NCBI RefSeq assembly: GCF_041361345.1
Contig: NZ_JBGKAD010000001.1
Span: 682,001-746,000 of the forward strand
From: Halobaculum sp. MBLA0147
GTDB lineage: Archaea > Halobacteriota > Halobacteria > Halobacteriales > Haloferacaceae
DNA: 64,000 bases
Direction of reading: 5' to 3'
Shown here piece by piece: positions 1-64,000 of the stretch. The number at the start of each line of letters is the position of its first letter. Within the stretch, counting starts at the first letter, position 1. Both the position numbers and the translations under genes were made by a program. The notes under the pieces are model-generated. The model saw only the letters and a program-made list of their open reading frames with translations. It did not search any database and was not told the DNA's origin.

Positions 1-2
1 TG

Positions 3-227
3 GAAGCCGCCGAGATCGCGGTTCCGGCCGGGACGCCGGCCCACGACGGAGCCGTCGAGTGTCGAGAGATGGCCGTCTCGTACCTCGAGGACGGGGAGCA
101 CTTCCGGGAGAACGACGACCCCGTCAACGCGCTGGCGTCGTTCTCGTACGGCTACGGGTGGCTCGACTGTGGCGTCCGCCTCGGGTTGTTCGCGGTCCCC
201 GACGACACCGACCTGTTCACGACCTGA
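3..227 (+). CDS. DUF357 family protein, 3' part
   Basis: The window opens inside this gene; 74 residues and the TGA stop are visible. The tail has an alpha-helical pattern (EMAVSYLEDGEHF, then DDPVNALASFSYGYGWLDCG) that matches the archaeal DUF357 family, small all-helical proteins of unknown function. The start lies upstream of the window, so full length and operon context are unknown. The next gene is on the opposite strand and converges on it with about 40 bp between. The family call rests on recognising the helix pattern, not on a search. Confidence 0.75.
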   Translation, partial: EAAEIAVPAGTPAHDGAVECREMAVSYLEDGEHFRENDDPVNALASFSYGYGWLDCGVRLGLFAVPDDTDLFTT

Positions 228-269
228 ACGCGGCGGTCGCAGACGGGGACGCGACCCCTCTCCCGCTCG

Positions 270-575
270 TCACCGCCGCCGGCGGACGTGGTCGCTCGTC
301 TCCACCTGGATCGAGAGCGTGTCGGTCGTCCGGATCCAGTCGAGGTAGTCGGCGAGCCGGTCGGCCGCACGCAGTGCTTCCAAGGTGTCGTAGTCGGCGC
401 GGAGTTCCTCGTTGGTGAACGTCGCGTGGATCTGGTCGTGACAGGGACGACACAGCGTCACCGTCGGGCTCGTCGCTCGTTCCTCCGGTCTGAGGTGGTG
501 TTCTTGCACGACCTGTGGGTCGTCGAGTCGCTCGACGGGGACCGTCCGACGACACAACTCGCAGGTGGTCGACAT
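270..575 (-). CDS. HNH endonuclease-like small protein
   Basis: This encodes 101 residues from an ATG. A CELC pair near the N-terminus, EHHLRPEE around residue 25 and LCRPCHDQIH around residues 41-50 form the zinc-knuckle and HH/H arrangement of HNH-type nuclease folds, so a metal-dependent DNA-cleaving or DNA-binding role is likely. The C-terminal third is helical (LEALRAADRLADYLDWIRTTD). It is a lone small HNH domain with no partner domain. Its neighbours, a DUF357 protein and a transporter, suggest no pathway. Small HNH proteins of this sort are common in haloarchaea, and their substrate is not known to me. Confidence 0.75.
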   Translation of the reverse strand: MSTTCELCRRTVPVERLDDPQVVQEHHLRPEERATSPTVTLCRPCHDQIHATFTNEELRADYDTLEALRAADRLADYLDWIRTTDTLSIQVETSDHVRRRR

Positions 576-662
576 CGACGGTAGCTGGGGGCGCCACGAG
601 TATCAACTGCACGACGGCGAGACCTCAGAGCGGTGGACCGGAGTGGTCTGACGGCCGACCCC

Positions 663-1853
663 TCACAGTTCCAGCGAGAACAGTTCGTTCGCGAGCAGCG
701 TCGCCAGACACGCCAGCAGGATCGCGACGACGACACCGTACGCGGGCACCCAGCCGGCGCGTTGCGCGAGCGTCCCCACGACGACACTCCCCGGGGCAGC
801 CGAGAACATGTAGACGGTCCGCACCAGGCCGAACCCGTACCCGCGTTCCTCGTCGGAGAGTTGGTCCATGAACCGCGCCTGGACCGGTCCCGGCCAGGAG
901 ATGCCGACACCCAACACAGTCGCGCCGAGCGCGAGACCGACCGTCCCGGGGACGAACAGGAGGAGGAGGAATCCCGTCGCAGTCAGCGCGACGCTGCTCC
1001 CGATGGCGAGGTCCCGCGACACCCTGTCGGAGAGTCGCCCCGCGAGTGGTTGGGCCACCGACGAGAGACCGAACACCGCACCGAACACGAGCCCGGCGGT
1101 CGCCGGGGAGTCGATCCCCGGTCGGTACTGGACGAGGAACGTCGGGAACAGCGAGGAGAACGCCTGGAAGGTGAAGCTGACGGCGATCGCGACGAGTGTC
1201 GTGTACGCGACGCTGGGTCGCGAGAGGAGCCCGACGACGCGACTCGGGTCGATCGCGGCGGCGAGTCGACGCTGTGGGTTCGCGGGCGTCGTCGTCGGGA
1301 GGTACACTGCCGTCGCGAGCAGCGTCGGAATCGCGACCGCGGCCCCCGCAGCGACCGCCACACGCCACCCGTAGGTGTCGCCCAGGAAGCCCCCGACGGC
1401 GGGGTACGCGACACCCGCCAGCGCGCCGCCGGCGGTCAACGCCCCCAAGGCGCCGCCGCTGTTCTCGAACGTCCGCGAGAGCAGCGAGGAGGCAGGCGAG
1501 AAGAACAACCCCGCACCGGCGCCCAAGACGACCGCGAACAGTCCGTACGCGACCAGCGACGGCGACAGTGCGATCAGCGTCGTCCCGACTGCGGTGCCGG
1601 CCAACCCCGTGAGCAGCAGTCGCCGCTCGCCGAGCCGGTCGGCCAACACCCCGCTCGGGAACTGGAACAACGCGTACGTCGCCCACATCAGCGTCAGCGC
1701 GAGTCCGACCGTCGACTCGCTGGCGTCGAACTGGAGGATCACCAGCGGAACGACCGGACTCAGGAGGAACCGGGCCCCGAGTTGTGCGAAGTTCCCGGCG
1801 GCGACGAGACTCAACACCGTGCGACGCGACTCCCCGTCTCCCGTAGAGGACAC
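663..1853 (-). CDS. MFS transporter
   Basis: A major facilitator superfamily permease of 396 residues, predicted to have 12 membrane helices. The loop 2-3 signature appears as ADRLGERRLL after the second helix, and a second copy (GRLSDRVSRDL) marks the half repeat. The reading frame stays open upstream to 2078, but that 75-residue extension is Arg-rich and unlike a transporter. I therefore take the GTG at 1853 (VSSTGDGESRRTVLSL) as the start. The substrate cannot be told from sequence. The gene is divergent from the TbsP-like regulator at 2158, with about 300 bp between them, so it may be one of its targets (inference only). Confidence 0.85.
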   Translation of the reverse strand: MSSTGDGESRRTVLSLVAAGNFAQLGARFLLSPVVPLVILQFDASESTVGLALTLMWATYALFQFPSGVLADRLGERRLLLTGLAGTAVGTTLIALSPSLVAYGLFAVVLGAGAGLFFSPASSLLSRTFENSGGALGALTAGGALAGVAYPAVGGFLGDTYGWRVAVAAGAAVAIPTLLATAVYLPTTTPANPQRRLAAAIDPSRVVGLLSRPSVAYTTLVAIAVSFTFQAFSSLFPTFLVQYRPGIDSPATAGLVFGAVFGLSSVAQPLAGRLSDRVSRDLAIGSSVALTATGFLLLLFVPGTVGLALGATVLGVGISWPGPVQARFMDQLSDEERGYGFGLVRTVYMFSAAPGSVVVGTLAQRAGWVPAYGVVVAILLACLATLLANELFSLEL

Positions 1854-2157
1854 GACTTTCGCGTGTCCCCGGAGACGCCTCAACCGTCGCCCCCGGGCAA
1901 CACTGACCGGGACCCGACGCCACACACGGCGGGGACGGGCCACGACGGCAGCCGGACGTTCGCACACTGCACACGCCGACACCCGGTTCCGCGACCGAAC
2001 GACCGACTGACCGGCCGGTCGTCCCGTGGAGAAACACGACACACTCTCAGAAAAATATTCAGTAGTGTTTGACGGCATTAAGATTCTATTCCGAAGCTCA
2101 TCGGGCGAATAGTCGACAGTATTAAATTCTCACACCCCCTCAGACCAATTTGGAAAG
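1854..2157. promoter_or_regulatory. Divergent intergenic region with AT-rich promoter core
   Basis: No gene is supported here. The half next to the transporter is GC-rich. The half next to the regulator (about 2045-2157) is strikingly AT-rich, with aaaaatattc near 2051 and attaaatt at 2121-2128. The second lies about 30-37 bp upstream of the ATG at 2158 and is the likely TATA element of the regulator gene. The first may serve the transporter or an unseen transcript. Confidence 0.5.
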
Positions 2158-2976
2158 ATGGTATCGAATTTACGCGGTGACGACAGACAGGGAGCGATCG
2201 AGGCGATACTGGGGGCGATCGACGGGGACGTGGTCCTCGTCGACCCGTCGCCGGAGACGTTCCGGGCACTCGTCGACTACGGGACGGCGTCGGTCGACGC
2301 CCTCCCGGAGATCAGCGTCCTCGCCGACGAGGACGTGTTGAAGGACGTGCGGGACGACTTCCTCGTCGCCTCCGACGCGGCGGACCTGGTCGAGGCGGAG
2401 AAGATGGAACTGCGCGTGCTCGACGGTGTCGCGGAGAACACCGTCTTCGTCGGTGCAGACGACCTGTACGCGTTGGTGCCTGCCTCCGAGAGCGTGGCCG
2501 CGCTGGCGGCGACCGACGAGGAGTTCGTCGCGGACGCCCACGAGACGTTCACGGAACGGTTCGAGGCTGCCGAGGCGTTCGACCTCCGGACGCCGGGGAT
2601 CACCCGTGTCCGCGAGACGATGGACGAGGACATCGGGCCGGACGCCCGTGCCGACTTCGACGCCGTCTTGGCGTCGCTGGAGACGGCCCGCGGCAACGGC
2701 GAGGGGCTCGACGAGGTGACCATCTCGCTGTTGGTCGCGGCCAAGAACGAGGCGTTGTTGTACGACATCTCGAAGTGGGGCGAGGACATCGGCATCGCCT
2801 CGAAGGCGACGTTCTCCCGCACGAAGACGGAGTTGGAGGACATGGGGATCATCGACACCGAGAAGGTGCCGATCGACGTGGGTCGGCCACGGCTGCGGCT
2901 CAAGTTCGGCGACACCCCGCTGGCGGACGCGTCGAGTGACGAACTCGCCGCCGTCGCGGACCGCGTCCTGAACTGA
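2158..2976 (+). CDS. tbsP: TbsP-like transcriptional regulator (DUF5821 family)
   Basis: This protein of 272 residues looks like the haloarchaeal DUF5821 family, whose studied member TbsP is reported to act with the sugar regulator TrmB on gluconeogenic gapII in Haloferax. The first about 100 residues form a compact alpha/beta domain (IDGDVVLVDPSPETFRALVDYG). Residues about 190-250 look like a winged helix (ISKWGEDIGIASKATFSRTKTELEDMGIIDTEKVP) followed by a wing rich in Arg (GRPRLRLKFGD). The ATG at 2158 follows an AT-rich promoter. The family assignment is from memory; a general wHTH regulator is the safe minimum. Confidence 0.7.
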   Translation: MVSNLRGDDRQGAIEAILGAIDGDVVLVDPSPETFRALVDYGTASVDALPEISVLADEDVLKDVRDDFLVASDAADLVEAEKMELRVLDGVAENTVFVGADDLYALVPASESVAALAATDEEFVADAHETFTERFEAAEAFDLRTPGITRVRETMDEDIGPDARADFDAVLASLETARGNGEGLDEVTISLLVAAKNEALLYDISKWGEDIGIASKATFSRTKTELEDMGIIDTEKVPIDVGRPRLRLKFGDTPLADASSDELAAVADRVLN

Positions 2977-3137
2977 GCCGATCGGAGTCGGCGCGTCCTC
3001 CGAGTCGACGGAGCTCGGCTCGGTGCGACGCAACGCAGTGTGGTGCGGTTCTCGCGTGACACGACCCCACCACCGGCGGGTGTCGTGGTCTCGCGGCGAC
3101 CGACCGAACTCGGACACGGCGTGGTGCGTACCCACAA

Positions 3138-3148
3138 ACAACTTAAGA
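3138..3148 (+). promoter_or_regulatory. TATA-type promoter of the FUN14 gene
   Basis: The sequence acaacttaaga is the only AT-rich patch in the gap. Its centre lies about 26 bp upstream of the ATG at 3170. This spacing predicts a leaderless or nearly leaderless transcript, which is usual in haloarchaea. Confidence 0.55.
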
Positions 3149-3169
3149 AGGGGACGCACAGAGGCGTGT

Positions 3170-3514
3170 ATGGTCGACGTGACACTACTCCAGTTCGCAC
3201 TCGATCCACAACAACTCGGACTCGAGTTGGGAACTGGGGCGGCGGTCGGAGGTATCACCGGCTTCGCGGCGAAGAAGATCGCCAAACTGATCGCCGTCTT
3301 GGTCGGGTTGGAACTGGCGCTGTTCAAGTTCCTCGAGTCACAGGGGTTCATCACCGTCAACTGGGAGAAGTTCGGGGGCACGCTCTCCGGGATCCTCGGC
3401 AAGAGCGGCGAGGCCGGCGAGGTCGGGGCGCCGATCCTGAACACGATTCTCTCGACGCTGTCCATCTCGGCCGGCTTCACCGGTGGCTTCATGCTCGGCT
3501 TCCGGAAGGGATAG
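3170..3514 (+). CDS. FUN14-family membrane protein
   Basis: A 114-residue membrane protein. Glycine-rich helices (GTGAAVGGITGFAAKKIAKL, LIAVLVGLELALFKFL, and a final TGGFMLGFRKG) match the FUN14 domain, known from eukaryotic FUNDC1 and widespread in haloarchaea with no defined role. The open frame extends upstream to 3023, but the ATG at 3170 fits both the family N-terminus and the promoter spacing. It stands alone between the regulator and a convergent SBDS gene. Confidence 0.85.
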   Translation: MVDVTLLQFALDPQQLGLELGTGAAVGGITGFAAKKIAKLIAVLVGLELALFKFLESQGFITVNWEKFGGTLSGILGKSGEAGEVGAPILNTILSTLSISAGFTGGFMLGFRKG

Positions 3515-3657
3515 TCGACCGTCCGGTGACCGTTCGCGGTCCGATTCTCTCGACTTCTCCGTTCCGAAGCCGTCGTGCCGTCGATCCGAACCGAGTCGTG
3601 TGACGCGACCACCGACACCCGAGTCTGACGCCGTCTACCGCGCCGATGTCGTGTCCC

Positions 3658-4383
3658 CTACCGCGTGCTGATGTCGTCTTCGTCTCTGACGACGCGCGTC
3701 TCGGCCTCGCCGCTTGACACCTCGTTGACGAGGTCGTAGAAGTCGTTCTGCAGGCCCGCGGGGAACCGGACGACGCCGACCCACGAGCCGTCGGACTGCC
3801 ACTCCTCGCGTTCCAGTTCGCCGAACTCGCGCACCTTCGCCTGGCCGCTCCCGGCGTACTCCGGCGGGAGTTGACACGCCATCGTCACCTCGTCGAACCG
3901 GATCGGGATGATCGGTCGCAACACGTCCAGCGCCTCGTCGACCTGGTTCTCGACCGGCTCCATCGGGTCGACGGTGAACCCGCCCTCCTCCAACGCCCGC
4001 TCGATCCGCTCCGGTGGGTGGGGCGCGTCGTCCATCTGCGGGTTCACCGCGTTGCGCGTGATCTTGTTCACCAACTGCTTGTGTTTCTGTTCCTGCATCT
4101 CGCGACGCTGTTCGGCCGTGATCTGGATCTCCCCGTCCTTGACCACCTCCGGGATGATCTCCAGCGGCTCCGTCGTGCCGAACACGTCTTCGAGGTCCGA
4201 CTCCGCCGGCCGGTCGCCGCGCGAGGCGTTCTCGAAGACGTCCTCGGCGGCGATCACGTCCTCCAACTCCCCGTCGAACTCACCGCGTTTGATCGCGAGC
4301 GCCGCGTCCGGGTCGAGCAGTACCTCGAACCGCGCTCCGTGTGACTCCAGTCGGGCCGTCACGGCGTCGTCGAGTGAGATCAT
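3658..4383 (-). CDS. sbds: Ribosome assembly factor SBDS
   Basis: This 241-residue archaeal SBDS (Sdo1) protein has three domains in order. The N-terminal FYSH domain (MISLDDAVTARLESHGARFE to VFENASRGDRP) is followed by a helical middle domain containing EQRREMQEQKHKQLVNKI and NPQMDDAPHPPERIERALEE. The ferredoxin-like C-terminal domain follows, with PIIPIRFDEVTMACQLPPEY. In eukaryotes SBDS releases eIF6 from the large ribosomal subunit; an equivalent role in archaeal 50S maturation is inferred. The ATG at 4383 is the family start; the open frame continues upstream without similarity. Confidence 0.95.
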   Translation of the reverse strand: MISLDDAVTARLESHGARFEVLLDPDAALAIKRGEFDGELEDVIAAEDVFENASRGDRPAESDLEDVFGTTEPLEIIPEVVKDGEIQITAEQRREMQEQKHKQLVNKITRNAVNPQMDDAPHPPERIERALEEGGFTVDPMEPVENQVDEALDVLRPIIPIRFDEVTMACQLPPEYAGSGQAKVREFGELEREEWQSDGSWVGVVRFPAGLQNDFYDLVNEVSSGEAETRVVRDEDDISTR

Positions 4384-4472
4384 GTCCCGGGGTACTTCGC
4401 CCTCGATTATAAACTGTCGTACGACGTGACCGGGAGACGACGCGACTGGAGTCACGCCCACCCGTGTTCCGG

Positions 4473-5069
4473 TCACTCCGGCGGTCGCTTCTCCTTCGTG
4501 ACGACGCGCACGTCACCCAGTTCGAGTGTGGGGTACCCACCCTCCTCGTCCTTCTCGGCGGCTTTCACCATGTCCACGACGGTGTTCAGGCCGGTCGTGA
4601 CACCCTGGAGTGCCTCCATCTCGCAGCCGGTCTTCCCGGTCGTCTCGACCGCGACGGTGAGGACGATCCGCTCCTCGTGGAGATCGAACTCCGTGTCGAC
4701 GTTCGTGATCGGGATCTGGTGACACAGCGGGATCGTCTCCCAGGTGTGTTTCACCGCCTGGACGGCACCGATCCGCGCGGTCGCGAGCACGTCGCCCTTC
4801 GCCACGTCGCTGGCACGCACCGCCGCGACGGTCGACGGCTGGAGGCGGAGTTCCCCACGCGCCACGGCCCGTCGCGCGGTGTCCGGCTTCGCCCCCACGT
4901 CGACCATCTGTGCCTCCCCGGAGTCGTCCGTGTGGGTCAACTGCTCGGGTGCGTCGCCGGTTCCCTCGTCGTGCTCACCGGCCCGGGCGTGCTCACCGGC
5001 CTGGGCGTCCGCGGTGCTCTCGCCGTGTGCACCACCGTCGGTGTCCGCCTCGTCGCGACCGTCGGTCAT
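4473..5069 (-). CDS. moaC: Cyclic pyranopterin monophosphate synthase MoaC
   Basis: MoaC turns the MoaA radical product into cyclic pyranopterin monophosphate, the second step of molybdopterin synthesis. The core domain (about residues 50-198) keeps the family signatures MVDVGAKPDTARRAVARGE, KHTWETIPLCHQIPIT, CEMEALQGVTTGL and DMVKAAEKD. About 45 acidic, low-complexity residues precede it, which is longer than bacterial MoaC. The ATG at 5069 overlaps the stop of the upstream NAD(P)HX repair gene by 4 bp, so the two are co-translated in one transcript. Confidence 0.95.
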   Translation of the reverse strand: MTDGRDEADTDGGAHGESTADAQAGEHARAGEHDEGTGDAPEQLTHTDDSGEAQMVDVGAKPDTARRAVARGELRLQPSTVAAVRASDVAKGDVLATARIGAVQAVKHTWETIPLCHQIPITNVDTEFDLHEERIVLTVAVETTGKTGCEMEALQGVTTGLNTVVDMVKAAEKDEEGGYPTLELGDVRVVTKEKRPPE

Positions 5070-6661
5070 CGGCCCCCCTCCGATCCGTCGGAGCGGCCAC
5101 CGGTTCCACCGCTGCCCGTCTCGTCGTCCCGGAGCGCGCTCGGCAACACCGGCAGCAGGTCGGTCGCGACGAGTCCGTCGCCGTACGTCTCGGCGGCGGT
5201 GTCGCCGGCGCGTCCGGTCGCCCACGCCGCCAGACTCGCACCGCGGGCCGGATCCACCACCGCCGTGAGCGCGCCCGCGACACCGGCGAGTACGTCGCCG
5301 GTTCCACCGACGGTCATACTCGGGTTTCCGGTCCGTGAGATGCGCGTCGTCTCGCCGTCGGAGATCACGTCTTCCGGTCCCGTCACCACCAGCGTCGCGT
5401 CGGCGTCGAGACCGGCGGCGAACGACTCGACGGCCGCCGCTCGGGTCTCCCAGTCGCCGCTCGGGTCACCACCCATCGCCGCGAACTCGCCGCGGTGCGG
5501 CGTACACACCAGCGTCGCGTCCGTCGTCACCTCGGGGACGAGTCGCGTCGCCTCCGCGTCGACGACCGCCGTCCCGTCGTAGCGGTCGAGGAACGTCTCG
5601 ACGGCGGTCAGTGTCTCGGGTGCGTCGCCCAGGCCCGGACCGAGAACGACCGTGTCCTGCTCCTCGGCGAGATCGAGCACCGTCTCGACGGTCTCGGAGC
5701 CGATTCGGTCGCCGTCGTACGGCCGGACGATCAGCGACTCGTCGAACCCCTGTACCTCGCGGGCGATCGACGCGGGCACTGCCACGCGAACGAGGTCGGC
5801 ACCCGCGCGCAGCGCCGCTCGTGCAGCCAGCGTCGGGGCGCCGGTGTAGGGACCACCGCCGACGACGAGTACCTCCCCGTGGTCACCCTTGTGGCTGTCC
5901 CGCCGCCGCCCGAGTGGACGCAGGTCGCCGGGACCGACGAACCGCTCTGCGGCCTCCGGGATGCCGATGTCCGCGACGGTGACGGCGAACTCGTCAGCGG
6001 CGGCACGCTCGCGCAGTCCCGGCTTCGTGTCGTGGAACGTGACGACCGCGTCCGGCTCCACGGCGACGCCCGCCGACTCGCCGGTGTCTGCGTCCACGCC
6101 CGAGGGAACGTCGACGGAGAGCACCGTCGCGCCGCGCTCGCCCGCTCGGTTCACCGCGCGCGCCGCCGTCGCCGCCGGCTCGCGGAGCGCGCCCGTCACG
6201 CCCGTGCCCAGCAGCGCGTCGACGACCACGTCCGCGTCCGCGAGCGGGCCGTCCGACTCGGCTGCGTCGGCGGAGCCACTCGTGTCCCCGTCACGCTCCG
6301 TGTCCGTCCCCACGCTCGAATCGCCGGGTCGGAACGCACTCCCGTCGCGTACCTGTCGGGTCTGGATCTCTGCTGTCTGGAGTGCGGCCCAGTTGTCGCG
6401 GGCGATCTCCGTCGAGATGGTCTCCGGGCGGCCGAGCAGGACGACCCGCACGTCGAACTCGTCGAGGAACCGCGCCGCGACGAACGCGTCGCCACCGTTG
6501 TTCCCGCGACCACACAGTAGCGTCACGCTCGCCCCCGGCTCCGCGTGCTCGCGGACGACGCGGGCGACGGCGTTCCCGCTGGACTCCATCAGTTTCGCGC
6601 GTGGGACACCCAGCGCCGCCGCGTTGCGGTCCACCTCCGCCATCCTGTCTGCGGTGATCAT
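5066..6661 (-). CDS. nnr: Bifunctional NAD(P)H-hydrate epimerase / ADP-dependent dehydratase
   Basis: The 531-residue protein repairs hydrated NAD(P)H. The N-terminal epimerase (YjeF-N) domain covers about residues 1-230 (AKLMESSGNAVARVV, TLLCGRGNNGGDAFVAAR). The C-terminal dehydratase, related to ribokinase, runs from about 245 to 520, with SHKGDHGEVLVVGG, VLGPGLG and the catalytic MTVGGTGDVLAG near residue 450. An acidic insert (about 105-140) in the epimerase half is haloarchaeal in style. The ATG at 6661 (MITADRMAEVDRNA) fits the family. It is translationally coupled to moaC downstream. Confidence 0.95.
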   Translation of the reverse strand: MITADRMAEVDRNAAALGVPRAKLMESSGNAVARVVREHAEPGASVTLLCGRGNNGGDAFVAARFLDEFDVRVVLLGRPETISTEIARDNWAALQTAEIQTRQVRDGSAFRPGDSSVGTDTERDGDTSGSADAAESDGPLADADVVVDALLGTGVTGALREPAATAARAVNRAGERGATVLSVDVPSGVDADTGESAGVAVEPDAVVTFHDTKPGLRERAAADEFAVTVADIGIPEAAERFVGPGDLRPLGRRRDSHKGDHGEVLVVGGGPYTGAPTLAARAALRAGADLVRVAVPASIAREVQGFDESLIVRPYDGDRIGSETVETVLDLAEEQDTVVLGPGLGDAPETLTAVETFLDRYDGTAVVDAEATRLVPEVTTDATLVCTPHRGEFAAMGGDPSGDWETRAAAVESFAAGLDADATLVVTGPEDVISDGETTRISRTGNPSMTVGGTGDVLAGVAGALTAVVDPARGASLAAWATGRAGDTAAETYGDGLVATDLLPVLPSALRDDETGSGGTGGRSDGSEGGR

Positions 6662-6840
6662 CGCCTCTCCGTTCGACGGCGGCGACGAAAGGCCCTCCGG
6701 CGGCGAGCGACCGCGGACCGACCGCCGGTCGACTCCGTGGGTCCCTCGACACCACGCGACGTATCGTGTGGGAGCGTACCACTCGGCACGGCGCGCCGGG
6801 TTCGCAACGCTTGAACCCCGCGGTCGTCCACCTCTCGACA

Positions 6841-8055
6841 GTGACACGTCGCGTCTTCACGACTCTCTGTGGGTTGGTGTTCCTGGTCAACTTCGGCCGA
6901 GTGGCGTTCGCGCCGCTGGTGCCGGAGTTCCAGTCGTCGCTGTCGCTGTCTGCGGCGGCCGTCGGCTCCGTCACCACCCTCGTGTGGCTCGGCACCGCAC
7001 TCCCGCGCATCCCGATCGGCTACCTCCTCACGCGGGTGCGACGCGAGCGGGTCGTCTTGGGGACGGGAATCTCGCTGACACTCGCGGCGGCGTTCACCGC
7101 CACCGCGAACTCGCTGTTGGGGCTCCGACTCGGCTCGCTGGCGGTCGGGCTGTCGACCGGAGGCTACTTCGTCGCCGCCATCCCGCTGATCGGGGCGCTG
7201 TACCCCAGCGAGACCGGGCGGATGGTCGGGATCCACGGCACGGCGAGTCAGGTCGCGCCGGTCGTCGCCCCCACCGTGGCGCTGTTCGCGGTCGCACAGC
7301 TCGGCGACTGGCGACTCGTGTTCTGGACGCTGGCCGCCGGGGCGGCACTGGTGACGCTCGCGCTGTGGTGGGTGTTCCGGAGTCGCGAGGAGCCGGCCAG
7401 CGCCGCACCCGAACGCGACTTCCGCGTCGCCTTGAGTCGCTGGCGAGTCGTGTTGGCCGGGCTCGGTGTCGTCGTCGTCGCCGGCTTCGCCTGGCAAGGT
7501 ACCTTCAACTTCTACGTCAGCTACCTCCTCGACAAGGGGCTCTCGGAGTCGACCGCGAACGGCCTGTTGACGCTCACCTTCGCCTCCGGCATCCCGGCGT
7601 TCTGGCTCGGCGGCCGCCTCGCCGACCGGCTCCCGAACGTCCCGTACCTGATCGGGATCAACGCGACCGTCGCCCTCGGGCTCGTCGCGTTGACGTACGT
7701 GGAGTCTGCGGCCGCCGTCGCCGCGGTGTCGGTGCTGTTGGGGTTGGCGGCACACTCGCTGTTCCCCGCGACGGACACGTACATGTTGTCGGCGTTGCCC
7801 CCGACGGGGCGTGCCAGCGCCTACGCCGTGTTCAGTGGACTGGCGCTGCTGTTGGAGTCTGGTGGGAGCGGCGTCGTCGGCGTCGGCCGCAGCTACGGGT
7901 TCGGCTTCGACCCGATCTACCGCGGGCTGGCGGCCGGCATCGGACTCGTCACCCTGACGCTCGTCGGGCTGTACGCCGCCGGTCGCGTCCCGGTGCCCGG
8001 CGGGTGGCGGTCGGCAGAGGGTGAGCAAGGGCCGGACGCACCGCCGGCGGAGTGA
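6841..8055 (+). CDS. MFS transporter
   Basis: A 404-residue major facilitator superfamily permease with about 12 hydrophobic helices. The short loop after helix 2 reads GYLLTRVRRERV, and GGRLADRLPN repeats the signature in the second half. I chose the GTG at 6841 (VTRRVFTTLCGLVFLVNFGR) because the helix begins right there and residues coded upstream are not hydrophobic. It is divergent from nnr with about 180 bp between. The C-terminus is acidic and hydrophilic. The substrate is unknown. Confidence 0.85.
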   Translation: MTRRVFTTLCGLVFLVNFGRVAFAPLVPEFQSSLSLSAAAVGSVTTLVWLGTALPRIPIGYLLTRVRRERVVLGTGISLTLAAAFTATANSLLGLRLGSLAVGLSTGGYFVAAIPLIGALYPSETGRMVGIHGTASQVAPVVAPTVALFAVAQLGDWRLVFWTLAAGAALVTLALWWVFRSREEPASAAPERDFRVALSRWRVVLAGLGVVVVAGFAWQGTFNFYVSYLLDKGLSESTANGLLTLTFASGIPAFWLGGRLADRLPNVPYLIGINATVALGLVALTYVESAAAVAAVSVLLGLAAHSLFPATDTYMLSALPPTGRASAYAVFSGLALLLESGGSGVVGVGRSYGFGFDPIYRGLAAGIGLVTLTLVGLYAAGRVPVPGGWRSAEGEQGPDAPPAE

Positions 8056-8087
8056 GACCGCGAGTCGGTGCCGAACGAGACGGTCAC

Positions 8088-8906
8088 TCAGTATGGCCGG
8101 CGGTCCCCGAGCGCGCCGAACTCCTCGCGGACGGTCTCCACCCGCTCGGGGTCGACCTCGGCGGTCACGACGCCCGTCTCGGTCCCCGCACCGACGACGG
8201 TCGTTCCCCACGGGTCGTACACCGTCGAGCGGCCGACGAGGCGTTCGTCGCCGACGGCGCCGACCCCGTTGGCCGCCGCGACGTACCAGAGGTTCTCGAC
8301 GGCACGCGCCTCCGGCAGCGTTCGCCAGTGTTCCACTCGCGGGTACGGCCACGCGCTCGGGACCGCGACGAGCGTCGCACCGCGGTCCGCGAGCGCACGG
8401 AACTGTTCCGGGAACCGCAGGTCGTAGCAGGTCGTCACGGCCAGTTCGAACCCGCACAGCGTCGTTGTCGGCAGTCGTTCGCCGGGTTCCAACAGGCGCG
8501 TCTCGGCGGAGTCGTAACCGAACAGGTGGTGTTTCCGGTACACGAGCCGCCGCTCCCCGTCGGCGTCGAAGACGACGGCGGTGTTCGCCAGTCCCTCGTC
8601 TGCGGGCGTCTCCTCCCCGGTCGCCGCCGAGGCGGCCAGATCCTCCACGACGGTGCCCGCGACCACGGCGATGGCCTCGTCGGCCGCCGTCTCACGGATA
8701 GCCGCGAGTCGGTCGCCGTCGAGTCCCTCGGCGGCGCGCTCGTAGCTGTCGAAGGCGAAGTACCCCACGTCCCACAACTCCGGGAGCACCACCAGGTCCG
8801 CGCCGCGGTCGGCGGCGGTCGCGACCGCCTCGCGAGCCCGCTCGGTGTTGCGGTCGAGGGCGCCCGCGGTCGGGGTCAGCTGTGCGAGAGCGAGGCGCAC
8901 GGTCAC
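8088..8906 (-). CDS. Carbon-nitrogen hydrolase (nitrilase superfamily)
   Basis: This 272-residue enzyme has the complete Glu-Lys-Cys triad of the nitrilase fold: LVVLPELWDVGYF (Glu), VYRKHHLFGYD (Lys) and VTTCYDLRFPEQFR (Cys). It most resembles the omega-amidase/Nit branch that hydrolyses small omega-amides such as deaminated glutathione or 2-oxoglutaramate; the substrate is inferred. The GTG at 8906 overlaps the stop of the upstream SRPBCC gene by 4 bp, so the two form an operon. Confidence 0.9.
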   Translation of the reverse strand: MTVRLALAQLTPTAGALDRNTERAREAVATAADRGADLVVLPELWDVGYFAFDSYERAAEGLDGDRLAAIRETAADEAIAVVAGTVVEDLAASAATGEETPADEGLANTAVVFDADGERRLVYRKHHLFGYDSAETRLLEPGERLPTTTLCGFELAVTTCYDLRFPEQFRALADRGATLVAVPSAWPYPRVEHWRTLPEARAVENLWYVAAANGVGAVGDERLVGRSTVYDPWGTTVVGAGTETGVVTAEVDPERVETVREEFGALGDRRPY

Positions 8907-9340
8907 TCGCGGATCTCGATCCCCTCGTCGGCACGCACGGCCGCCTCGAGGTTGTCCATCTCGGCGTCGAGGTTGCGCTCGAAGAACGACTCGACGCCGG
9001 GGAGGCGTCCGTCGACGACGAACTCGTTGGTCAACCGCGTCCGGCCGTCGTCGAGTTCCGTGACGGTGTGTTCGCCGGTGACGTTGAACGCACGCGACTT
9101 GCCGACGAACTTGACGTACCGCGGCGGCTCCTTCTCGACCTCCTCCGTCTCGACGTCCATCGTCGAGGAGAGCATCGGGATCGGGAGCCCGACGTGCCAC
9201 ACGGCCGTGTCTGGCCCGGTCACCTCGAACCCCTCGACCACGCTGATCGCGCCGGCACGCTTCTCGGGGTCGGAGATGAACCCCCACACGTCCGCCGGCG
9301 TGGCGTCGAACACGAACTCCCGGGTTGCCCGGACGGTCAT
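8903..9340 (-). CDS. SRPBCC-fold (CoxG/polyketide cyclase-like) protein
   Basis: A 145-residue START/SRPBCC-type protein. The sequence starts with a beta strand (TVRATREFVFDATPADVWGFISDPEKRAG) and ends in a long helix (FFERNLDAEMDNLEAAVRAD), the typical hydrophobic-pocket fold. CoxG-like members bind lipids or quinones, but nothing here fixes the ligand. It is the first gene of a two-gene operon with the nitrilase-family hydrolase. Confidence 0.8.
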   Translation of the reverse strand: MTVRATREFVFDATPADVWGFISDPEKRAGAISVVEGFEVTGPDTAVWHVGLPIPMLSSTMDVETEEVEKEPPRYVKFVGKSRAFNVTGEHTVTELDDGRTRLTNEFVVDGRLPGVESFFERNLDAEMDNLEAAVRADEGIEIRE

Positions 9341-9548
9341 GGCGACTCGTAAGGGCCCCCAGCGAAAAAGTCGGCCGGTTCCGATCGGTCCACGGTCTCG
9401 GTGGCGGTGTCGGCCTCCGACCGTCGGGAGTGGAGTGCGAGCGCGGCCGCTGTCGAGTGTGGACTGGCGAGTGTGAGCCGTCGGGTGTGGTCGCCGGGTA
9501 CCGGTCGTCGAGACGGGTACGGCAGGTGAGACGAGTGAGACGGACGAG

Positions 9549-9773
9549 TCAGGGGAGTTCGACGCGCCAGGTGGTCGAGCGGGCGCGGCCCCACTTCTCG
9601 ATGTCTACCTCGTCGGCCTTCTCGGCGAGTCGTGGGAGTCTCGTGCCGACCTGCTTCGCGGAGAGTCCGATCGCGTTGGCGATGTTCTTCGCGCGGAAGT
9701 ACTGTTCGCCACGCGCGACGCTGTCACGCAGGTAGGCGACGATCCGTTTCTCCTCGTCCGTGTACTCCGTCAT
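9549..9773 (-). CDS. Small winged-helix protein (DUF7123-like)
   Basis: This 74-residue protein reads as one winged helix: KRIVAYLRDSVARGEQYF, then IANAIGLSAKQVGTRLPRLAEKADEVD, then a wing ending WGRARSTTWRV. It closely resembles a haloarchaeal family annotated DUF7123, probably DNA-binding. I start at the ATG at 9773 (MTEYTDEEKR), since the 17 upstream residues in the open frame are not family-like. It is a single-gene unit. Confidence 0.8.
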   Translation of the reverse strand: MTEYTDEEKRIVAYLRDSVARGEQYFRAKNIANAIGLSAKQVGTRLPRLAEKADEVDIEKWGRARSTTWRVELP

Positions 9774-9925
9774 CGCTGGTACCCGTGCTAAGTGGTGTAG
9801 CGTCTTGAACCTTTGTTCGTCCACGACCGCGCAGTCCCCGTGATCTGCGCCGTGTGGCCACCGTCTCGCTCAGCGCCGGCTACTGTGGCGGAGCGGTGGG
9901 CGACGTGGCCAGTCGTCGGACGGCG

Positions 9926-10111
9926 TCACCCCTCGAACAACTGCACCGCGACCACGGACAGGGCGGCGGCGACCATCGCGGCCGCGAACCCCCACGCCTT
10001 GAGCGACTGCGAGCCGCCGAACAGCATCAGTCCACCACCCACGACCGCGAACGCGCCGAGTGCGAGTCCGAGGCCGATCCCCTTGTCGCTGGACACCGTC
10101 TCAGTTGCCAT
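9926..10111 (-). CDS. Small two-helix membrane protein
   Basis: The gene encodes 61 residues with two predicted membrane helices (GIGLGLALGAFAVVGGGLML and GFAAAMVAAALSVVAVQL) joined by a short loop GGSQSLKA. It is a haloarchaeal small protein of unknown function. The ATG is followed by a hydrophilic, Thr/Ser-containing N-terminus, and the stop follows LFEG. No operon partner is evident. Confidence 0.7.
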   Translation of the reverse strand: MATETVSSDKGIGLGLALGAFAVVGGGLMLFGGSQSLKAWGFAAAMVAAALSVVAVQLFEG

Positions 10112-10234
10112 GTTCCCCGCTCGGCTCCCGACCGTCTTTACTCCGGCGACTCGGGGGACGGTGCTCGTGACTGCGACACACGCTTCCGCGCTGGTTCCAC
10201 GGTGTATTTTACCTGGCGAGACGGACTGGGAGGT

Positions 10235-10546
10235 GTGCCACGACCGAAGTCCGAGTTCGAGGGGATCTACCCCTGCGACTTCTACACGCCGGCGGAGTTG
10301 CTGGAGCCAGGCCAGATGTACACGGTGTACGAGATCGCGCGGTTGCTCCAGGACCTAGAGCCGGACGCCGAGATCGACGAGGGGACCGAACAGGTGTTGC
10401 TCGACTGGGCGATCCCGTGGGTGATGCAACACGGCGACGAACTCGTCGTCGCGGAGCCGCCGACGGACGCCGATCCGGGGTACTACGGACTCCGCGAGTC
10501 CGACGACGCGGCCGCGAGCGGGTCGGACACCGACGGCGACGCGTGA
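10235..10546 (+). CDS. Conserved haloarchaeal protein (DUF5827-like)
   Basis: A 103-residue soluble acidic protein. The start GTG at 10235 gives VPRPKSEFEGIYPCDFYTP, a strongly conserved opening in haloarchaeal homologues I recall; upstream codons are GC-rich noise. The core EIARLLQDLEPDAEIDEGTEQVLLDWAIPWVM is helical. Its function is unknown. The stop overlaps the GTG start of the next P-loop gene by 3 bp, indicating translational coupling and perhaps a shared role. Confidence 0.8.
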   Translation: MPRPKSEFEGIYPCDFYTPAELLEPGQMYTVYEIARLLQDLEPDAEIDEGTEQVLLDWAIPWVMQHGDELVVAEPPTDADPGYYGLRESDDAAASGSDTDGDA

Positions 10547-11523
10547 GACTGCTCGTCGCCGGTGCCGACCGCGTCGACGCCGGGAAGACCACCTTCGCCA
10601 CGGGGTTGCTCGCGACGCTCCCACCCGAGACGCTCGGCGTGAAACCGCGTGCCGGCAACGACCTGTGGTTCGACCACGACGACGCACGCCGGGCGCTGTC
10701 CGCCGGACGGCTGTACGGGAAAGACGCCGCGCGACTCGTCGCTGCGACGGGTGGCGACGAGCGACCGGAGGCGGTCAACCCGATCCACAGACTCTGGCAG
10801 CCGACGCCCGACCGAACCGGGATGTTGGGCGAACGCGGACGGACGTTCCTCGCCGACCGCGTGACGACGCCGACGGGACCGGAGTACGTCGTCAACGCGA
10901 CCGTCGACCTCCCCGAGCGCGTCCGGGAGGCACTGCCGGTGGCGGACGCCGAGCGTGTCGCGTCGGTGGCCGAGTTCAACGACGCGATGCGGCGCCACCA
11001 CCTCCCTGCGCTGGCACGCCTCGCCGAGCGCGTCCGTGAGTCCGATCCGGTGGTCGTCGAGTCGTACGCCGACGTGGCCGACCCGCTTCGTGGGGTCGAC
11101 GGGCGTGGAGACGGCGGGGAGAGCGGCGACGACGGAGGCGATGACGGCGCGGGGACGGGCGGCGACGGGACCGGCGGCAACGGCGGTGGGGGCGACGGCC
11201 CGGACCGCACCGCCACGCCACCGCGACGCGTCGCCTACGACGCGGTCGCCGTCGTCGAGCCACGTCGGTGTCGGGTGTTCGACGGCCGTCGCTGGCAGTT
11301 GGCGTGTGACGCCGTCGGGAACGGCGGTGGCAGACTCGAGGAGCGAGTGGGGAGTGTCGCCGGACACGTGGACCCGCTCGGGACCGTCCCGCTGCGACCA
11401 CTGACCGGCGAGGAACGCGACGACCCCGCCGCCGTCGCGGACGCCTACGCCGACGCCTACGACGCACTCGTCGAGGCCGCACGGGGCGGAGCCAGGCCCG
11501 ACGCGTCCGCTCCGAGCGAGTGA
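10543..11523 (+). CDS. Predicted P-loop ATPase/GTPase
   Basis: The 326-residue protein begins with a strand and Walker A loop (LLVAGADRVDAGKTTFATGL) and has PVVVESYADV near residue 170 as a candidate Walker B strand. It resembles archaeal predicted P-loop ATPase/GTPases with no assigned substrate. A glycine/aspartate run (about residues 188-222) splits the domain and looks like a flexible insert. The start codon overlaps the preceding gene. Three tandem 25-bp repeats begin at its last codons. Confidence 0.75.
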   Translation: MRLLVAGADRVDAGKTTFATGLLATLPPETLGVKPRAGNDLWFDHDDARRALSAGRLYGKDAARLVAATGGDERPEAVNPIHRLWQPTPDRTGMLGERGRTFLADRVTTPTGPEYVVNATVDLPERVREALPVADAERVASVAEFNDAMRRHHLPALARLAERVRESDPVVVESYADVADPLRGVDGRGDGGESGDDGGDDGAGTGGDGTGGNGGGGDGPDRTATPPRRVAYDAVAVVEPRRCRVFDGRRWQLACDAVGNGGGRLEERVGSVAGHVDPLGTVPLRPLTGEERDDPAAVADAYADAYDALVEAARGGARPDASAPSE

Positions 11524-11599
11524 CCTGCGCGACTGGACGACCGAGTGACCTGCGCGACTGGACGACCGAGTGACTTGCGCGACTGGACGACCGAGTGAC
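11518..11599 (+). repeat. Tandem 25-bp repeat at gene end
   Basis: Three consecutive copies (11518-11542, 11543-11567, 11568-11592) are followed by a partial copy. Each starts gagtgacctgcgcgactgg; the third has one C-to-T change. The first copy contains the stop codon of the P-loop ATPase gene, so the array seems to have grown out of the 3' end of that gene. Confidence 0.9.
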
Positions 11600-11648
11600 G
11601 CGGAGGGCGACGACCGACGCAACGTCGCCGCTCGCTCTCGCTACCGCC

Positions 11649-12272
11649 TCACCGCATCCGCGCGGCGCGGGCGGACAACTCCAGACTCTCCGCGGGGCCG
11701 TCGACGATACTCCGTCCGTGCCCGGTGTGGATGGCGGTCACGTCGTCGCCGACCCACTCGCGGAGCCGGTCGACACTGTCGACGAGCAGGTCGCGGTCCC
11801 CCTCCGCGAGGTCCGTCCGACCGAACGCACCGTTCGCGAACACCAGGTCGCCGGCGAACAACACGCCCGAGTCGCGGTCGAACAGACAGAGGTGGTCGTC
11901 TTTGTGCCCCGGTGTGTGGAGTGCCTCGAACGTCCCGGTGCCGAGTCGTGTGGTGCCGCCGTCCGGGATTTCCCGGTCGACGGCGTCGTGACTCGTGTCG
12001 TACCCCCACGTCGCCACGTCGAACGCCTCCCGGAGCGCGGGCAGCGTCCCGACGTGGTCCGGGTGTGTGTGGGTGAGGACGACCGCGTCGAGGTCGTCGA
12101 CGTGCTCGCGGACCGCAGCGGGCGCGTCGAAGTTCGCGCCGGTATCGACCAGGACACGACGGCCGGCGTCGCCATCGTCGTCGGTCGCCGGTGTCCGCAC
12201 GCCGGGGGGCCCGGCGACCAGGAAGGCGTTGCTCGTCATGCCAGTCGCCTCGCTCGCGATGTTGGTGATCAC
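11649..12272 (-). CDS. MBL-fold metallo-hydrolase
   Basis: This 207-residue metallo-beta-lactamase-fold enzyme has the metal motif VVLTHTHPDHVGTLP, ALHTPGHKDDHLCLF (second His cluster), LFAGDLVFANGAFGR (bridging Asp) and TAIHTGHGRSI (last His). It resembles glyoxalase II-like thioester hydrolases. The GTG at 12272 (VITNIASEATGMTSNAFLV) is preferred over the ATG at 12239 because the family begins with this strand. It stands alone; the natural substrate is unknown. Confidence 0.85.
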   Translation of the reverse strand: MITNIASEATGMTSNAFLVAGPPGVRTPATDDDGDAGRRVLVDTGANFDAPAAVREHVDDLDAVVLTHTHPDHVGTLPALREAFDVATWGYDTSHDAVDREIPDGGTTRLGTGTFEALHTPGHKDDHLCLFDRDSGVLFAGDLVFANGAFGRTDLAEGDRDLLVDSVDRLREWVGDDVTAIHTGHGRSIVDGPAESLELSARAARMR

Positions 12273-12426
12273 ACGCGTGCTCGGAGCCGGTCGGCTTTCG
12301 GGTTGTCGTTCCGGCACACTCGCGGGTGGCGGAGTCGTCTCCGAGTCGCGCGCGGACCGCAGCCTCCCGCGGCCCGGTGCGGAGCCGAGCGGTAGTCACA
12401 AGACCGACGCGCGGGTAGGTGGCCGT

Positions 12427-12879
12427 ATGTCACTGGACGTCGCCGTCCCGGAGCCGCCGTCGTTGAACACGGTCGACCCGAGCGAGTACGAGGACGCGGA
12501 GGTCGGGGGCGACGAGTACCACCGCGAGGAACTGGAGACGTTCCTCCGGGAGGGCGCCTGGGAGACGGCGTTCAGCGAGTGGGCCGCCGAGAGTCGCCTC
12601 GACGAGTCGGAGTGGCGCGTCGTGGAGGACCTGGAGCTGGTCTCGCGGTTCGACTTCTTCTGGGACGACTTCGCCGACCGGGTCGGCTACCACGCGCCGG
12701 GGCTCCCGGAAGACTGGCGCGAACGCGACCTCCACCCGGAGTTGAACTCGTGGGAGACCGTCTCGGGGATCAACGCCGGCCTCACCGAACTCGGCCAGCG
12801 CGTGTGCGAGGTGCTGAAAGACGAGTACGTCGACTGGGAGGCGGAGTTCGACGCCCCCGACGACCTGCCGGACTTCTGA
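12427..12879 (+). CDS. Conserved haloarchaeal hypothetical protein
   Basis: This encodes 150 very acidic residues with many Trp and Glu (LRDEW-like segments such as EEWRVVEDLE are absent, but SEWRVVEDLELVSRFDFFWDD is present). There are no membrane helices and no motif I can name. The ATG at 12427 begins MSLDVAVPEPPSLNTVDP. Codon use is typical of the genome, which supports a real gene. Function unknown. Confidence 0.7.
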   Translation: MSLDVAVPEPPSLNTVDPSEYEDAEVGGDEYHREELETFLREGAWETAFSEWAAESRLDESEWRVVEDLELVSRFDFFWDDFADRVGYHAPGLPEDWRERDLHPELNSWETVSGINAGLTELGQRVCEVLKDEYVDWEAEFDAPDDLPDF

Positions 12880-12944
12880 GCACCGCCGAGGTTGGAGGGT
12901 GGCCCGACCGTGAGTTTCATTCCCCTCCGGGCGTACTGGAGAGT

Positions 12945-13121
12945 GTGACCGAGCCCGTCGTCTACGCTGGGAGCCTCCACGATGCGGACTGTCCGATGCT
13001 GGACGGTGCCGGCGGCAGACAGGTTCCCGTCGACGAGTTCGAGGAGTGGGACCGGCCCGGCACCCCCGGGAACCGGAACCGGTACCGCGACGACTGTCAG
13101 TGGTGTTCCGTCGATCGGTGA
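12945..13121 (+). CDS. Small Cys-containing hypothetical protein
   Basis: A 58-residue frame from a GTG: VTEPVVYAGSLHDADCPML at the start and a CQWC pair near the C-terminus. The Cys residues (DADC and DDCQWC) could bind a metal, but one ligand would be missing. It lies 65 bp after the acidic hypothetical gene on the same strand and converges on the DUF5813 gene. Codon use is consistent with coding, but the call is tentative. Confidence 0.5.
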   Translation: MTEPVVYAGSLHDADCPMLDGAGGRQVPVDEFEEWDRPGTPGNRNRYRDDCQWCSVDR

Positions 13122-13145
13122 CGACGGCTGGGCGTCGGGTCGTCT

Positions 13146-13664
13146 CTACAGCCCCTCGCTCCCGCCAGCCGCACGTGCAGACTGGATCAGCCCGGCGACG
13201 GGGTCGGTGTAGTCGTACCCCGGGATCACACCCTGGACGTACGTCCCCTCGACGTAGTCGACGACCGCGACGGCGTCGTTCGTCCCGCGCCGGTGGTCGA
13301 GATCCGACAGCGTCGCCGTCGTCACCAACCCCGCGTCCGTCTCCTCGACAGTCGGCGTCAGGTCGTGGTCCCCCTCCGTCACCGCGCCGATGGACTCCAC
13401 GCGCCGCCGGAACGTGTCCGCCCACCCGTCCTCGACGACGTCGGCCAACTCCCCCTCGACGACGTCCGAGAGCCACGGCACCGTGACGGTGACGCGGAAC
13501 CGGATCGCGCCCGCCTCGCCCGGGACTGCCGCGACGCTCGCGTCGAACGGCGTGCTCGTCACCGCCGCCGCGCCGTCTTCGGGATCACTCAACGAGTCGT
13601 GACTCCGGAACGCGCGCCGGGCGCGGTCCGGGAGCGTCTCCGCCGTCGCCGTCTCCTCGCTCAT
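13146..13664 (-). CDS. DUF5813-like haloarchaeal protein
   Basis: The 172-residue soluble protein has an N-terminal helix (LPDRARRAFRSHD) and a beta-rich body (GAIRFRVTVTVPWLSDVVEGE, DAVAVVDYVEGTYVQGVIPGYDY). It matches my memory of haloarchaeal DUF5813 proteins, whose function is unknown. Both a GTG at 13670 and an ATG at 13664 are possible; I use the ATG. It lies alone, divergent from the ATP-grasp ligase. Confidence 0.7.
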   Translation of the reverse strand: MSEETATAETLPDRARRAFRSHDSLSDPEDGAAAVTSTPFDASVAAVPGEAGAIRFRVTVTVPWLSDVVEGELADVVEDGWADTFRRRVESIGAVTEGDHDLTPTVEETDAGLVTTATLSDLDHRRGTNDAVAVVDYVEGTYVQGVIPGYDYTDPVAGLIQSARAAGGSEGL

Positions 13665-13810
13665 ACTCACCGGGAGGTGCGCGAGGCGATTAAACCGCGC
13701 GGCTCGCGGTGGTGTGCGCGCCGCCGCCAGGGCGTCCGGATCACTCGCTGACCGCCGGCCACACGGACCGGTTCGCCGGAGGCTTTACCGAGGCGGCGTC
13801 AACCGGGCGT

Positions 13811-15247
13811 ATGGCAGACCGATTCCGTGGGACGGACGAGCTCGTCGCCACGCTGGCGGACGCGACGTTCGAGCAGCCACCGGCAGTCGTCGCCAACGCA
13901 CACGTCACCGGCGTGAGCGTCGCGCGGGCGCTGTCGGCGCTGGACGTGCCGGTGATCGCGGTCGACCGGAACGGGGACGGCGTCGCCCCGTCGTCGACGG
14001 CGGTCGACTACGCGGGGGAGGTGCGCTACCCACTCGACGATCCAGACGGCTTCGAGACGGACCTCGCGCGGGTCGTCGACGCCGTCGGCACGGACGTGGT
14101 CGCGTTCGGCTGTATGGACGAGTGGGTGCGCGCGTTCGCCGCCGCCGACGTGGAGGGGCTGCGGCTCCCCTTCGACCCGGACGCCGCCGACCGAGTGCTC
14201 GACAAGGCGACACTGTATCGTCTCGCCGACGAACACGGCGTGCCGTACCCGGAGACGCGCGACCTGACCGAGACGGACGCGGACGCGGCGATCGAGGCGG
14301 TCGGCGGGTTCCCGCTGGTGATCAAGCCCGCCCGGAAGCGGAAGTTCGAGGAGGCGTTCGGGACGAACGTCGTCGAGGCGAGCGACCGCGCGGAGTTCGA
14401 CGAGACCGTCGCGGCCGCCCGCGACGCCGACGCGCGGGTGCTCGTCCAAGAGAAGGTCCCCGTCGAGACGGGGCGCGACACCTCGCTGGCGTCGTACGTC
14501 CCGCCGAGCGACGGCGCCTCGTACGCCGGTGTCGGGCGACGAGGTGACGACGACCCGCTGACACGACACGACGCGCTGGGCGTCGTCGGCAACGCCGCGG
14601 TGCGGTTCCCACAGGGGTTCGGCACCTCCTGTCTCGTCGAGACCGTCGACCGACCCGCCATCGCCGAGCGGGCGCTGACGATCCTCGACGAGACGGGCTA
14701 CCACGGGATCAGCGAGGCGGAGTTCGTCTACGACGCCGACCGCGAGACGTACGTCCTGCTGGACGTGAACACCCGTCCGTGGAAGTGGGTCTCCGCCCCC
14801 GTCGAAGCCGGAGCGAACCTCCCGGCGGCGGCGTACTGTGACGCCGTCCCGGAGAGTGGTGCGACACTGTCGGACACTGACGGCGACGGGCGGGCGGTCG
14901 CCGCGGACGGCGACACGAACCCGCCGAGTGGCGACGACACGAACCCGCCGAGTGGCGACGACACGAACCCGCCGAGTGGCGACGACACGAACCCGTCGAG
15001 TGGCGACGGGACACTCGTCGTCGACGACGCGCGGTGGGTGTTCCTCCCAGACTACCTGGAGTTGTGTGCGACGACGCCCGGGTTCCGCGACGTGCTCTCG
15101 CGCGCGGAGTGGACCGCCTTGCTGTCGGGCGCGTTCGAGACCGAGCGGGGACTGACGACCGGCGTCTACCGACCGTCCGACCCCGAGCCCGCGGTGACGG
15201 CGCTCGAACGGGCGTTCGGCGTCGGCGAGTACTACTGCGCCTGCTGA
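13811..15247 (+). CDS. ATP-grasp carboxylate-amine ligase
   Basis: The 478-residue ATP-grasp enzyme has an N-terminal pre-ATP-grasp domain (PPAVVANAHVTGVSVARALS, DVVAFGCMDEWVRAF), a lid with GGFPLVIKPARKRKFEE, ATP-binding VLVQEKVPVE and a metal site in YVLLDVNTRPWKW. It resembles proteins annotated as carboxylate-amine ligases or carbamoylphosphate synthase-like; the ligated substrates are not known. Near residue 370 the domain is interrupted by four copies of the octapeptide DTNPPSGD, coded by 24-bp tandem repeats. The protein ends in CAC. Confidence 0.85.
   Translation: MADRFRGTDELVATLADATFEQPPAVVANAHVTGVSVARALSALDVPVIAVDRNGDGVAPSSTAVDYAGEVRYPLDDPDGFETDLARVVDAVGTDVVAFGCMDEWVRAFAAADVEGLRLPFDPDAADRVLDKATLYRLADEHGVPYPETRDLTETDADAAIEAVGGFPLVIKPARKRKFEEAFGTNVVEASDRAEFDETVAAARDADARVLVQEKVPVETGRDTSLASYVPPSDGASYAGVGRRGDDDPLTRHDALGVVGNAAVRFPQGFGTSCLVETVDRPAIAERALTILDETGYHGISEAEFVYDADRETYVLLDVNTRPWKWVSAPVEAGANLPAAAYCDAVPESGATLSDTDGDGRAVAADGDTNPPSGDDTNPPSGDDTNPPSGDDTNPSSGDGTLVVDDARWVFLPDYLELCATTPGFRDVLSRAEWTALLSGAFETERGLTTGVYRPSDPEPAVTALERAFGVGEYYCAC
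14912..15007 (+). repeat. In-frame 24-bp minisatellite
   Basis: Four direct copies at 14912, 14936, 14960 and 14984 encode DTNPPSGD four times within the ATP-grasp ligase. The first three are identical and the last has one C-to-T change (Pro to Ser). The unit length keeps the frame. Confidence 0.95.
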
Positions 15248-15290
15248 GTCGCGTCGCGGTTCGGTGGTCGCCACACGCGGGGACGTGTGA

Positions 15291-16193
15291 TCACAACAGC
15301 GTCAACTGCGTGCTCCAGAAGTCGCGGAACGCGCGGTCGAGTGCGTCCTCGTCGTCGCCGGTCGCGTCGGCGCTGGCGGTGTGGTCCGCGTGGCCCGCGA
15401 GCTCGTCGACGATCCCGTCCTCGCCGACGAGGATCACGCGGTCGAGACCGTGTTCGGTGACGAGGTCAGAGAGGCGCTCGTCGGCGCGCTCGACGTGGGC
15501 GTCGATCTCCTCCTCGCGGCGGCGTTCGAACCGGGCCTGTGAGAACCCGCCTTTGTCGTGTTCACTCGTCACGTCGGAGGCGAAGCGGTCGAACGCGACC
15601 CGCTCGTCGGCCGCGTACACGCCCGCGACGAAGCTGTCGGAGCGGATCAGCGCGAACAGGAACCGGCCCGTCGGCTCGAACCACGAGCGGTCGACGCGGA
15701 ACGACGAGCCCCACTCGTGGAACGGCTCGGGGTGGATCGGCGGGTCGAGTGCGACGCTCACGAGGCCGGCGTCGTCGCGGTAGCAGATCGCCGGCGCGAC
15801 CCGGCGGACGAGTGGCGCCCGGTCGCCGAAGGCGTCGGCGACGGCCGCCGGCGGATCGGCGCCGACCGCCGCGGAGAGTGCACCCTCGCGGCCTGTTCCG
15901 ACGCTCTCCAGTCGGTCGAGCACCTCCGAGAGCCGCTCTCGGCGGAGCGTCTCGCGACCACGGACTTCGACCGCCGCGTCCGTCCCCTCGTCGGAGCGGT
16001 CCAGGCGGTCCTCCAGTTCCGCGATCCTGTCTTCGAGGCGGTTGACGCGCTCCTCGGCGTCCTGCCGTTTGCGGACGGCCTCGCGGCGGCGGTCGGACTC
16101 GGCCTCCAGTTGGGCGGCCAGCGAGTCGCGTTCCTCGGTCAGCTCGTCGATCTCGGCCTGCAGGCTCGCGCGCCCGAGGAGTCGGTCCAACAT
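15291..16193 (-). CDS. Vms1/Ankzf1-like peptidyl-tRNA hydrolase
   Basis: This 300-residue protein starts with a coiled coil (about residues 10-75, EIDELTEERDSLAAQLEAE onward). A release-factor-like domain follows, with the signature HDKGGFSQARFERRREEEID near residue 220. Eukaryotic Vms1/ANKZF1 cleave peptidyl-tRNA on stalled 60S particles, using a Gln in this loop. A ribosome-rescue role is inferred for the archaeal family. The ATG is at 16193. It is divergent from secE-spt5. Confidence 0.85.
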   Translation of the reverse strand: MLDRLLGRASLQAEIDELTEERDSLAAQLEAESDRRREAVRKRQDAEERVNRLEDRIAELEDRLDRSDEGTDAAVEVRGRETLRRERLSEVLDRLESVGTGREGALSAAVGADPPAAVADAFGDRAPLVRRVAPAICYRDDAGLVSVALDPPIHPEPFHEWGSSFRVDRSWFEPTGRFLFALIRSDSFVAGVYAADERVAFDRFASDVTSEHDKGGFSQARFERRREEEIDAHVERADERLSDLVTEHGLDRVILVGEDGIVDELAGHADHTASADATGDDEDALDRAFRDFWSTQLTLL

Positions 16194-16364
16194 GGGCGTG
16201 GCTGGCGTCGGGGTGGTGTTAACGGCTCCGCTCTCGTCGAGTAGCTGTCGCAGTGTCGCGGGTGCCTCGTAGTGCCGCGGGCGTGTCGTGGTGTCGTGGC
16301 CGGCTCGCAGTCGGCTCGCAGTTCCAACAGATATACGAGTGGCGCCGGTGTAGCGCCGGACAAC

Positions 16365-16538
16365 ATGGACGTGAAGTACGAGTTGAGCGACTACGTGCGG
16401 GTCCTCAAGCTGGCCAGCCGCCCGGAGTGGGAGGAGTTCTCCCAGGTGGCGAAGATCGCCGGCGCGGGTGTGTTCCTCGTGGGCCTGCTCGGGTTCCTCA
16501 TCTTCGTGATCATGACAGTCACGCTCGGGGGGATCTGA
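16365..16538 (+). CDS. secE: Protein translocase subunit SecE (Sec61 gamma)
   Basis: A 57-residue protein with an amphipathic N-terminal helix (ELSDYVRVLKLASRPEWEEF) and one membrane helix (AGVFLVGLLGFLIFVIMTV). This is the complete archaeal SecE/Sec61-gamma architecture, stabilising SecY in the membrane. The spt5 start follows its stop directly, so they are co-transcribed. In many haloarchaea ftsZ precedes this pair; here the upstream neighbour is on the other strand. Confidence 0.95.
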   Translation: MDVKYELSDYVRVLKLASRPEWEEFSQVAKIAGAGVFLVGLLGFLIFVIMTVTLGGI

Positions 16539-16994
16539 GTGCCGATCTACTCGGTGAAGACCACCGCCAGCCAGGAGCGGACGGTGGCGGACATGGTTGC
16601 GACGAAGGACGAACCGTCGATCCACGCCGCGTTGGCGCCGGACCAACTCACCAGCTACGTGATGGTGGAGGCGGACGACGACGCCGCCATCCGTCGCGTG
16701 CTGGAGGAGATCCCCCACGCCCGTGGGCTCGTCGAGGGGCCAGACGGCGAGGCGGGTCGCTCGTCGATGTCGGAAGTCGAGCACTTCCTCTCGCCGACTC
16801 CGGACGTGGAGGGGATCGCGGAGGGCGACATCGTGGAGCTGATCGCCGGGCCGTTCAAGGGCGAGAAGGCGCAGGTCCAGCGGATCGACGAGGGCAAAGA
16901 CCAGGTGACGGTGGAGCTGTACGAGGCGACGGTGCCGATCCCGGTGACGGTCCGTGGGGACCAGATCCGCGTGTTGGACAGCGACGAGCGGTGA
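16539..16994 (+). CDS. spt5: Transcription elongation factor Spt5 (NusG homologue)
   Basis: The 151-residue protein has an N-terminal NGN domain (MPIYSVKTTASQERTVADMV, LTSYVMVEADD) and a C-terminal KOW domain (IAEGDIVELIAGPFKGEKAQVQRID). It binds the RNA polymerase clamp with Spt4 and promotes processivity. The GTG start at 16539 directly follows the secE stop. The KOW domain is followed within a few bases by a long array of hairpins (16998-17405), which may shape the 3' end of this transcript. Confidence 0.95.
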   Translation: MPIYSVKTTASQERTVADMVATKDEPSIHAALAPDQLTSYVMVEADDDAAIRRVLEEIPHARGLVEGPDGEAGRSSMSEVEHFLSPTPDVEGIAEGDIVELIAGPFKGEKAQVQRIDEGKDQVTVELYEATVPIPVTVRGDQIRVLDSDER

Positions 16995-16997
16995 ATT

Positions 16998-17405
16998 CGT
17001 GGTCGACCGGAGGGAGACCACGGTAGGCGAACGGGGAGCGAAGCGACCCGTGAGCCGTCCGAAGGGAAGCGCTCGCTACAGTCGAGCGGCGAGTGTAACG
17101 AGCCGCGAGACAGTGACGAGCGGTGAGAGCGAGGCCGACCGGAGGGAGGCTTCGGAAGGCGAACGGGGAGCGAAGCGACCCGTGAGCCGTCCGGAGGGAA
17201 GCGCTCGCTACAGTCGAGCGGTGACCTCGTGGTCGACCGGAGGGAGACCACGGTAGACGAGCGGCGAACGAAGTGAGCCGCGAGTGCGAGGCTGAGCGGA
17301 GCGAGGCCTCGATGAGCCGAGCGGTGTGACCGCGAGGGTCGTGTGGTCGACCAGAGAGAACACGATCGACGAGCGGCGAACGGGGAGCGGAGCGACCCGT
17401 GAGCC
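16998..17405 (+). repeat. Hairpin array with conserved 11-nt GNA loops
   Basis: This 450-bp gap has no gene. It holds a chain of inverted repeats: 16998-17022, 17031-17051, 17131-17153, 17163-17183, 17228-17252, 17261-17281, 17287-17311, 17339-17365 and 17380-17400. Stems differ (CGTGGTC, ACGGG, GAGGCC, GCGGC, CGAGGCT and others). The loop, however, is always an 11-mer of the form GANCGRAGNGA (gaccggaggga, gagcgaagcga, gaacgaagtga, gagcggagcga); one copy is degenerate. Two blocks are also direct duplications (16997-17026 with 17227-17256; 17027-17090 with 17157-17220, one mismatch). Two other hairpins (CGCTC/GAGCG) are interspersed. Confidence 0.85.
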
Positions 17406-17442
17406 GACGCAGGAAGCGCTCGCGACCGGCGAGGGACCCCGG

Positions 17443-18699
17443 TCAGTTCTCTCCCGAGCGCTCCTCGCCCGTCGAGTCGTCACTCTCGGCTCCGTCGACG
17501 GCACCCGCGTCCGCCGCTCCGTCCGCCCCGTAGGCGTCGGGATCGGTCGCGAACGGGTCGGCGACCAACCGGACGCCGACGGTGACGAGCAGCGCGAGAG
17601 AGCCGAGGCCGGCCAGCGTCGCGACCGGCCCCACCCACTCCGCGGCGACGCCGCCGACCGCGCGAGCACCGGCGTACACGAGTCCACTCCCGAGACTCGC
17701 GACACTGAGGACCGTCGCGCGGCCGTCGCTCGGAAGCCGGTCGTTGAGGAACTGACTTCGAAGAGGGTAGACGATCCGGTTTCCGGCGCGGATCGCGACG
17801 TACGCCGGGAGGACGAGTGCAGGGACGACGACTGCCGTGGCCATCGGCAGAGAGAAACAGCCGGCGGCGACGAGAATTCCACCACTCGTACCGAGCCACT
17901 GTCGGAGGTCGTCGACCACGTACGAGACAGCCGCACCCCAGAGCATCAGCCCCGCGTACAGCGGCCCGAACAACTCCGTTGACACACCTGCGTCGCGGGC
18001 GAGTGGCTGGAGAAACACGGTCGCGACCTCTCGGAAAGACAACAACAGCGTCGTCACGACGAGCCCCGTCCCGAGTGGGTGTGTCGGGAAGCGCTCGCGG
18101 GCGACCGCCCAGGCGTCGGCGAAGGCGAACTCGTCGTCACCCGCCGCGTCCACCGACGGGAGGCCGACCAGCCACACGGCACCGAGCCCGGTCGTGACCG
18201 CCGCCGCGAGGAACGGCCACTCGCGGTTCGCGTCGTACAGCACGCCGCCGGGCAACGCCATCGCCGCGCTGCTGGCGAAGAACGCGGTGCCGCTGCGCGA
18301 CTGGACGCGGGTGAACGCGTCCGCGGCGTCGCGTTCGGCCAAGGCGTCGTAGAGCCACGCGCCGCCGCTGCCGGACCGGAACGTCACCGCCACACCCCAC
18401 AGCCAGAAGACCGCGACGAACGCCGGGAGACTGCTCGCGACGGTGAACAGCACCATCGTCGTGGAGACGAGCGCGGCGCTGACGATCAGACTGTTCCGGC
18501 GGCCCAGTCGGTCCCCGAGGTAGCCCGTGGGCACCTCGCCGAGGACGATCCCGAGGAAGAACGCCGCGTTCGCGAGGCCGAGTCCACGCAAGCCGAGCCC
18601 GCGTGCCTGGAGGTAGAGGTTCACGACGGGGTAGACGAACCCCTCCGGCACCAACGCCCGGTAGACGTAGTACCGCTCCGCGAGTCCCAGCCACCCCAT
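17443..18699 (-). CDS. MFS transporter
   Basis: A 418-residue major facilitator permease. Signature loops are GYLGDRLGRRNSLI (after helix 2) and a Gly/Ala-rich second half. About 12 helices are visible, with an acidic C-terminal tail (DDSTGEERSGEN). The ATG at 18699 (MGWLGLAERYYVYRAL) gives a plausible start. The gene for cytidine deaminase begins upstream on the same strand with about 24 bp between, so a nucleoside-related substrate is possible but unproven. Confidence 0.85.
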   Translation of the reverse strand: MGWLGLAERYYVYRALVPEGFVYPVVNLYLQARGLGLRGLGLANAAFFLGIVLGEVPTGYLGDRLGRRNSLIVSAALVSTTMVLFTVASSLPAFVAVFWLWGVAVTFRSGSGGAWLYDALAERDAADAFTRVQSRSGTAFFASSAAMALPGGVLYDANREWPFLAAAVTTGLGAVWLVGLPSVDAAGDDEFAFADAWAVARERFPTHPLGTGLVVTTLLLSFREVATVFLQPLARDAGVSTELFGPLYAGLMLWGAAVSYVVDDLRQWLGTSGGILVAAGCFSLPMATAVVVPALVLPAYVAIRAGNRIVYPLRSQFLNDRLPSDGRATVLSVASLGSGLVYAGARAVGGVAAEWVGPVATLAGLGSLALLVTVGVRLVADPFATDPDAYGADGAADAGAVDGAESDDSTGEERSGEN

Positions 18700-18723
18700 C
18701 GGTCGGTGTCGGTCGCGACGAGG

Positions 18724-19134
18724 TCACTCGCGACTCTCGGTGAGCGTGTCTTCGGAGATGGCGGCGGGGAGCAACTCGCCGAGCGAGTACTCGACGACCG
18801 CCTCGCCCTCGACGCAGTAGATCGGCAGCGACTCCGAACAGAACTCCGCGAGGGTCTGCCGGCACATCCCGCAGGGCGTGACCCCGTCGCGGGCGCCGGA
18901 GACGACGGCGAGCCGGGCGAACTCCGTGTGGCCCTCTTTGACCGCCTCCGCGATGGCGACCTCCTCGGCGTGCAGCGAGTTGGAGTAGTTCGCGTTCTCG
19001 ATGTTGCAGCCGACGAACACCTCGCCGTCGGCGGTCTCCAGTGCGGCTCCGACCCGGTACTCGGAGTACGGGACGTGTGCCGACGACAGCGTGTCCTCCG
19101 CGGCGGCGACCAGCTCCGAGACGGTCTCTGTCAT
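18724..19134 (-). CDS. cdd: Cytidine deaminase
   Basis: This 136-residue zinc enzyme converts cytidine or deoxycytidine to (deoxy)uridine for pyrimidine salvage. The catalytic NSLHAEEVAIAEAV (His ligand and proton-shuttle Glu) and the two Cys ligands in TPCGMCRQTLAEF are intact. The ATG at 19134 starts MTETVSELVAAAEDTLSSA. The MFS transporter gene follows closely downstream on the same strand, suggesting a two-gene unit. Confidence 0.95.
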   Translation of the reverse strand: MTETVSELVAAAEDTLSSAHVPYSEYRVGAALETADGEVFVGCNIENANYSNSLHAEEVAIAEAVKEGHTEFARLAVVSGARDGVTPCGMCRQTLAEFCSESLPIYCVEGEAVVEYSLGELLPAAISEDTLTESRE

Positions 19135-19263
19135 ACCTCCGCGTTCGGCGACTCCAGACAAAAGGACACCGAGAACGACTCGTGGGCGGCCGTCCTCGCC
19201 GCGGGCCGGTCGCGCCCGGCGCGACTCCGACAGTGAGAAGCCCGGCGAGAGCGAAGTCGTCGT

Positions 19264-19584
19264 GTGACCGACGACACGGGGACCGAGAGCGGACGGCGGA
19301 GCGACGCGGGGCGTGACTCGCCGGGTGCCGTGGAACCGGGCGACGACGGCCGGCCGTACCTGATCGGCGCGGCGGTGACGGTCGTCGCCTTCGCGGGCGT
19401 CGCGGGGTACACGCTCGGGTCGAACAGTCCAGCCGAGACGGCGACGCTCGCGAGTGTGCTCACCCTCCCGGTCTCCGGGCTCTCGCTGGCGGCGTACGGT
19501 GTCGGTCTCGCCGGGTTGGTCGTCGGCCTGCTGTTCGGACTCGTCTCGCTCGCCTCGCGGCTCGACGACGCCGACCCCGGCTGA
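19264..19584 (+). CDS. Small haloarchaeal membrane protein
   Basis: The 106 residues from a GTG include an acidic N-terminus of about 30 residues and three hydrophobic stretches (PYLIGAAVTVVAFAGVAGYTL, LASVLTLPVSGLSLAAYGVG and LAGLVVGLLFGLVSLAS). It has no recognisable family. It is followed 113 bp later by another small membrane protein on the same strand; the two might work together. Confidence 0.65.
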   Translation: MTDDTGTESGRRSDAGRDSPGAVEPGDDGRPYLIGAAVTVVAFAGVAGYTLGSNSPAETATLASVLTLPVSGLSLAAYGVGLAGLVVGLLFGLVSLASRLDDADPG

Positions 19585-19697
19585 GTCGGGGTGTCGGACG
19601 GCGCGACGGGGTGACAGTGACCGCGATCGGGTGGTGACGGGCGCGATCACGTCCGGCGAGCGGACGGCTTTTGCCCGCGCGGCCACCAGTACCGGAC

Positions 19698-19958
19698 ATG
19701 GCAGACGGAGTTCACGAGGACGGGACGACCGAGGATCGCCCGGATCTCGATCCGGACCTCGGCGGCGGCGACCGCAACCGGCGGCGAGCGGTCGTCTACG
19801 TCGCGCCGTTCCTCGCGCTCGGGATCGCCGACGTGCTCCTGTTGCTGTGGTGGGGGATCGACCCGTTGTGGGGGTTCATGATCCTCCCGCCGATTCTCTT
19901 CTGTTCGGTGCTGGCGTACCTCGCCTTCTCGACGGACTTCCTCGACGACCGGACGTGA
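19698..19958 (+). CDS. Small two-helix membrane protein
   Basis: An 86-residue protein with a long acidic N-terminus (about 28 residues, RPDLDPDLGGGDRNRRR at its end) and two membrane helices (VYVAPFLALGIADVLLLLWWG and FMILPPILFCSVLAYLAF). The ATG at 19698 is preferred over an upstream in-frame start. Function unknown; the layout suggests an inner-membrane small protein or subunit. Confidence 0.65.
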   Translation: MADGVHEDGTTEDRPDLDPDLGGGDRNRRRAVVYVAPFLALGIADVLLLLWWGIDPLWGFMILPPILFCSVLAYLAFSTDFLDDRT

Positions 19959-20153
19959 CGGAGTCGGCGGCAGTGTGCCGTTCCGGAGCCAGAGAAGACA
20001 GGGCGTCGAGACGCAGACGCAGATCCGTGAGAGAGTGTCGTGTTGCTCACTCCGACGCGACGGCATCCGATCACTCCGACGCGACGGCAGCTCACTCACG
20101 CCGACACGGCGGTGTCGCGGTCGCCGACCGGTTCGGGAGTACCGGCGGCGGAC

Positions 20154-20687
20154 TCAGTGGCGTGGCTCTTCGGCAGGTGCGCGCATCCCGTCGATCTTCA
20201 ACACGAGGGTGTTCGCGGACTCCTCTTTCCCGTCGACGGTGCCCTCGATCACCAGCTTCGACAGCGGCGTCGGACCGACGGTGACGCTGTCGCCGTCGCC
20301 CACGTCGCGGATCGACCCCTGGACGGTCACCTCCGCGCGACACAGTTCCGGGTGGTGGACGGACGTGAGGTCGATCTCCTGGACGTTCCACTCCGCGCGC
20401 GCCTCGCCGTCGACGGCGATGGGCGTCGACGCCGGCTCGTCCATCCGCTGGACGTCCAACGCCTCGAACGCGCGTGCGGTCGGTCGGTACCCACCCTTCG
20501 GCCCGGGGACACCCTCGACCAACTGGAGCGCCTTCAGACTCTGCATCTGGTTGCGGATCGTGCCGGCGTTGCGTCCCACCTCGTCGGCGATCGTCTCGCC
20601 TTTCACCGCGTCCTCCAGTTCCCGGTGGAGGTCGACGAGCGCCGACAGGATGTCGCGCTGACTCGACGTGAGCTCGATAGACGACAT
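20154..20687 (-). CDS. Winged-helix transcriptional regulator (Rrf2-like annotation)
   Basis: A 177-residue regulator. Residues 1-75 form a winged helix (LTSSQRDILSALVDLHREL, GETIADEVGRNAGTIRNQMQSLKALQLVEGV with wing GPKGGYRPT). The second half is a beta-rich domain of unknown ligand (RAEVTVQGSIRDVGDGDSV, LSKLVIEGTVDGK). Haloarchaeal homologues are often labelled Rrf2 family, but no Cys cluster for an Fe-S centre is present. The ATG is at 20687. Three direct 14-bp repeats lie 105-160 bp upstream, in the divergent promoter region. Confidence 0.75.
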   Translation of the reverse strand: MSSIELTSSQRDILSALVDLHRELEDAVKGETIADEVGRNAGTIRNQMQSLKALQLVEGVPGPKGGYRPTARAFEALDVQRMDEPASTPIAVDGEARAEWNVQEIDLTSVHHPELCRAEVTVQGSIRDVGDGDSVTVGPTPLSKLVIEGTVDGKEESANTLVLKIDGMRAPAEEPRH

Positions 20688-20792
20688 TGAGGTGTCGGTA
20701 CTCGTGGCGAGCGGATAAATCCACGGAGTCGACCGGTCGGAGCGGGCAGCGAGTCCGGTCGGGTGTCTCGTCTCGGGTCGGGTACCTGGCCC

Positions 20793-20844
20793 CGCGTCGA
20801 GTGACCCGCCCCGCGTCGAGTGACCCCCCTCGCGTCGAGTGACC
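20793..20844. repeat. Three phased direct repeats in a divergent promoter
   Basis: The 14-mer cgcgtcgagtgacc occurs at 20793, 20812 and 20831, exactly 19 bp apart. It sits between the regulator (minus strand) and the cis-prenyltransferase-like gene (plus strand). Phased copies at a fixed distance are compatible with operator sites but may be a simple tandem repeat. Confidence 0.7.
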
Positions 20845-20922
20845 GGGCACAGACGAACTCGCCACCTCGTCGTCGCGGCGGCTCCCGGGCCACTTTTGAG
20901 CCAGACCGCCGGAGGGGCGAAC

Positions 20923-21531
20923 GTGGGGCTGTACGACACCTACCTCGCCGTCCGGTACCGGCTCCGAGACGATCCGCCGCCGGAGCACGTCGCCCTGGTG
21001 CTCACGGAGCGGGACCTGCTGGAACAGGACGCCTACGACACGCTCTCGAACGTGTTGGGGTGGGCGTTCGACTACGGGGCCGACCGCGTGACCGTCTCCG
21101 TCTCGGTGCTCGACGAGGCCGTCGTCGACACACTCGCACGAGAGTTGGCGAACGTCGACGCACCGCGTCCGGTGGCGGTCCGTGCCCCGGGGGACACGGA
21201 GCGTGCCGACGCGCCGGTCCAGGTGAACATCGGCCTCGGTGGCCGCCGCGAGTTCGCGGCGGCCGTCAGGGAGATCGCGGACGCCGTCGACGCCGACGAG
21301 TTGCGTCCGGAGGAGATCACGGCCGAAGACGTCGAGGAGCGACTCGTCTTCCCCGAGGAGCCGGACCTGCTGATCAAGACCGGCGCCGAACGGCTCTCCG
21401 ACTTCCTCATCTGGCAGTCGGTGTACTCGGAGCTGTACTTCACGGACGTGAACTGGCGGGACTTCCGTCGCCGCGACTACCTCCGCGCACTGCTGGAGTT
21501 CCAACAGCGCAAACGGCGGTTCGGGCGGTGA
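20923..21531 (+). CDS. Divergent cis-prenyltransferase-like protein (UppS family)
   Basis: A 202-residue protein related to undecaprenyl diphosphate synthases. The C-terminal half is clear: [19 protein letters not shown] and [18 protein letters not shown] match the conserved substrate-binding end of the family. The N-terminal catalytic motif (normally DGNxRWA) is missing; the corresponding strand reads [17 protein letters not shown]. It may therefore be a non-catalytic subunit, like the Nogo-B type partner of eukaryotic enzymes, or use a different mechanism. The start is the GTG at 20923 ([15 protein letters not shown]). Confidence 0.8.
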
Positions 21532-21591
21532 GTGGGCCCAGACGGAGCCACCCGTCCACCACGGTGACGGGGCTGGCTCCCGATCCGACGC

Positions 21592-22254
21592 TCAACAGAC
21601 CGGCTTCACGTCGACACCCAACCCCGTCAGGGCGTCGGCGTAGTCGTCGTACGCCACCTGCACGACGTACTCGGCGACCATCTGCGCTCGCTCCCAGTCG
21701 TCCGCGTCGGTACACAGGTCGTCGAGAAGCTCCAGCCCGCGGTCGAGTTCCGCCTCCGTCTCCGTCTTCAACTCGCGGAAGAGGTCGGCGCGGGTCTCGT
21801 CGGCCTCGTTGACGAAGAAGGAGACGACCTGCGTGTGCGTCCGGGTGCTCACGAGCGGGCGTCCGACGAGGCCGGCGGCGACACGCTCGACGGTGTCCGT
21901 CCGCTCGCGGAGGTACGTGTGGAGTGTGCCGCCGTCGTTCGGATCGTACACCGACTCACCGGTCGCGTCCTCGCCGACGGCGTCCGCGAGCGTCGCCAGC
22001 ACGCGCTCGCGGTGATCCAGTTCCCGGTCCCCGGTCCACTCGAACGCGGCGGCGGCGTCCGCGTCCGACTCCGTCTCGGCCCACTCCCGGAACGTCTCGC
22101 TCGCGGCGTGTTCGCTGTCGGCGGCCGCACGGAGGACCGCCTCCGTCTCCAGCGTCGCGTCCGTCAGCGCGATCAGGAGCTTGTTCGACCCGAGTCGGTC
22201 CAGTTCCGTCCGTTTCGCCGCCTCCAGATCCGCGCGGAACGTCTCGGCGTCCAT
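21592..22254 (-). CDS. Rubrerythrin-like helical protein
   Basis: This 220-residue all-helical protein begins MDAETFRADLEAAKRTELDRL and ends DVKPVC. Haloarchaeal relatives are often annotated rubrerythrin family, but the ExxH di-iron motifs are not clear (candidates: DHRERVLATL, TDSEHAASETF). It may instead be a helical-bundle chaperone or assembly factor. The ATG is at 22254, divergent from the rhodanese-lactamase gene by 58 bp. Confidence 0.6.
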   Translation of the reverse strand: MDAETFRADLEAAKRTELDRLGSNKLLIALTDATLETEAVLRAAADSEHAASETFREWAETESDADAAAAFEWTGDRELDHRERVLATLADAVGEDATGESVYDPNDGGTLHTYLRERTDTVERVAAGLVGRPLVSTRTHTQVVSFFVNEADETRADLFRELKTETEAELDRGLELLDDLCTDADDWERAQMVAEYVVQVAYDDYADALTGLGVDVKPVC

Positions 22255-22312
22255 ACCGGACGGAGGCTCCGCCGGGCGATAACGTTTCCCCGTCCCCGCA
22301 CCGAGTTCGGAC

Positions 22313-23521
22313 ATGGAGACGACACGCACACCCACCGCGCTCGCCGAGCAGTTGCGTGCCGGCGAGCCGGTGTCGATCCTCGACGTTCGCGACCGCGACG
22401 AGTTCGAGCGGTGGCACGTGACGGGCGGGGCGGTCACCGCCAGACAGGTGCCACACGTGAGGTTCGTCGCGGCCGAGGCGACCGGCGACCCGACCGAGTC
22501 GGTCCCCGAGGCGCTCTCGGAGCCGATCGTCGTGGTCTGTGGCCGCGGCGAGGCGAGCGACCAGGTGGCGGCGATGCTCCGCGAGCGAGGGCTGGCGGCG
22601 GTCAACCTCGCGGAGGGGATGGACGGGTTCGCGCGGGTGCTGCTGGCGGCGGATCTCCCACCCACCGACGACGTGGCGACGGGGACACGCCCCGAACACG
22701 TGCGGGCGGAGACACCGGAGCCAGACCGCGTGACGATCCGACAGTACCAGCGCCCGGCGTCGGGGTGTCTCTCGTACCTCGTCGCGGTCGGGGACGAGGC
22801 GCTCGTGATCGACCCGCTGCGGGCGTTCACCGACCGGTACGCCGACGACGCCGCGGCTCTCGGCGCGACGCTGCGGTACGCCGTCGACACACACGTCCAC
22901 GCGGACCACGTGAGCGGGGTCCACGCGCTCGCCGGCCGCACGGGTGCGCGGCCAGTCCTGCCGGCGGGTGCCCGCGAGCGCGGCTTCGCGTCGCCGGACG
23001 GCACGGACTTCCGGTTCCTCGAAGACGGCGACACGCTCTCGCTCGACGGGACCGACCTGACGACGATCCACGCGCCGGGCCACACGCACGAACACGTCGC
23101 ACTCCACGGGTTGGGCCACCTGTTCTCCGGGGACGCGCTGTTTCTCACTAGCGTCGGACGGCCGGACCTGGAGGCGGGCGGCGGCGAGGCCGCACGCGAA
23201 CTCGCCGGCGCAGCCTACGAGACGCTCCACGAGCGGTTGCTGACGCTGCCGGCGACGACGGTGTTGGCACCCGGTCACGTGGCGGAGCTGTCGGAGGGGA
23301 CCGACGGGCGATACACCGCGCCGCTGGCGACCGTCGGCGAGTTGCCGATCCTCGGGTTGGAGCGTGCGGCGTTCGTCGACCGGGTGGCGACGGAGCTCCC
23401 GCCGCGGCCGTCGAACTACGAGGAGATCGTCGCGACGAACCTCGGCGAGACGGAGTTGGACGCCGCGGCGGCCTTCGAGGCGGAACTGGGGCCGAACAAC
23501 TGTGCGGTGGCGGGTGACTGA
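22313..23521 (+). CDS. Rhodanese / MBL-fold fusion (persulfide dioxygenase-like)
   Basis: The 402-residue fusion has an N-terminal rhodanese domain (about 1-115; VSILDVRDRDEFERWH and active Cys in VVVCGRGEAS) and a metallo-beta-lactamase domain (about 130-360; VDTHVHADHVSGVHALA, HAPGHTHEHVAL, LFSGDALFLTSVGRPDL). This order of active parts matches enzymes that oxidise glutathione or other persulfides to sulfite, where rhodanese handles the sulfane sulfur. A role in sulfide detoxification is inferred. The C-terminal PPRPSNYEEIVATNLGE is the usual family tail. Confidence 0.9.
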   Translation: METTRTPTALAEQLRAGEPVSILDVRDRDEFERWHVTGGAVTARQVPHVRFVAAEATGDPTESVPEALSEPIVVVCGRGEASDQVAAMLRERGLAAVNLAEGMDGFARVLLAADLPPTDDVATGTRPEHVRAETPEPDRVTIRQYQRPASGCLSYLVAVGDEALVIDPLRAFTDRYADDAAALGATLRYAVDTHVHADHVSGVHALAGRTGARPVLPAGARERGFASPDGTDFRFLEDGDTLSLDGTDLTTIHAPGHTHEHVALHGLGHLFSGDALFLTSVGRPDLEAGGGEAARELAGAAYETLHERLLTLPATTVLAPGHVAELSEGTDGRYTAPLATVGELPILGLERAAFVDRVATELPPRPSNYEEIVATNLGETELDAAAAFEAELGPNNCAVAGD

Positions 23522-23582
23522 GCGGAGCAGAACGCCACGTGGAGTCGTTCGTGTCCGGGAGAAACCGTACCCATCGCCGGAC

Positions 23583-23933
23583 TCAATCGTCCGCCGTCGC
23601 AGCGGCGTCGCCGTCTGCTGCCGACTCCTCGGTCGCGTCGTCCTCGATACTCGGCGGGTACTTCCCGCGGTCGAGCTTCAGGTCGGAGGCGGGGCGTGCC
23701 ATACAGGTGAGCGCGTACTCCTCGGCCTCCTCCTCGGTGAGCGCGCGAGCGACGGCGACCTGTTGGTTCACCTCACCCTCGAGGATCTTCGCCGAGCAGG
23801 CGAGACACATCCCGACCCGGCAGGAGTACTCCTGAGCGATCCCCGCGTCGATACAGGCCGCGAGGATCGTCTCCGTGTCGGAGACCGTGATCTCCTCGCC
23901 GGTCCCGACGAACTCCACCGTGTACTCGGTCAT
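23583..23933 (-). CDS. [2Fe-2S] ferredoxin
   Basis: A 116-residue plant-type ferredoxin. Cluster Cys residues are seen in AACIDAGIAQEYSCRVGMCLACSAKI (shown here as three Cys around residues 39-47) and the last in EYALTCMARP. A soluble electron carrier. The C-terminal 20 residues are acidic (EDDATEESAADGDAAAT). The ATG at 23933 gives MTEYTVEFVGTGEEI. Shorter than the classic 128-residue haloarchaeal ferredoxin, which carries an N-terminal acidic domain, so this is a second ferredoxin type. Confidence 0.9.
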   Translation of the reverse strand: MTEYTVEFVGTGEEITVSDTETILAACIDAGIAQEYSCRVGMCLACSAKILEGEVNQQVAVARALTEEEAEEYALTCMARPASDLKLDRGKYPPSIEDDATEESAADGDAAATADD

Positions 23934-23990
23934 AGTCGGCCCGACGCCCGGTCGGCGGGAAAACCTTGCCATAGGCGACGGCGGTGCGTC

Positions 23991-24055
23991 CCCCCGACGA
24001 TCGGACCCAGCCACCCCGACGACAGGACCCGGCCACCCCGACGACCGGACCGACC
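23991..24055. repeat. Imperfect tandem repeat, about 22-24 bp
   Basis: Three copies of a unit beginning ccccgacga(c/t)cggaccc run between the ferredoxin start and the ASCH gene. They are imperfect, and no coding or regulatory role is visible. Confidence 0.6.
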
Positions 24056-24146
24056 CGTCGCCGACTCGCCCGCACGCAGGTGCGGACGGTTCCGTCGCCG
24101 TCACTGCGCCGACACCGTTTCGTCGGTGGCGACCGACGGGTGAGAC

Positions 24147-24467
24147 ATGGCAGAGATCGACGCCGGCGAGGTACTGCCGAACGACCGCGTCCAGCAGATG
24201 GTCGCGGACGGCGAGGTGACACAGATGCACCGCGGCCACGCCTACGCGGAGGCGGGCGACACCTTCGAGATCGACGGCACCACCTACGAGGTGACGAGTG
24301 TCGACCACCGCACGCTCGGGGACCTCACCGACGAGGACGCCCGCGCCGAGGGGTCGGAGGATCTCGACGCCTACAAACGCCGCATGGAGATGGTCCACGG
24401 CGGGAACTTCGAGTGGGACGACGACAGCGACGTGGTTCGACACGTCTTCGAACCCGTCGACGACTGA
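24147..24467 (+). CDS. ASCH domain protein
   Basis: The 106-residue protein has the small beta-barrel pattern of ASCH/PUA-related domains: EIDAGEVLPNDRVQQMVADGEVTQ, then a beta hairpin TFEIDGTTYEVTSVDHRTLGDL with the acidic ending DDSDVVRHVFEPVDD. ASCH domains bind RNA or nucleotides, and some members are amidohydrolases. No specific substrate can be given. A single-gene unit. Confidence 0.8.
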   Translation: MAEIDAGEVLPNDRVQQMVADGEVTQMHRGHAYAEAGDTFEIDGTTYEVTSVDHRTLGDLTDEDARAEGSEDLDAYKRRMEMVHGGNFEWDDDSDVVRHVFEPVDD

Positions 24468-24536
24468 GACGCCGACTCCGTTCTACACCACCGTCCCTGC
24501 CGAGTCCCTCCGAGTGAACGCAGAGTGGGCCCCCGC

Positions 24537-25364
24537 CTACTCCCCCTCGAACTCGGGGTCGCGCCGTTCCATGAACGCGGAGACACCCTCCGCGTGGTCG
24601 TCGGACTCGAAGACGGCCGCCTGCGCGCCGGCCTCGCGGGCGATCGCCTGCCGGAGCGACGCGTCCGCGGCGTCGAGCAGTCGCTTGGAGGTCCGCAACG
24701 CGACGGACGGGCCGCTGGCGATCTCCTCGATCAGTGCCTCCGCCTCCGTCTCGAAGGCGTCGGCGTCGTAGACGTGGTTGCCGATCCCCACCTCGACGGC
24801 GCGCTCGGCGTCGAGCAACTCGCCGGTGTAGACGAGTTCCTTGGCGACGTTCGTGCCGACGAGTCGCGGCAGGAGGAACGAGGTCCCGGAGTCGACGGCC
24901 AACCCGACCCGCCGGAACCCGAAGCCGATCTCGGCGTCCTCGTGGAACACCTGGAGATCACAGGCGATGGCGAGGTTCGCACCCGCGCCGAACGCGGCGC
25001 CGTCTACCTTCGCCACCGTCGGGAACTCCGACTCGTACACGCGCTGGACACAGCGGCCAGTGTTGCGGATCACGTGTCGCACGGAGTCGTCGAGCGACTG
25101 CTCCTCGGCGACGCGCTCGATCATCGCCTCCACGTCCCCACCCGCGGAGAACGCCTCGCCAGCACCCTCGACGACGAGACAGCGGGTGTCGGTGCCTTCG
25201 AGGTGGTCCACGGCGGCGATTATCCCGTTCGCCACCTCGACGGAGAGTGCGTTCCGCTTGTCCGGGTCGTCGAGCGTGAGTCGTGCGATCCCGTCGTCGC
25301 GTTCGAGGTGGACGAGCTCCGTGCCGGTGTGGTCCATGTTGTCCGTGTTGTCCGTGTCGGTCAT
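24537..25364 (-). CDS. Enoyl-CoA hydratase/isomerase family protein
   Basis: The crotonase-fold enzyme has 275 residues. Signature parts are NALSVEVANGIIAAVDHLEG, the oxyanion-hole GAGEAFSAGGDVEAM and VDGAAFGAGANLAIACDLQVF. The second catalytic region EIGFGFRRVGLAVDSGTSFLLPRLVG keeps family shape, with Asp at the usual second Glu region. It hydrates or isomerises enoyl-CoAs in fatty-acid or amino-acid breakdown. The acyl-CoA ligase gene about 0.6 kb upstream on the same strand may feed the pathway. Confidence 0.9.
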   Translation of the reverse strand: MTDTDNTDNMDHTGTELVHLERDDGIARLTLDDPDKRNALSVEVANGIIAAVDHLEGTDTRCLVVEGAGEAFSAGGDVEAMIERVAEEQSLDDSVRHVIRNTGRCVQRVYESEFPTVAKVDGAAFGAGANLAIACDLQVFHEDAEIGFGFRRVGLAVDSGTSFLLPRLVGTNVAKELVYTGELLDAERAVEVGIGNHVYDADAFETEAEALIEEIASGPSVALRTSKRLLDAADASLRQAIAREAGAQAAVFESDDHAEGVSAFMERRDPEFEGE

Positions 25365-25409
25365 CGTACCCGACCGTCGCGTGGCAGCGACTTTGCCCTG
25401 TCGGAGTCG

Positions 25410-25970
25410 TCACCGCTCTTCGACGCCGGTGTGGTCGTCGTAGGAGGAACGGTGTGATCGTCCGACCCACTCCTCGAAGGTGTCGCCGAGGATCGTCCCG
25501 AAGACGAGCCCGGCGACGAATCCCTCGGGTCCGTACGCGGAGCCGACACCGGCGCCCGCGATAGCGCCACCGAGGATGCCACCACCGGTCCGCCAGTCCT
25601 CGTCGGTCTCACGACCCCCGTCCGTGACGGCTGTCTCGCCCATATTCCCGATTCGATCCGTCACCGTGTCAAGTTTGCGGGCCTGCAAGACGGTCTGTGC
25701 GACCTGCACACCGAGGAGTGCCAACAACGCCTCCGTCGGCGAGAGTGTGGCCACAGTCAGCTTCCACACGGCCCCCGCAGTGTCGACGAGCGGCGCAAAC
25801 GCCTCGTAGAGGAGGGTCACCGCACCACCGAGGAGCAGCTGCATCAGTCGACTCCGTCTGTCGACCCAGTCGGTACAGAACTGCCACCCTGCACCCGCCG
25901 CCGTCCGTGCCGCGTCGGTCACCTCGTCGACTCTCGTCTCTCTCCGGTCTCGATCCGTGTCGTCGGTCAC
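25410..25970 (-). CDS. Haloarchaeal membrane protein with Gly-zipper
   Basis: The 186-residue protein has two hydrophobic stretches in the middle (RLMQLLLGGAVTLLYEAFAPL and LTVATLSPTEALLALLGVQVA). A Gly-zipper repeat near the end, GGGILGGAIAGAGVGSAYG, resembles insertion-prone membrane peptides. I take the GTG at 25970 (VTDDTDRDRRE) as start; another GTG lies at 25994. The function is unknown. It lies between the hydratase and acyl-CoA ligase genes on the same strand. Confidence 0.65.
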   Translation of the reverse strand: MTDDTDRDRRETRVDEVTDAARTAAGAGWQFCTDWVDRRSRLMQLLLGGAVTLLYEAFAPLVDTAGAVWKLTVATLSPTEALLALLGVQVAQTVLQARKLDTVTDRIGNMGETAVTDGGRETDEDWRTGGGILGGAIAGAGVGSAYGPEGFVAGLVFGTILGDTFEEWVGRSHRSSYDDHTGVEER

Positions 25971-26013
25971 GAGTGACGGGTGTGGTCCCGTCACCCGACT
26001 TGGATCTCGGGGC

Positions 26014-27576
26014 CTACCCCGACTGCTCGACCAACTCGAACTTCTGGACCTTCCCGGTCGTCGTCCGCGGGAGTTCCTCGACGAACGCCACCTCGCGTGG
26101 GTGTTTGTACTCGGCGAGGTTCGCGAGACAGTAGTCGCGGATCTCGTCTTCGGTCACGTCCGCGTCCGGTGTCCGGACGACGTACGCCTTCACCGTCTCG
26201 CCGCGGCGCTCGTCGGGGATCCCGACGACTGCGGCGTCTGCGACCGCCTCGTGTTCGAACAGTAGCTCCTCGACCTCGCGCGGGTAGACGTTGTACCCGC
26301 CCGTGACGATGACGTGTTTCTCGCGGTCGACGACGTAGAAGAACCCGTCTTCGTCGTGGTACCCCACGTCGCCCGTGTGGAACCACCGGTGTCCGTCTTG
26401 TTCGGTGAACGACGCCTCGTTGGCCTCGGGCCGGTCGTGGTAGCCGAGACAGACGTTCGGCCCGCTGACGACGATCTCGCCGGTCACCTCGTCGAGGTCC
26501 GTCTCGTCTTCGTCGACCGGCCCCTCCGACACCGGGTCGACGGAGGCGAAGTCGTCGTCGACGACCCGCGCCTCGATCCCCGGGAGCACCGTCCCGATGG
26601 AGCCGACACGACGGCCGTCGTCGGGCGTGTTGAAGTGCGTGACCGGACTCGTCTCCGTCAGGCCGTACCCCTCGTAGATCTCGGCGTCGTACAGGTCCTC
26701 GAACTGTCGCAACACCTCCTCGGGGATGCCCGAGCCGCCGACGCCACACAGTCGCAGCCCGGAGAGATCGGCCTCACCCGCGTCGGTGGTCACGACGTCG
26801 TTGTACATCGCCGGCACACCGTGGAACATCGTCACGTCGCGTGCCTGGACCACCTCCAGCGCCTGTTCGACGTCCCACGACGGGAGTGGGGAGTAGGTGG
26901 CCCCGGAGAACAGCACGGAGTTCATCGTCACGGTCATCCCGTAGATGTGGAACAGCGGGAGCACGCCGAGCATCTCGTCGGCCTCGTGGACGCCGTCCCC
27001 GGGTGCGAGTGTCGCCGCGACCTCCGCGTTCGACCGGAGGTTCTCGTGGCTCAACAACACACCCTTCGGCTGCCCGGTCGTCCCGGAGGTGTACGGCTGA
27101 CACGCCACGTCGTCCGGCTCGCGCGGCACCGTCTCGAACTCTGGGTCGCCGAGGAACGACTGGAACGGGTCGCCCGTCTCGACCTCGCCGCCGACGGTGA
27201 CGACCGTCTCCACCTCGGTGTCGTCGCGTACCTCCTCGACGAACGGGGCGAGATCCGCCAGCGCGACGACGACACGCGCACCGGAGTCGTTCAGCAGGTG
27301 TTCGATCTCGCGCGCCTTGTACTGGGGGTTCATCGGGACGACGACGCCACCCGCCCGCAGCGTGCCGTGGAACCCGACGACGAACTGCGGGAGGTTCGGG
27401 AGGTACAGTGCCACCCGGTCACCCGGTTCCACGCCCACGTTCGACAGTCCGGACGCGAACGCGCCGATCTGTCCCCACAGCTCTCGATACGAGAACGCCT
27501 CGCCGTCGAACGCGACCGCCGTCTCGTCGGGACTGCTCTCGACCGTCGCTCCCACTTCCGTCACCAAGTTCGTCAT
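26014..27576 (-). CDS. Acyl-CoA synthetase (AMP-forming)
   Basis: A 520-residue adenylate-forming ligase. Motifs in order: PYTSGTTGQPKGVLLSH (P-loop-like A3), GYGLTETSPVTHFN (A5), WFHTGDVGYHDEDGFFYVVDREKHVI (A7/A8) and the C-terminal lysine of TTGKVQKFEL (A10). It activates a carboxylic acid, probably a medium- or long-chain fatty acid, to its CoA thioester. The ATG at 27576 begins MTNLVTEVGATVESSPDETA. Together with the crotonase it suggests acyl-CoA degradation; the exact substrate is uncertain. Confidence 0.9.
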   Translation of the reverse strand: MTNLVTEVGATVESSPDETAVAFDGEAFSYRELWGQIGAFASGLSNVGVEPGDRVALYLPNLPQFVVGFHGTLRAGGVVVPMNPQYKAREIEHLLNDSGARVVVALADLAPFVEEVRDDTEVETVVTVGGEVETGDPFQSFLGDPEFETVPREPDDVACQPYTSGTTGQPKGVLLSHENLRSNAEVAATLAPGDGVHEADEMLGVLPLFHIYGMTVTMNSVLFSGATYSPLPSWDVEQALEVVQARDVTMFHGVPAMYNDVVTTDAGEADLSGLRLCGVGGSGIPEEVLRQFEDLYDAEIYEGYGLTETSPVTHFNTPDDGRRVGSIGTVLPGIEARVVDDDFASVDPVSEGPVDEDETDLDEVTGEIVVSGPNVCLGYHDRPEANEASFTEQDGHRWFHTGDVGYHDEDGFFYVVDREKHVIVTGGYNVYPREVEELLFEHEAVADAAVVGIPDERRGETVKAYVVRTPDADVTEDEIRDYCLANLAEYKHPREVAFVEELPRTTTGKVQKFELVEQSG

Positions 27577-27813
27577 ACACCGTGGGAGTCGTGGACACAC
27601 GACAAAAGTGTTGGCTCGTCGGAAGGGTCGGGGGCCGCGAACCACCCGACGGCGTGTCTCCCGTCGGGTCGTCCCCGCCGCCGGTGGACCGCGCTCTCCG
27701 GGGCGTCACCCTCGTCGACGTGCCTCGCCCGCCGAGTGGTCACCACCGCCGGCGACTCCCGCTCGCCGGGAGATGTCGCGGGAGTCAAATCCGTCGGGCA
27801 CCTCCCTCCGACG

Positions 27814-28254
27814 ATGACCGACCCCGAGCACACGAGCACGCGTCGGCGACTCCTCGCGGGTGCTGCCGGCGGGCTCGTCCTCTCGCTGGCGGGCTGTCTG
27901 GAGTCGACGGACGACGGCCCGTACGGCGGCTACCTGTCGAACGCCAACGCCTTCGACGGCGTCACCGACCGGACCGGAGAGTCCGAGGTTCGCGTGACCG
28001 TCGGCGCCGGCCAGGGGCTCGCGTTCGACCCCGCCGCGGTCCGCATCTCGACGGGGACGACCGTCGTCTGGGAGTGGACGGGCCGCGGCGGTCGCCACAA
28101 CGTCGCCGCCGAGGACGACAGCTTCGCCAGTTCCTACTACGTCTCCGAGGGAGAGACCTACGAACGGACGTTCTCGGAGCCGGGCGTCGTGAAGTACCAG
28201 TGTGTGCCACACAGTGCCTCCGGGATGATCGGCGTCGTCGAAGTCGTCGAGTGA
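27814..28254 (+). CDS. Halocyanin-like blue copper lipoprotein
   Basis: A 146-residue exported copper protein. The N-terminus has a twin-arginine signal (STRRRLLAGAAGG) ending in a lipobox (LAGC, Cys near residue 28), so it is Tat-exported and lipid-anchored. The cupredoxin domain holds the ligands His in GGRHNVAAED and Cys-His-Met in YQCVPHSASGMIG. Halocyanins carry electrons at the outer face of the membrane. ATG at 27814; monocistronic. Confidence 0.95.
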   Translation: MTDPEHTSTRRRLLAGAAGGLVLSLAGCLESTDDGPYGGYLSNANAFDGVTDRTGESEVRVTVGAGQGLAFDPAAVRISTGTTVVWEWTGRGGRHNVAAEDDSFASSYYVSEGETYERTFSEPGVVKYQCVPHSASGMIGVVEVVE

Positions 28255-28352
28255 CCCGGGCCAGCACCCGACACACGCGGTGGTGCGGCGTCGAGCCCGA
28301 CGGGAGCCGTCGGTCACAGCCTTCTTGTCGCGTGCCACCGTGACACACGACT

Positions 28353-28754
28353 ATGGCCGATCCGAGGGACGAGTTGGTGACGACGCTGCGAGACGCCGGT
28401 GGCGGGACGCTGCGGGACGTGTGGCTGTTCGACGAGACGGGTCACGAGTCGCTGTACCTCCGGGAGGACGTGGCCCAGCGCGTGGCGGAGTTGGACGTGG
28501 AGCGGTACATCGACAACGAGCGCTACGGCTACGTCACCCGCGAGACGTGGGAGTCGCTCCACTACACCGACTACGAGTTCACGATCCGCGGCTTCGACGA
28601 GTTCCTGCTGTACCGGACGTTCCTCGGCGCCGACGAGGCGCGCGTCGGACTGATGGCGAGCTTCGACACGGACGCCGACGTGGACTTCCCGACGGTCACC
28701 CGGACGCTCGCCGAGACCGCCGACGGCACCGGGATCGGCGTCGTCGCGGAGTGA
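28353..28754 (+). CDS. Conserved haloarchaeal protein (DUF7522-like)
   Basis: A 133-residue soluble acidic protein. It has a mixed alpha/beta pattern (LRDVWLFDETGHESLYLRED, YEFTIRGFDEFLLYRTFLG) that I associate with DUF7522, a haloarchaeal family of unknown role. The ATG follows a short spacer. Degenerate direct repeats (tcactcctcg(t/c)ggagtgtcgtcgcgac) fill the following 100 bp before the convergent MBL gene. Confidence 0.7.
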   Translation: MADPRDELVTTLRDAGGGTLRDVWLFDETGHESLYLREDVAQRVAELDVERYIDNERYGYVTRETWESLHYTDYEFTIRGFDEFLLYRTFLGADEARVGLMASFDTDADVDFPTVTRTLAETADGTGIGVVAE

Positions 28755-28856
28755 GTCACTCCTCGTGGAGTGTCGTCGCGACGCGTCACATCCGTGGCAC
28801 CCCTCGCGGAGTGTCGTCGCGACCCGTGTCACTCCTCGTGACTCGTCACACCCGTG

Positions 28857-29558
28857 TCACTCCTCGCGGAGCCCGGCCGCGACCTCCGCGATCCGGTCGT
28901 CGTCGGCCGTCACGGTGCCGCCGTGGAAACAGGTCACAGACTCGACGGTGAGTTCTGCCAGTCGCGCGACGGACTCCGTCGCCGTCTCCTCGTCGGGCGT
29001 GTACGCCGGCGGTGGCCCGGCGAGGTGTCCCTCGTCGTCGACGCGGAGCGCGTCCGCCGCGAGCAGGTGTTTCGCGTCCGGCAGGTACAGCGAGACGTGC
29101 CCCGGCGTGTGGCCGTGCGTCTCGACGACCCGCATCGGACCGGCGTCGGTCCGGAAGGTGACGTTCTCGACGATCTCCACGTCCACGGCGGCGGGCGGGT
29201 AGCGGTCGTCGCCGGTCTTGACCGGCTCGGCGCGGCCGTCCACGTACGGGGCGTCGGCGACGTGCGCGTACACGGTCGGCTCCGCGCCCGCAGCCGCCGC
29301 GACGCGCTCGCGGACGGTCGCGAGACACCCCGCGTGGTCGCCGTCCTGGTGTGTGACGACGACGCCGCGCACGTCGCCGAAGTCGAACCCGTCGCCGGCG
29401 TCCGCGAGCGCCGCAGCCAAGTCGTCTGCACCGCCAGGGAGCCCCACGTTGAGCAGGAGCAGGCCCGTCGGCGTCTCGACCGCGAGCGGGTGGATCGTCA
29501 GCGTCTGGTCGCCTTGCTGGCCGGTGATCGACAGCTCGTGGACCGTGTCTGGGAGCAT
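28857..29558 (-). CDS. MBL-fold metallo-hydrolase
   Basis: A 233-residue metallo-beta-lactamase-fold protein. The metal motif is VVVTHQDGDHAGCLA, in which the second His is Gln; that variant is seen in other subfamilies. The remaining ligands appear in VVETHGHTPGHVSLYL, LLAADALRV and VTCFHGGTV. It is probably a hydrolase of lactones or thioesters, substrate unknown. The start is set at residue MLPDTVHELSITGQQG. Confidence 0.85.
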   Translation of the reverse strand: MLPDTVHELSITGQQGDQTLTIHPLAVETPTGLLLLNVGLPGGADDLAAALADAGDGFDFGDVRGVVVTHQDGDHAGCLATVRERVAAAAGAEPTVYAHVADAPYVDGRAEPVKTGDDRYPPAAVDVEIVENVTFRTDAGPMRVVETHGHTPGHVSLYLPDAKHLLAADALRVDDEGHLAGPPPAYTPDEETATESVARLAELTVESVTCFHGGTVTADDDRIAEVAAGLREE

Positions 29559-29712
29559 CGTCTCTCGGGTCGGGTGCCGCCGGTGTCAACCTACCGCCTC
29601 TGGGGGCTCGACGCGAGACCACGTCGGCGGCGACGAGCCAGAGCGGTGGACACGGCGGTGGCTGCTCGGTGTCTCGGCGCGAAAGAAGGTGAACGCGAAC
29701 GACGTGGTCGGC

Positions 29713-30315
29713 TTACTCGAACAGTTCGACGGCCTGCTCGAAGCGTGCGCTCGGCTCCTCCCAGTCGACCACTTCGAAGAAGTTCTCCACGAAGTCGCCG
29801 CGGGCCGGGCCGTAGTCGTAGTAGTAGGAGTGTTCCCACACGTCCAGTGCGAGAATCGGGTGGCCGCCCCAGATCGCGCCCTGGTCGTGTTTGTCCACCA
29901 CGACGTTCCGGAGCTGGTTCGAGAAGCTGTCGTACACCAACAGCGCCCAGCCGGACGCGTCCGCGGCAGCCGCCTCGAACTCGCCCTTCCAGGCCTCGTA
30001 CGAGCCGAAGTCCTCCTCGATCCGGTCTGCCAGGTCGCCCGTCGGCTCGTCGCCACCCTCCGGCGACATGTTCTGCCAGAACAGGTCGTGGAGGATGTGG
30101 CCCGACGAGTTGTGGGTCACGTCACGGATCGCACCCGCCGAGGAGCCGAAGTCGTGTTCTTCGCGGTTCTCCGCGAGCGTCTCCTCGGCACTGTTCCAGC
30201 CGTTGACGTACCCCTGGTGGTGGGTGTCGTGGTGCCAGGTGAGCACCTGCTCCGAGATGTGCGGTTCCAGTGCGTCGTACTCGTACGGGAGTGGGTCGAG
30301 TTCGTAATCGGTCAC
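29713..30315 (-). CDS. sod: Superoxide dismutase (Mn/Fe type)
   Basis: The 200-residue enzyme has the four metal ligands in place: His in TWHHDTHHQGYVNGW (residue 28), His in SSGHILHDLFWQNM, and Asp and His in LALDVWEHSYYYDY. Haloarchaeal enzymes of this type use manganese. The start is a GTG at 30315 preceded by ggaggag at about 30326-30332, one of the few clear Shine-Dalgarno sites in this window. A TATA-like element lies near 30355-30362 on the minus strand. Confidence 0.97.
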   Translation of the reverse strand: MTDYELDPLPYEYDALEPHISEQVLTWHHDTHHQGYVNGWNSAEETLAENREEHDFGSSAGAIRDVTHNSSGHILHDLFWQNMSPEGGDEPTGDLADRIEEDFGSYEAWKGEFEAAAADASGWALLVYDSFSNQLRNVVVDKHDQGAIWGGHPILALDVWEHSYYYDYGPARGDFVENFFEVVDWEEPSARFEQAVELFE

Positions 30316-30524
30316 AGTTGATCTCCTCCAGTCGTGTAGTGGGTCGCGTTGGGGTTAAACTTTGATTAGAGAGACGCTACCACGCCACACGCGACGGCAC
30401 ACCGACGCGACCGAACGCGAGGCTCGACACGCGACACCTGTCGGCGATCGGACACAGTCGGCGCTGCCGGTCGGGAACGGGTGACACCACTCCAGTGACA
30501 ACGTTCGGGAGGCGGCGTACCGCG

Positions 30525-31121
30525 TCAGTCCCGGCGCTCGTACTCCATCGTGGTCGTCACGTCCTCGGCGACGGCCGCGCCGAACTCGCGTTCGACGAGG
30601 TGGACGGCGAGGTCGATCCCGCTCGTGACGCCGCCGGCGGTCACCACGTCGCCGTCGTCGACGACCCGCTCCTCGCGCACCTCCGCACCCGTCTCGCGGA
30701 GGTCGTCCAGCGCGCTGGCGTGGGTCACCGCCGGTCGGCCGTCGAGGAGGCCGGCGGCAGCGAGGAGCATCCCGCCGGTACAGACGGAGGCGACCGTCGC
30801 GCCCGCCGCGTGGTGTTCGTGGACCGCCGTCGGGAGGGCGCCGGACTCGTACTCCGCCCGACAGCCCGTCTCGGCGCGGTCGTTCCACCCGCCGCCCGGG
30901 ACGACCACCAGGTCGGGGGCGTCCGCGGCGTCGGGGTCGGAGAGGACGCCGTCCGGCTCCACGCGGAGCCCGTGGCTCGCGGTGACGGTGTCCGTCGGCG
31001 ACAGTGTGACCAACCGCGCCGAACAGTCGGCGCCGCCCGCGCCCGCATTCTGGAACACCTCGAACGGGCCGACAGCGTCCAGTTCGTCGAACCCCTCGTA
31101 CAGCGTGATGGCGACGTGCAC
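30525..31121 (-). CDS. DJ-1/PfpI family protein
   Basis: The 198-residue glutamine amidotransferase-like protein has the nucleophile elbow TVASVCTGGMLLAAAGLLDG with Cys near residue 110, and GPFEVFQNAG near the start carrying the acidic residue. Possible roles include glyoxalase/deglycase, isonitrile hydratase-like or regulatory functions; the HxxE partner residues are not decisive. I use the GTG at 31121 (VHVAITLYEGFDELDAVG). It lies downstream of the histidine kinase gene on the same strand. Confidence 0.85.
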   Translation of the reverse strand: MHVAITLYEGFDELDAVGPFEVFQNAGAGGADCSARLVTLSPTDTVTASHGLRVEPDGVLSDPDAADAPDLVVVPGGGWNDRAETGCRAEYESGALPTAVHEHHAAGATVASVCTGGMLLAAAGLLDGRPAVTHASALDDLRETGAEVREERVVDDGDVVTAGGVTSGIDLAVHLVEREFGAAVAEDVTTTMEYERRD

Positions 31122-31231
31122 GTCCCGGTGACGGGTGCGGACCGCGAAGACGCTTCGGGTCGCGGCGGCCGCACCCGCTCCAGTTTCGAGCTTCGGCTTC
31201 CCCACCCGCTCCCGGTTCGATTTCGGCGGGT

Positions 31232-32815
31232 TCACCCGCTCCGGTGGTCGGTCTCGAAGCGGAAGACGGCGCCGCCGTCGGCGGCGTCGGCGGCGGTGAC
31301 GGTCCACCCGTGTGCCTCCGCGATCCGCTCGACGGAGGCCAGTCCGATGCCGAACCCGTCGGAGTCGCTCCCGGTCCCACCGGGTTCGAACAGGTCCGTG
31401 GGATCGGTGTCGCCGAACCCCGGGCCGTCGTCGCGCACGAGGAACCCGGTCGCGTCCGGTGTCCCGGCGACGGTGACACGCACGTCCGGACCGGCGTGCT
31501 CGACCGCGTTGCGAAAGAGGTTCTCGAACAGGGTCCGCAGTCGCTCCGGATCTGCCTCCAGCGAGTAGTCCTCGGGGGGCACCCGCAACGTCGCCGCGTC
31601 CGTTGCGACCGTCGCCCAGGCAGTCTCCGCGACCCTCGCCAGGGAGACGGTCTCCAACTCCTCGACGACGCGACCGTGGCGCGCCAGCGTGAGGTACCGG
31701 TCGACCACCTCCGCCATCCGGTCGGTCGCGTCGGCGGCGGCCGCCAGCGGGTCGTGATCGACCACGTCGGCACTCTCGCGGGCGATGTCGACGTTCGCCG
31801 CGACCACGTTGAGTGGGTTCCGGAGGTCGTGGGCGGCGGCGTCGGCGAACCGTTCGAGTCTGTCGTTCTTCTCGGTGAGCTCCCCCTCGCGTTCCCGGAG
31901 TCGTCGCTCGCGATCCGCGCGGTCGAGCGCGACCGTCGTGTTGGCCGCGAGTAGTTCCGCCAGCCGGCGGTCTCGGTCGGTGATCTCGCCGCCGGTCTCG
32001 CGTCCGACGGAGAACACGCCGTACGTACCCAGCGGGAGGTAGATCACGCTCCCGGAGCCAGACCGCTCCACGTCGTCCGGAATCTCGCTCACGTCCGCGA
32101 AGGCACGACTCTCCCCTTCGTCGAACACTCTCCAGTGGATCGCCTCGCCGCGGGAGTACGCCGGGCGGCGCCCCACGTGGTCGTCCGTCTCCGGCGACAT
32201 CTCCACCGGCCGGAGTACCTCCGCGTCGGGGTCGTACAGGCGGACGCCGCTGATCGGGAACCCCAGCACGTCGTCGGCTGCCGCGGTCGCGGCGCGTGCC
32301 ACCGCCGGTGGGTCGTCCGCTCGCATCAGCGTCCGCGTCGCCTCGTGGAGCCGGCCGAGCAGTGTCGCGGTGTCGGTCTCGCGTGCAGACGTGGTGGTCG
32401 TGTCGTGCGTGTCGTCCGTCCCGTCCGCCGCTCCGGTGTCGGCCGCCTCGACACGCTCGCTCGTGGCGTCGCGAGCGGCCGCAGTGAGGAGTACTCGACC
32501 GGATCCGGCGAGTGCGTCGAGGTCGTCGACGAGTACCGTCGCGTCCCCGTCCCACCCGCCGAGATCGTCGACGATCACGCAGTCGACCGCCTCGGGTGCG
32601 GGGAGGTCGGTGGCCGACTCGGCTACGTCGCGCTCCGTCGCACTGCCGCCGTCGCTCGCCGGAGTCGTGTCTTCGTCGCCCACGTTCCACCGCGTCGCGA
32701 GGGACGCGGGTCCGACTCGTGTGACCCCGTCCGGGTCGAGGAGTCGGGCCCACAGGTCGTCGAGCGGCGCGGACTCGTCGCTCGTCGTCACGTGCACGAC
32801 CCGTGTGTCGCTCAC
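31232..32815 (-). CDS. GAF-domain sensor histidine kinase
   Basis: The 527-residue protein has no membrane helix, so it senses in the cytoplasm. An N-terminal receiver-like or HalX-like region (about 1-130) is followed by a GAF domain (about 165-305; FPISGVRLYDPDAEVLRPVE, VIYLPLGTYGVFSVG). The dimerisation/phosphoacceptor helix reads DAAAHDLRNPLNVVAANVDI (His near residue 335). The ATPase domain has N-box NLFRNAVEHAG and G-boxes VRDDGPGFG and DGFGIGLASV. The GTG at 32815 is the likely start. No response regulator lies next to it, so it is an orphan kinase. Confidence 0.85.
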   Translation of the reverse strand: MSDTRVVHVTTSDESAPLDDLWARLLDPDGVTRVGPASLATRWNVGDEDTTPASDGGSATERDVAESATDLPAPEAVDCVIVDDLGGWDGDATVLVDDLDALAGSGRVLLTAAARDATSERVEAADTGAADGTDDTHDTTTTSARETDTATLLGRLHEATRTLMRADDPPAVARAATAAADDVLGFPISGVRLYDPDAEVLRPVEMSPETDDHVGRRPAYSRGEAIHWRVFDEGESRAFADVSEIPDDVERSGSGSVIYLPLGTYGVFSVGRETGGEITDRDRRLAELLAANTTVALDRADRERRLREREGELTEKNDRLERFADAAAHDLRNPLNVVAANVDIARESADVVDHDPLAAAADATDRMAEVVDRYLTLARHGRVVEELETVSLARVAETAWATVATDAATLRVPPEDYSLEADPERLRTLFENLFRNAVEHAGPDVRVTVAGTPDATGFLVRDDGPGFGDTDPTDLFEPGGTGSDSDGFGIGLASVERIAEAHGWTVTAADAADGGAVFRFETDHRSG

Positions 32816-32985
32816 GGCGGTCGTAGGGCGTTCCAACGGTTTGTACTTGTGGGCCAATTCTGGACGACTGCGTGGTCACACGGGTCGCGTCGAGCCGACT
32901 CGTCTCGGACCGACCCTACCGTAGAGCCGTCCGAGAGGGACCTGTGACGGAAGAACCGTCCGAGAACGGCGCCTGTCGACCTACG

Positions 32986-34413
32986 TCAGTCGTCGGCTGC
33001 CTCCTCCTCGTACTCGCCGCGAGCCCGCTCGAACATCTCCAGCGCGCGCTCGCGCATCTCGGAGTGGTCGACGATCGGGTCGGGGTACTTCGGCGCGAGT
33101 TGCCGCCGCCGGCCGACGGAGAGGTCGTGCCAGGAGTGGACGTTGTCCGCCGAGAGACTGCGGAGTTCGGGGACGTACTCTTGAATGTACTCCGCGTCGG
33201 GGTCGTAGCGTTCCCCCTGCGTCGTCGGGTTGAAGATCCGGAAGTACGGCTGGGCGTCCGTCCCGGTGGAGGCGGCCCACTGCCACCCGCCGTTGTCGTT
33301 GGCCGTGTCGTGGTCCGCCAGCTTCTCGCGGAACCAGTCGTACCCCTCCCGCCAGTCGATCAGCAGGTCCTTCGTCAGGAACGAGGCGACGATCATCCGC
33401 ACCCGGTTGTGCATGTACGCCTCCTCGCGCAACTGCCGCATCCCGGCGTCGACGATGGGGTAGCCCGTCTCGCCGTCCTTCCACGCCTGGAGGTGTTCCT
33501 CCGCCTCCGGCCCGGTCCGCCAGGCGATCTCGTTCTCGTACTCCTTGTAGTTCTCCGCGACGACGTGCGGGTGGGCCCACAACACCTGCGTGTAGAACTC
33601 CCGCCAGGCGAGTTGTGACTGGAACTCCTCGACGGAGTCGGCGGCCTCGCCCGACACCTGCGCCGCCGCCTCGGCGGTCCGCTCGTACACCTCGCGGATA
33701 CCGATGGTTCCCCACTTGAGGTCCGTCGAGAGCCGCGAGGTGTTCTCGTCTGCGGGGTAGTCGCGCCGCTCCTCGTAGTCGTACACCGCCTCGTCGAGGA
33801 ACGCGTCGAGTCGCTGTCGCGCGTACTCCGTGCCCGCGGGCTGGACGGTCGCCTCCGGCTCCTCGAAGCCCAACTCCTCGACACTCGGGAGTGTGTCGTC
33901 GGACACGTCCGCCAACTCCTCGGCGTCGGGCGCCGGCAGCGGGGTGGCCTTCTCGCGGTCGCGCCACTTCTTCCAGAAGTAGGTGAACACGGCGTACGGG
34001 TCGCCGTCGTTGGTCGTGATCGACCCCGGTTCGTGGTGGACGGCGTCTTTGTGGTCGTAGCGGTCGACCCCCGCGTCGGCCAGCGCGCGGCGGACGGCGG
34101 CGTCGCGTTCGCGTGCCAGTCCGGAGTAGTCCTCGTTCCAGTGGACGGCGTCGGCGTCGAACCGCTCGGCCAGCGCCGGGAGCTGCTCGCGCGGGTCCCC
34201 GCGGACGGTGACGAGATCCGACCCGTGGTCGCGGTACCACTCGCGGAGGTCGGCGAGCGCGTCGAGCATGAACCGGACTCGTGGCGGGCCGGCGTGCTCG
34301 AGCACGGCGTCGTCGAAGACGAACACCGGGACGACCGGTCCGTCGGCAGTCGCCTCGTGGAGCCCGCGGTTGTCGGCGGCACGCAGGTCCCGCCGGTGCC
34401 AGAAGATGGACAT
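32986..34413 (-). CDS. phr: Deoxyribodipyrimidine photolyase
   Basis: This 475-residue enzyme repairs cyclobutane pyrimidine dimers with blue light. The N-terminal antenna domain begins MSIFWHRRDLRAADNRGLHE. The FAD-binding C-terminal region has LAWREFYTQVLWAHPHVV, the ETGYPIVDAGMRQLREEAYM stretch, and NDNGGWQWAASTGTDAQPYF. All family landmarks are present, so it should be active; its length fits class I CPD photolyases. ATG at 34413, divergent from kynureninase. Confidence 0.95.
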   Translation of the reverse strand: MSIFWHRRDLRAADNRGLHEATADGPVVPVFVFDDAVLEHAGPPRVRFMLDALADLREWYRDHGSDLVTVRGDPREQLPALAERFDADAVHWNEDYSGLARERDAAVRRALADAGVDRYDHKDAVHHEPGSITTNDGDPYAVFTYFWKKWRDREKATPLPAPDAEELADVSDDTLPSVEELGFEEPEATVQPAGTEYARQRLDAFLDEAVYDYEERRDYPADENTSRLSTDLKWGTIGIREVYERTAEAAAQVSGEAADSVEEFQSQLAWREFYTQVLWAHPHVVAENYKEYENEIAWRTGPEAEEHLQAWKDGETGYPIVDAGMRQLREEAYMHNRVRMIVASFLTKDLLIDWREGYDWFREKLADHDTANDNGGWQWAASTGTDAQPYFRIFNPTTQGERYDPDAEYIQEYVPELRSLSADNVHSWHDLSVGRRRQLAPKYPDPIVDHSEMRERALEMFERARGEYEEEAADD

Positions 34414-34540
34414 ACACGTGCCACGGGCGGCCCGACCCTGAAACTGTCGCCACCACTCGACGGCGACGGTGTGGTGGCCAGCGGGAGAGACACCCCGCCG
34501 ACGACGAGGGCTTAACTCGGTCGGGGTGTTCCGACGAGGT

Positions 34541-35914
34541 GTGACAGCCGACGAGTCAGCACCGGCGTCGGGCGTCGACTCGGCGTCGGCGTACGCCCGC
34601 GACCCGGACGCCGACCCCTTCGACCGCGGCGTCGCCGAGGCGCTGGACGACGACGACCCGCTCGCGGCGTACAGAGACCAGTTCTCGATCCCGGACGACG
34701 AACTGTACTTCGACGGGAACTCACTGGGACTCCAGTCGACGGCCGCCGTGGAGAGTCTCGACCGCGTCACCGAGGAGTGGCGCGAGTTGGCGATCCGCGG
34801 GTGGGAGGACGGCGATCCGGACTGGTTCCACTTCGCGGAACACCTCGCCGACCGGGTCGCCCCGCTGGTCGGTGCCGCGCCGTCGGAGGTGACCGTCGCC
34901 AACTCCACGACGACGAACGTCCACACACTGATCGGGACGTTCCTCGACACGCTGCCCGGCACCCCCGGCGGGCCGGAGCCGAGCGCCGAGGCACCCGCCG
35001 TCCTGGTCGACGACTTGGACTTCCCGACGGACCACTACGCGATCCGCGCGCAGTTCCGCCAGCGCGGGATCGACCCCGACGAGAAGCTCCGGACGGTCGC
35101 GTCGCGTGACGGCCGGACGATCCACCCGGCGGACGTAGAGGCCGCACTCGACGCACACGACGACGTGGGGATCGTCTTCCTCCCGTCGGTGTTGTACCGG
35201 TCCGGACAGTTGTTCGATCTGGAGCGGATCACGGCGGCCGCCCACGAGCACGACGCGCTCGCCGGGTTCGACCTCGCACACTCCGTCGGCGTCGTCCCCC
35301 ACGACCTCGCGGCCCACGACGTGGACTTCGCGGTGTGGTGTTCGTACAAGTACCTCAACGCCGGCCCGGGAGCGGTCGCGGGACTGTACGTCGCCGACCG
35401 ACACCACGGCACGACGCCGGCGCTCGCCGGCTGGTGGGGCAACGACAAGGAGACGCAGTTCGAGATGCGCCAGACGTTCGACCCCGCCGACGGGGCCGGC
35501 GCGTGGCAGATCGGCACGATCCCGATGTTGTCTGCCGCGCCCGTCGAGGGGGCCGCCGAGACGATCGGCGAGGCCGGGATCGACCGCGTCCGGGCGAAGT
35601 CCGTCGCACTCACAGACTACCTGATCGCGTTGGTCGACGCGCTCCCGGCGGAGTTCACCGTCGGGACACCACGCGACCCCACCGAGCGCGGGGGCCACGT
35701 CGCGATCGAACACCCGGAGGGGTACCGGCTGAGCGAGGCGCTGCGGGATCGCGGGGTCGTCGTCGACTTCCGCCCGCCGAACGTGGTCCGGGTGTGTCCC
35801 TCCCCGCTGTACACCCGGTTCGTCGACGTGCTGGCGGTCGCCGAGGAGCTCCGCGACCTCGCCGCCAGCGGGGCCTACGAGACGTACGACCCCCGCGACG
35901 GCGGGGTGACGTGA
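34541..35914 (+). CDS. kynU: Kynureninase
   Basis: The 457-residue PLP enzyme cleaves kynurenine to anthranilate plus alanine. Characteristic parts are YFDGNSLGLQSTAAVESLDR near the N-terminus, FDLAHSVGVVPHDLAAHDVD, and the PLP lysine in VWCSYKYLNAGPGAVAG, followed by LAGWWGNDKETQFEM. Some N-terminal residues (about 25) are acidic and variable. The GTG at 34541 (VTADESAPASG) is the likely start. No other tryptophan-degradation gene is nearby. Confidence 0.92.
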   Translation: MTADESAPASGVDSASAYARDPDADPFDRGVAEALDDDDPLAAYRDQFSIPDDELYFDGNSLGLQSTAAVESLDRVTEEWRELAIRGWEDGDPDWFHFAEHLADRVAPLVGAAPSEVTVANSTTTNVHTLIGTFLDTLPGTPGGPEPSAEAPAVLVDDLDFPTDHYAIRAQFRQRGIDPDEKLRTVASRDGRTIHPADVEAALDAHDDVGIVFLPSVLYRSGQLFDLERITAAAHEHDALAGFDLAHSVGVVPHDLAAHDVDFAVWCSYKYLNAGPGAVAGLYVADRHHGTTPALAGWWGNDKETQFEMRQTFDPADGAGAWQIGTIPMLSAAPVEGAAETIGEAGIDRVRAKSVALTDYLIALVDALPAEFTVGTPRDPTERGGHVAIEHPEGYRLSEALRDRGVVVDFRPPNVVRVCPSPLYTRFVDVLAVAEELRDLAASGAYETYDPRDGGVT

Positions 35915-36022
35915 GCAGACCCTCGCAGAATACCGTCACACGACGACGCGAGGAGTCGACGCGCCGCAGCGAGCACGACCGTACCGCGACGCGGCGAGTC
36001 GACGCACCCAGAGGGTCCCGAG

Positions 36023-36976
36023 TCAGGCGAGTCCGAGCACGCGGAGACCGTCGAACCGGAAGAGGAAGAAGTACAACTGGACGACGCCGGCAGCCGCGAG
36101 CAACACCCCCATCCCACGCTCGACCAGTGCCGTGTGCCGGCGCATCCGGCCGATCACCGCGTCGCGGCCGAGCGCGGTGGCGACCGTGACGGCGACCATC
36201 AGGAGACTCATTCCGCCGGCGTACGCCGCGAAGACAGTGACGGCGGTGGTCGGGCCAGACGCGACCGCCTGGAGACCGATCCCGACGAACACCGGGGCCG
36301 TACACCCCGCCGCCGCGGCGGCGTACAACACGCCGAACGCGAGGAACCCGCCGGCAGACCGCCGGCGCTCCGGTAACTGGACCGTCGGCGTCGGGAGGTC
36401 GTAGCCGAGTGCCGTCGCCGTCCCGACGACGACCAAGACGACGCCGACGACGAGCTCGAGCACACTGACACTCCCGAGCACGCGTGAGCCCAGCGCCGCC
36501 GTGATCCCCCCGAGCACGCCGTAGACGACGAAGAACCCGACGCTGACGACGAGCCCGACCGTCGCCGCTCGGACGAGCCGCCGTGCGCGACTCCGAGCGA
36601 GCACCGGCGCGAGCCCACTCGCGACTCTCGCCGCGACCCGACCCGTTCCGAGGCCCGCCGTCGCGGGTGCGGAGTGGGTCGCGGTGGCGTCGCTCGCGGT
36701 CCCCGCCCTGGGACCACCCGCAGTGGCGTCGTCCACCGTCGCCGTCTCGACTCCCCCGCCAGCACCGCCGTCGGTCGCGTGAGCAGATCCGTCGCTACCG
36801 CCACCGTCGTCACTCTCGTCGGTAGTATCCCGTTCGTCGCTCTTCCCACCGCCACCCACGGTCTCCCCGAGGTAGTAGGAGACGTAGCCGGGCAACAGCG
36901 GGTACGCGCAGGGAGCGAAGAACGTCCCGAGACCCGCGGAGAACGCGAACGCGACCAGCGAGAGGTCGGCCGACAC
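36023..36976 (-). CDS. ccdA: CcdA/DsbD-like transmembrane thiol reductase
   Basis: A 317-residue membrane protein that carries reducing power across the membrane. The redox Cys pair is seen in GTFFAPCAYPLLPGYVSYYL (helix 1) and AAAAGCTAPVFVGIGLQAV (helix 4). About 95 acidic, Gly/Asp/Thr-rich residues (about 43-135) separate helix 1 from helix 2, so it is longer than typical CcdA of about 230. The GTG is at 36976. The TlpA-like gene ends 3 bp upstream, forming an operon. Confidence 0.88.
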   Translation of the reverse strand: MSADLSLVAFAFSAGLGTFFAPCAYPLLPGYVSYYLGETVGGGGKSDERDTTDESDDGGGSDGSAHATDGGAGGGVETATVDDATAGGPRAGTASDATATHSAPATAGLGTGRVAARVASGLAPVLARSRARRLVRAATVGLVVSVGFFVVYGVLGGITAALGSRVLGSVSVLELVVGVVLVVVGTATALGYDLPTPTVQLPERRRSAGGFLAFGVLYAAAAAGCTAPVFVGIGLQAVASGPTTAVTVFAAYAGGMSLLMVAVTVATALGRDAVIGRMRRHTALVERGMGVLLAAAGVVQLYFFLFRFDGLRVLGLA

Positions 36977-36979
36977 GGC

Positions 36980-37627
36980 TCACCCTCCGTCGCCGGTCGC
37001 CAGCGCGCGTTCGACACCCGCGACGAGTCTGTCTGTGCCAGCGAGGCCGGTGTGGCGCAGTGTCGTCTCGCCGTCGGCCGACTGCACGACGATCGTCGGA
37101 ATGCCCGTCACGTCGTACCGCTTCGAGGCCGTCAGCTCCGGGTCCACGGCGACCGGCCAGGTGCCCTCGTACTCGCGCCAGAAGTCGGCGACTGCCGCTT
37201 CGTCCGTCTCCGTCGTCACCGACACCATCGCCAACTCCGAGGGGGCGAACTGCTCGCGGACCGCCCGGAGGTGCTCCATCTCGGGCTTGCACGGCGCACA
37301 CCACGTGGCGAAGAAGTCGACGAGCACCGCCTTGTCCGGTGGGTCCAGCGCGACCGTCCCTGCCGGCGAGTTCGGCGCCTCGACCGTCGGCAACACCACG
37401 CCGTGGTCGCCGACCGTCACCGTCGGCTCGCCGGCGTCGTCGCTCCCGTCTGCAGTCTCGGTGTCGCCCGTCTCGGCGTCACCGCCGCCAGATGCAGCGT
37501 CACCGCCGTCGGACGCCGCGTCGCCGGCACCGCCCACACAGCCAGCCAGCGCCGTCGCGAGCGTGGCGCCGGTCGCAGCCAGTGCTGTCCGCCGCCCGAC
37601 GTGGCGCCGCTCTCTCTGGCGAGTCAC
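36980..37627 (-). CDS. TlpA-family thioredoxin-like lipoprotein
   Basis: The 215-residue protein has a Tat-type signal (RRTALAATGATLATAL) and lipobox ALAGC (Cys near 30), a 50-residue acidic/Gly linker, and a thioredoxin fold with active site DFFATWCAPCKPEMEHL. The cis-Pro loop is GIPTIVVQ. It should be an extracytoplasmic thiol oxidoreductase reduced by the CcdA encoded next to it. GTG start at 37627, divergent from the DUF3179 lipoprotein gene. Likely role: cytochrome c or other cofactor maturation, or disulfide reduction. Confidence 0.9.
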   Translation of the reverse strand: MTRQRERRHVGRRTALAATGATLATALAGCVGGAGDAASDGGDAASGGGDAETGDTETADGSDDAGEPTVTVGDHGVVLPTVEAPNSPAGTVALDPPDKAVLVDFFATWCAPCKPEMEHLRAVREQFAPSELAMVSVTTETDEAAVADFWREYEGTWPVAVDPELTASKRYDVTGIPTIVVQSADGETTLRHTGLAGTDRLVAGVERALATGDGG

Positions 37628-37729
37628 ACCGTCTACTCCGACCCCCCGTCGCTTGAAGGGTGTGGGCTCGTGTGCGCGCGACTCCCAGCCCCGCGACAGC
37701 TATGTGACCACGGCTCACACTGTTCGACG

Positions 37730-39037
37730 ATGGACCGCCGTAACTTCCTCGCCGGATCACTCGCGGGTGGGCTCGCCGCACTCGCCGGCTGTGCCGGGGC
37801 GGGCGACGACGCCGGGAGGGGCACGAGCACGGACGCCGCGACGGGTGCCGAGTCGACGAGTGGCGACGGGACGGGGACGACCGCGGCGGGGGCCACGGAG
37901 GCGGCCGTGTCGGGGCCGGTGACACGTGTCGCCGGCGTCGACCTCCCGGTGCCACAGAACCTCCTCTCACGCGGAGCCGGGAAGGACGCCATCCCGGCGA
38001 TCACCGAGCCGGTCTTCGCCGACGACTGGTCTGGTCTCTCCGTCGAGGTGACGAGTCGCTTCAGCGGCGAGGTGACGACGAAGGAGCCCCGACTCCGCGC
38101 AGACGACCGCGTGATCGGAGTCGAACGCGACGGGGAGGCGCGGGCGTACCCGTTGCGGGTGTTGAACTGGCACGAGATCGTCAACGACGACTTCGGCGGG
38201 CCGCTGCTCGTCACCTTCTGTCCACTGTGCGGGAGCGGGGTCACCGCAGTCCGGCGTGTGGGGGGCGAGACGGCGACGTTCGGCGTCTCCGGGCTGTTGT
38301 GGAACTCGGATCTGGTGATGTACGACGGCGTCTCCGGGAGTCTGTGGAGTCAGATCGCCGGGACGGCGATCCGCGGCTCGCGGACCGGTCACACGCTGGA
38401 GTTGGTCCCCTCGACGATCACGACTCTCGGCGAGTGGCGCGAGAGCCACCCGGACACTGGAGTGTTGCTCCCGCCGCCGGAGTCGAACACCGTCCGCGGG
38501 CGGGACGCCGTCCGCGACTACACGAGCAACCCGTACGCGACGTACGACAGCGCCGACCGGATCGGGATCGGGCGCAACTCCTTCGACGACGACCGCCTCC
38601 ACCCGAAGACGCGCGTGCTCGGGATCTCGGCCGGTGAGACGAGTCGCGCCTACCCGCTGGAGGCGGTGGTGAACAGCGGCGGGGTCGTCTCCGACACCGT
38701 CGGCGACACCCCGGTCGTCGTCGCCGTCGGCAGCGCAGAGGCGACGCTACACGCCTACGAGCGCACGGTCGACGGGGAGACGCTCTCCGTCTCCGCTGGC
38801 GAGCCGGGGCGGTTCACTGCCGGTGGGTCGACGTGGCGCGTCACCGACGGCCGCGCTGTCGACGGCCCCTACGAGGGGACGACGCTCGCCCCGGCGACGG
38901 ACACGGGGCAGCTGTTCTGGTTCGCGTGGGCGGAGTTCAACCCACAGACGGAGGTGTTCGGCCAAGCGTCGACCGGCGACGGGAGTGGTAGCGGTGACGG
39001 CAGTAGCGACACCGCGACGCCGACGGACGGCTACTGA
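37730..39037 (+). CDS. DUF3179 domain lipoprotein
   Basis: This 435-residue exported protein begins DRRNFLAGSLAGGLAALAGC: twin-arginine signal plus lipobox. After a 45-residue Thr/Gly/Ala linker the DUF3179 domain runs to about residue 410, with DGEARAYPLRVLNWHEIVND, a CPLC motif in LVTFCPLCGSGVTAVRR, and a His residue in NDRLHPKTRVLG-like context (DDDRLHPKTRVLGIS). The Cys pair and neighbouring CcdA/TlpA genes hint at a redox or metal function. A low-complexity C-terminus (GSGDGSSDTATPTDGY) follows. Confidence 0.88.
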   Translation: MDRRNFLAGSLAGGLAALAGCAGAGDDAGRGTSTDAATGAESTSGDGTGTTAAGATEAAVSGPVTRVAGVDLPVPQNLLSRGAGKDAIPAITEPVFADDWSGLSVEVTSRFSGEVTTKEPRLRADDRVIGVERDGEARAYPLRVLNWHEIVNDDFGGPLLVTFCPLCGSGVTAVRRVGGETATFGVSGLLWNSDLVMYDGVSGSLWSQIAGTAIRGSRTGHTLELVPSTITTLGEWRESHPDTGVLLPPPESNTVRGRDAVRDYTSNPYATYDSADRIGIGRNSFDDDRLHPKTRVLGISAGETSRAYPLEAVVNSGGVVSDTVGDTPVVVAVGSAEATLHAYERTVDGETLSVSAGEPGRFTAGGSTWRVTDGRAVDGPYEGTTLAPATDTGQLFWFAWAEFNPQTEVFGQASTGDGSGSGDGSSDTATPTDGY

Positions 39038-39155
39038 GCCGCCCGGTGGTCGCGACACGGCTGGCACACGCGCATCTCTCCCACGACACACGTCTCTCTG
39101 CTCCCGGGGCACACGCTCCGTTCTCCCAGGGCACACGCTTCTCCGCTCCCGCGCG

Positions 39156-39722
39156 TCACTGCAGTCCGCGCGCCTCGCGCCAGGCGACGAGGTCGCCGCG
39201 GTCGCGAGTGTCGTCGGGGAGGTCGTGGAACCAGTCGGCGGCGACGATCTCCCCGTCGGGATCGTCGACCGTCGGGGTCTCTCCGTCGGCGCGGGCGGCG
39301 AACAGCGGGAGGACGCCCCAGGTCTCGTGACCCCGGCAGTCAAGCCGGACGCGGTTCGCGACCGCCAGTCCCTCGTAGGTGGCGTCGACGCCCGCCTCCT
39401 CGGCGAGTTCGCGTCGCGCGGTCGCGAGCAGCGAGTCGTCGCCCTCGTCGACACCGCCACCGGGAACTACCCACTGGTCGACACCCGCGTGTCTGACGAG
39501 CAGCAGTGCGCCGTCCTCGCGGTAGACGACGGTGTGGGCGCCGAACGGTGTCCCGGACTCGCTGACGCGACGCGCCAGTGTGCGGAACCGCCGCCGCGAG
39601 ACGGAGCGGTGGCGGTCCCACGAGAGGTAGTCGTCGTAACGACTGTCGAGCCGGTAGAACACCCGTTCTGCGGCCCGTCGGGCCTCGTCGGCCAGGAACC
39701 ACAGGCGGTCGACCCCGGTCAC
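39156..39722 (-). CDS. NUDIX hydrolase
   Basis: A 188-residue protein. The Nudix box is GGVDEGDDSLLATARRELAE followed by EAGV, in which the usual first Glu is Asp; the REL-x-EE-x-G core that binds magnesium is intact. The N-terminal helix region (about 55 residues, FLADEARRAAERVFYRLD) is a feature of some haloarchaeal members. It hydrolyses a nucleoside diphosphate-linked compound, not specified. GTG start at 39722. Confidence 0.9.
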   Translation of the reverse strand: MTGVDRLWFLADEARRAAERVFYRLDSRYDDYLSWDRHRSVSRRRFRTLARRVSESGTPFGAHTVVYREDGALLLVRHAGVDQWVVPGGGVDEGDDSLLATARRELAEEAGVDATYEGLAVANRVRLDCRGHETWGVLPLFAARADGETPTVDDPDGEIVAADWFHDLPDDTRDRGDLVAWREARGLQ

Positions 39723-40017
39723 GACGGGTCACCCCGGCGCTCGGGCCACGACGACTCGGCCATCCCGTCGGGCTAGTACTGGCGCCGGAAAGAACGTTCT
39801 GCCACCGGCGCGAGCGGCCGGCGTCGGTCGTCGGGGGCAAAGTCGAGCGTGTGCGACTCGTGGACTCGTGTGCTCGACCCCCGCTGCGAGGCGGGACGCG
39901 CGGGCCGCGAGGTGCACGAGACCGCCAGCGGGCGGGGTGCCGGCGGGGTCGTGAGGGAGTCGCAGAGTCGCGTCGTATCGGAAGGGTAAAGAGTGTCACC
40001 ACCCGACTCGTGACTGC

Positions 40018-40157
40018 GCCGGGGTGGCTTAGCTGGACATAGCGCCGCACTCATAGGGTATCGAGCTTCGGTGCGGCTCACCCTCCGCTCCCAGAGGCCT
40101 GCCGAGCCTCGTACCTGGGACATGCGGAGATCGCGGGTTCGAAGCCCGCCCCCGGCA
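40018..40157 (+). tRNA. tRNA-Met (CAT), elongator, with 66-nt intron
   Basis: Acceptor stem gccgggg pairs with ccccggc (40150-40156), with discriminator A at 40157. The anticodon stem ccgca (40045-40049) pairs with tgcgg (40123-40127). The loop starts ctcata (40050-40055), and the intron (40056-40121) follows the nucleotide after the CAT anticodon; a38 is 40122. The T-arm is gcggg-ttcgaag-cccgc. Without the intron the tRNA is 74 nt. An anticodon-loop intron in elongator tRNA-Met is typical of haloarchaea; the splicing endonuclease recognises a bulge-helix-bulge there. CCA is not encoded. Confidence 0.95.
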
Positions 40158-40221
40158 TAGTTCTTCGGTCGATCCGCCGTCCAGACACTCGTAGGTGCGC
40201 ACTTCGATGACGTGATGCTCG

Positions 40222-41064
40222 TCACTCGATATCCTGTCGGAGGATATCCTGTCTGTCGACATCCTGTCGGTCGATATCCTGTCGGTCAAGGATCGAGCGA
40301 ATCTTGTAGTGGTGCCACCCGAGGAGTCCACGGAGTCCCGCTACGAAGAGGACGAAGAGTACGAACCCCCATTGAGCCACCGCGTCGATCCACCCCGGAA
40401 GTACCGTCGAAACCTGGGTCAACAGTCGTCGGACGACGGGTAACAGCGTGATCGAACTCGCGAATCCACCGATTGCGAGGAGAGTCAGAGAGAGCCTGAG
40501 CCGTCTGCGGTGCGCCTTTGAGGCGTGCTTTCGACGCCTTACCGACTGGACCGCATCCCCGACCGGGGCGAGTTCGTCTTTGATCGCCAACAGCTGATCA
40601 ATGAGCTTTTCTCCTTCGTCACCACGGTACTCCTGAAGCGTCGTTATCACATCGGACTTGACGTCTTGATTGTCGCCCCGTGTCTCGTCATCTGACTGCT
40701 GGTCCTGCACAGTCTGCGATTCGGGATCGGTTCCGTCTTGTCCATCCGTTTGCACACCGCTCCCCGACGGTTGCGCCTCAACGGAAGTCATCGCGTTACC
40801 CGAGCCGTTGGCCGTGCCGTCAGATTGCTGCTGGCCGACTTCTCCGTTCTCGCTGGTGAAGTCGGTGTACGTGTTGACATCGTCGACGACATCTGCGAGA
40901 GTCAACGGCATCTCTCCCTCTGCCTTCTCTTCCAACCTTATTTGTCCAATATGTATATCTTTAGGAACATCACGACCTTTCGACATCGTGTAACGAAAGA
41001 TTACCGCTCCCGCAGCGACCGATAACTGAACGACCAACGGGGCGACACCCGAGGGGTCCTCCAT
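40222..41064 (-). CDS. Membrane protein with DRQDI repeats, island gene
   Basis: The 280-residue protein has one N-terminal hydrophobic stretch (PLVVQLSVAAGAVIF) and two near the C-terminus (LRLSLTLLAIGGFASSITLL and WGFVLFVLFVAGLRGLLG). Between them lies a Gln/Ser/Asp-rich acidic linker and a helix (LIDQLLAIKDELAPVGDAV). It ends in four DRQDI-type pentapeptides coded by 15-bp repeats. ATG at 41064, 2 bp after the stop of the winged-helix gene, so the two form an operon. No family is recognised. The base composition is less GC-rich than the core genes. Confidence 0.75.
   Translation of the reverse strand: MEDPSGVAPLVVQLSVAAGAVIFRYTMSKGRDVPKDIHIGQIRLEEKAEGEMPLTLADVVDDVNTYTDFTSENGEVGQQQSDGTANGSGNAMTSVEAQPSGSGVQTDGQDGTDPESQTVQDQQSDDETRGDNQDVKSDVITTLQEYRGDEGEKLIDQLLAIKDELAPVGDAVQSVRRRKHASKAHRRRLRLSLTLLAIGGFASSITLLPVVRRLLTQVSTVLPGWIDAVAQWGFVLFVLFVAGLRGLLGWHHYKIRSILDRQDIDRQDVDRQDILRQDIE
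40228..40287 (-). repeat. 15-bp tandem repeat encoding DRQDI-type units
   Basis: Four units at 40228, 40243, 40258 and 40273 follow gatatcctgtcgg with small variations. Read on the minus strand they give DRQDI, DRQDV, DRQDI and RQDI at the C-terminus of the membrane protein. Confidence 0.9.
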
Positions 41065-41066
41065 CG

Positions 41067-41651
41067 TCAGCGGATCAGATTCCCTTCGAACATACTGCTG
41101 TCTTTGCTCTCGCAGTAGAGGATGAGGTCGCCGACGGGAGACAACACGTAGTCGTCTTTCACCCGTTCGATCTCGATCCGTTCGACCCACTGGAGGCGAG
41201 CGTATCGGGACTCGATCCGCTGGAGACCAGCCTCGGTGAGGCGGTACTCGTAGTCGTCGAACTTCGAGTGGTCGATCCTCTGCCTCTCGATGTCCCCCTG
41301 TGACTCGAGTCTCTCTAGTGCTTCCCCGACGGACTCGTCGTACGGACCACGCTCACTCGGTCGGAAGCTGAACGGTGACCGTCGACCAGAGACGGTCTGC
41401 AGCTGCTTCGAGACGGCGAACAGTCCCAACCGAACGGTGAACTCTCCGGGTATCGGAACCGGGTTCGGCTCGCCCGACGGGTCCGGTGCGTACAACAGCG
41501 CGAGAATCCACTCGTCCGCGCTCGGGAGCGTCGGTCCGTCGATCTCGTTCTCGCCGCGTCGAAGGAGTCGGGAGAGTCTCCCTGCCCGATCCAACGCGAC
41601 CTGCACACCCGGCAGGGTCGAGAGGTTCTGTAGTACATTCACACTAGGCAT
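41067..41651 (-). CDS. Winged-helix-like protein, island gene
   Basis: A 194-residue soluble protein. The segment RGPYDESVGEALERLESQGDIERQR and then DYEYRLTEAGLQRIESRY read as the end of a winged helix. The first part contains DEWILALLYAPDPSGEPNPV and TVRLGLFAVSKQL, a helical domain. It may be a DNA-binding regulator or an effector-linked adaptor. ATG at 41651, promoter region AT-rich. It is transcribed away from the CHAT-like gene at 41864 and together with the membrane protein. Confidence 0.7.
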   Translation of the reverse strand: MPSVNVLQNLSTLPGVQVALDRAGRLSRLLRRGENEIDGPTLPSADEWILALLYAPDPSGEPNPVPIPGEFTVRLGLFAVSKQLQTVSGRRSPFSFRPSERGPYDESVGEALERLESQGDIERQRIDHSKFDDYEYRLTEAGLQRIESRYARLQWVERIEIERVKDDYVLSPVGDLILYCESKDSSMFEGNLIR

Positions 41652-41811
41652 AATTGTGTATCGGGAAGCTTTGTCTATCTCGTTCTTTGATCTACACTAT
41701 ACTTAAAGGTTCCCAATCGGACGCCCGTACACCTCACGAACGTCGCCAGACGACTCTGGGAGCCACCCTGCCTCGACGTGAGTGTCGACCGTCGAGGGTT
41801 ACTCACAGCTA

Positions 41812-41828
41812 GTGTGTAATTCACACAC
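41812..41828 (+). promoter_or_regulatory. Inverted repeat upstream of the CHAT-like gene
   Basis: The sequence gtgtgtaattcacacac has perfect 6-bp arms (gtgtgt and acacac) about a 5-nt centre. It lies 36-52 bp upstream of the ATG at 41864, where an operator would fall. A candidate site for the divergently encoded winged-helix protein. Confidence 0.5.
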
Positions 41829-41863
41829 CAGAGTTATGATCCTACTTCGTGTGTTGATACGAC

Positions 41864-43969
41864 ATGGCGAGTTGGTACGAGGAAACCGATCCACACGAAC
41901 TTCGCGCCAGAGACGGCGAGCGGTTCGTCGCCGTTCGACTGGACGGATTCGAGGAGTCCTCGGTCGCCGTCGACGGATTCAGCCTCCCGGACGAAGCGTA
42001 CGACGTTCGGACTGGGACGGTAGCGTCGTTCTCGCTGGACCCAGTGTACATCGGTGTCGTCGACGAGGACGGAGACGTCCGACGACACTACCAGTACGGA
42101 GACAGTGCGGCGACGTTCGCGGATCCAGTTCGACTCACGGTCCACGGCGGTCTCGAGCAGCATCTCGTCGTGGATCCGGGCGAGGGGTGCGTCGAGTTAC
42201 ACGACGACGATGGGCGCATACGCGTGACTGGAGACGGCCGTTTACGCGTGGTACTCGGTGTCCAAGACTCGTCGGAGCGACCGACGATCGAGATCCCGCG
42301 GAGCGAGTTCAACCTCTGTCGTGCGCTCTCGGTCGCGTGCCGGACGACGGCGAAGACCAGTCCGCTTCGAGCCTCACCGAGAAACAGAGAGCAGCCCGCA
42401 GTCGTCGAGTGGGGCGACAGTCCGGAGATCCCGAACGACCTGATTCGAGACGATCGGCCCATGATCGGGTGTCTCGTCGGTTCTCTCGATCAACTCGCCG
42501 AGGCGATGCCACTCGCGGCGTACCTCGACGCCGCAGTCGGGTGGCACCCCGAGACACCGCCTCATCTCCCCGATCCGCCCGTTCTCGTGGCCGCGGACGA
42601 GGTGTACCCACTCCGGAGCCGGTGTGGGGATCGGACCGACGGCTACCGACCACAGAACGTCTTCCAGACTGTGTTCCACCTCGACTTCCTCGCTCAGACG
42701 GACACGCCCAACGGCCGCGAGTACGAGGGGGAACACCACTTGGTCGAACTCGGACTCGACGCGTCGACACTCGTGGACGCCCCGATCTACGAACGTCTCA
42801 ACGAGTACCTATCGACGGACACACCACCGCGAGAGATTCTCGATCGGTTCCCCGACTGGCACCACTCCGTGTCGGTCGAGCCGACCCTGGACCGACTCCG
42901 GCGTCTGATCCCGTACCTGCACCACCTACCGGTCGTGGAGGTGGCGTCACACACCGACGTCGAGTCCACGTCGTCGACGACGATGGTCGATCCAGAACAC
43001 GTCACCGGTCGGACACACGGCTGGTACGCACCACACGTCCCGACCGAGGGGTACAAACTCCTGCACAGCAGTCTCGGTCGATTCGGAGAGTCTACCGTCT
43101 CGCCGGTTTCGGAAGGGACACCGTCCGACTCGGAGGCCGAAGGACCGTTCCAGATCGTCGTCGTGACCAACGCGGACCCGCCGAGAGACGACGAACCGTT
43201 CGTCGATCTCAGCGAGGGGGAAGAGGCCGAAGAGCACTACAGTGGACGGGCAGACGACATTCCGATAGACGTCAAGTATCGGGAGAACGCGAGCGTAGAC
43301 GACCTCGCCAGCCACTTCGAGCGTGACGTCGACCTCGTACACTTCGTCGGACACTGCGACGCCGAGCACGGTCTCAGGTGTCCGGGCGATCGGTACCTGT
43401 CCGCTGGACAGCTCTCCGAGGTCAAGGCGACGACGTTCGTCCTCAACGCGTCCGAGTCGATCCAACAGGGGCGAGCGTTGATCCGACAGGGAGCGACCGG
43501 CGGGGTGGTGACCGTCGGTCCTGCGGTGACACCCCGTGTCGGCCCCGTCGGGGTCGCACTCGCACGGTTACTCGCGTACGGGTGGCCGTTGGCGACGGCA
43601 CTGGACACCGCCGAGCACGCCAACCCCGAGTGTGACAGACACGTCGTGATCGGCGACGGGACGACGCAGGTCGCGCCGAACAACACCGGACTGCCGCCGA
43701 CCGTCTCGATGTCTCCAGACCCGAACGGGAACGGCGAGTTCGAAGTGGACGTGGTGTACGATCAGCCCATCCTGCCTGGGACGGCGATGTGGTGGAAGCA
43801 GCGAGACGACAGACGGCGGTTCGCCGGGAGAGGAACCGAGTATCGGCTCGACGCGGACGGGGTGCGATCGATGTTGGGAGAGCTCACCAGTCCAGTGTTA
43901 CTCGACGGAGAACTCGTCTGGCCGGAAGACGTCCGTCAGTCCGACTCTGGCTCTTTCGCTGGGCCGTAG
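41864..43969 (+). CDS. CHAT-like (caspase-fold) protein with Cys-to-Ser change
   Basis: A 701-residue protein. The first about 470 residues have no family I can name; several beta-rich stretches begin with WYEETDPHELRARDGERFVAVRL. The C-terminal part looks like a CHAT domain: DLVHFVGHCDAEHG (His 497) and TTFVLNASESIQQGRALIRQ, then GATGGVVTVGPAVTPRVGPV and LAYGWPLATALDTAEHA. In active CHAT proteases the LNACES position is Cys; here it is Ser (530), so protease activity may be lost or altered. ATG at 41864. It overlaps the 3' end of a small minus-strand gene. Confidence 0.7.
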   Translation: MASWYEETDPHELRARDGERFVAVRLDGFEESSVAVDGFSLPDEAYDVRTGTVASFSLDPVYIGVVDEDGDVRRHYQYGDSAATFADPVRLTVHGGLEQHLVVDPGEGCVELHDDDGRIRVTGDGRLRVVLGVQDSSERPTIEIPRSEFNLCRALSVACRTTAKTSPLRASPRNREQPAVVEWGDSPEIPNDLIRDDRPMIGCLVGSLDQLAEAMPLAAYLDAAVGWHPETPPHLPDPPVLVAADEVYPLRSRCGDRTDGYRPQNVFQTVFHLDFLAQTDTPNGREYEGEHHLVELGLDASTLVDAPIYERLNEYLSTDTPPREILDRFPDWHHSVSVEPTLDRLRRLIPYLHHLPVVEVASHTDVESTSSTTMVDPEHVTGRTHGWYAPHVPTEGYKLLHSSLGRFGESTVSPVSEGTPSDSEAEGPFQIVVVTNADPPRDDEPFVDLSEGEEAEEHYSGRADDIPIDVKYRENASVDDLASHFERDVDLVHFVGHCDAEHGLRCPGDRYLSAGQLSEVKATTFVLNASESIQQGRALIRQGATGGVVTVGPAVTPRVGPVGVALARLLAYGWPLATALDTAEHANPECDRHVVIGDGTTQVAPNNTGLPPTVSMSPDPNGNGEFEVDVVYDQPILPGTAMWWKQRDDRRRFAGRGTEYRLDADGVRSMLGELTSPVLLDGELVWPEDVRQSDSGSFAGP

Positions 43970-44121
43970 TCGGGTGTCCCCAAGTCGTTAGTCCCAGCAC
44001 CCAGGTCTCCTTCTGCGACTGCGCCCTGCGTGGCGAACAACGCCAACAGGACGAGGCTAACCGAGATACGTGGTCTCCGTGCCAACACACCTACAGTTCG
44101 TGATGTGATCGCTCGAATCAC
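43936..44121 (-). CDS. Small secreted or membrane peptide
   Basis: A 61-residue frame from a GTG has an Arg-rich start (ITSRTVGVLARRPR), one hydrophobic core (ISVSLVLLALFATQGAVA) and an acidic end (GDLGAGTNDLGTPDYGPAKE). This looks like a signal peptide or single membrane helix. A TATA-like tatataa (44146-44152) sits 25-31 bp upstream, predicting a leaderless message. Its last 34 bp overlap the end of the CHAT-like gene on the other strand. Confidence 0.6.
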   Translation of the reverse strand: MIRAITSRTVGVLARRPRISVSLVLLALFATQGAVAEGDLGAGTNDLGTPDYGPAKEPESD

Positions 44122-44145
44122 GACACCAACTGGTGCAGTATACCG

Positions 44146-44152
44146 TATATAA
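44146..44152 (-). promoter_or_regulatory. TATA box of the small secreted gene
   Basis: On the minus strand the box reads ttatata, preceded by an A-rich BRE-like gaaaa. It is 25-31 bp upstream of the GTG at 44121, the spacing expected for a leaderless archaeal transcript. Confidence 0.55.
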
Positions 44153-44448
44153 TTTTCTATTTTCGGCTAGTACTAACTCTTCTCGCATCACTTCATCGAG
44201 GAGCGAGACTCACAGAGTACGGAGACGGTTCACCGAATCCCGTATCGGAGTCGTGATACCGGTTCGGAGGCCCGAATTCGTACCGTGTCCGATACGGACT
44301 GTGTCCGGTTCGGACGTATCCAGTCCGTCTCGGTACGTGTCGACACTACGTCCGTCGGCCCGCGATCATCCCCGAACCCCCCGGGGGTCGACGGAGAACC
44401 ACGCACGGAGTCGGAACGCCTAACCCCACACCGACACGTCCCGGAGGT
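44153..44448. other. Intergenic region with inverted repeats upstream of mvaD
   Basis: No gene is supported. An inverted repeat ccgtatcgga (44240-44249) and tccgatacgg (44288-44297) is separated by 38 bp. Further ggttcgga and cggac-type copies fill 44255-44330. A regulatory role for the downstream mvaD gene is possible, and this region also marks where base composition returns to genome average. Confidence 0.5.
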
Positions 44449-45453
44449 ATGACGAGCAAGGCGACCGCACGAGCACACCCGATCCAGGGGCTCGTGAAGT
44501 ACCACGGGCTGCGCGACGAGGCGGACCGACACCCGTACCACGACTCGATCAGCGTCTGTACCGCGCCGTCGAACACCACCACCACCGTCGAGTGGGAGCC
44601 GGACGCCAGCGAGGACACCTACGTGATCGACGGCGAACCCGTCGAGGGCCGCGGCGCGGAGCGGATCGACAACGTCGTCGACGCGATCCGCGAGCACGCC
44701 GGGTTCGACCACGCCGTCCGCGTGGAGTCGGAGAACTCCTTCCCGTCGAACGTCGGCTTCGGCTCCTCGGCGTCCGGGTTCGCGGCGCTGGCGTACGCCG
44801 CCTGCGAGGCCGCCGGGCTGGAGCTCACCCGCCCGGAGGTGTCGACGTTCGCCCGTCGCGGCTCCTCCTCGGCCGCGCGAGCCGTCACGGGGGCGTACTC
44901 CGACCTCCACACCGGGCTGAACGACGTGGACTGCCGCTCGGAGCGCATCGAGACGGGGGTCGGTGAGCTCGACGGCGAGCCGTTCGACCCCGAGTCGGAC
45001 CTACGGATCGTCACCGCCCTCGTCCCCTCGTACAAGGAGACGGAGGCCGCACACCGGGAGGCGGCGGACAGTCACATGTTCGACGCGCGACGGGCACACG
45101 TCCAAGACCAGTTGGCCGAGGCGCGCGACGCGCTCCGCGAGGGGGCCTTCCACCGGATCTTCGAGACGGCGGAACACGACTCGCTGTCGCTCGCGGCGAC
45201 GACGATGACCGGCCCCGCCGGCTGGGTGTACTGGCAGCCGGAGACCATCGCCGTGTTCAACGCCGTCCGCGAACTCCGTACCGAGTCCGACGTGCCGGTG
45301 TACTTCTCGACGGACACCGGCGCGAGCGTCTACGTCAACACGACCGCCGACTACGTCGACCGCGTGGAGTCGCGGATCGCCGAGGTCGGCGTCGACACGA
45401 ACGTCTGGGAGGTCGGCGGACCGGCACGCACCGTCGACGACGCGCTGTTCTGA
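44449..45453 (+). CDS. mvaD: Phosphomevalonate decarboxylase
   Basis: A 334-residue GHMP-family decarboxylase of the archaeal mevalonate pathway for lipid isoprenoids. Typical parts are KATARAHPIQGLVKYHG, SFPSNVGFGSSASGFAALAY (ATP loop) and FARRGSSSAARAVTGAY. In Haloferax the equivalent enzyme acts on mevalonate 5-phosphate, giving isopentenyl phosphate that a separate kinase finishes. The same substrate is inferred here. ATG at 44449; single gene. Confidence 0.92.
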   Translation: MTSKATARAHPIQGLVKYHGLRDEADRHPYHDSISVCTAPSNTTTTVEWEPDASEDTYVIDGEPVEGRGAERIDNVVDAIREHAGFDHAVRVESENSFPSNVGFGSSASGFAALAYAACEAAGLELTRPEVSTFARRGSSSAARAVTGAYSDLHTGLNDVDCRSERIETGVGELDGEPFDPESDLRIVTALVPSYKETEAAHREAADSHMFDARRAHVQDQLAEARDALREGAFHRIFETAEHDSLSLAATTMTGPAGWVYWQPETIAVFNAVRELRTESDVPVYFSTDTGASVYVNTTADYVDRVESRIAEVGVDTNVWEVGGPARTVDDALF

Positions 45454-45572
45454 GCGCGACCGCCGAGAGCGATCGTCTCGGCCACCACCCGCGGACCAGA
45501 CCGCCACCCACGGGCCACGACTGTCACCCGCGGACCACTACCCTCTTTCGCGTCGCGCCCCTCCAGACGAGC

Positions 45573-46778
45573 ATGCACGTCGCAGTCCTGGGTGCCGGCT
45601 ACGCCGGGCTCGGAGTCACCCGCAGACTCGAAGACGCTCTCCCGCCGTCGGTCGACATCACGCTCGTCAACGACGGGCCGGAGCACGTCCTCACCCACGA
45701 GGTCCACCGGGCGATCCGTCGCCCGGCCGTCGCCGACGCGATCACCGTCCCACTCGCCGAGGTGCTCGACCGCGCGACGCTCGTCACCGACCCCGTCGCA
45801 GATCTAGACGCGGAGGCTGGTGTCGTCGAGACGACCGCCGGCCAGACGCTGTCGTACGACTACGGCGCACTGTGTTTCGGGTCGGAGACGGCCTACTACG
45901 GTATCGAGGGACTCCGCGACCACGCCCACCCGCTGAAGACGCTGGACGACGCCGCGGCGATCCGCGAGGACGCGCTGGCGACGATCGAGCGCGGCGGCGA
46001 CCTGGTCGTCGGCGGTGCGGGACTGTCGGGCGTCCAAGTCGCGGGCGAGCTCGCGGCGCTGGCTCGCGAGGAGAACGCCGCAGTCCCCGAGGACGTGTCG
46101 ATCACGCTCGTCGAACAGTTGGAGACGGTGGCGCCGAACTTCCCGGCAAACTTCCGGCGAGCAGTCCACGACGCACTCGTCGAACGAGGGGTCGACGTGC
46201 GGACGGAGACGACCGTCGAGCGAGTCGACGACGACGCGGTCTACACCGACGGTGGCGCCAGCACGGACGGCGGAGATCACCGTGACGGCGACGACCACGC
46301 CGACGGCGAGAGTCACGCAGACGACGGGAGGCTGACGTACGACACGCTGGTCTGGACGGGCGGGATCGCCGGACGAGCGCCGACGGAGGGGGAGCGGCCG
46401 GTCGTGCGCGCGGACTTGCGACTCACCGACCGGACGCTGGCACTCGGTGACGCCGCGCGCGTGGTGGACACGGACGGCGAGGCGGTACCGGCGTCCGCAT
46501 CGGCGGCCATCCGCGAGGCGAAGACGGCCGCGACGAACCTCGAGCGACTCGTCGAGAGCGACGACGACGGGTTCCGACCGCGCCTCGACCGCTACCGCTT
46601 CGACGTGCCCGGGTGGCTCGTCTCCGTCGGTGACGGGGCCGTCGCGCAACTCGGCCCGACCGTGCTCACCGGCGCCGCCGCGAAGGCGGCCAAGACCACC
46701 GTCGGCGCGGGCTACCTCACCACGGTCGGCGCGATCAGACAGGCGCGCGATCTCGCCGAGGCAGAACTCGCCGAGTGA
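45573..46778 (+). CDS. NDH-2-like FAD-dependent oxidoreductase
   Basis: The 401-residue flavoprotein has an FAD-binding motif at the start (VAVLGAGYAGLGVTRRLED) and a second dinucleotide fold (LVVGGAGLSGVQVAGELAAL). A substrate/quinone region of the type II NADH dehydrogenase or sulfide:quinone reductase class follows (LALGDAARVVDTDGEAVPASA). An acidic His/Asp insert (about 228-250) is present. It likely oxidises NADH at the membrane, but no membrane anchor is obvious. Confidence 0.85.
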   Translation: MHVAVLGAGYAGLGVTRRLEDALPPSVDITLVNDGPEHVLTHEVHRAIRRPAVADAITVPLAEVLDRATLVTDPVADLDAEAGVVETTAGQTLSYDYGALCFGSETAYYGIEGLRDHAHPLKTLDDAAAIREDALATIERGGDLVVGGAGLSGVQVAGELAALAREENAAVPEDVSITLVEQLETVAPNFPANFRRAVHDALVERGVDVRTETTVERVDDDAVYTDGGASTDGGDHRDGDDHADGESHADDGRLTYDTLVWTGGIAGRAPTEGERPVVRADLRLTDRTLALGDAARVVDTDGEAVPASASAAIREAKTAATNLERLVESDDDGFRPRLDRYRFDVPGWLVSVGDGAVAQLGPTVLTGAAAKAAKTTVGAGYLTTVGAIRQARDLAEAELAE

Positions 46779-46925
46779 CGACGGCCGTGACGTGTAGCCG
46801 GACCCACCGTGCGGCGTGTCGCGACGACGTGTACAAGGACCTACCAACGTGTTTACTCACCTGATACAGTACTACCCGGTTTATGGGTAACCCTTAACCA
46901 CTGTCACCGATTCCCACGATACACG

Positions 46926-47075
46926 ATGCCAGCAGTCAACATCGATCCGTACGAGTCCACCGGTGGACTGTTCGAGTGTGTAGAGTGTGGCGGCCGGACG
47001 GAGGCCGCCTCGAACCCAGGCAAGTGCGAGTCCTGCGGGGGTGACGTGCGCAACCTCGCCGTCCACCAGGAGTAA
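46926..47075 (+). CDS. Small zinc-ribbon protein (rubrerythrin-like)
   Basis: This 49-residue protein has two CxxC knuckles: FECVECGGRTEAASN and KCESCGGDVRNLAV. They form one zinc- or iron-binding ribbon, as in DUF7129 and rubredoxin-like small proteins of haloarchaea. A TATA-like gtttatggg lies about 40 bp upstream of the ATG at 46926. No operon partner. Confidence 0.85.
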   Translation: MPAVNIDPYESTGGLFECVECGGRTEAASNPGKCESCGGDVRNLAVHQE

Positions 47076-47435
47076 CCCGACACCCGACACCCACTTCGAC
47101 GCCGGGCCACCACTGTCAGTCACTCTCTCCGGCGTCACCCGGTCCCGCGGTGGGGGCCACCCCCGTGGGACCACTCGCGAGCGGGCTGGGGCGGCGCGGC
47201 TACGCGACTCGACACGACTCGCTCCCGTGTCGGCCTCGCGTGGCGTTCGTCGTCGTCTCGGCCACTCGCGGGGCACACCGCCGCCGTCCCTTCTCGTCGG
47301 CGGCACACGGCGCGGAGCGACCGCCGCTCCCGCCAGTCACCGTTCGTACCCGACACGGCTCACGGACAGCCACGGCGCGAGGGTCCGCCACCCAGACGCC
47401 AACGACGCCGACGGACCACAGCGACACCGAGGCCC
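47076..47435. other. Gene-free GC-rich region with a stem-loop
   Basis: Open frames cross this stretch, but none has family-like composition. A possible stem-loop lies at 47141-47172 (ggtcccgcgg against ccgtgggacc, about 10 bp with a G-T pair). It could end the zinc-ribbon transcript. Nothing else is seen. Confidence 0.5.
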
Positions 47436-48482
47436 TCACCCGTCCCGTTCGACCGCGCCGGTGCCGGGGCACTCACACGCCGTCAAGTCGATCTCCCCGT
47501 CCGGGAGCGGGACCCCGTCGAACGGGTCCTCGGCGAGGAGCAGTGAGCCGTCGAGGTCGGCGTACTCCAGGAGGGGGCCGAGGTGACACGCGGCCGCGAT
47601 GGCGGCGTTCGTCTCGATCATACACCCGAGCATCACTTCGAGCCCGTGGGCGTGAGCCGTGTGGATCGCCCGTCTCGCCTCGGCGAGGCCGCCACACTTC
47701 ATCAGCTTGAGATTCGCGACATCACACCGGTCCGCGACCTGCGGAACGTCCGCGGCGGTCTCGACGGACTCGTCGGCGGCGACGGGGAGCGGCGACCGCT
47801 CGTAGACGAACCGGAGCCCCTCGGGGTCGTCCGCCGACACCGGCTGTTCGAGGAACTCGACGTCGAACTCCGCGAGCCACTCGGCGTTCGCGACGGCCTC
47901 GCGGGGCGTCCACGCCTCGTTGGCGTCGACGCGGAGGCGTGCGTCCGGGGCTGCCTCGCGCACCGCGGCGACGATCTCGCGGTCGCGGTCGGTCCCGAGT
48001 TTCGTCTTCAGGACGCCGTAGCCGCGGTCGACCGCCTCGGCCGCCTTCTCGCGCATCACCTCCGTGTCGTCCAACCCGATCGTGTACGAACTCGTCGGCG
48101 TCCGCGTCGGGTCCAGCCCCCACAGGCGGTACAGCGGGACGCCGAGTCGCTTCGCGGCCAGGTCGTGGCACGCGATGGAGACGGCACACCGCGCGGCCGG
48201 GTTCCGTTCGACGACACCACGGAGGGCGCGCTCGATCTCCGCGAGTGCGTGTGGGTCGTCGACGCGTTCGACGACTGCCAACAACTCCGGCAGCACCGCG
48301 GCGACGGTGTCGGCCGTCTCTCCGTAGTGGGCCGAGGGTGCGGCGGCACCGACACCGACGGTCCCCGCCTCGTCTTCCACGCGGACGACGACGTTCTCCG
48401 CCGTGGTGGTCGTCCCGCGGGCGATCTCGAAGTCGCGTTCCAGCGGGAGCGACACCCGCTCGAACGACGTGGTGAGCGTCAC
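47436..48482 (-). CDS. dgcA: Dipeptide epimerase / N-acetyl-D-glutamate racemase (DgcA-like)
   Basis: This 348-residue enolase-superfamily enzyme has the muconate-lactonising type features: a lysine pair in YGVLKTKLGTDRD, metal ligands RLRVDANEAWTPREA (Asp), VEFLEQPVSADD (Glu) and VAADESVETAAD (Asp), then ANLKLMKCGGLAEA (second Lys). This set racemises or epimerises an alpha-carbon, as in L-Ala-D/L-Glu epimerases. The DUF1611 partner, overlapping by 4 bp, points to DgcA in the D-glutamate pathway described for marine bacteria. GTG start at 48482. Confidence 0.88.
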   Translation of the reverse strand: MTLTTSFERVSLPLERDFEIARGTTTTAENVVVRVEDEAGTVGVGAAAPSAHYGETADTVAAVLPELLAVVERVDDPHALAEIERALRGVVERNPAARCAVSIACHDLAAKRLGVPLYRLWGLDPTRTPTSSYTIGLDDTEVMREKAAEAVDRGYGVLKTKLGTDRDREIVAAVREAAPDARLRVDANEAWTPREAVANAEWLAEFDVEFLEQPVSADDPEGLRFVYERSPLPVAADESVETAADVPQVADRCDVANLKLMKCGGLAEARRAIHTAHAHGLEVMLGCMIETNAAIAAACHLGPLLEYADLDGSLLLAEDPFDGVPLPDGEIDLTACECPGTGAVERDG

Positions 48483-49666
48483 TGGACCCCCTCCAGAACG
48501 GCGTCCAACAGGTCGTCGGCACCGAATCGGAGCGGGTCCGTGGCGGGTGCGCCGAGGTCTGCGCCGAACGCCTCGACCGCCTCTCGGGCGCGCTCGTCGT
48601 CGTCGACCGCTCGCGTGTTCAGGGCGCCGCCGACGACCGTCGTCTCGTGGACGGGTGCCGCGAGCGACTCGTAGAGGTCGACGTACTCCGGGATCGGAGG
48701 GAGCGGGGTGTCCTCGTAGCCGTGGATCCGCTCGCGACCCGCCGCGTGACACAACACGAGCCCGTCCGGCATCGCTCCGTGGAGGAGGCCGCAGGTCACG
48801 GCGGAGTAGGCCGGGTGGACGATACTCCCCTGCCCCTCCACGAGGAGGAGATCGTGGTCGTCGCCGACGTCCCGGATCATCTCCTCGACGGAGCCGGCGG
48901 TGAAGTCCGAGACGACTCTGTCGACCGGGTTCCCCCACCCTTCGATCAGGATGCCAGTCTGTCCCGTCGGGATCACACGGGCGTCGAGGCCGGCCCGGTC
49001 CGCGGCCGCAGCCAACTCCATCGTGGTGGTCATCTTCCCGACGGAACAGTCGGTGCCGACCGTCGCCACCACGTCGGCGCGCACCTCGTCGGCGGTGCCG
49101 CTCGCGACGGTCAGATCGTCGTGTGGGCGGCGCACGTCGCGGAGTTCGGTACCGTGCTCGGCCGCGAGGGCGGCGAACTCCTCGTCGTCGTTCAGGAAGT
49201 AGTGGAGGCCGGCGGCCACGTCACACCCCGCCTCGATGGCCGCGCGGACGTCCGGGCGCCACGACTCGTCGAAGCCGCCGCCGATGGGTGCGATCCCGAT
49301 CACCAGCTCGTCGATCGGGCCGTCGGCGGCGGCGCGTGCCGCGGCGAAGTCCGCGACGATCGGTGCGTCCTGTGTGTCTCGGAGGTGGGCCGCGACCCGT
49401 TCGCCCGCGTGGTCGCGGTCCAGCACGGCGACGACCTCACGGTCCGTGTACCGTAAGAGCCCGTTGGCCGTCTTCGACCGCTCCGGGAACTTCTCGTGGG
49501 CGAGCACGACGACGCGTTCTGTCGCGGTCTCGCTCTCGGTGTGGTCCGTCGCGGTCTCGCTCTCGGTGTGGTCCGTCGCGGTCTCGCTCTCGGTGTGGTC
49601 CGTCGCGGTCTCGCTCTCGATGTCGTCCGTCGCAGGCTCGCCGTCGGTGTCGTCCGTCGCTGTCAC
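48479..49666 (-). CDS. dgcN: DUF1611 protein (DgcN-like D-glutamate N-acetyltransferase)
   Basis: The 395-residue protein has about 50 acidic N-terminal residues made of four TDHTESETA-type repeats. A first domain (VVVLAHEKFPERSKTANGLL, VVAVLDRDHAGERVA) follows. The second is a P-loop-like domain with VVATVGTDCSVGKMTTTMEL and LLLVEGQGSIVHPAYSAV. The family was shown in marine bacteria to be a D-glutamate N-acetyltransferase (DgcN). The product gene dgcA follows with a 4-bp overlap. GTG start at 49666. Confidence 0.85.
   Translation of the reverse strand: MTATDDTDGEPATDDIESETATDHTESETATDHTESETATDHTESETATERVVVLAHEKFPERSKTANGLLRYTDREVVAVLDRDHAGERVAAHLRDTQDAPIVADFAAARAAADGPIDELVIGIAPIGGGFDESWRPDVRAAIEAGCDVAAGLHYFLNDDEEFAALAAEHGTELRDVRRPHDDLTVASGTADEVRADVVATVGTDCSVGKMTTTMELAAAADRAGLDARVIPTGQTGILIEGWGNPVDRVVSDFTAGSVEEMIRDVGDDHDLLLVEGQGSIVHPAYSAVTCGLLHGAMPDGLVLCHAAGRERIHGYEDTPLPPIPEYVDLYESLAAPVHETTVVGGALNTRAVDDDERAREAVEAFGADLGAPATDPLRFGADDLLDAVLEGVQ
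49521..49628 (-). repeat. In-frame 27-bp minisatellite
   Basis: Four tandem copies start at 49521, 49548, 49575 and 49602. The first three are identical (gtcgcggtctcgctctcgg then tgtggtcc); the last has two changes. They encode the acidic repeats TDHTESETA at the N-terminus of the DgcN-like protein. Confidence 0.95.
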
Positions 49667-49874
49667 ACCGGCCAGTCGTGGCCGGGGCGGTTAAATCGGT
49701 ACCCCGCGGTGCGTGTCGCCGCGAAGCTGGGGGTGGTAGTGGCGCGCGCTCGGTGTCGTCACCGCGGGAGTGGAGTTCCGACGAGACCGTGTCGTCGGCC
49801 CGGGTCACGACCGGGGGCGAACCAGACGGTTTTTACCCACCGGGACGAATCGGACCACAAGAGGCGATTTCGCT

Positions 49875-50156
49875 ATGGAGATGCCGCGACGGATGAACAC
49901 GTACTGTCCGCACTGTAACGCTCACCACGAACACGAGGTCGAGAAGGTCCGACGCGGTCGCGAGACCGGCATGAAGTGGACCGACCGCCAGCAGAAGCGG
50001 GGCACCTCCACCATCGGGAACGCCGGCAAGTTCTCGAAGGTGCCCGGTGGCGACAAGCCGACCAACAAGGCCCACCTCAAGTACCGCTGCAGCGACTGTG
50101 GCAAGGCCCACATGCGCGAGGGATGGCGGGTCGGCCGACTCACCTTCCAGGAGTGA
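49875..50156 (+). CDS. rpl44e: 50S ribosomal protein L44e
   Basis: A 93-residue ribosomal protein with a zinc finger: [13 protein letters not shown] near the start and [16 protein letters not shown] at the end. Basic segments ([20 protein letters not shown]) fit rRNA binding. ATG at 49875; a second ATG two codons on is less likely. A TATA-like tttttac near 49830-49836 lies about 40 bp upstream. Followed 2 bp later by S27e in the same operon. Confidence 0.97.
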
Positions 50157-50158
50157 CG

Positions 50159-50335
50159 ATGGCGGGGAACTTCTTCACCGTCCGCTGTGCGGACTGTGAG
50201 AACGAACAGACGGTGTTCGGCAAGGCGGCCAGCGAGGTCGCCTGCGCGGTCTGCGGGACGACGCTCGCGCGACCGACCGGCGGCGACGCCGAGTTCACGG
50301 GCGAGGTCGTCGACACCGTCGAACGGCGCGCCTGA
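50159..50335 (+). CDS. rps27e: 30S ribosomal protein S27e
   Basis: A 58-residue zinc-ribbon protein with knuckles VRCADCENEQTVFG and VACAVCGTTLARPTGG. ATG at 50159, two bases after the L44e stop. In many haloarchaea the next gene is translation initiation factor 2 alpha; here a CutA-like gene on the other strand follows, so the eif2a gene must lie elsewhere. Confidence 0.97.
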   Translation: MAGNFFTVRCADCENEQTVFGKAASEVACAVCGTTLARPTGGDAEFTGEVVDTVERRA

Positions 50336-50420
50336 CGCTCGCAGTTGTCGCTCGTCTCTCCGTTCGACGACACCACGCAGTGACGACACCGGTCCGGGTG
50401 GACGGTGTCTCGTCGGAGTG

Positions 50421-50849
50421 TCACTCGCTCGTCTCGTCGGACTCGCTCACCTCGGACTCGCACGCATCGGACTCGATCGGGCGGGGTAGGTCGTCGATCA
50501 CGTCGGACTCGCCCACGTCGGGGCCGGTGTTGCGTTCGATCCAGTCGCGGAACTCCTCGCGCGCGTTCACTCCGCGGTAGGTCACGCCCGGGAGGTCGTC
50601 CGGGTGACAGTCGTCGACGAGGTCGTACACCGCGTCGAGTCGGTCGCGGGTGGTGAAGGCCGTGACCGTCCAGTCGACGCGCCGCTCGACCGTCCCCTCC
50701 CAGCGGTAGTGACTCGGTCCAGAGCTGGTCCGTGTCCCCGCGGCGGCGCCGGTCGCCACCAGTCGCTCCGCGAGCCGCTCTGCGAGCTCCTCGTCCGGGA
50801 CGGCGATCTCGACCGCGAGGTGTGTCGTCGCCACGAGTCCGTCCGTCAC
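50421..50849 (-). CDS. cutA: CutA-like divalent ion tolerance protein
   Basis: The 142-residue protein has a CutA ferredoxin-like core (LAVEIAVPDEELAERLAERLVA, SHYRWEGTVERRVDWTVTAFTT, NAREEFRDWIERNTGP), which forms a trimer in known relatives. A serine/glutamate-rich tail (ESDACESEVSESDETSE) extends it. Copper-tolerance was proposed in bacteria; the haloarchaeal role is unknown. Start is a GTG at 50849. Confidence 0.8.
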   Translation of the reverse strand: MTDGLVATTHLAVEIAVPDEELAERLAERLVATGAAAGTRTSSGPSHYRWEGTVERRVDWTVTAFTTRDRLDAVYDLVDDCHPDDLPGVTYRGVNAREEFRDWIERNTGPDVGESDVIDDLPRPIESDACESEVSESDETSE

Positions 50850-50936
50850 CGCCGCACGGCAAGTCGGTTGTGGTGCGGTCGGCGGGTCGCCCGCGGACCG
50901 AAGCCTCTACACTCTCGCGCCCGTGGGTGTCGGGCC

Positions 50937-51749
50937 GTGAGTATCACCACTGGCGACCTGACGCTCGACGTGGGGTTCACGCTCGGGCTCGATCTCCCGT
51001 TCGACGAGTCGGTGGCGTTCGCCGCCCGCGAGGGGTTCGACTTCGTGGAACTCCTGTTGGACGGGCCGTACGCTCGCGAGCGGATCGAAGACCGTGTCGA
51101 CGACATGCGCGCGACGCTGACGGAGTTCGACCGGGACGTGGTCGTCCACCTCCCGTTCGCGGTCGCCCCCGGCTCGCCGTTCGAGCCCGTCCGGCGCGGT
51201 GCCGTCGACGAGTTGACCCGCGGGATGGACCTGGCGGCCGAGGTGGGCGCCGAGCGGGTCGTCTTCCACCCGTCCTCGGACGCCTGGGAGAAGGGGTGGT
51301 CGACGACCGCGACGCGGGCGTTCGTCCACGACGCCCTCGACGAGCTGGTGCCCGCGGCACGCGACCGCGGGCTGGTGCCGTGTCTCGAGAACGTCGTCTC
51401 CAGCTACTACGACGCGACGACGTTCGACGAACTGCTCGCCCGCTACTCCGACGCGCAGGCGACGTTCGACACCAGCCACGCGCTGTTGGCCGGGCAGTCG
51501 GCGTCGGAGATGGGCGCGTTCCTCCGCGAGCACGCCGACCGCGTCGCGCACCTCCACCTCGTCGACACCCGCGGCGACCGCGACGAACACCTCCCGGTCG
51601 GGATGGGCGCGATCGACTTCGAGCGCGTGCTCGCGCCGCTGGCCGAGTGTGGTTGGACCGGCACCGCGACGCTCGAGATCGGGACGGATGATCTCGAGAC
51701 GATCGCGTTCGGGAAGGCGAACCTGGAGCGCGTGTTGGGTGTGGCGTGA
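50937..51749 (+). CDS. Sugar phosphate isomerase/epimerase (TIM-barrel)
   Basis: A 270-residue AP endonuclease 2-type TIM barrel. Parts are LTLDVGFTLGLDLPFDESV, FDFVELLLDG, VVVHLPFAV, RVVFHPSSDAWEKGW, LVPCLENVVSSYY and AHLHLVDTRGDRDEHLPVGM, giving metal-binding Glu/His/Asp residues. The family includes xylose isomerase-like and endonuclease IV-like enzymes; the substrate is not defined. GTG at 50937; divergent from cutA. Confidence 0.85.
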   Translation: MSITTGDLTLDVGFTLGLDLPFDESVAFAAREGFDFVELLLDGPYARERIEDRVDDMRATLTEFDRDVVVHLPFAVAPGSPFEPVRRGAVDELTRGMDLAAEVGAERVVFHPSSDAWEKGWSTTATRAFVHDALDELVPAARDRGLVPCLENVVSSYYDATTFDELLARYSDAQATFDTSHALLAGQSASEMGAFLREHADRVAHLHLVDTRGDRDEHLPVGMGAIDFERVLAPLAECGWTGTATLEIGTDDLETIAFGKANLERVLGVA

Positions 51750-52068
51750 GGGGCGGCGTCTCCTGGCAGTGTCGTACGGCTGTAAAATCGTCGCCGGGAC
51801 TCGGCTCCTCCTCGGGCGGCCGGAGGCGGGGAGACGGCGGTGTTCAGACGAGCTGCTGGTTTGCAGGTGGCGCGCGAGGAACGCGCGAGGGTCTCGCGAA
51901 CGAAGTGAGTGAGACCTCGTCAGAACGTGCTCTGACGTAGGAGAAGCGAGCGCAGCGGGCGAGGCACGGCGGAGCCACGCACGAGCGACGAGGCTGGGGA
52001 GAGAGAGAGAGGTGCTGTGCGAGGTGGATCGGAGGCTCTCGATCGGTAGTCTCGTCCAACTGCCTACC
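51750..52068. other. Hairpin-rich region next to the CRISPR trailer end
   Basis: There is no gene. A strong hairpin, ggtctcgc, loop gaacgaagtga, gtgagacc (51890-51916), carries the same 11-nt loop as the array downstream of spt5. A perfect inverted repeat cgtcaga/tctgacg follows (51918-51937), and shorter gcgcagc- and gcggagc-centred hairpins lie at about 51948-51977. A run of ga dinucleotides is at 52000-52010. A short AT-poor spacer then leads into the decayed last CRISPR repeat. Confidence 0.75.
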
Positions 52069-54692
52069 CTTATCCGAACACTACTGGTTTCCTGGGCCGC
52101 TGCGACCCCCTCTCCACGGTGAACTTCACGTCCCCAGAGAGGTGTTTCAATCCCGGTGTGGGTTTCCTGGGCCGCTGCGACCCGCGAGTGTCTCCGCGTC
52201 GATCTCATCAGACTGGTGTTTCAATCCCGGTGTGGGTTTCCTGGGCCGCTGCGACGTGAGGAACGTCGACAGTACTCTGGGGTGGCTTAAGTTTCAATCC
52301 CGGTGTGGGTTTCCTGGGCCGCTGCGACGATCACTCCAGACCCGGCCACACTCGTGACACTCGACGTTTCAATCCCGGTGTGGGTTTCCTGGGCCACTGC
52401 GACGGGAAGAACCCGCGCGGGTTCATCGTCGGGGCGATGTTTCAATCCCGGTGTGGGTTTCCTGGGCCGCTGCGACCCAGGCCGCGGTCGCCGGGAGGAG
52501 CGGGAGGAACAGTTTCAATCCCGGTGTGGGTTTCCTGGGCCGCTGCGACTACCTGTTGCTGCCCGGTGTCGCGGTGCACGAACTGTTTCAATCCCGGTGT
52601 GGGTTTCCTGGGCCGCTGCGACCCGACATCGAGGCGAACGCTGCCGAACAGCGACGGAAGTTTCAATCCCGGTGTGGGTTTCCTGGGCCGCTGCGACTCC
52701 ATCGCGTGGATGTCGAGGTACAGCTCGGAGAGTTTCAATCCCGGTGTGGGTTTCCTGGGCCGCTGCGACGTACCTGTGCGAAGTCCGTCGCCGTCGCGGG
52801 CAAGGTTTCAATCCCGGTGTGGGTTTCCTGGGCCGCTGCGACAGTGCGATCTTCAGTCTGATCGCGGTGGTGGTGATCGTGTTTCAGTCCCGGTGTGGGT
52901 TTCCTGGGCCGCTGCGACCAGGAGATCCGTCAGATCGTGCGCGACGAGATCCAGGTTTCAATCCCGGTGTGGGTTTCCTGGGCCGCTGCGACGGGACGCC
53001 CCACTTTCCACGCGGGTCGGTCGACGGGTGTTTCAATCCCGGTGTGGGTTTCCTGGGCCGCTGCGACGCACGCCGTAGTTGATGACGGCGAAGCCCGGCA
53101 GGTTTCAATCCCGGTGTGGGTTTCCTGGGCCGCTGCGACCGGAACGGGTCGCTCGACGTGTCGTCCGACGACCGTTTCAATCCCGGTGTGGGTTTCCTGG
53201 GCCGCTGCGACCCCAGTGAGGTCGTAGAAGACGGCTCGAGGCTGCTGTGTTTCAATCCCGGTGTGGGTTTCCTGGGCCGCTGCGACCGTACGATCTCGAA
53301 GCAGAGTTCCCCGCCGAGTCGCGTTTCAATCCCGGTGTGGGTTTCCTGGGCCGCTGCGACTGCAGTGGCAAGAGAAGATGCGGGACGCGGACCCGTGTTT
53401 CAATCCCGGTGTGGGTTTCCTGGGCCGCTGCGACCGTAGCATCTCGGCTTTCCCACGCTTCCCGAGGCCCTCGTTTCAATCCCGGTGTGGGTTTCCTGGG
53501 CCGCTGCGACGGTTCGGCGGCGTGCTCCACACAACGCCGTCGGGTTTCAATCCCGGTGTGGGTTTCCTGGGCCGCTGCGACATCCGGATCTCCTCTTTCG
53601 GGTTTTGGTGTGAGACTGTTTCAATCCCGGTGTGGGTTTCCTGGGCCGCTGCGACGTGCCGAGGGCAACGTCCGCGGCACGCTGTCGGTCGAGTTTCAAT
53701 CCCGGTGTGGGTTTCCTGGGCCGCTGCGACAGTTCGTCGACGCGATCGATCACTGCCTGTAGCTGGTCGTTTCAATCCCGGTGTGGGTTTCCTGGGCCGC
53801 TGCGACACCGCGTACGGTCTCGGAGACGCTCCACCAACGAGTTTCAATCCCGGTGTGGGTTTCCTGGGCCGCTGCGACGTGTCTCCCGTCTGCTCTCCCT
53901 GGACAACGACGAGTTTCAATCCCGGTGTGGGTTTCCTGGGCCGCTGCGACCGGGTAGAGCTCTCCCTCGACGCCACGGATCACCACGGTTTCAATCCCGG
54001 TGTGGGTTTCCTGGGCCGCTGCGACGGAGAAGTCTGTCCTCAGCACCCTACTCCGGAGATCTAGTTTCAATCCCGGTGTGGGTTTCCTGGGCCGCTGCGA
54101 CGCCGCCGCTCCCGCCCCCTCCGCTCGGATCATCTCGTTTCAATCCCGGTGTGGGTTTCCTGGGCCGCTGCGACTGAACGTCCAGATGCAGGTGGGGAAC
54201 CTCACGAACTGTTTCAATCCCGGTGTGGGTTTCCTGGGCCGCTGCGACAGCGGATCTCGTCGGTTCGGTCGTTCCAGATCTCGTTTCAATCCCGGTGTGG
54301 GTTTCCTGGGCCGCTGCGACGGGCGAAGGCGAGTCGGCCGCACCGTTAGGTCACATGTTTCAATCCCGGTGTGGGTTTCCTGGGCCGCTGCGACAGAGCC
54401 TCCTGCGAAGCGTGACCTCCCTGTTTGTAGTTTCAATCCCGGTGTGGGTTTCCTGGGCCGCTGCGACGTGTCGCCCTCCGAACTCCTCCGTCGAGGAGAC
54501 TTCCGGTTTCAATCCCGGTGTGGGTTTCCTGGGCCGCTGCGACCTTCGCGGGCGCTAAACCGCTGTATACAGCGGTATACGTTTCAATCCCGGTGTGGGT
54601 TTCCTGGGCCGCTGCGACGCACCTGGGCGACGGCGACGAACACGAGACGTTCCTGTTTCAATCCCGGTGTGGGTTTCCTGGGCCGCTGCGAC
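52069..54692 (-). CRISPR. CRISPR array, subtype I-D, 35 repeats + 1 decayed
   Basis: The 38-nt repeat begins gtttcaatcccggtg and ends gggccgctgcgac on the plus strand; 35 copies start at 52144, 52218, 52291 and so on to 54655. Spacers are 33-38 nt. The minus strand ends in attgaaac, the 8-nt handle of type I-D repeats, so crRNAs are read on the minus strand. The repeat at 52069-52106 keeps only its gggtttcc...gcgac half and marks the trailer end; the leader is at 54693-54801. Two internal repeats differ at one base (gggccActgc near 52396; gtttcaGtcc at 52881). Confidence 0.98.
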
Positions 54693-54801
54693 AGGGGGTG
54701 AATTCTGCCCCACACTACCTATAGTTTGCTCTCGACCCGTCACGTTCGACCCGCGTTACGTGGACCCCCGCCGTACAGAGCCTTCAAAAAGGTCCACGTA
54801 A
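54693..54801 (-). promoter_or_regulatory. CRISPR leader with promoter and inverted repeat
   Basis: Between the newest repeat and the csa3-like stop codon lies the leader. On the minus strand an AT-rich aaactatagg (about 54718-54727) sits about 28-33 bp before the first repeat and is the likely TATA element, placing transcription start at the repeat edge. A perfect 12-bp inverted repeat (gttacgtggacc at 54755-54766; ggtccacgtaac at 54791-54802) frames a 24-nt centre with a T5 run. It could bind the CARF regulator encoded beside it or end that gene's transcript. Confidence 0.8.
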
Positions 54802-55449
54802 CTACCCCCGGCTGAGGTGGAGTTCGCCGGTGAGCGTGAGATCGATCAGTCGTGTCTGCGTCTCGGACTCCGTCGACACCAGTCCGGCGGCCTCGAGTTC
54901 GTCGAGGTGGCGGCCGACCGTACTCTTGCTGTGGTCGCTCGCGGCCGACAGCTCCGGCAACGTCGTCTCGCCGCCGAGGTCGTCGATCAGTGCCAGTGTC
55001 GGATCGGTCCGACTCGGCGCCCGTGCGAGGAGATCCGGAACCGGGACTTCGCTCACGACACCGTCCATGTCGCGGAACTGGAGCGCCTCCGTGACGAGGT
55101 CCCGACGCGTGCAGACGGCGACGGTGAACGGGAGGAACACCTCTCGTGGCCCACCACCGAACACCGCGATGGCGTCACCGTCCGCATCCGCGAGCAACGA
55201 CAGACAGTCCCGAACCGTCTCGGTGAAACTCGCGGTCCGGAGTTGCGCCGTCTCGACACGGCTCTCCGGGTCGATGGTGCTCGCCATCTCCCGGATGTCG
55301 TCGACCGCCTGTGCCGCCCGTCCGTCTTCGTCGTCGTCCTCCGTGGGCCTGAGCACGACGATCCGGTCACCACTGTCGATCCCGTTGTCGAGCACCGGGC
55401 GTGTCACTCGCGTCGAGTGGTAGCCCAGCGTACAGACGTACGTTCGCAC
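54802..55449 (-). CDS. csa3: CARF-HTH CRISPR regulator (Csa3-like)
   Basis: A 215-residue regulator with an N-terminal CARF Rossmann domain (RTYVCTLGYHSTRVTRPVLD, DRIVVLRP, AIAVFGGGPREVFLPFTVAV) that binds cyclic oligoadenylates in relatives. The C-terminal winged helix (about 150-200) reads LPELSAASDHSKSTVGRHLDE then LEAAGLVSTE. In Sulfolobus, Csa3 proteins activate adaptation genes and crRNA production. The GTG at 55449 lies in a 7-bp hairpin. It is read in the same direction as the array, directly ahead of its leader. Confidence 0.88.
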   Translation of the reverse strand: MRTYVCTLGYHSTRVTRPVLDNGIDSGDRIVVLRPTEDDDEDGRAAQAVDDIREMASTIDPESRVETAQLRTASFTETVRDCLSLLADADGDAIAVFGGGPREVFLPFTVAVCTRRDLVTEALQFRDMDGVVSEVPVPDLLARAPSRTDPTLALIDDLGGETTLPELSAASDHSKSTVGRHLDELEAAGLVSTESETQTRLIDLTLTGELHLSRG

Positions 55450-55486
55450 GCGCTAGGCGTGCGAGGCTCGCGGTATAGTAGTACCG
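55445..55486. promoter_or_regulatory. Inverted repeats between csa3 and cas6
   Basis: Two short palindromes: cgcacgc/gcgtgcg (55445-55463, over the csa3 start) and cggta/taccg (55471-55486, tatagta centre). They lie in the only common upstream space of csa3 and the cas operon, where autoregulation would occur. The second holds the most AT-rich stretch and may include a TATA element. Confidence 0.5.
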
Positions 55487-55627
55487 TCGCACACGAGCGC
55501 AATCGTGTCCGGAGACGGCGCCGTCGGGCACGAGGCGCTTCGTCGGGACGAAGGTTTTTTGTCACACTCACTGAACCTAGCGGCGATGGCACAGACGAAA
55601 CGAACCGCGTCCGGAGGCGACGGCTGA

Positions 55628-56470
55628 ATGCGCCGGATCGAGGTGGCACTCTCGCCGGCCGATCGTGTCCCGGTACCGAAGTCGAACGGCTACCGGGTGT
55701 ACGCGGCGCTGTTGGACGCCCTCGACGGCGTGGACGCCGACGTGAGCGAACACGTCCACGACGCCGAGTTCGGGAGTGTCCACCAGAGTGGGCTGCGCGG
55801 ACGGTTCGGTTCGTGTGACCGCGAGAACCACCGGACGCTGCTCCCGACGGAGACGTACGATCTCACCATCGGCGTGCCAGATCCTGCAGACGACGACGTG
55901 TTCGAGGCACTCGTCCGCGCGCTCGTCTTCGACGGCGACCGCATCGAGTTGGCCGACGGGCCGGTGTTCGTCGAGTCGTTCGAGAGCGAGCGGACGAGCC
56001 GCGAGGAGCTCCTTGACCGTGCCGCCGAACTCGACGACCCGTCGGTGCGGCTCACGTTCCACACACCGACGTGTATCGAGGACGGGGAGTCGGTGACCGC
56101 GATGTTCCCACACCGTGGGTTGGTGTTCGCCGACTCGTTGGCCGGGAAGTGGCAGACGACGCTGCCGAGCGACGCCGAGCACCTCCAACTCGACCTCGCG
56201 CGCGCCGCCGTCGAGAACAGTGTGATCACGAAGCCCGCCGAGTCGACCTACGACACCCACAGCGTGTTGACGAACCGTGTCCGAGACGGCGACCGGCCAC
56301 GAGCCATCCTGAAACAGGGGTTCACCGGAACCTACACCTACGAGTTCAAGCAGGCCACCGAGAGTGTCGAGAACGCCGTCACCGCGCTGGCACTGTTCGC
56401 GGAGTACTCCGGTGTCGGGTGTGCCGTCGCTCGCGGGTGTGGGAACGTGAGTGTGGAGGTATCGACGTGA
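55628..56470 (+). CDS. cas6: CRISPR repeat endonuclease Cas6
   Basis: This 280-residue RAMP protein cuts the pre-crRNA within repeats. The second ferredoxin-like domain ends with the Gly-rich loop SGVGCAVARGCGNVSVEV, the family hallmark. A His-rich part (SEHVHDAEFGSVHQSG, residues about 40-55) may supply the catalytic His. ATG at 55628 directly follows a 13-codon mini-ORF (55586-55627) whose stop abuts it, a possible translational leader. First gene of the effector operon. Confidence 0.92.
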   Translation: MRRIEVALSPADRVPVPKSNGYRVYAALLDALDGVDADVSEHVHDAEFGSVHQSGLRGRFGSCDRENHRTLLPTETYDLTIGVPDPADDDVFEALVRALVFDGDRIELADGPVFVESFESERTSREELLDRAAELDDPSVRLTFHTPTCIEDGESVTAMFPHRGLVFADSLAGKWQTTLPSDAEHLQLDLARAAVENSVITKPAESTYDTHSVLTNRVRDGDRPRAILKQGFTGTYTYEFKQATESVENAVTALALFAEYSGVGCAVARGCGNVSVEVST

Positions 56471-56495
56471 ACGCACGAGTACAACTCGGAGACAG

Positions 56496-59111
56496 ATGAC
56501 CGACGAACACGAACAACAGACACTCGACGACCAGTCGACCTCCGGAGACGACGACGAGTCGACCCCCGAAGCAGACGGAGACTCGACAGAGACGCCGTCG
56601 GACGGGAGCCCGAGCTTCGGGAGTTACCTCGACGTCGACGTACCGGGGCTCGGCGAGGCCGTGACGGACGAGGACGTGGACGAGGCGGGGACACTCGAAG
56701 AACGGATCCTCGCCGCGTACTACGAGGACGTGGACCCACACCTGATCGACGCCGGGTGGGGGTTCGAGGCGGCCAAGAGCGTCGCGTTCGGGTACACCGA
56801 CCAGTCGCTGTTGAACCACGTGCGCAACGGTGTCGCCGCGCTCGCGCGAGTGAACCAACTGATCGACGCGGTCGGCGGTGCGCCGCGCGACGAGACGGAA
56901 CTGCGGGCGGCCGTCGCGCTGTTCGTGATCCACGACCTCCACAAACTCGACGCGGAGCGTGACGCCGACCCACAGCGCCGGTTCGACATCCCGAAGGCCG
57001 AGGTGGAGGCGTACGTCGACCGGTTCGGACTCGACGAGTGGGCCGAGACGCTGTCACCTGCGGACTTCGCGTCGTGTGCCGTCGACCACCACGACGACTG
57101 GACGGCCAACCACGAGACCTCGACGCGAGGGTTCGAACGCCACCGCCCGTTCGTCAGACTCGCGGACGCGTTGGCCTCCAGCGACGCCCCGGAGGCGGCC
57201 GCGAGAGAGAGTATCCGCGACGCGATCGTCGCGGCGTACCCGAACGCGGACGGCTCGGTGGCGCTGCACCACCACCGTCTCGACAGCGTGACTGGCGTGT
57301 TGACGAACCTCCTGAACGGGGCCGTCGCGGACGCGCTCGGGCCCGACTTCCAGCGGCTGCTGCTCTACCAAGACGGCGTCGTCTACCTCGCACCCGCGGA
57401 CGCAGAGCCGCCGGCAGCGGGGGAGAAGCTCCTCGACGACGTGTTCGAGACCCTCCGTCGGAACGTCCGGGAGTCACACGAGGCGTACCAAGACGAGGGG
57501 CAACTCGCGGACAACTTGGCCGTGCGGTCACAGGGATTCTACGGGATCAACGATCAGGACTTCTTCTACGCCGGGCCCGAGACGGTGTTGGAGGCGGTCG
57601 CACTGAAGGCCGCGACCGACGCCGACCCGGACTCGGAGCCGACCGACAGCATGGCCGACACGATGGCCGAGTTGGAGGGGTTCCTCCCGTTCGACATCAC
57701 GCGAACACGCGAACCGGTGGGACTGGCACGACTCGTCTACACGGTCAAGCGCTCGTTCGTCGATCCGGTGCTGGAGGCGAGCGGCGACGACCGGTCCTCG
57801 CTTCGAGCGACGTGTGACTTGTTCGGCGTCGACGGAGAGACGACGACCGGTGTCGAGGCGGCCGACGAAGAACTCTCGTTGACGGCCGGTGGCAAGTGGG
57901 ACCACGCCTACGCCGTCGGCCAGTCGCTCCTCGAACGTGGTCTCACCGAGTACGGTGATCTCGCGACGCTCGTGATCGAGGGGCTGGACGATCTCGACCC
58001 CGACTGGCGGACGATCGTCTCGGAGACGCGGACCGGGAACCTCCAGACGGAGCTGTCCGCGTTCCTGTCGGAGATCGTGTCACTCGACGGTCGCCGCGTC
58101 GGCGGCGCCGACGACCGACTCACGGAGCCGTTCGCGGAGTACGGTGGCGCGCGCCGCGGGAAGACCTGTGCGCTGTGTAACCGCGGGACGACGGGGACGA
58201 AAGGCGACATGGGTGCACCGAAGTCACTCACCACACTCCAGTCGGGGTACTCGAACCACGTCGCCGTGGACGCCGGGAAACCGGAGAAACTGCTCGTGTG
58301 TTACCCGTGTCAGGTGGAACTCTCGCTGCGAGAGGCCGGAGCGGACCGGCGCGAGGCCGGTCGGCTCTACTACCACCTCGTCCCGGACTACTTCTACACA
58401 CCCGCCTCGTGGCGCGACTACGCGGCGTTCGCAGACAACTTCGGGCCGGACGCCAAGACCGAACTCGGCGGCCTCGCGGAGGCGATCCTCCACGTCGGCG
58501 AGGGTGGCGTCGATCCCGAGGCACACCCCGGACGCGACGGCGAGCGAGTGCTGAGCGACTACGTCGACGGGCTGTTGGACCCGGACTACGGCCGCTCGAT
58601 GGTCGAGACACTGGACCGTGGCTTCGACCACGCGAGCGGGTTCGGGACACAGACGTTCGCGTACTACAAGCCGGTCGACAACGACACCGAGTTCCAGTTC
58701 TTCGGCACGTTCCTGGGACTGGCGTTGGCGTCGTACACCGGCCTCCGCGTGGTCGTCTCCGAGTCGCCGATCCCGGACGTGCGGGGACGCGACTTCCAGA
58801 CGACGGCGCGGATCGGCGCCGGGTTCAGCCAGGTCCACGACTTCTACGGGACGGAGATCCCGCTGGCGGCGCTCCGGGAGCGGCTGAACGCCGCGGCGGC
58901 ACTGATCCGACTCGGCTACGGGAACGACCGCGAGGACGCACTGTTCGCGAAGTACCTCCGGGCGACACGGAACAAGCTGCTCCCGGGCTCGTACCTGCTC
59001 AAACGGATCGCGCAGACCGATGACGGCGACGACGCCGGATTCCTGCTCGAGGAAGCGCGGATCCTGGACGAGACGTGTGGCGGCCCGACGACCGACGACA
59101 GACACAGATGA
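56496..59111 (+). CDS. cas10d: Cas10d (Csc3), large subunit with HD nuclease
   Basis: The 871-residue large subunit of the I-D effector starts with about 45 acidic residues. The HD nuclease domain covers about 60-300, with NHVRNG (His 108), FVIHDLHKLD (His 146, Asp 147) and VDHHDDW (His 198/199, Asp 200). This HD takes the role that Cas3 HD has in other type I systems. A zinc finger is formed by CALC (558/561) and CYPC (602/605), and the palm-like part follows without a GGDD motif. The protein ends soon after the palm, without the helical C-terminus of model I-D Cas10d; that part seems to be the next gene. Confidence 0.95.
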   Translation: MTDEHEQQTLDDQSTSGDDDESTPEADGDSTETPSDGSPSFGSYLDVDVPGLGEAVTDEDVDEAGTLEERILAAYYEDVDPHLIDAGWGFEAAKSVAFGYTDQSLLNHVRNGVAALARVNQLIDAVGGAPRDETELRAAVALFVIHDLHKLDAERDADPQRRFDIPKAEVEAYVDRFGLDEWAETLSPADFASCAVDHHDDWTANHETSTRGFERHRPFVRLADALASSDAPEAAARESIRDAIVAAYPNADGSVALHHHRLDSVTGVLTNLLNGAVADALGPDFQRLLLYQDGVVYLAPADAEPPAAGEKLLDDVFETLRRNVRESHEAYQDEGQLADNLAVRSQGFYGINDQDFFYAGPETVLEAVALKAATDADPDSEPTDSMADTMAELEGFLPFDITRTREPVGLARLVYTVKRSFVDPVLEASGDDRSSLRATCDLFGVDGETTTGVEAADEELSLTAGGKWDHAYAVGQSLLERGLTEYGDLATLVIEGLDDLDPDWRTIVSETRTGNLQTELSAFLSEIVSLDGRRVGGADDRLTEPFAEYGGARRGKTCALCNRGTTGTKGDMGAPKSLTTLQSGYSNHVAVDAGKPEKLLVCYPCQVELSLREAGADRREAGRLYYHLVPDYFYTPASWRDYAAFADNFGPDAKTELGGLAEAILHVGEGGVDPEAHPGRDGERVLSDYVDGLLDPDYGRSMVETLDRGFDHASGFGTQTFAYYKPVDNDTEFQFFGTFLGLALASYTGLRVVVSESPIPDVRGRDFQTTARIGAGFSQVHDFYGTEIPLAALRERLNAAAALIRLGYGNDREDALFAKYLRATRNKLLPGSYLLKRIAQTDDGDDAGFLLEEARILDETCGGPTTDDRHR

Positions 59112-59662
59112 CACGAGAGACACACGACACGATCTCGACGCTCGCCGAGCGAGCGTTCGACGCGATCAGACCAGCTTCGAGGAATAAAAAGCCGTACGCC
59201 ATCGAGCGCGTCTTCCGCGAGAGCGTGAAGGCGATCAAGGGGTTCGGCCCGCGCGAGCCGTCGCGACAGGACGCGATCGACGCCGTCGCCGGGCGGATCG
59301 CCAAGCTTCCCGACCGGAGCGACCAAGTGTACCGCGTCGGCAGCGAGACGAGCGACAGCGGCGCTCGACTCGAGGAACGGATCGAGGCGTACGCCGAGTT
59401 CTTCGTCGACGAGGTGTTCCTCGGGCTGTTCGACGGCAAGCCCGCGCGGCTGAAACGCCGCGAGAACAACCTCGCCGACGGGTTCTACGCGGCGACGCGC
59501 CGCCTCCAGCGAGAGACGTTCGGCGACGACGCCGACGACTCGGCGGACGCCGACGAGACGGCGGACACGGACGGCACAGGCGGAACAGACGAGACGGCGG
59601 ACACGGACGGCACAGGCGGAACAGACGAGACGGCGGACGCGGACGAATCGGACGACGAGTGA
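59108..59662 (+). CDS. cas11d: Stand-alone Cas11d-like small subunit
   Basis: A 184-residue helical protein with an ATG overlapping the cas10d stop (ATGA). The core (about 1-135) reads KKPYAIERVFRESVKAIKGF, then helices ending FVDEVFLGLFDGKPARLKRR and NNLADGFYAATRRLQRE. This resembles the helical C-terminus of Cas10d from which cyanobacteria make Cas11d by internal translation. Here it is a separate gene, so the small subunit has its own reading frame. The last 45 residues are acidic repeats (DETADTDGTGGT) coded by 36-bp units. The Cas11 role is inferred from place and shape. Confidence 0.7.
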   Translation: MTRETHDTISTLAERAFDAIRPASRNKKPYAIERVFRESVKAIKGFGPREPSRQDAIDAVAGRIAKLPDRSDQVYRVGSETSDSGARLEERIEAYAEFFVDEVFLGLFDGKPARLKRRENNLADGFYAATRRLQRETFGDDADDSADADETADTDGTGGTDETADTDGTGGTDETADADESDDE

Positions 59663-60672
59663 CGACGACACCACCACAGCACATGCTCGACCACGACACC
59701 TACCCCGAACTCGCAGACGGAACCGTTCCGGCCGACCAGATGACGCTGCGCCCGCAGAACAACTACACGAACGTGCTCGTGTTGCGCGAACTCCAGAGCC
59801 ACGCCGTGTTCACGACGAACGGCCAGGACGCCGACCTCGCGAACGTCGCGGTCGGCGACGGCGACGAGCGAGCGGAGTACTCGCCGGGACTGATGTTCAT
59901 GCGCAAACAGACCGGCAGCGACCGTCGGTTCGGGAAGGCGCTCCAGCGGCAACTCGACCTGTTCGACGACGACGGAGACGAGTGTACGATGCAGGTCAAC
60001 GAGATGTGTCAGGACTGTCCGGAGTGTATCCTCTACGGGAGTGCCGCCGGTGACGACGCCGTCTCGATCACCTCCCGCGTCCGCTACGACACGGCGTACA
60101 GTCTCCGCGACGCGACGGTGGTCGTCGACGAGAAGTTCCAGAACGCCCCCGGCGGGGACTACGCGAAGGGTGCCGAGGCGACGATCCGAGAACCGGACTT
60201 CTTCGAGCCGGGGACGCTGTTCCCGTGTGTCGTCACGCTCGGTGACGCGACACCCGCCGAACTCGCCTTCGTCTTGGGGATCACGCGGAAGAACAAGCGG
60301 TACGGAGCGGCCACCTCACGGCTGGGTCGGACGAAGAACCACGTCCTCGGTGTCTACGTCGGGAGCGAGGAGGGACCGGCGAACTTGGAACTCACGCGTG
60401 ACGCCATCCGGGGGCTCCGCGACGACGAGACCACGGACTACGAGACGATCCGCGACGTGACGAGTGCGGAGAATCTGGACCCGTCACTCGTCGGCGACCA
60501 CGTCCGCGAGCGGTTCGAGTCCCGCGTCGAAGCCGACGGGCTCGACCTCTCGCGTGTCTCTACCGAGACAGTGTCGGAGTTGATCGACACCGCGACCGGC
60601 GAGGAGTTCGGCGACGTGTTGGCGACCCAGCGCGAGCGGTCACGCGAGTTCCTCGCCGGAGTGACGGAGTGA
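59659..60672 (+). CDS. csc2: Csc2 (Cas7d) backbone subunit
   Basis: The 337-residue Cas7-type RAMP forms the crRNA-binding filament of the I-D complex. It begins LADGTVPADQMTLRPQNNYTNV. A Cys cluster, CTMQVNEMCQDCPEC (about residues 110-124), can bind zinc in the insertion domain. A Gly-rich thumb, RKNKRYGAATSRLGRTKNHV, marks the RNA-contact face. GTG at 59659 overlaps the small-subunit stop by 4 bp. Confidence 0.93.
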   Translation: MTTTPPQHMLDHDTYPELADGTVPADQMTLRPQNNYTNVLVLRELQSHAVFTTNGQDADLANVAVGDGDERAEYSPGLMFMRKQTGSDRRFGKALQRQLDLFDDDGDECTMQVNEMCQDCPECILYGSAAGDDAVSITSRVRYDTAYSLRDATVVVDEKFQNAPGGDYAKGAEATIREPDFFEPGTLFPCVVTLGDATPAELAFVLGITRKNKRYGAATSRLGRTKNHVLGVYVGSEEGPANLELTRDAIRGLRDDETTDYETIRDVTSAENLDPSLVGDHVRERFESRVEADGLDLSRVSTETVSELIDTATGEEFGDVLATQRERSREFLAGVTE

Positions 60673-60676
60673 GACG

Positions 60677-61399
60677 ATGGAGGTGTTGGAGGCGACGATT
60701 CGTGTCCGTGGCGAGGTGACGTTCACCTCCCGCGAGGTCGGGCGGCTCGCGGACACGGAGCCGTACGTCCTGAACACGGCGCTGTACTACGCGCTCGGCC
60801 TGGCGGGCGGTCGGTACCTCGACACGAGCTACGAGCCGACGTACCTCGCCGACACCGAGCACGTCGCCTCGGAGCTGTACGTCTCGCCGGCGGCACCGGT
60901 CCGCGGTGTCTCCCCACGGTACACGACGACCACGTACAACGCGAGCCGCGACGAGTACGTCGTCGTCAACTACTCGGCGCAGGAGGACCCGTACGAGGGA
61001 CGGAACCTGCCGACGTTCGGGCGCCGCCGCTCGCTCACGCAGGGCACCCAACTCCGTCTGTACGTCGTGACTCGCGATCGACCCGCGTCGGCGGTCGCCG
61101 ACGACCTCCCGACGTACACGCGGCTCGGGAAGAAACGCGGGAAGGTGCGGGTCGACCTCACGGAGCGACCGGTGTCCGTCGCGACGGGGTCGTACGAACT
61201 CGGCCACCCGATCGGCGTCGACGACTGTGGTGACGTGCCGGTCGCGAACGTCGCCACGAAGTCGATGCAGCCGACACCGCTCGTGGTCGCCGGGAAGTAC
61301 GAGGGGGAACACCTGGTGATCGACCGCCCCGAAGAAGCACCCGGGCCCGAGACGGTAGCACTGCCACGGGGCCTCGTCTTCTTGGGTGAGCGCCGGTGA
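60677..61399 (+). CDS. csc1: Csc1 (Cas5d) subunit
   Basis: The 240-residue Cas5-type RAMP caps the 5' handle of the crRNA in the I-D complex. Features are LEATIRVRGEVTFTSREVGRLADTE (split in the protein, first strand) and YALGLAGGRYLDTSYEPTY, then a C-terminal beta domain. ATG at 60677, four bases after the csc2 stop; its own stop overlaps the cas3 GTG start by 4 bp. Confidence 0.93.
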   Translation: MEVLEATIRVRGEVTFTSREVGRLADTEPYVLNTALYYALGLAGGRYLDTSYEPTYLADTEHVASELYVSPAAPVRGVSPRYTTTTYNASRDEYVVVNYSAQEDPYEGRNLPTFGRRRSLTQGTQLRLYVVTRDRPASAVADDLPTYTRLGKKRGKVRVDLTERPVSVATGSYELGHPIGVDDCGDVPVANVATKSMQPTPLVVAGKYEGEHLVIDRPEEAPGPETVALPRGLVFLGERR

Positions 61400-63594
61400 C
61401 CGGGGAGCGACTGGGAGCGGTGACGCTCCAGGGGGTCGCCCTCCGCCAGCACGCCGAGCCGTACCCGTTCGACTACGAGCCGTACGACCACCAACTCCGA
61501 CTCGCGAAGTTGGTCCGCGGGGACGCGGGGTTCGTCGCGGTCGACGACAGTCCGACCGGTGGTGGGAAGACGTCGGCGTGGCTCGCGCCCGCACTGGACG
61601 AGACGCTCGACACGGTGGCGATCTACCCGACGAACGCGCTCGTGGTCGATCAGACGGACCAAGTCGAACGAGCGGCCGAGACGACCGACGACGACGTGGC
61701 CGTGTTGACGATCACGTCCGAACGGCTCGCACGCCACCGGGCGGAGATGGCCCGCGACGTTCGGTCGAACGCCGAGGTGATCGACCACCTGTACAGACGC
61801 GAGCGACGGACGAACGACCAGGTGATCGTCCTCACGAACCCCGACAGCTTCGTGATGATGGTTCGCGGGCTGTACGGCTCGGTGACCCGGGCGTACCGGA
61901 ACGTCCCGTTCGCCGTCGTCGACGAGTTCCACCGCGCCGGGCGCAAGGAACAGAACACGCTCCGGTACCTGCTCGACGAACTCTGGGAGTGGCCCACCGA
62001 GGAGGTCGCACTGGATCGAGTCGCGTTCCTGAGTGCCACCCCAGACGACCGACAAGAACGCCTGTTCGCCGACGCGATGGCGGCACCCTACCACCGCGTG
62101 ACCGAGGGGACGACGGACGAGCGGCGAGCGTTCCTCGACGACCCGGGCGACGCGTTCCAGCCGGTCATGCCACCGGTGGAGTTGGACGTGCGGACTGCCC
62201 CGACGTTCGGCACGGCCGACGTGTTGTTGGACGACGACCGCGAGGACTTGCTGTCGTTCTGTGCGGGCGACCGGACGGACCGTGACGGCCACGACAAGGT
62301 GGCGGTCGTTCTCGACGGCGTCCACGAGGTCCAGCGGGTCCACGAGTTCCTCGCGGCCGAGCTGGACTGCCGTGTCGAGCGGATCGACGGGTTCCGCGGG
62401 GAGGAGAAGAGCCGGAAACTCAGAGAGTTCGACGTACTCGTGAGCAACGCGGCAGTCGAGGTCGGCGTGGACTTCGAACTCGACCGCCTGCTGTTCGCGG
62501 GTCACCGGAAGTCGAGTTTCCTCCAGCGACTCGGACGACTGCGGAGTCGCTCGGACGTGTGCGAGGCTCGGTGTTACGTTCCACGTCCCGTCGGGACGAC
62601 ACTCTGTGAGCACGAGGCCGTCGCGGACGGAGCAGTGACACGGAGAGACTTCGACGACGTGCTCGCCGCCGCGTTCCCGGAGCCACGTCGGCCGGCGTCG
62701 TTCGACTGGCGGTACTCCGGACCCGAGGCGGTCCACCACCTCGAGGACCGTGTCGGAGACGCCCGTCCGGATCGACGAGAGACGATCGCTCACCGCGGGC
62801 GAGCACGGATCGACCGTCACTTCGTGGAGCCGTTCGACGACCTCGCCGACGCCGACCTTGACCGGGCGACCGACACCGTCGACTGGCGGACACTGGAACG
62901 GCTCCAGTGGTACCGTGGTGACTCGATCCAGGCGCTGGTGTACGATCGGACCGGTGACGGCGACGGCGTCGTGCGAGCCTACGACGTGTTCTACCTCCTC
63001 CGGTACGGACGGGTCACCTTCCACGACCGCGAGACGTTCGAGCGGATCGTCCCCGACGACGAGCAGGCGACCGTGGATCGACTCGCACGGTACGTCGACG
63101 GGTTCTGTACCTTCGACGGCACGATCGAGACGACCGACGAGGGGTACGGACGGAGCGTCTCGTTCGCCGGGCCACGGCTCGGTACCCAGTTGCGCGAGGG
63201 TGGCGGGAAGCCGAGAGTGTTCGGCGGGCTCCAGGTTCGTGTCGACACCGAGCCGGGGCTGCCGAGCGTCGACGGCGTCGAGTGTTTCAACGACCGTCTG
63301 CGTTCGCGTCGCGACAGACTCGGGCCGGCCGCCGGCATCCTCGGCCACGCCGTCCCGAAGCGGCCGGCCGTCGTCACCCAACAGTACGGCCTCGACGACT
63401 TCTTCTTCCTCTACCCGGTCACGGCGCAAGGCGAGTCGGGGAGTCTCGCACTGGGGACCGACGCGTTGTACCTCCACTGTCACCAGTGCGAGGCCGAGGC
63501 CGACGACACCTCGGACGACGACGACCTGATCGGCGGCGTCGGCGACGGTGGTGACTGGTCGATCGGCGGCGTCGGCGACGGTGGTGACTGGTAG
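61396..63594 (+). CDS. cas3: Cas3 helicase, I-D type (Cas3' without HD)
   Basis: The 732-residue DNA helicase has Walker A SPTGGGKTSAWLAPAL (Lys 58), a DEFH box (VVDEFHRAGRKE, Asp 176), motif III FLSATPDD and motif VI FLQRLGRLRSRSD. No HD nuclease domain precedes it, as expected in I-D, where Cas10d supplies nuclease activity. The last 22 residues repeat IGGVGDGGDWS, coded by a 33-bp duplication. GTG at 61396 overlaps csc1; the cas4 start lies within its end. Confidence 0.95.
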   Translation: MTGERLGAVTLQGVALRQHAEPYPFDYEPYDHQLRLAKLVRGDAGFVAVDDSPTGGGKTSAWLAPALDETLDTVAIYPTNALVVDQTDQVERAAETTDDDVAVLTITSERLARHRAEMARDVRSNAEVIDHLYRRERRTNDQVIVLTNPDSFVMMVRGLYGSVTRAYRNVPFAVVDEFHRAGRKEQNTLRYLLDELWEWPTEEVALDRVAFLSATPDDRQERLFADAMAAPYHRVTEGTTDERRAFLDDPGDAFQPVMPPVELDVRTAPTFGTADVLLDDDREDLLSFCAGDRTDRDGHDKVAVVLDGVHEVQRVHEFLAAELDCRVERIDGFRGEEKSRKLREFDVLVSNAAVEVGVDFELDRLLFAGHRKSSFLQRLGRLRSRSDVCEARCYVPRPVGTTLCEHEAVADGAVTRRDFDDVLAAAFPEPRRPASFDWRYSGPEAVHHLEDRVGDARPDRRETIAHRGRARIDRHFVEPFDDLADADLDRATDTVDWRTLERLQWYRGDSIQALVYDRTGDGDGVVRAYDVFYLLRYGRVTFHDRETFERIVPDDEQATVDRLARYVDGFCTFDGTIETTDEGYGRSVSFAGPRLGTQLREGGGKPRVFGGLQVRVDTEPGLPSVDGVECFNDRLRSRRDRLGPAAGILGHAVPKRPAVVTQQYGLDDFFFLYPVTAQGESGSLALGTDALYLHCHQCEAEADDTSDDDDLIGGVGDGGDWSIGGVGDGGDW
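63529..63591 (+). repeat. 33-bp duplication at the cas3 end
   Basis: The unit beginning atcggcggcgtcggcgacgg occurs at 63529-63561 and again at 63562-63591 (cut by the stop). It doubles the peptide IGGVGDGGDWS and holds the GTG codons used to start cas4. Confidence 0.92.
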
Positions 63595-64000
63595 TGACCG
63601 CGTCCAGTTTAGAGACGAACTCGTCCACGTCAGCGCGCTCAACGAGTACGTCTACTGTCCAAGGCGGTTCTACTACCAGCGGTACCACGACGAGATCGGG
63701 AGGCCGTACGAACTCGTCGACGGCCGGTCGAAACACGACGGCCAGGCCCGTCGTGGCGGCTGGGTTCGCGAGCGGTACTTCCGTTCCGAGGACCTGGGAC
63801 TGCACGGGAAACTCGACCTGATCGAGAGCGACGGCGACGTACTCACGCCGGTCGAGCGGAAGCGTGCCGAGAGCGAGACCTACTTCGCGAGCGACGAAGT
63901 CCAACTGGCCGGCTACTGTATGCTACTGGAGGCGGTGACCGGGGAGCCGGTCAACGTCGGGTACGTCTACCTCTACTCGACGGACGAACGCCACAGCGTC
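63584..64000 (+). CDS. cas4: Cas4 nuclease, 5' part
   Basis: The window ends 139 codons into this gene. It is a RecB-like Fe-S exonuclease that trims prespacers. The first cluster Cys is in NEYVYCPRRFYYQRYHDE (residue 25); nuclease residues are GLHGKLDLIES (Asp) and PVERKRAES (Glu-x-Lys); then ASDEVQLAGYCMLLE holds the Gln motif. The other cluster Cys residues lie beyond the window, as should cas1 and cas2. The start GTG at 63584 overlaps cas3 by 11 bp; another GTG is one codon upstream. Confidence 0.92.
   Translation, partial: MTGSDRVQFRDELVHVSALNEYVYCPRRFYYQRYHDEIGRPYELVDGRSKHDGQARRGGWVRERYFRSEDLGLHGKLDLIESDGDVLTPVERKRAESETYFASDEVQLAGYCMLLEAVTGEPVNVGYVYLYSTDERHSV

Follow-up and report, generated by a model that had tools for sequence, protein, structure and literature searches.

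Several described systems come close to the locus reported here. In bacteria, REP and BIME sequences, which go with RAYT transposases, are short intergenic palindromes found in tens to hundreds of copies per genome (PMC2817692, PMC3733652). Haloquadratum walsbyi carries PATEs, SMRs and MITEs, elements with near-terminal palindromes or terminal inverted repeats, several of which have been tied to known transposons (PMC3119063). For transcript ends, a study of Haloferax volcanii describes hairpins upstream of mapped 3' ends at 503 sites, as well as one hairpin that caused termination of 59% of transcripts when tested (PMC7237163). Finally, the d(GCGAAGC) DNA mini-hairpin has a Tm of 78 C, according to a paper that also cites the work of Hirao and of Yoshizawa on GNA/GNNA mini-hairpins (PMC4686876).

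The window analysed here is a stretch of 64,000 nucleotides from Halobaculum sp. MBLA0147. It contains a 448-bp gap, running from the stop codon of spt5 to the 3' end of a convergent MFS transporter gene, which houses nine hairpins at 16998-17400, all on the + strand and all where an earlier sequence-only reading had placed them. The features of the locus are given below, with gene boundaries that come from our own codon-usage gene caller and not from curated annotation.

16539..16994, + strand: spt5 gene (NGN and KOW domains; Pfam Spt5-NGN E=1.6e-17, KOW E=3.1e-9); gene call ends at 16994 and the stop codon precedes the array
17443..18699, - strand: MFS transporter gene (Pfam MFS_1 E=3.2e-21), convergent to spt5 and, with its 3' end, the far limit of the array region
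16998..17405, + strand: hairpin array; the GA strand is the spt5 sense strand
16977..17221, + strand: tandem duplication (TRF) of a 132-bp unit, 1.9 copies, 90% matches; includes hairpins 1-5
16998-17022, + strand: hairpin 1, cgtggtc-GA-cc[GGA]gg-GA-gaccacg; starts 4 nt past the spt5 stop codon; 30.0 bits with our covariance model (CM)
17031-17051 (CM 17029..17053), + strand: hairpin 2, GA-acggg-GA-gc[GAA]gc-GA-cccgt-GA, two GA/GA steps; CM 32.5 bits
17086-17106 (CM 17084..17108), + strand: hairpin 3, gcggc-GA-gt[GTA]ac-GA-gccgc, variant core with a T-A closing pair; CM 23.6 bits
17134-17150 (CM 17130..17154), + strand: hairpin 4, gcc-GA-cc[GGA]gg-GA-ggc; CM 27.4 bits
17163-17183 (CM 17161..17185), + strand: hairpin 5, duplicate of hairpin 2; CM 32.5 bits
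17228-17252, + strand: hairpin 6, same sequence as hairpin 1; CM 30.0 bits
17261-17281 (CM 17259..17283), + strand: hairpin 7, GA-gcggc-GA-ac[GAA]gt-GA-gccgc-GA; CM 34.4 bits, E=1.6e-8
17294-17304 (CM 17287..17311), + strand: hairpin 8, gaggct-GA-gc[GGA]gc-GA-ggcctc, one T-G pair beside the cap; CM 27.4 bits
17380-17400 (CM 17378..17402), + strand: hairpin 9, GA-acggg-GA-gc[GGA]gc-GA-cccgt-GA; CM 32.5 bits

Each of the nine hairpins has a GNA triloop on two inner pairs, below which comes a 2x2 internal loop of GA/GA; hairpins 2, 5, 7 and 9 carry a second, outer GA/GA step. The sequence-only reading had assigned every loop the 11-mer G-A-N-C-G-R-A-G-N'-G-A, with positions 3 and 9 (N and N') covarying, positions 4 and 8 always C and G, and a purine as the middle loop base. 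The covarying pairs c/g, g/c and a/t were found as described, and GANCGRAGN'GA with N/N' paired is exact in 8/9 hairpins. The claim gives way at 17086-17106 (GAGTGTAACGA), where the C-G closing pair of positions 4 and 8 has become T-A and the middle base is T; the other eight have R. Two hairpin types each recur three times within the array and, given the 132-bp tandem duplication, the nine hairpins amount to fewer than nine independent cases. The CM, built from 47 modules of three genomes with the window modules among its seeds, returns nine array matches at E<1e-4. A search of Rfam 15 found nothing around the array up to E=1, and at six motif-rich loci its only matches were rRNA and tRNA. 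The array has no counterpart in phage records and a single short match among plasmid records. Elsewhere in the window, a lone GA/GNA module lies at 51891-51915 (+; CM 28.8 bits, E=1.2e-6), about 230 nt before a repeat array at 52142-54694 that is CRISPR-like in appearance, and strong short tandem repeats occur at 14899-15008 (inside an open reading frame), 49521-49664 and 59534-59646.

One identity for such a region, an ordinary T-tract transcription terminator of spt5, is the most improbable of those considered. A GC-rich hairpin followed by a T run was found at 0 sites in 16900-17500, and this identity was rejected; the lack of a T-tract or terminator-like site also counts against the reading favoured below. 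Among modules with an outer stem of 3 or more, only 2/95 have TTTT within 14 nt. T-tracts do follow the GNA-capped hairpin after spt5 in Halorussus and in a Haloarculaceae genome, at once or after a second hairpin, the Halorussus spt5 module being followed by a second hairpin and then T-tracts. The 3'-end hairpins of Haloferax volcanii differ from the window array in the same respect, and no GA/GNA cap is named in the accessible part of that source (PMC7237163).

Bioinformatics can also reveal how far the motif departs from chance. It is far more frequent than in shuffled sequence, as the sequence-only reading supposed. In the Halobaculum genome itself, GANCGRAGNGA has 260 matches vs 52 for a reversed-pattern control, and N pairs with N' in 25/34 intergenic vs 9/46 coding matches (first 800 kb of contig C1). 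A motif-free search was made in three genera (the Halobaculum genome, G235, assigned to Halomicrobium by plasmid hits, and Halorubrum G134; genus names follow related named records) for intergenic hairpins made of at least 4 outer pairs, then a genuine 2x2 mismatch, and then two pairs closing a loop of three bases. GA/GA was the mismatch in 59 distinct hairpins, the strand opposite the GA strand showing the same 59 as TC/TC mismatches, and the next type reached 5. The loop was GNA in 48/59 of the GA/GA hairpins and, given NC[GNA]GN', the internal loop was GA/GA in 44, with every other type at most 1. Coding DNA showed no GA/GA-GNA pattern in this search, and the full motif count in Markov-resampled sequence was none. 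A fourth genome (G149) again put GA/GA in the lead, 6 vs 1. The extra outer GA/GA step that the sequence-only reading had seen in some stems is real, being the next mismatch in 23/51 modules with exactly two outer pairs. The purine of the loop holds less widely; beyond the window the middle base was G56, A47, C28 and T11, so that all four bases occur.

The innermost seven bases of the modules, N-C-G-N-A-G-N', are those of the GNA/GNNA mini-hairpins (PMC4686876). GNA is present in 9/9 window hairpins and C-G closure in 8/9, the sheared G-A pair being predicted from sequence. However, the mini-hairpins are a physical motif worked out on oligonucleotides, whereas here the motif is set in GA/GA steps, repeated through genomes and known from the letters of the DNA alone. 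C-G-closed GNA triloops are extraordinarily stable as DNA mini-hairpins (PMC4686876), and this favours a possible, if doubtful, explanation in which single-stranded DNA is what matters. The GA strand would extrude during replication or supercoiling as d(NC-GNA-GN') mini-hairpins containing tandem G-A pairs of the sheared type, and a DNA protein would bind or cut them, as with REP hairpins. GNA is the preferred triloop while the RNA-type UUCG or GNRA tetraloops are not enriched, and the context of the cap is mostly pyrimidine-GA-purine, both of which suit DNA; loop types across all 3'-end hairpins form an uninformative background for choosing between DNA and RNA. Against it, no candidate protein was found, and inspection by eye of the matches in the complete genome of Halorubrum G134 revealed no replication-strand bias of the kind that a lagging-strand DNA structure would leave (34 + vs 37 -, intermixed). 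The + strand of the array, which is the GA strand, has a fold z of -8.4 with RNA vs -3.8 with DNA parameters (complementary strand: -5.3 RNA, -3.4 DNA), although the DNA energy set may model GNA loops and tandem GA poorly.

The module is spread across the haloarchaea. GAACGRAGTGA was found in 193/194 haloarchaeal genomes, typically in 10 to 50 copies vs 0 to 2 for the control, and a CM search across haloarchaea, which the sequence-only reading had proposed as a check, gave 1 to 46 matches per genome in 19/19 haloarchaeal genomes. Other members of the phylum have mostly none or few CM matches, and enrichment in Methanosarcinales and other Halobacteriota is weak at most. No description of the motif was found in open-licence papers searched for the motif letters, REP/MITE and haloarchaeal repeats. 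The array is best read as a local expansion of a haloarchaea-wide module of the form outer stem / GA-AG / N-C[GNA]G-N' / GA-AG / outer stem, and the fact that almost all haloarchaeal genomes searched carry the cap between genes suggests a widespread structural element of putative function.

As high-copy intergenic imperfect palindromes, the modules resemble REP and BIME sequences. Both occur as single copies and in arrays, both have interrupted stems, and in both the stem residues vary between subfamilies while complementarity is kept (PMC2817692, PMC3733652). RAYT-type REPs have a GTAG (or CGTC) tetranucleotide at one end of the palindrome and flank a RAYT gene, and some Halomicrobium units start with GTAG as well. 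It is nevertheless very unlikely that the modules are REPs mobilised by RAYT or IS200-IS605 enzymes, or Haloquadratum-type PATEs, with the cap a coincidence. There is no fixed GTAG head and no linked Y1/RAYT gene, the cap is conserved instead of the stem, the window array has all its modules in one orientation, and a sense bias exists beside stop codons. Among modules with stems of 7 or more, GTAGG heads number 3/28 in G235, 2/22 in a further genome (G537) and 0/9 among the modules listed for the Halobaculum genome. The Y1 transposase family PF01797 is absent from three of the motif-richest genomes tested (G195, G175 and G196), two motif-poor genomes have 5 and 10 Y1 matches, and the surroundings (1.5 kb) of the ten Y1 matches inspected contain no module. 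A RAYT-type REP was rejected on the absence of Y1 from these three motif-rich genomes, the distance of modules from Y1 and the rarity of GTAG heads. The PATEs, SMRs and MITEs are alike in being transposase-free haloarchaeal repeats, some with palindromes (PMC3119063), but the array units have no common outer sequence; their stems vary freely and the cap alone is common to the copies.

The paired positions of the modules covary. Over 172 distinct intergenic modules, N and N' pair in 83% vs 37% expected. In the 142 with N/N' paired, all eight outer positions examined pair above expectation and most show all four pair types, while control registers shifted by one are mostly at or near expected pairing. 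The alignment of 47 modules has a covariation score of 0.88 vs 0.18 in shuffles; as these modules had been selected for at least 4 outer pairs, the unbiased test is the adjacent pair further out. This column pair (3/23), which lay outside the selection criterion, pairs in 41/47 with four pair types. Changes can also be followed between orthologous arrays of two Halomicrobium species, where a compensated change turns gggtggttcc/ggaaccacc into gggtgattcc/ggaatcacc and an N/N' pair goes from G-C to C-G. Stems in homologous loci thus keep their pairing after substitution, as the sequence-only reading had anticipated.

The same two genomes show how quickly the arrays turn over. Along a syntenic stretch of about 42 kb every multi-hairpin array differs, with 11 vs 5, 2 vs 5 and 6 vs 4 modules per orthologous array, and one array, in a 280-bp gap, faces a 43-bp gap in the other genome. 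At one orthologous site the whole stem has been replaced (ggcggggcgc to ggtggttct). Orthologous arrays gain, lose and swap units quickly; moreover, arrays alternate two hairpin types and identical units reappear at different loci, which suggests duplication and exchange. Two further observations concern a gene end in this pair (G235:C1:204264-204644). The gene with the abutting array ends in TAG and its orthologue without an array in TGA, and several array units themselves start with TAGG.

Palindromes could alternatively arise by mutation and not by selection. From general knowledge of quasipalindrome template switching, we infer that a nascent strand ending in GA-NCGNAGN'-GA could fold on itself and prime copying of its own upstream sequence, giving a perfect but arbitrary outer stem; the arrays would then duplicate and recombine, and a host function would be unnecessary. 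A nearly invariant cap with arbitrary yet perfect outer stems is what such a process would leave, and the replaced stem and the fast changes in unit number fit it as well. So does the count of G-T cells in the outer stems (8 vs 10 for A-C), in which G-T is no commoner than A-C; purifying selection on RNA would not be expected to produce such counts, and the equal rarity of the two cells also suits single-stranded DNA. However, single-pair compensations are seen between orthologous units, and alone the process leaves the stop-codon polarity, the spt5 hotspot and the retention in 193/194 genomes unexplained. We consider it distinctly unlikely. The view of the sequence-only reading that the repeats reflect selection on structure and are not random holds for structure, given the excess over shuffles and the covarying stems; for selection itself it is less secure, given the G-T and A-C counts and the whole stems swapped between species at one site.

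What neither single-stranded DNA nor template switching by itself would lead one to expect is the relation of the modules to transcription. With each intergenic region scored a single time across five genome stretches plus the named spt5 loci, there are 13 regions in which a module no more than 20 nt from a gene end is sense-oriented behind a stop codon and 0 in which it is antisense (p=0.00024, in a small sample of genomes that are partly non-independent, two being Halomicrobium species). Sense exceeds antisense by 20 to 7 within 50 nt and by 33 to 13 within 100 nt. Such polarity is not expected of a pure DNA element. Several Halomicrobium arrays begin at the stop codon itself; G149 shows polarity in the same direction, but its five intergenic paired modules are too few to give power. 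Farther than about 100 nt from gene ends, modules have no preferred orientation, a neutrality that would suit the DNA explanation, and an overall bias relative to the upstream gene in tandem gaps is absent (28 vs 29 and 18 vs 24). Many modules lie far from gene ends in this way, so the position at gene 3' ends that the sequence-only reading suggested describes those near stop codons, and "gene-end element" fits a subset only.

The gene spt5 is itself a hotspot. A survey of 80 named loci, mostly of 10 kb and centred on spt5 of other haloarchaea, placed most CM matches just behind spt5. A sense CM match was present in 7/73 spt5 3' regions vs 2/516 other gene ends, with p=1e-5, an optimistic value since the related species in the survey are not independent. 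The matches include two Halorussus, one Halorientalis and one Halostagnicola. An empty site was sought at spt5 in genomes of the same genus, but there homology breaks off with the spt5 stop codon and a different gene lies downstream, which leaves no clean comparison.

Taken with the folding scores, these results lead us to favour, tentatively and at close to even chances, the reading that the array consists of REP-like hairpin modules shared across the haloarchaea, and that their GA strand folds in RNA, as part of a 3' UTR or as a non-coding RNA. It is ranked first, by a modest margin, since a polarity that follows transcription has no easy alternative explanation. At gene 3' ends the mRNA has the sequence of the GA strand, and the first hairpin follows directly on the stop codon, so the array would be transcribed and would fold in the 3' UTR. 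From general knowledge of tandem sheared G-A pairing and of 3'-end structures, we infer that the GA strand would fold with its tandem G-A pairs and GNA triloop allowing stacking to continue through the interruptions. The 3' UTR would then form a series of stable hairpins and serve as a barrier at the 3' end, which may stabilise the mRNA or aid polymerase stopping in the convergent gene pair. Copies would multiply through tandem duplication and the exchange of hairpin units between arrays.

GNA-capped hairpins are also carried by an element of about 300 nt in Halorubrum, and this was counted in favour of the RNA reading. The element is multicopy (G134, L179:7200-7540, with about 30 further copies in 400 kb), and an element of this type also occurs in the Halobaculum genome on C1 near 64206, 101654, 244926, 560167 and 767807. 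Its layout is GCGCGAGGGAG ... GAGGCTGGGGAGG ... GGGACTxAAAGGGG-stem ... stem-GGGGCTTTGG. The stem covaries (27 distinct stems, mean 17 nt; GT 5, AC 0), and TATA-like sequences gave 32 matches over 34 element copies, most of them 130-190 nt ahead of GGGACT. The element has no Rfam match, and two other Halorubrum genomes lack part of it at the orthologous site; on its sequence features it is a candidate multicopy non-coding RNA. Its variable hairpin has triloops in 19/21, of mixed content, so GNA is not general in that hairpin. Downstream of the element, 57-bp tandem repeats occur in the L179 region and at G134:C1:85056-85225 and 359089-359317, each holding a piece of the element's 3' end, with TATTTATAA-like boxes at one locus. 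In the same genome, beside two tRNA-Asp genes (G134:C1:151700-152260), repeated tRNA 3'-end remnants (gttcaaatcccgctcc) alternate with GA/GNA modules.

An unlikely but more far-reaching proposal would join the arrays after stops and the multicopy non-coding RNAs in a dedicated haloarchaeal structural signal. Hairpins capped by GA-AG/GNA would be read by a clade-specific protein for their shape and not for their stem sequence, and the tandem G-A steps would be kept since the RNA hairpin stays continuous through them while the DNA palindrome is broken for safe replication.

Repeated palindromes are well known, but here it is a short structural cap that is conserved, with free stems, practically throughout an archaeal class. 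The modules are thus a natural experiment in selection versus palindrome-making mutation, and they bear on how hairpins of DNA compare with those of RNA in molar salt and on the ends of convergent genes in archaea. With a CM in hand and an spt5 site common to several genera, the module is directly testable in culturable haloarchaea.
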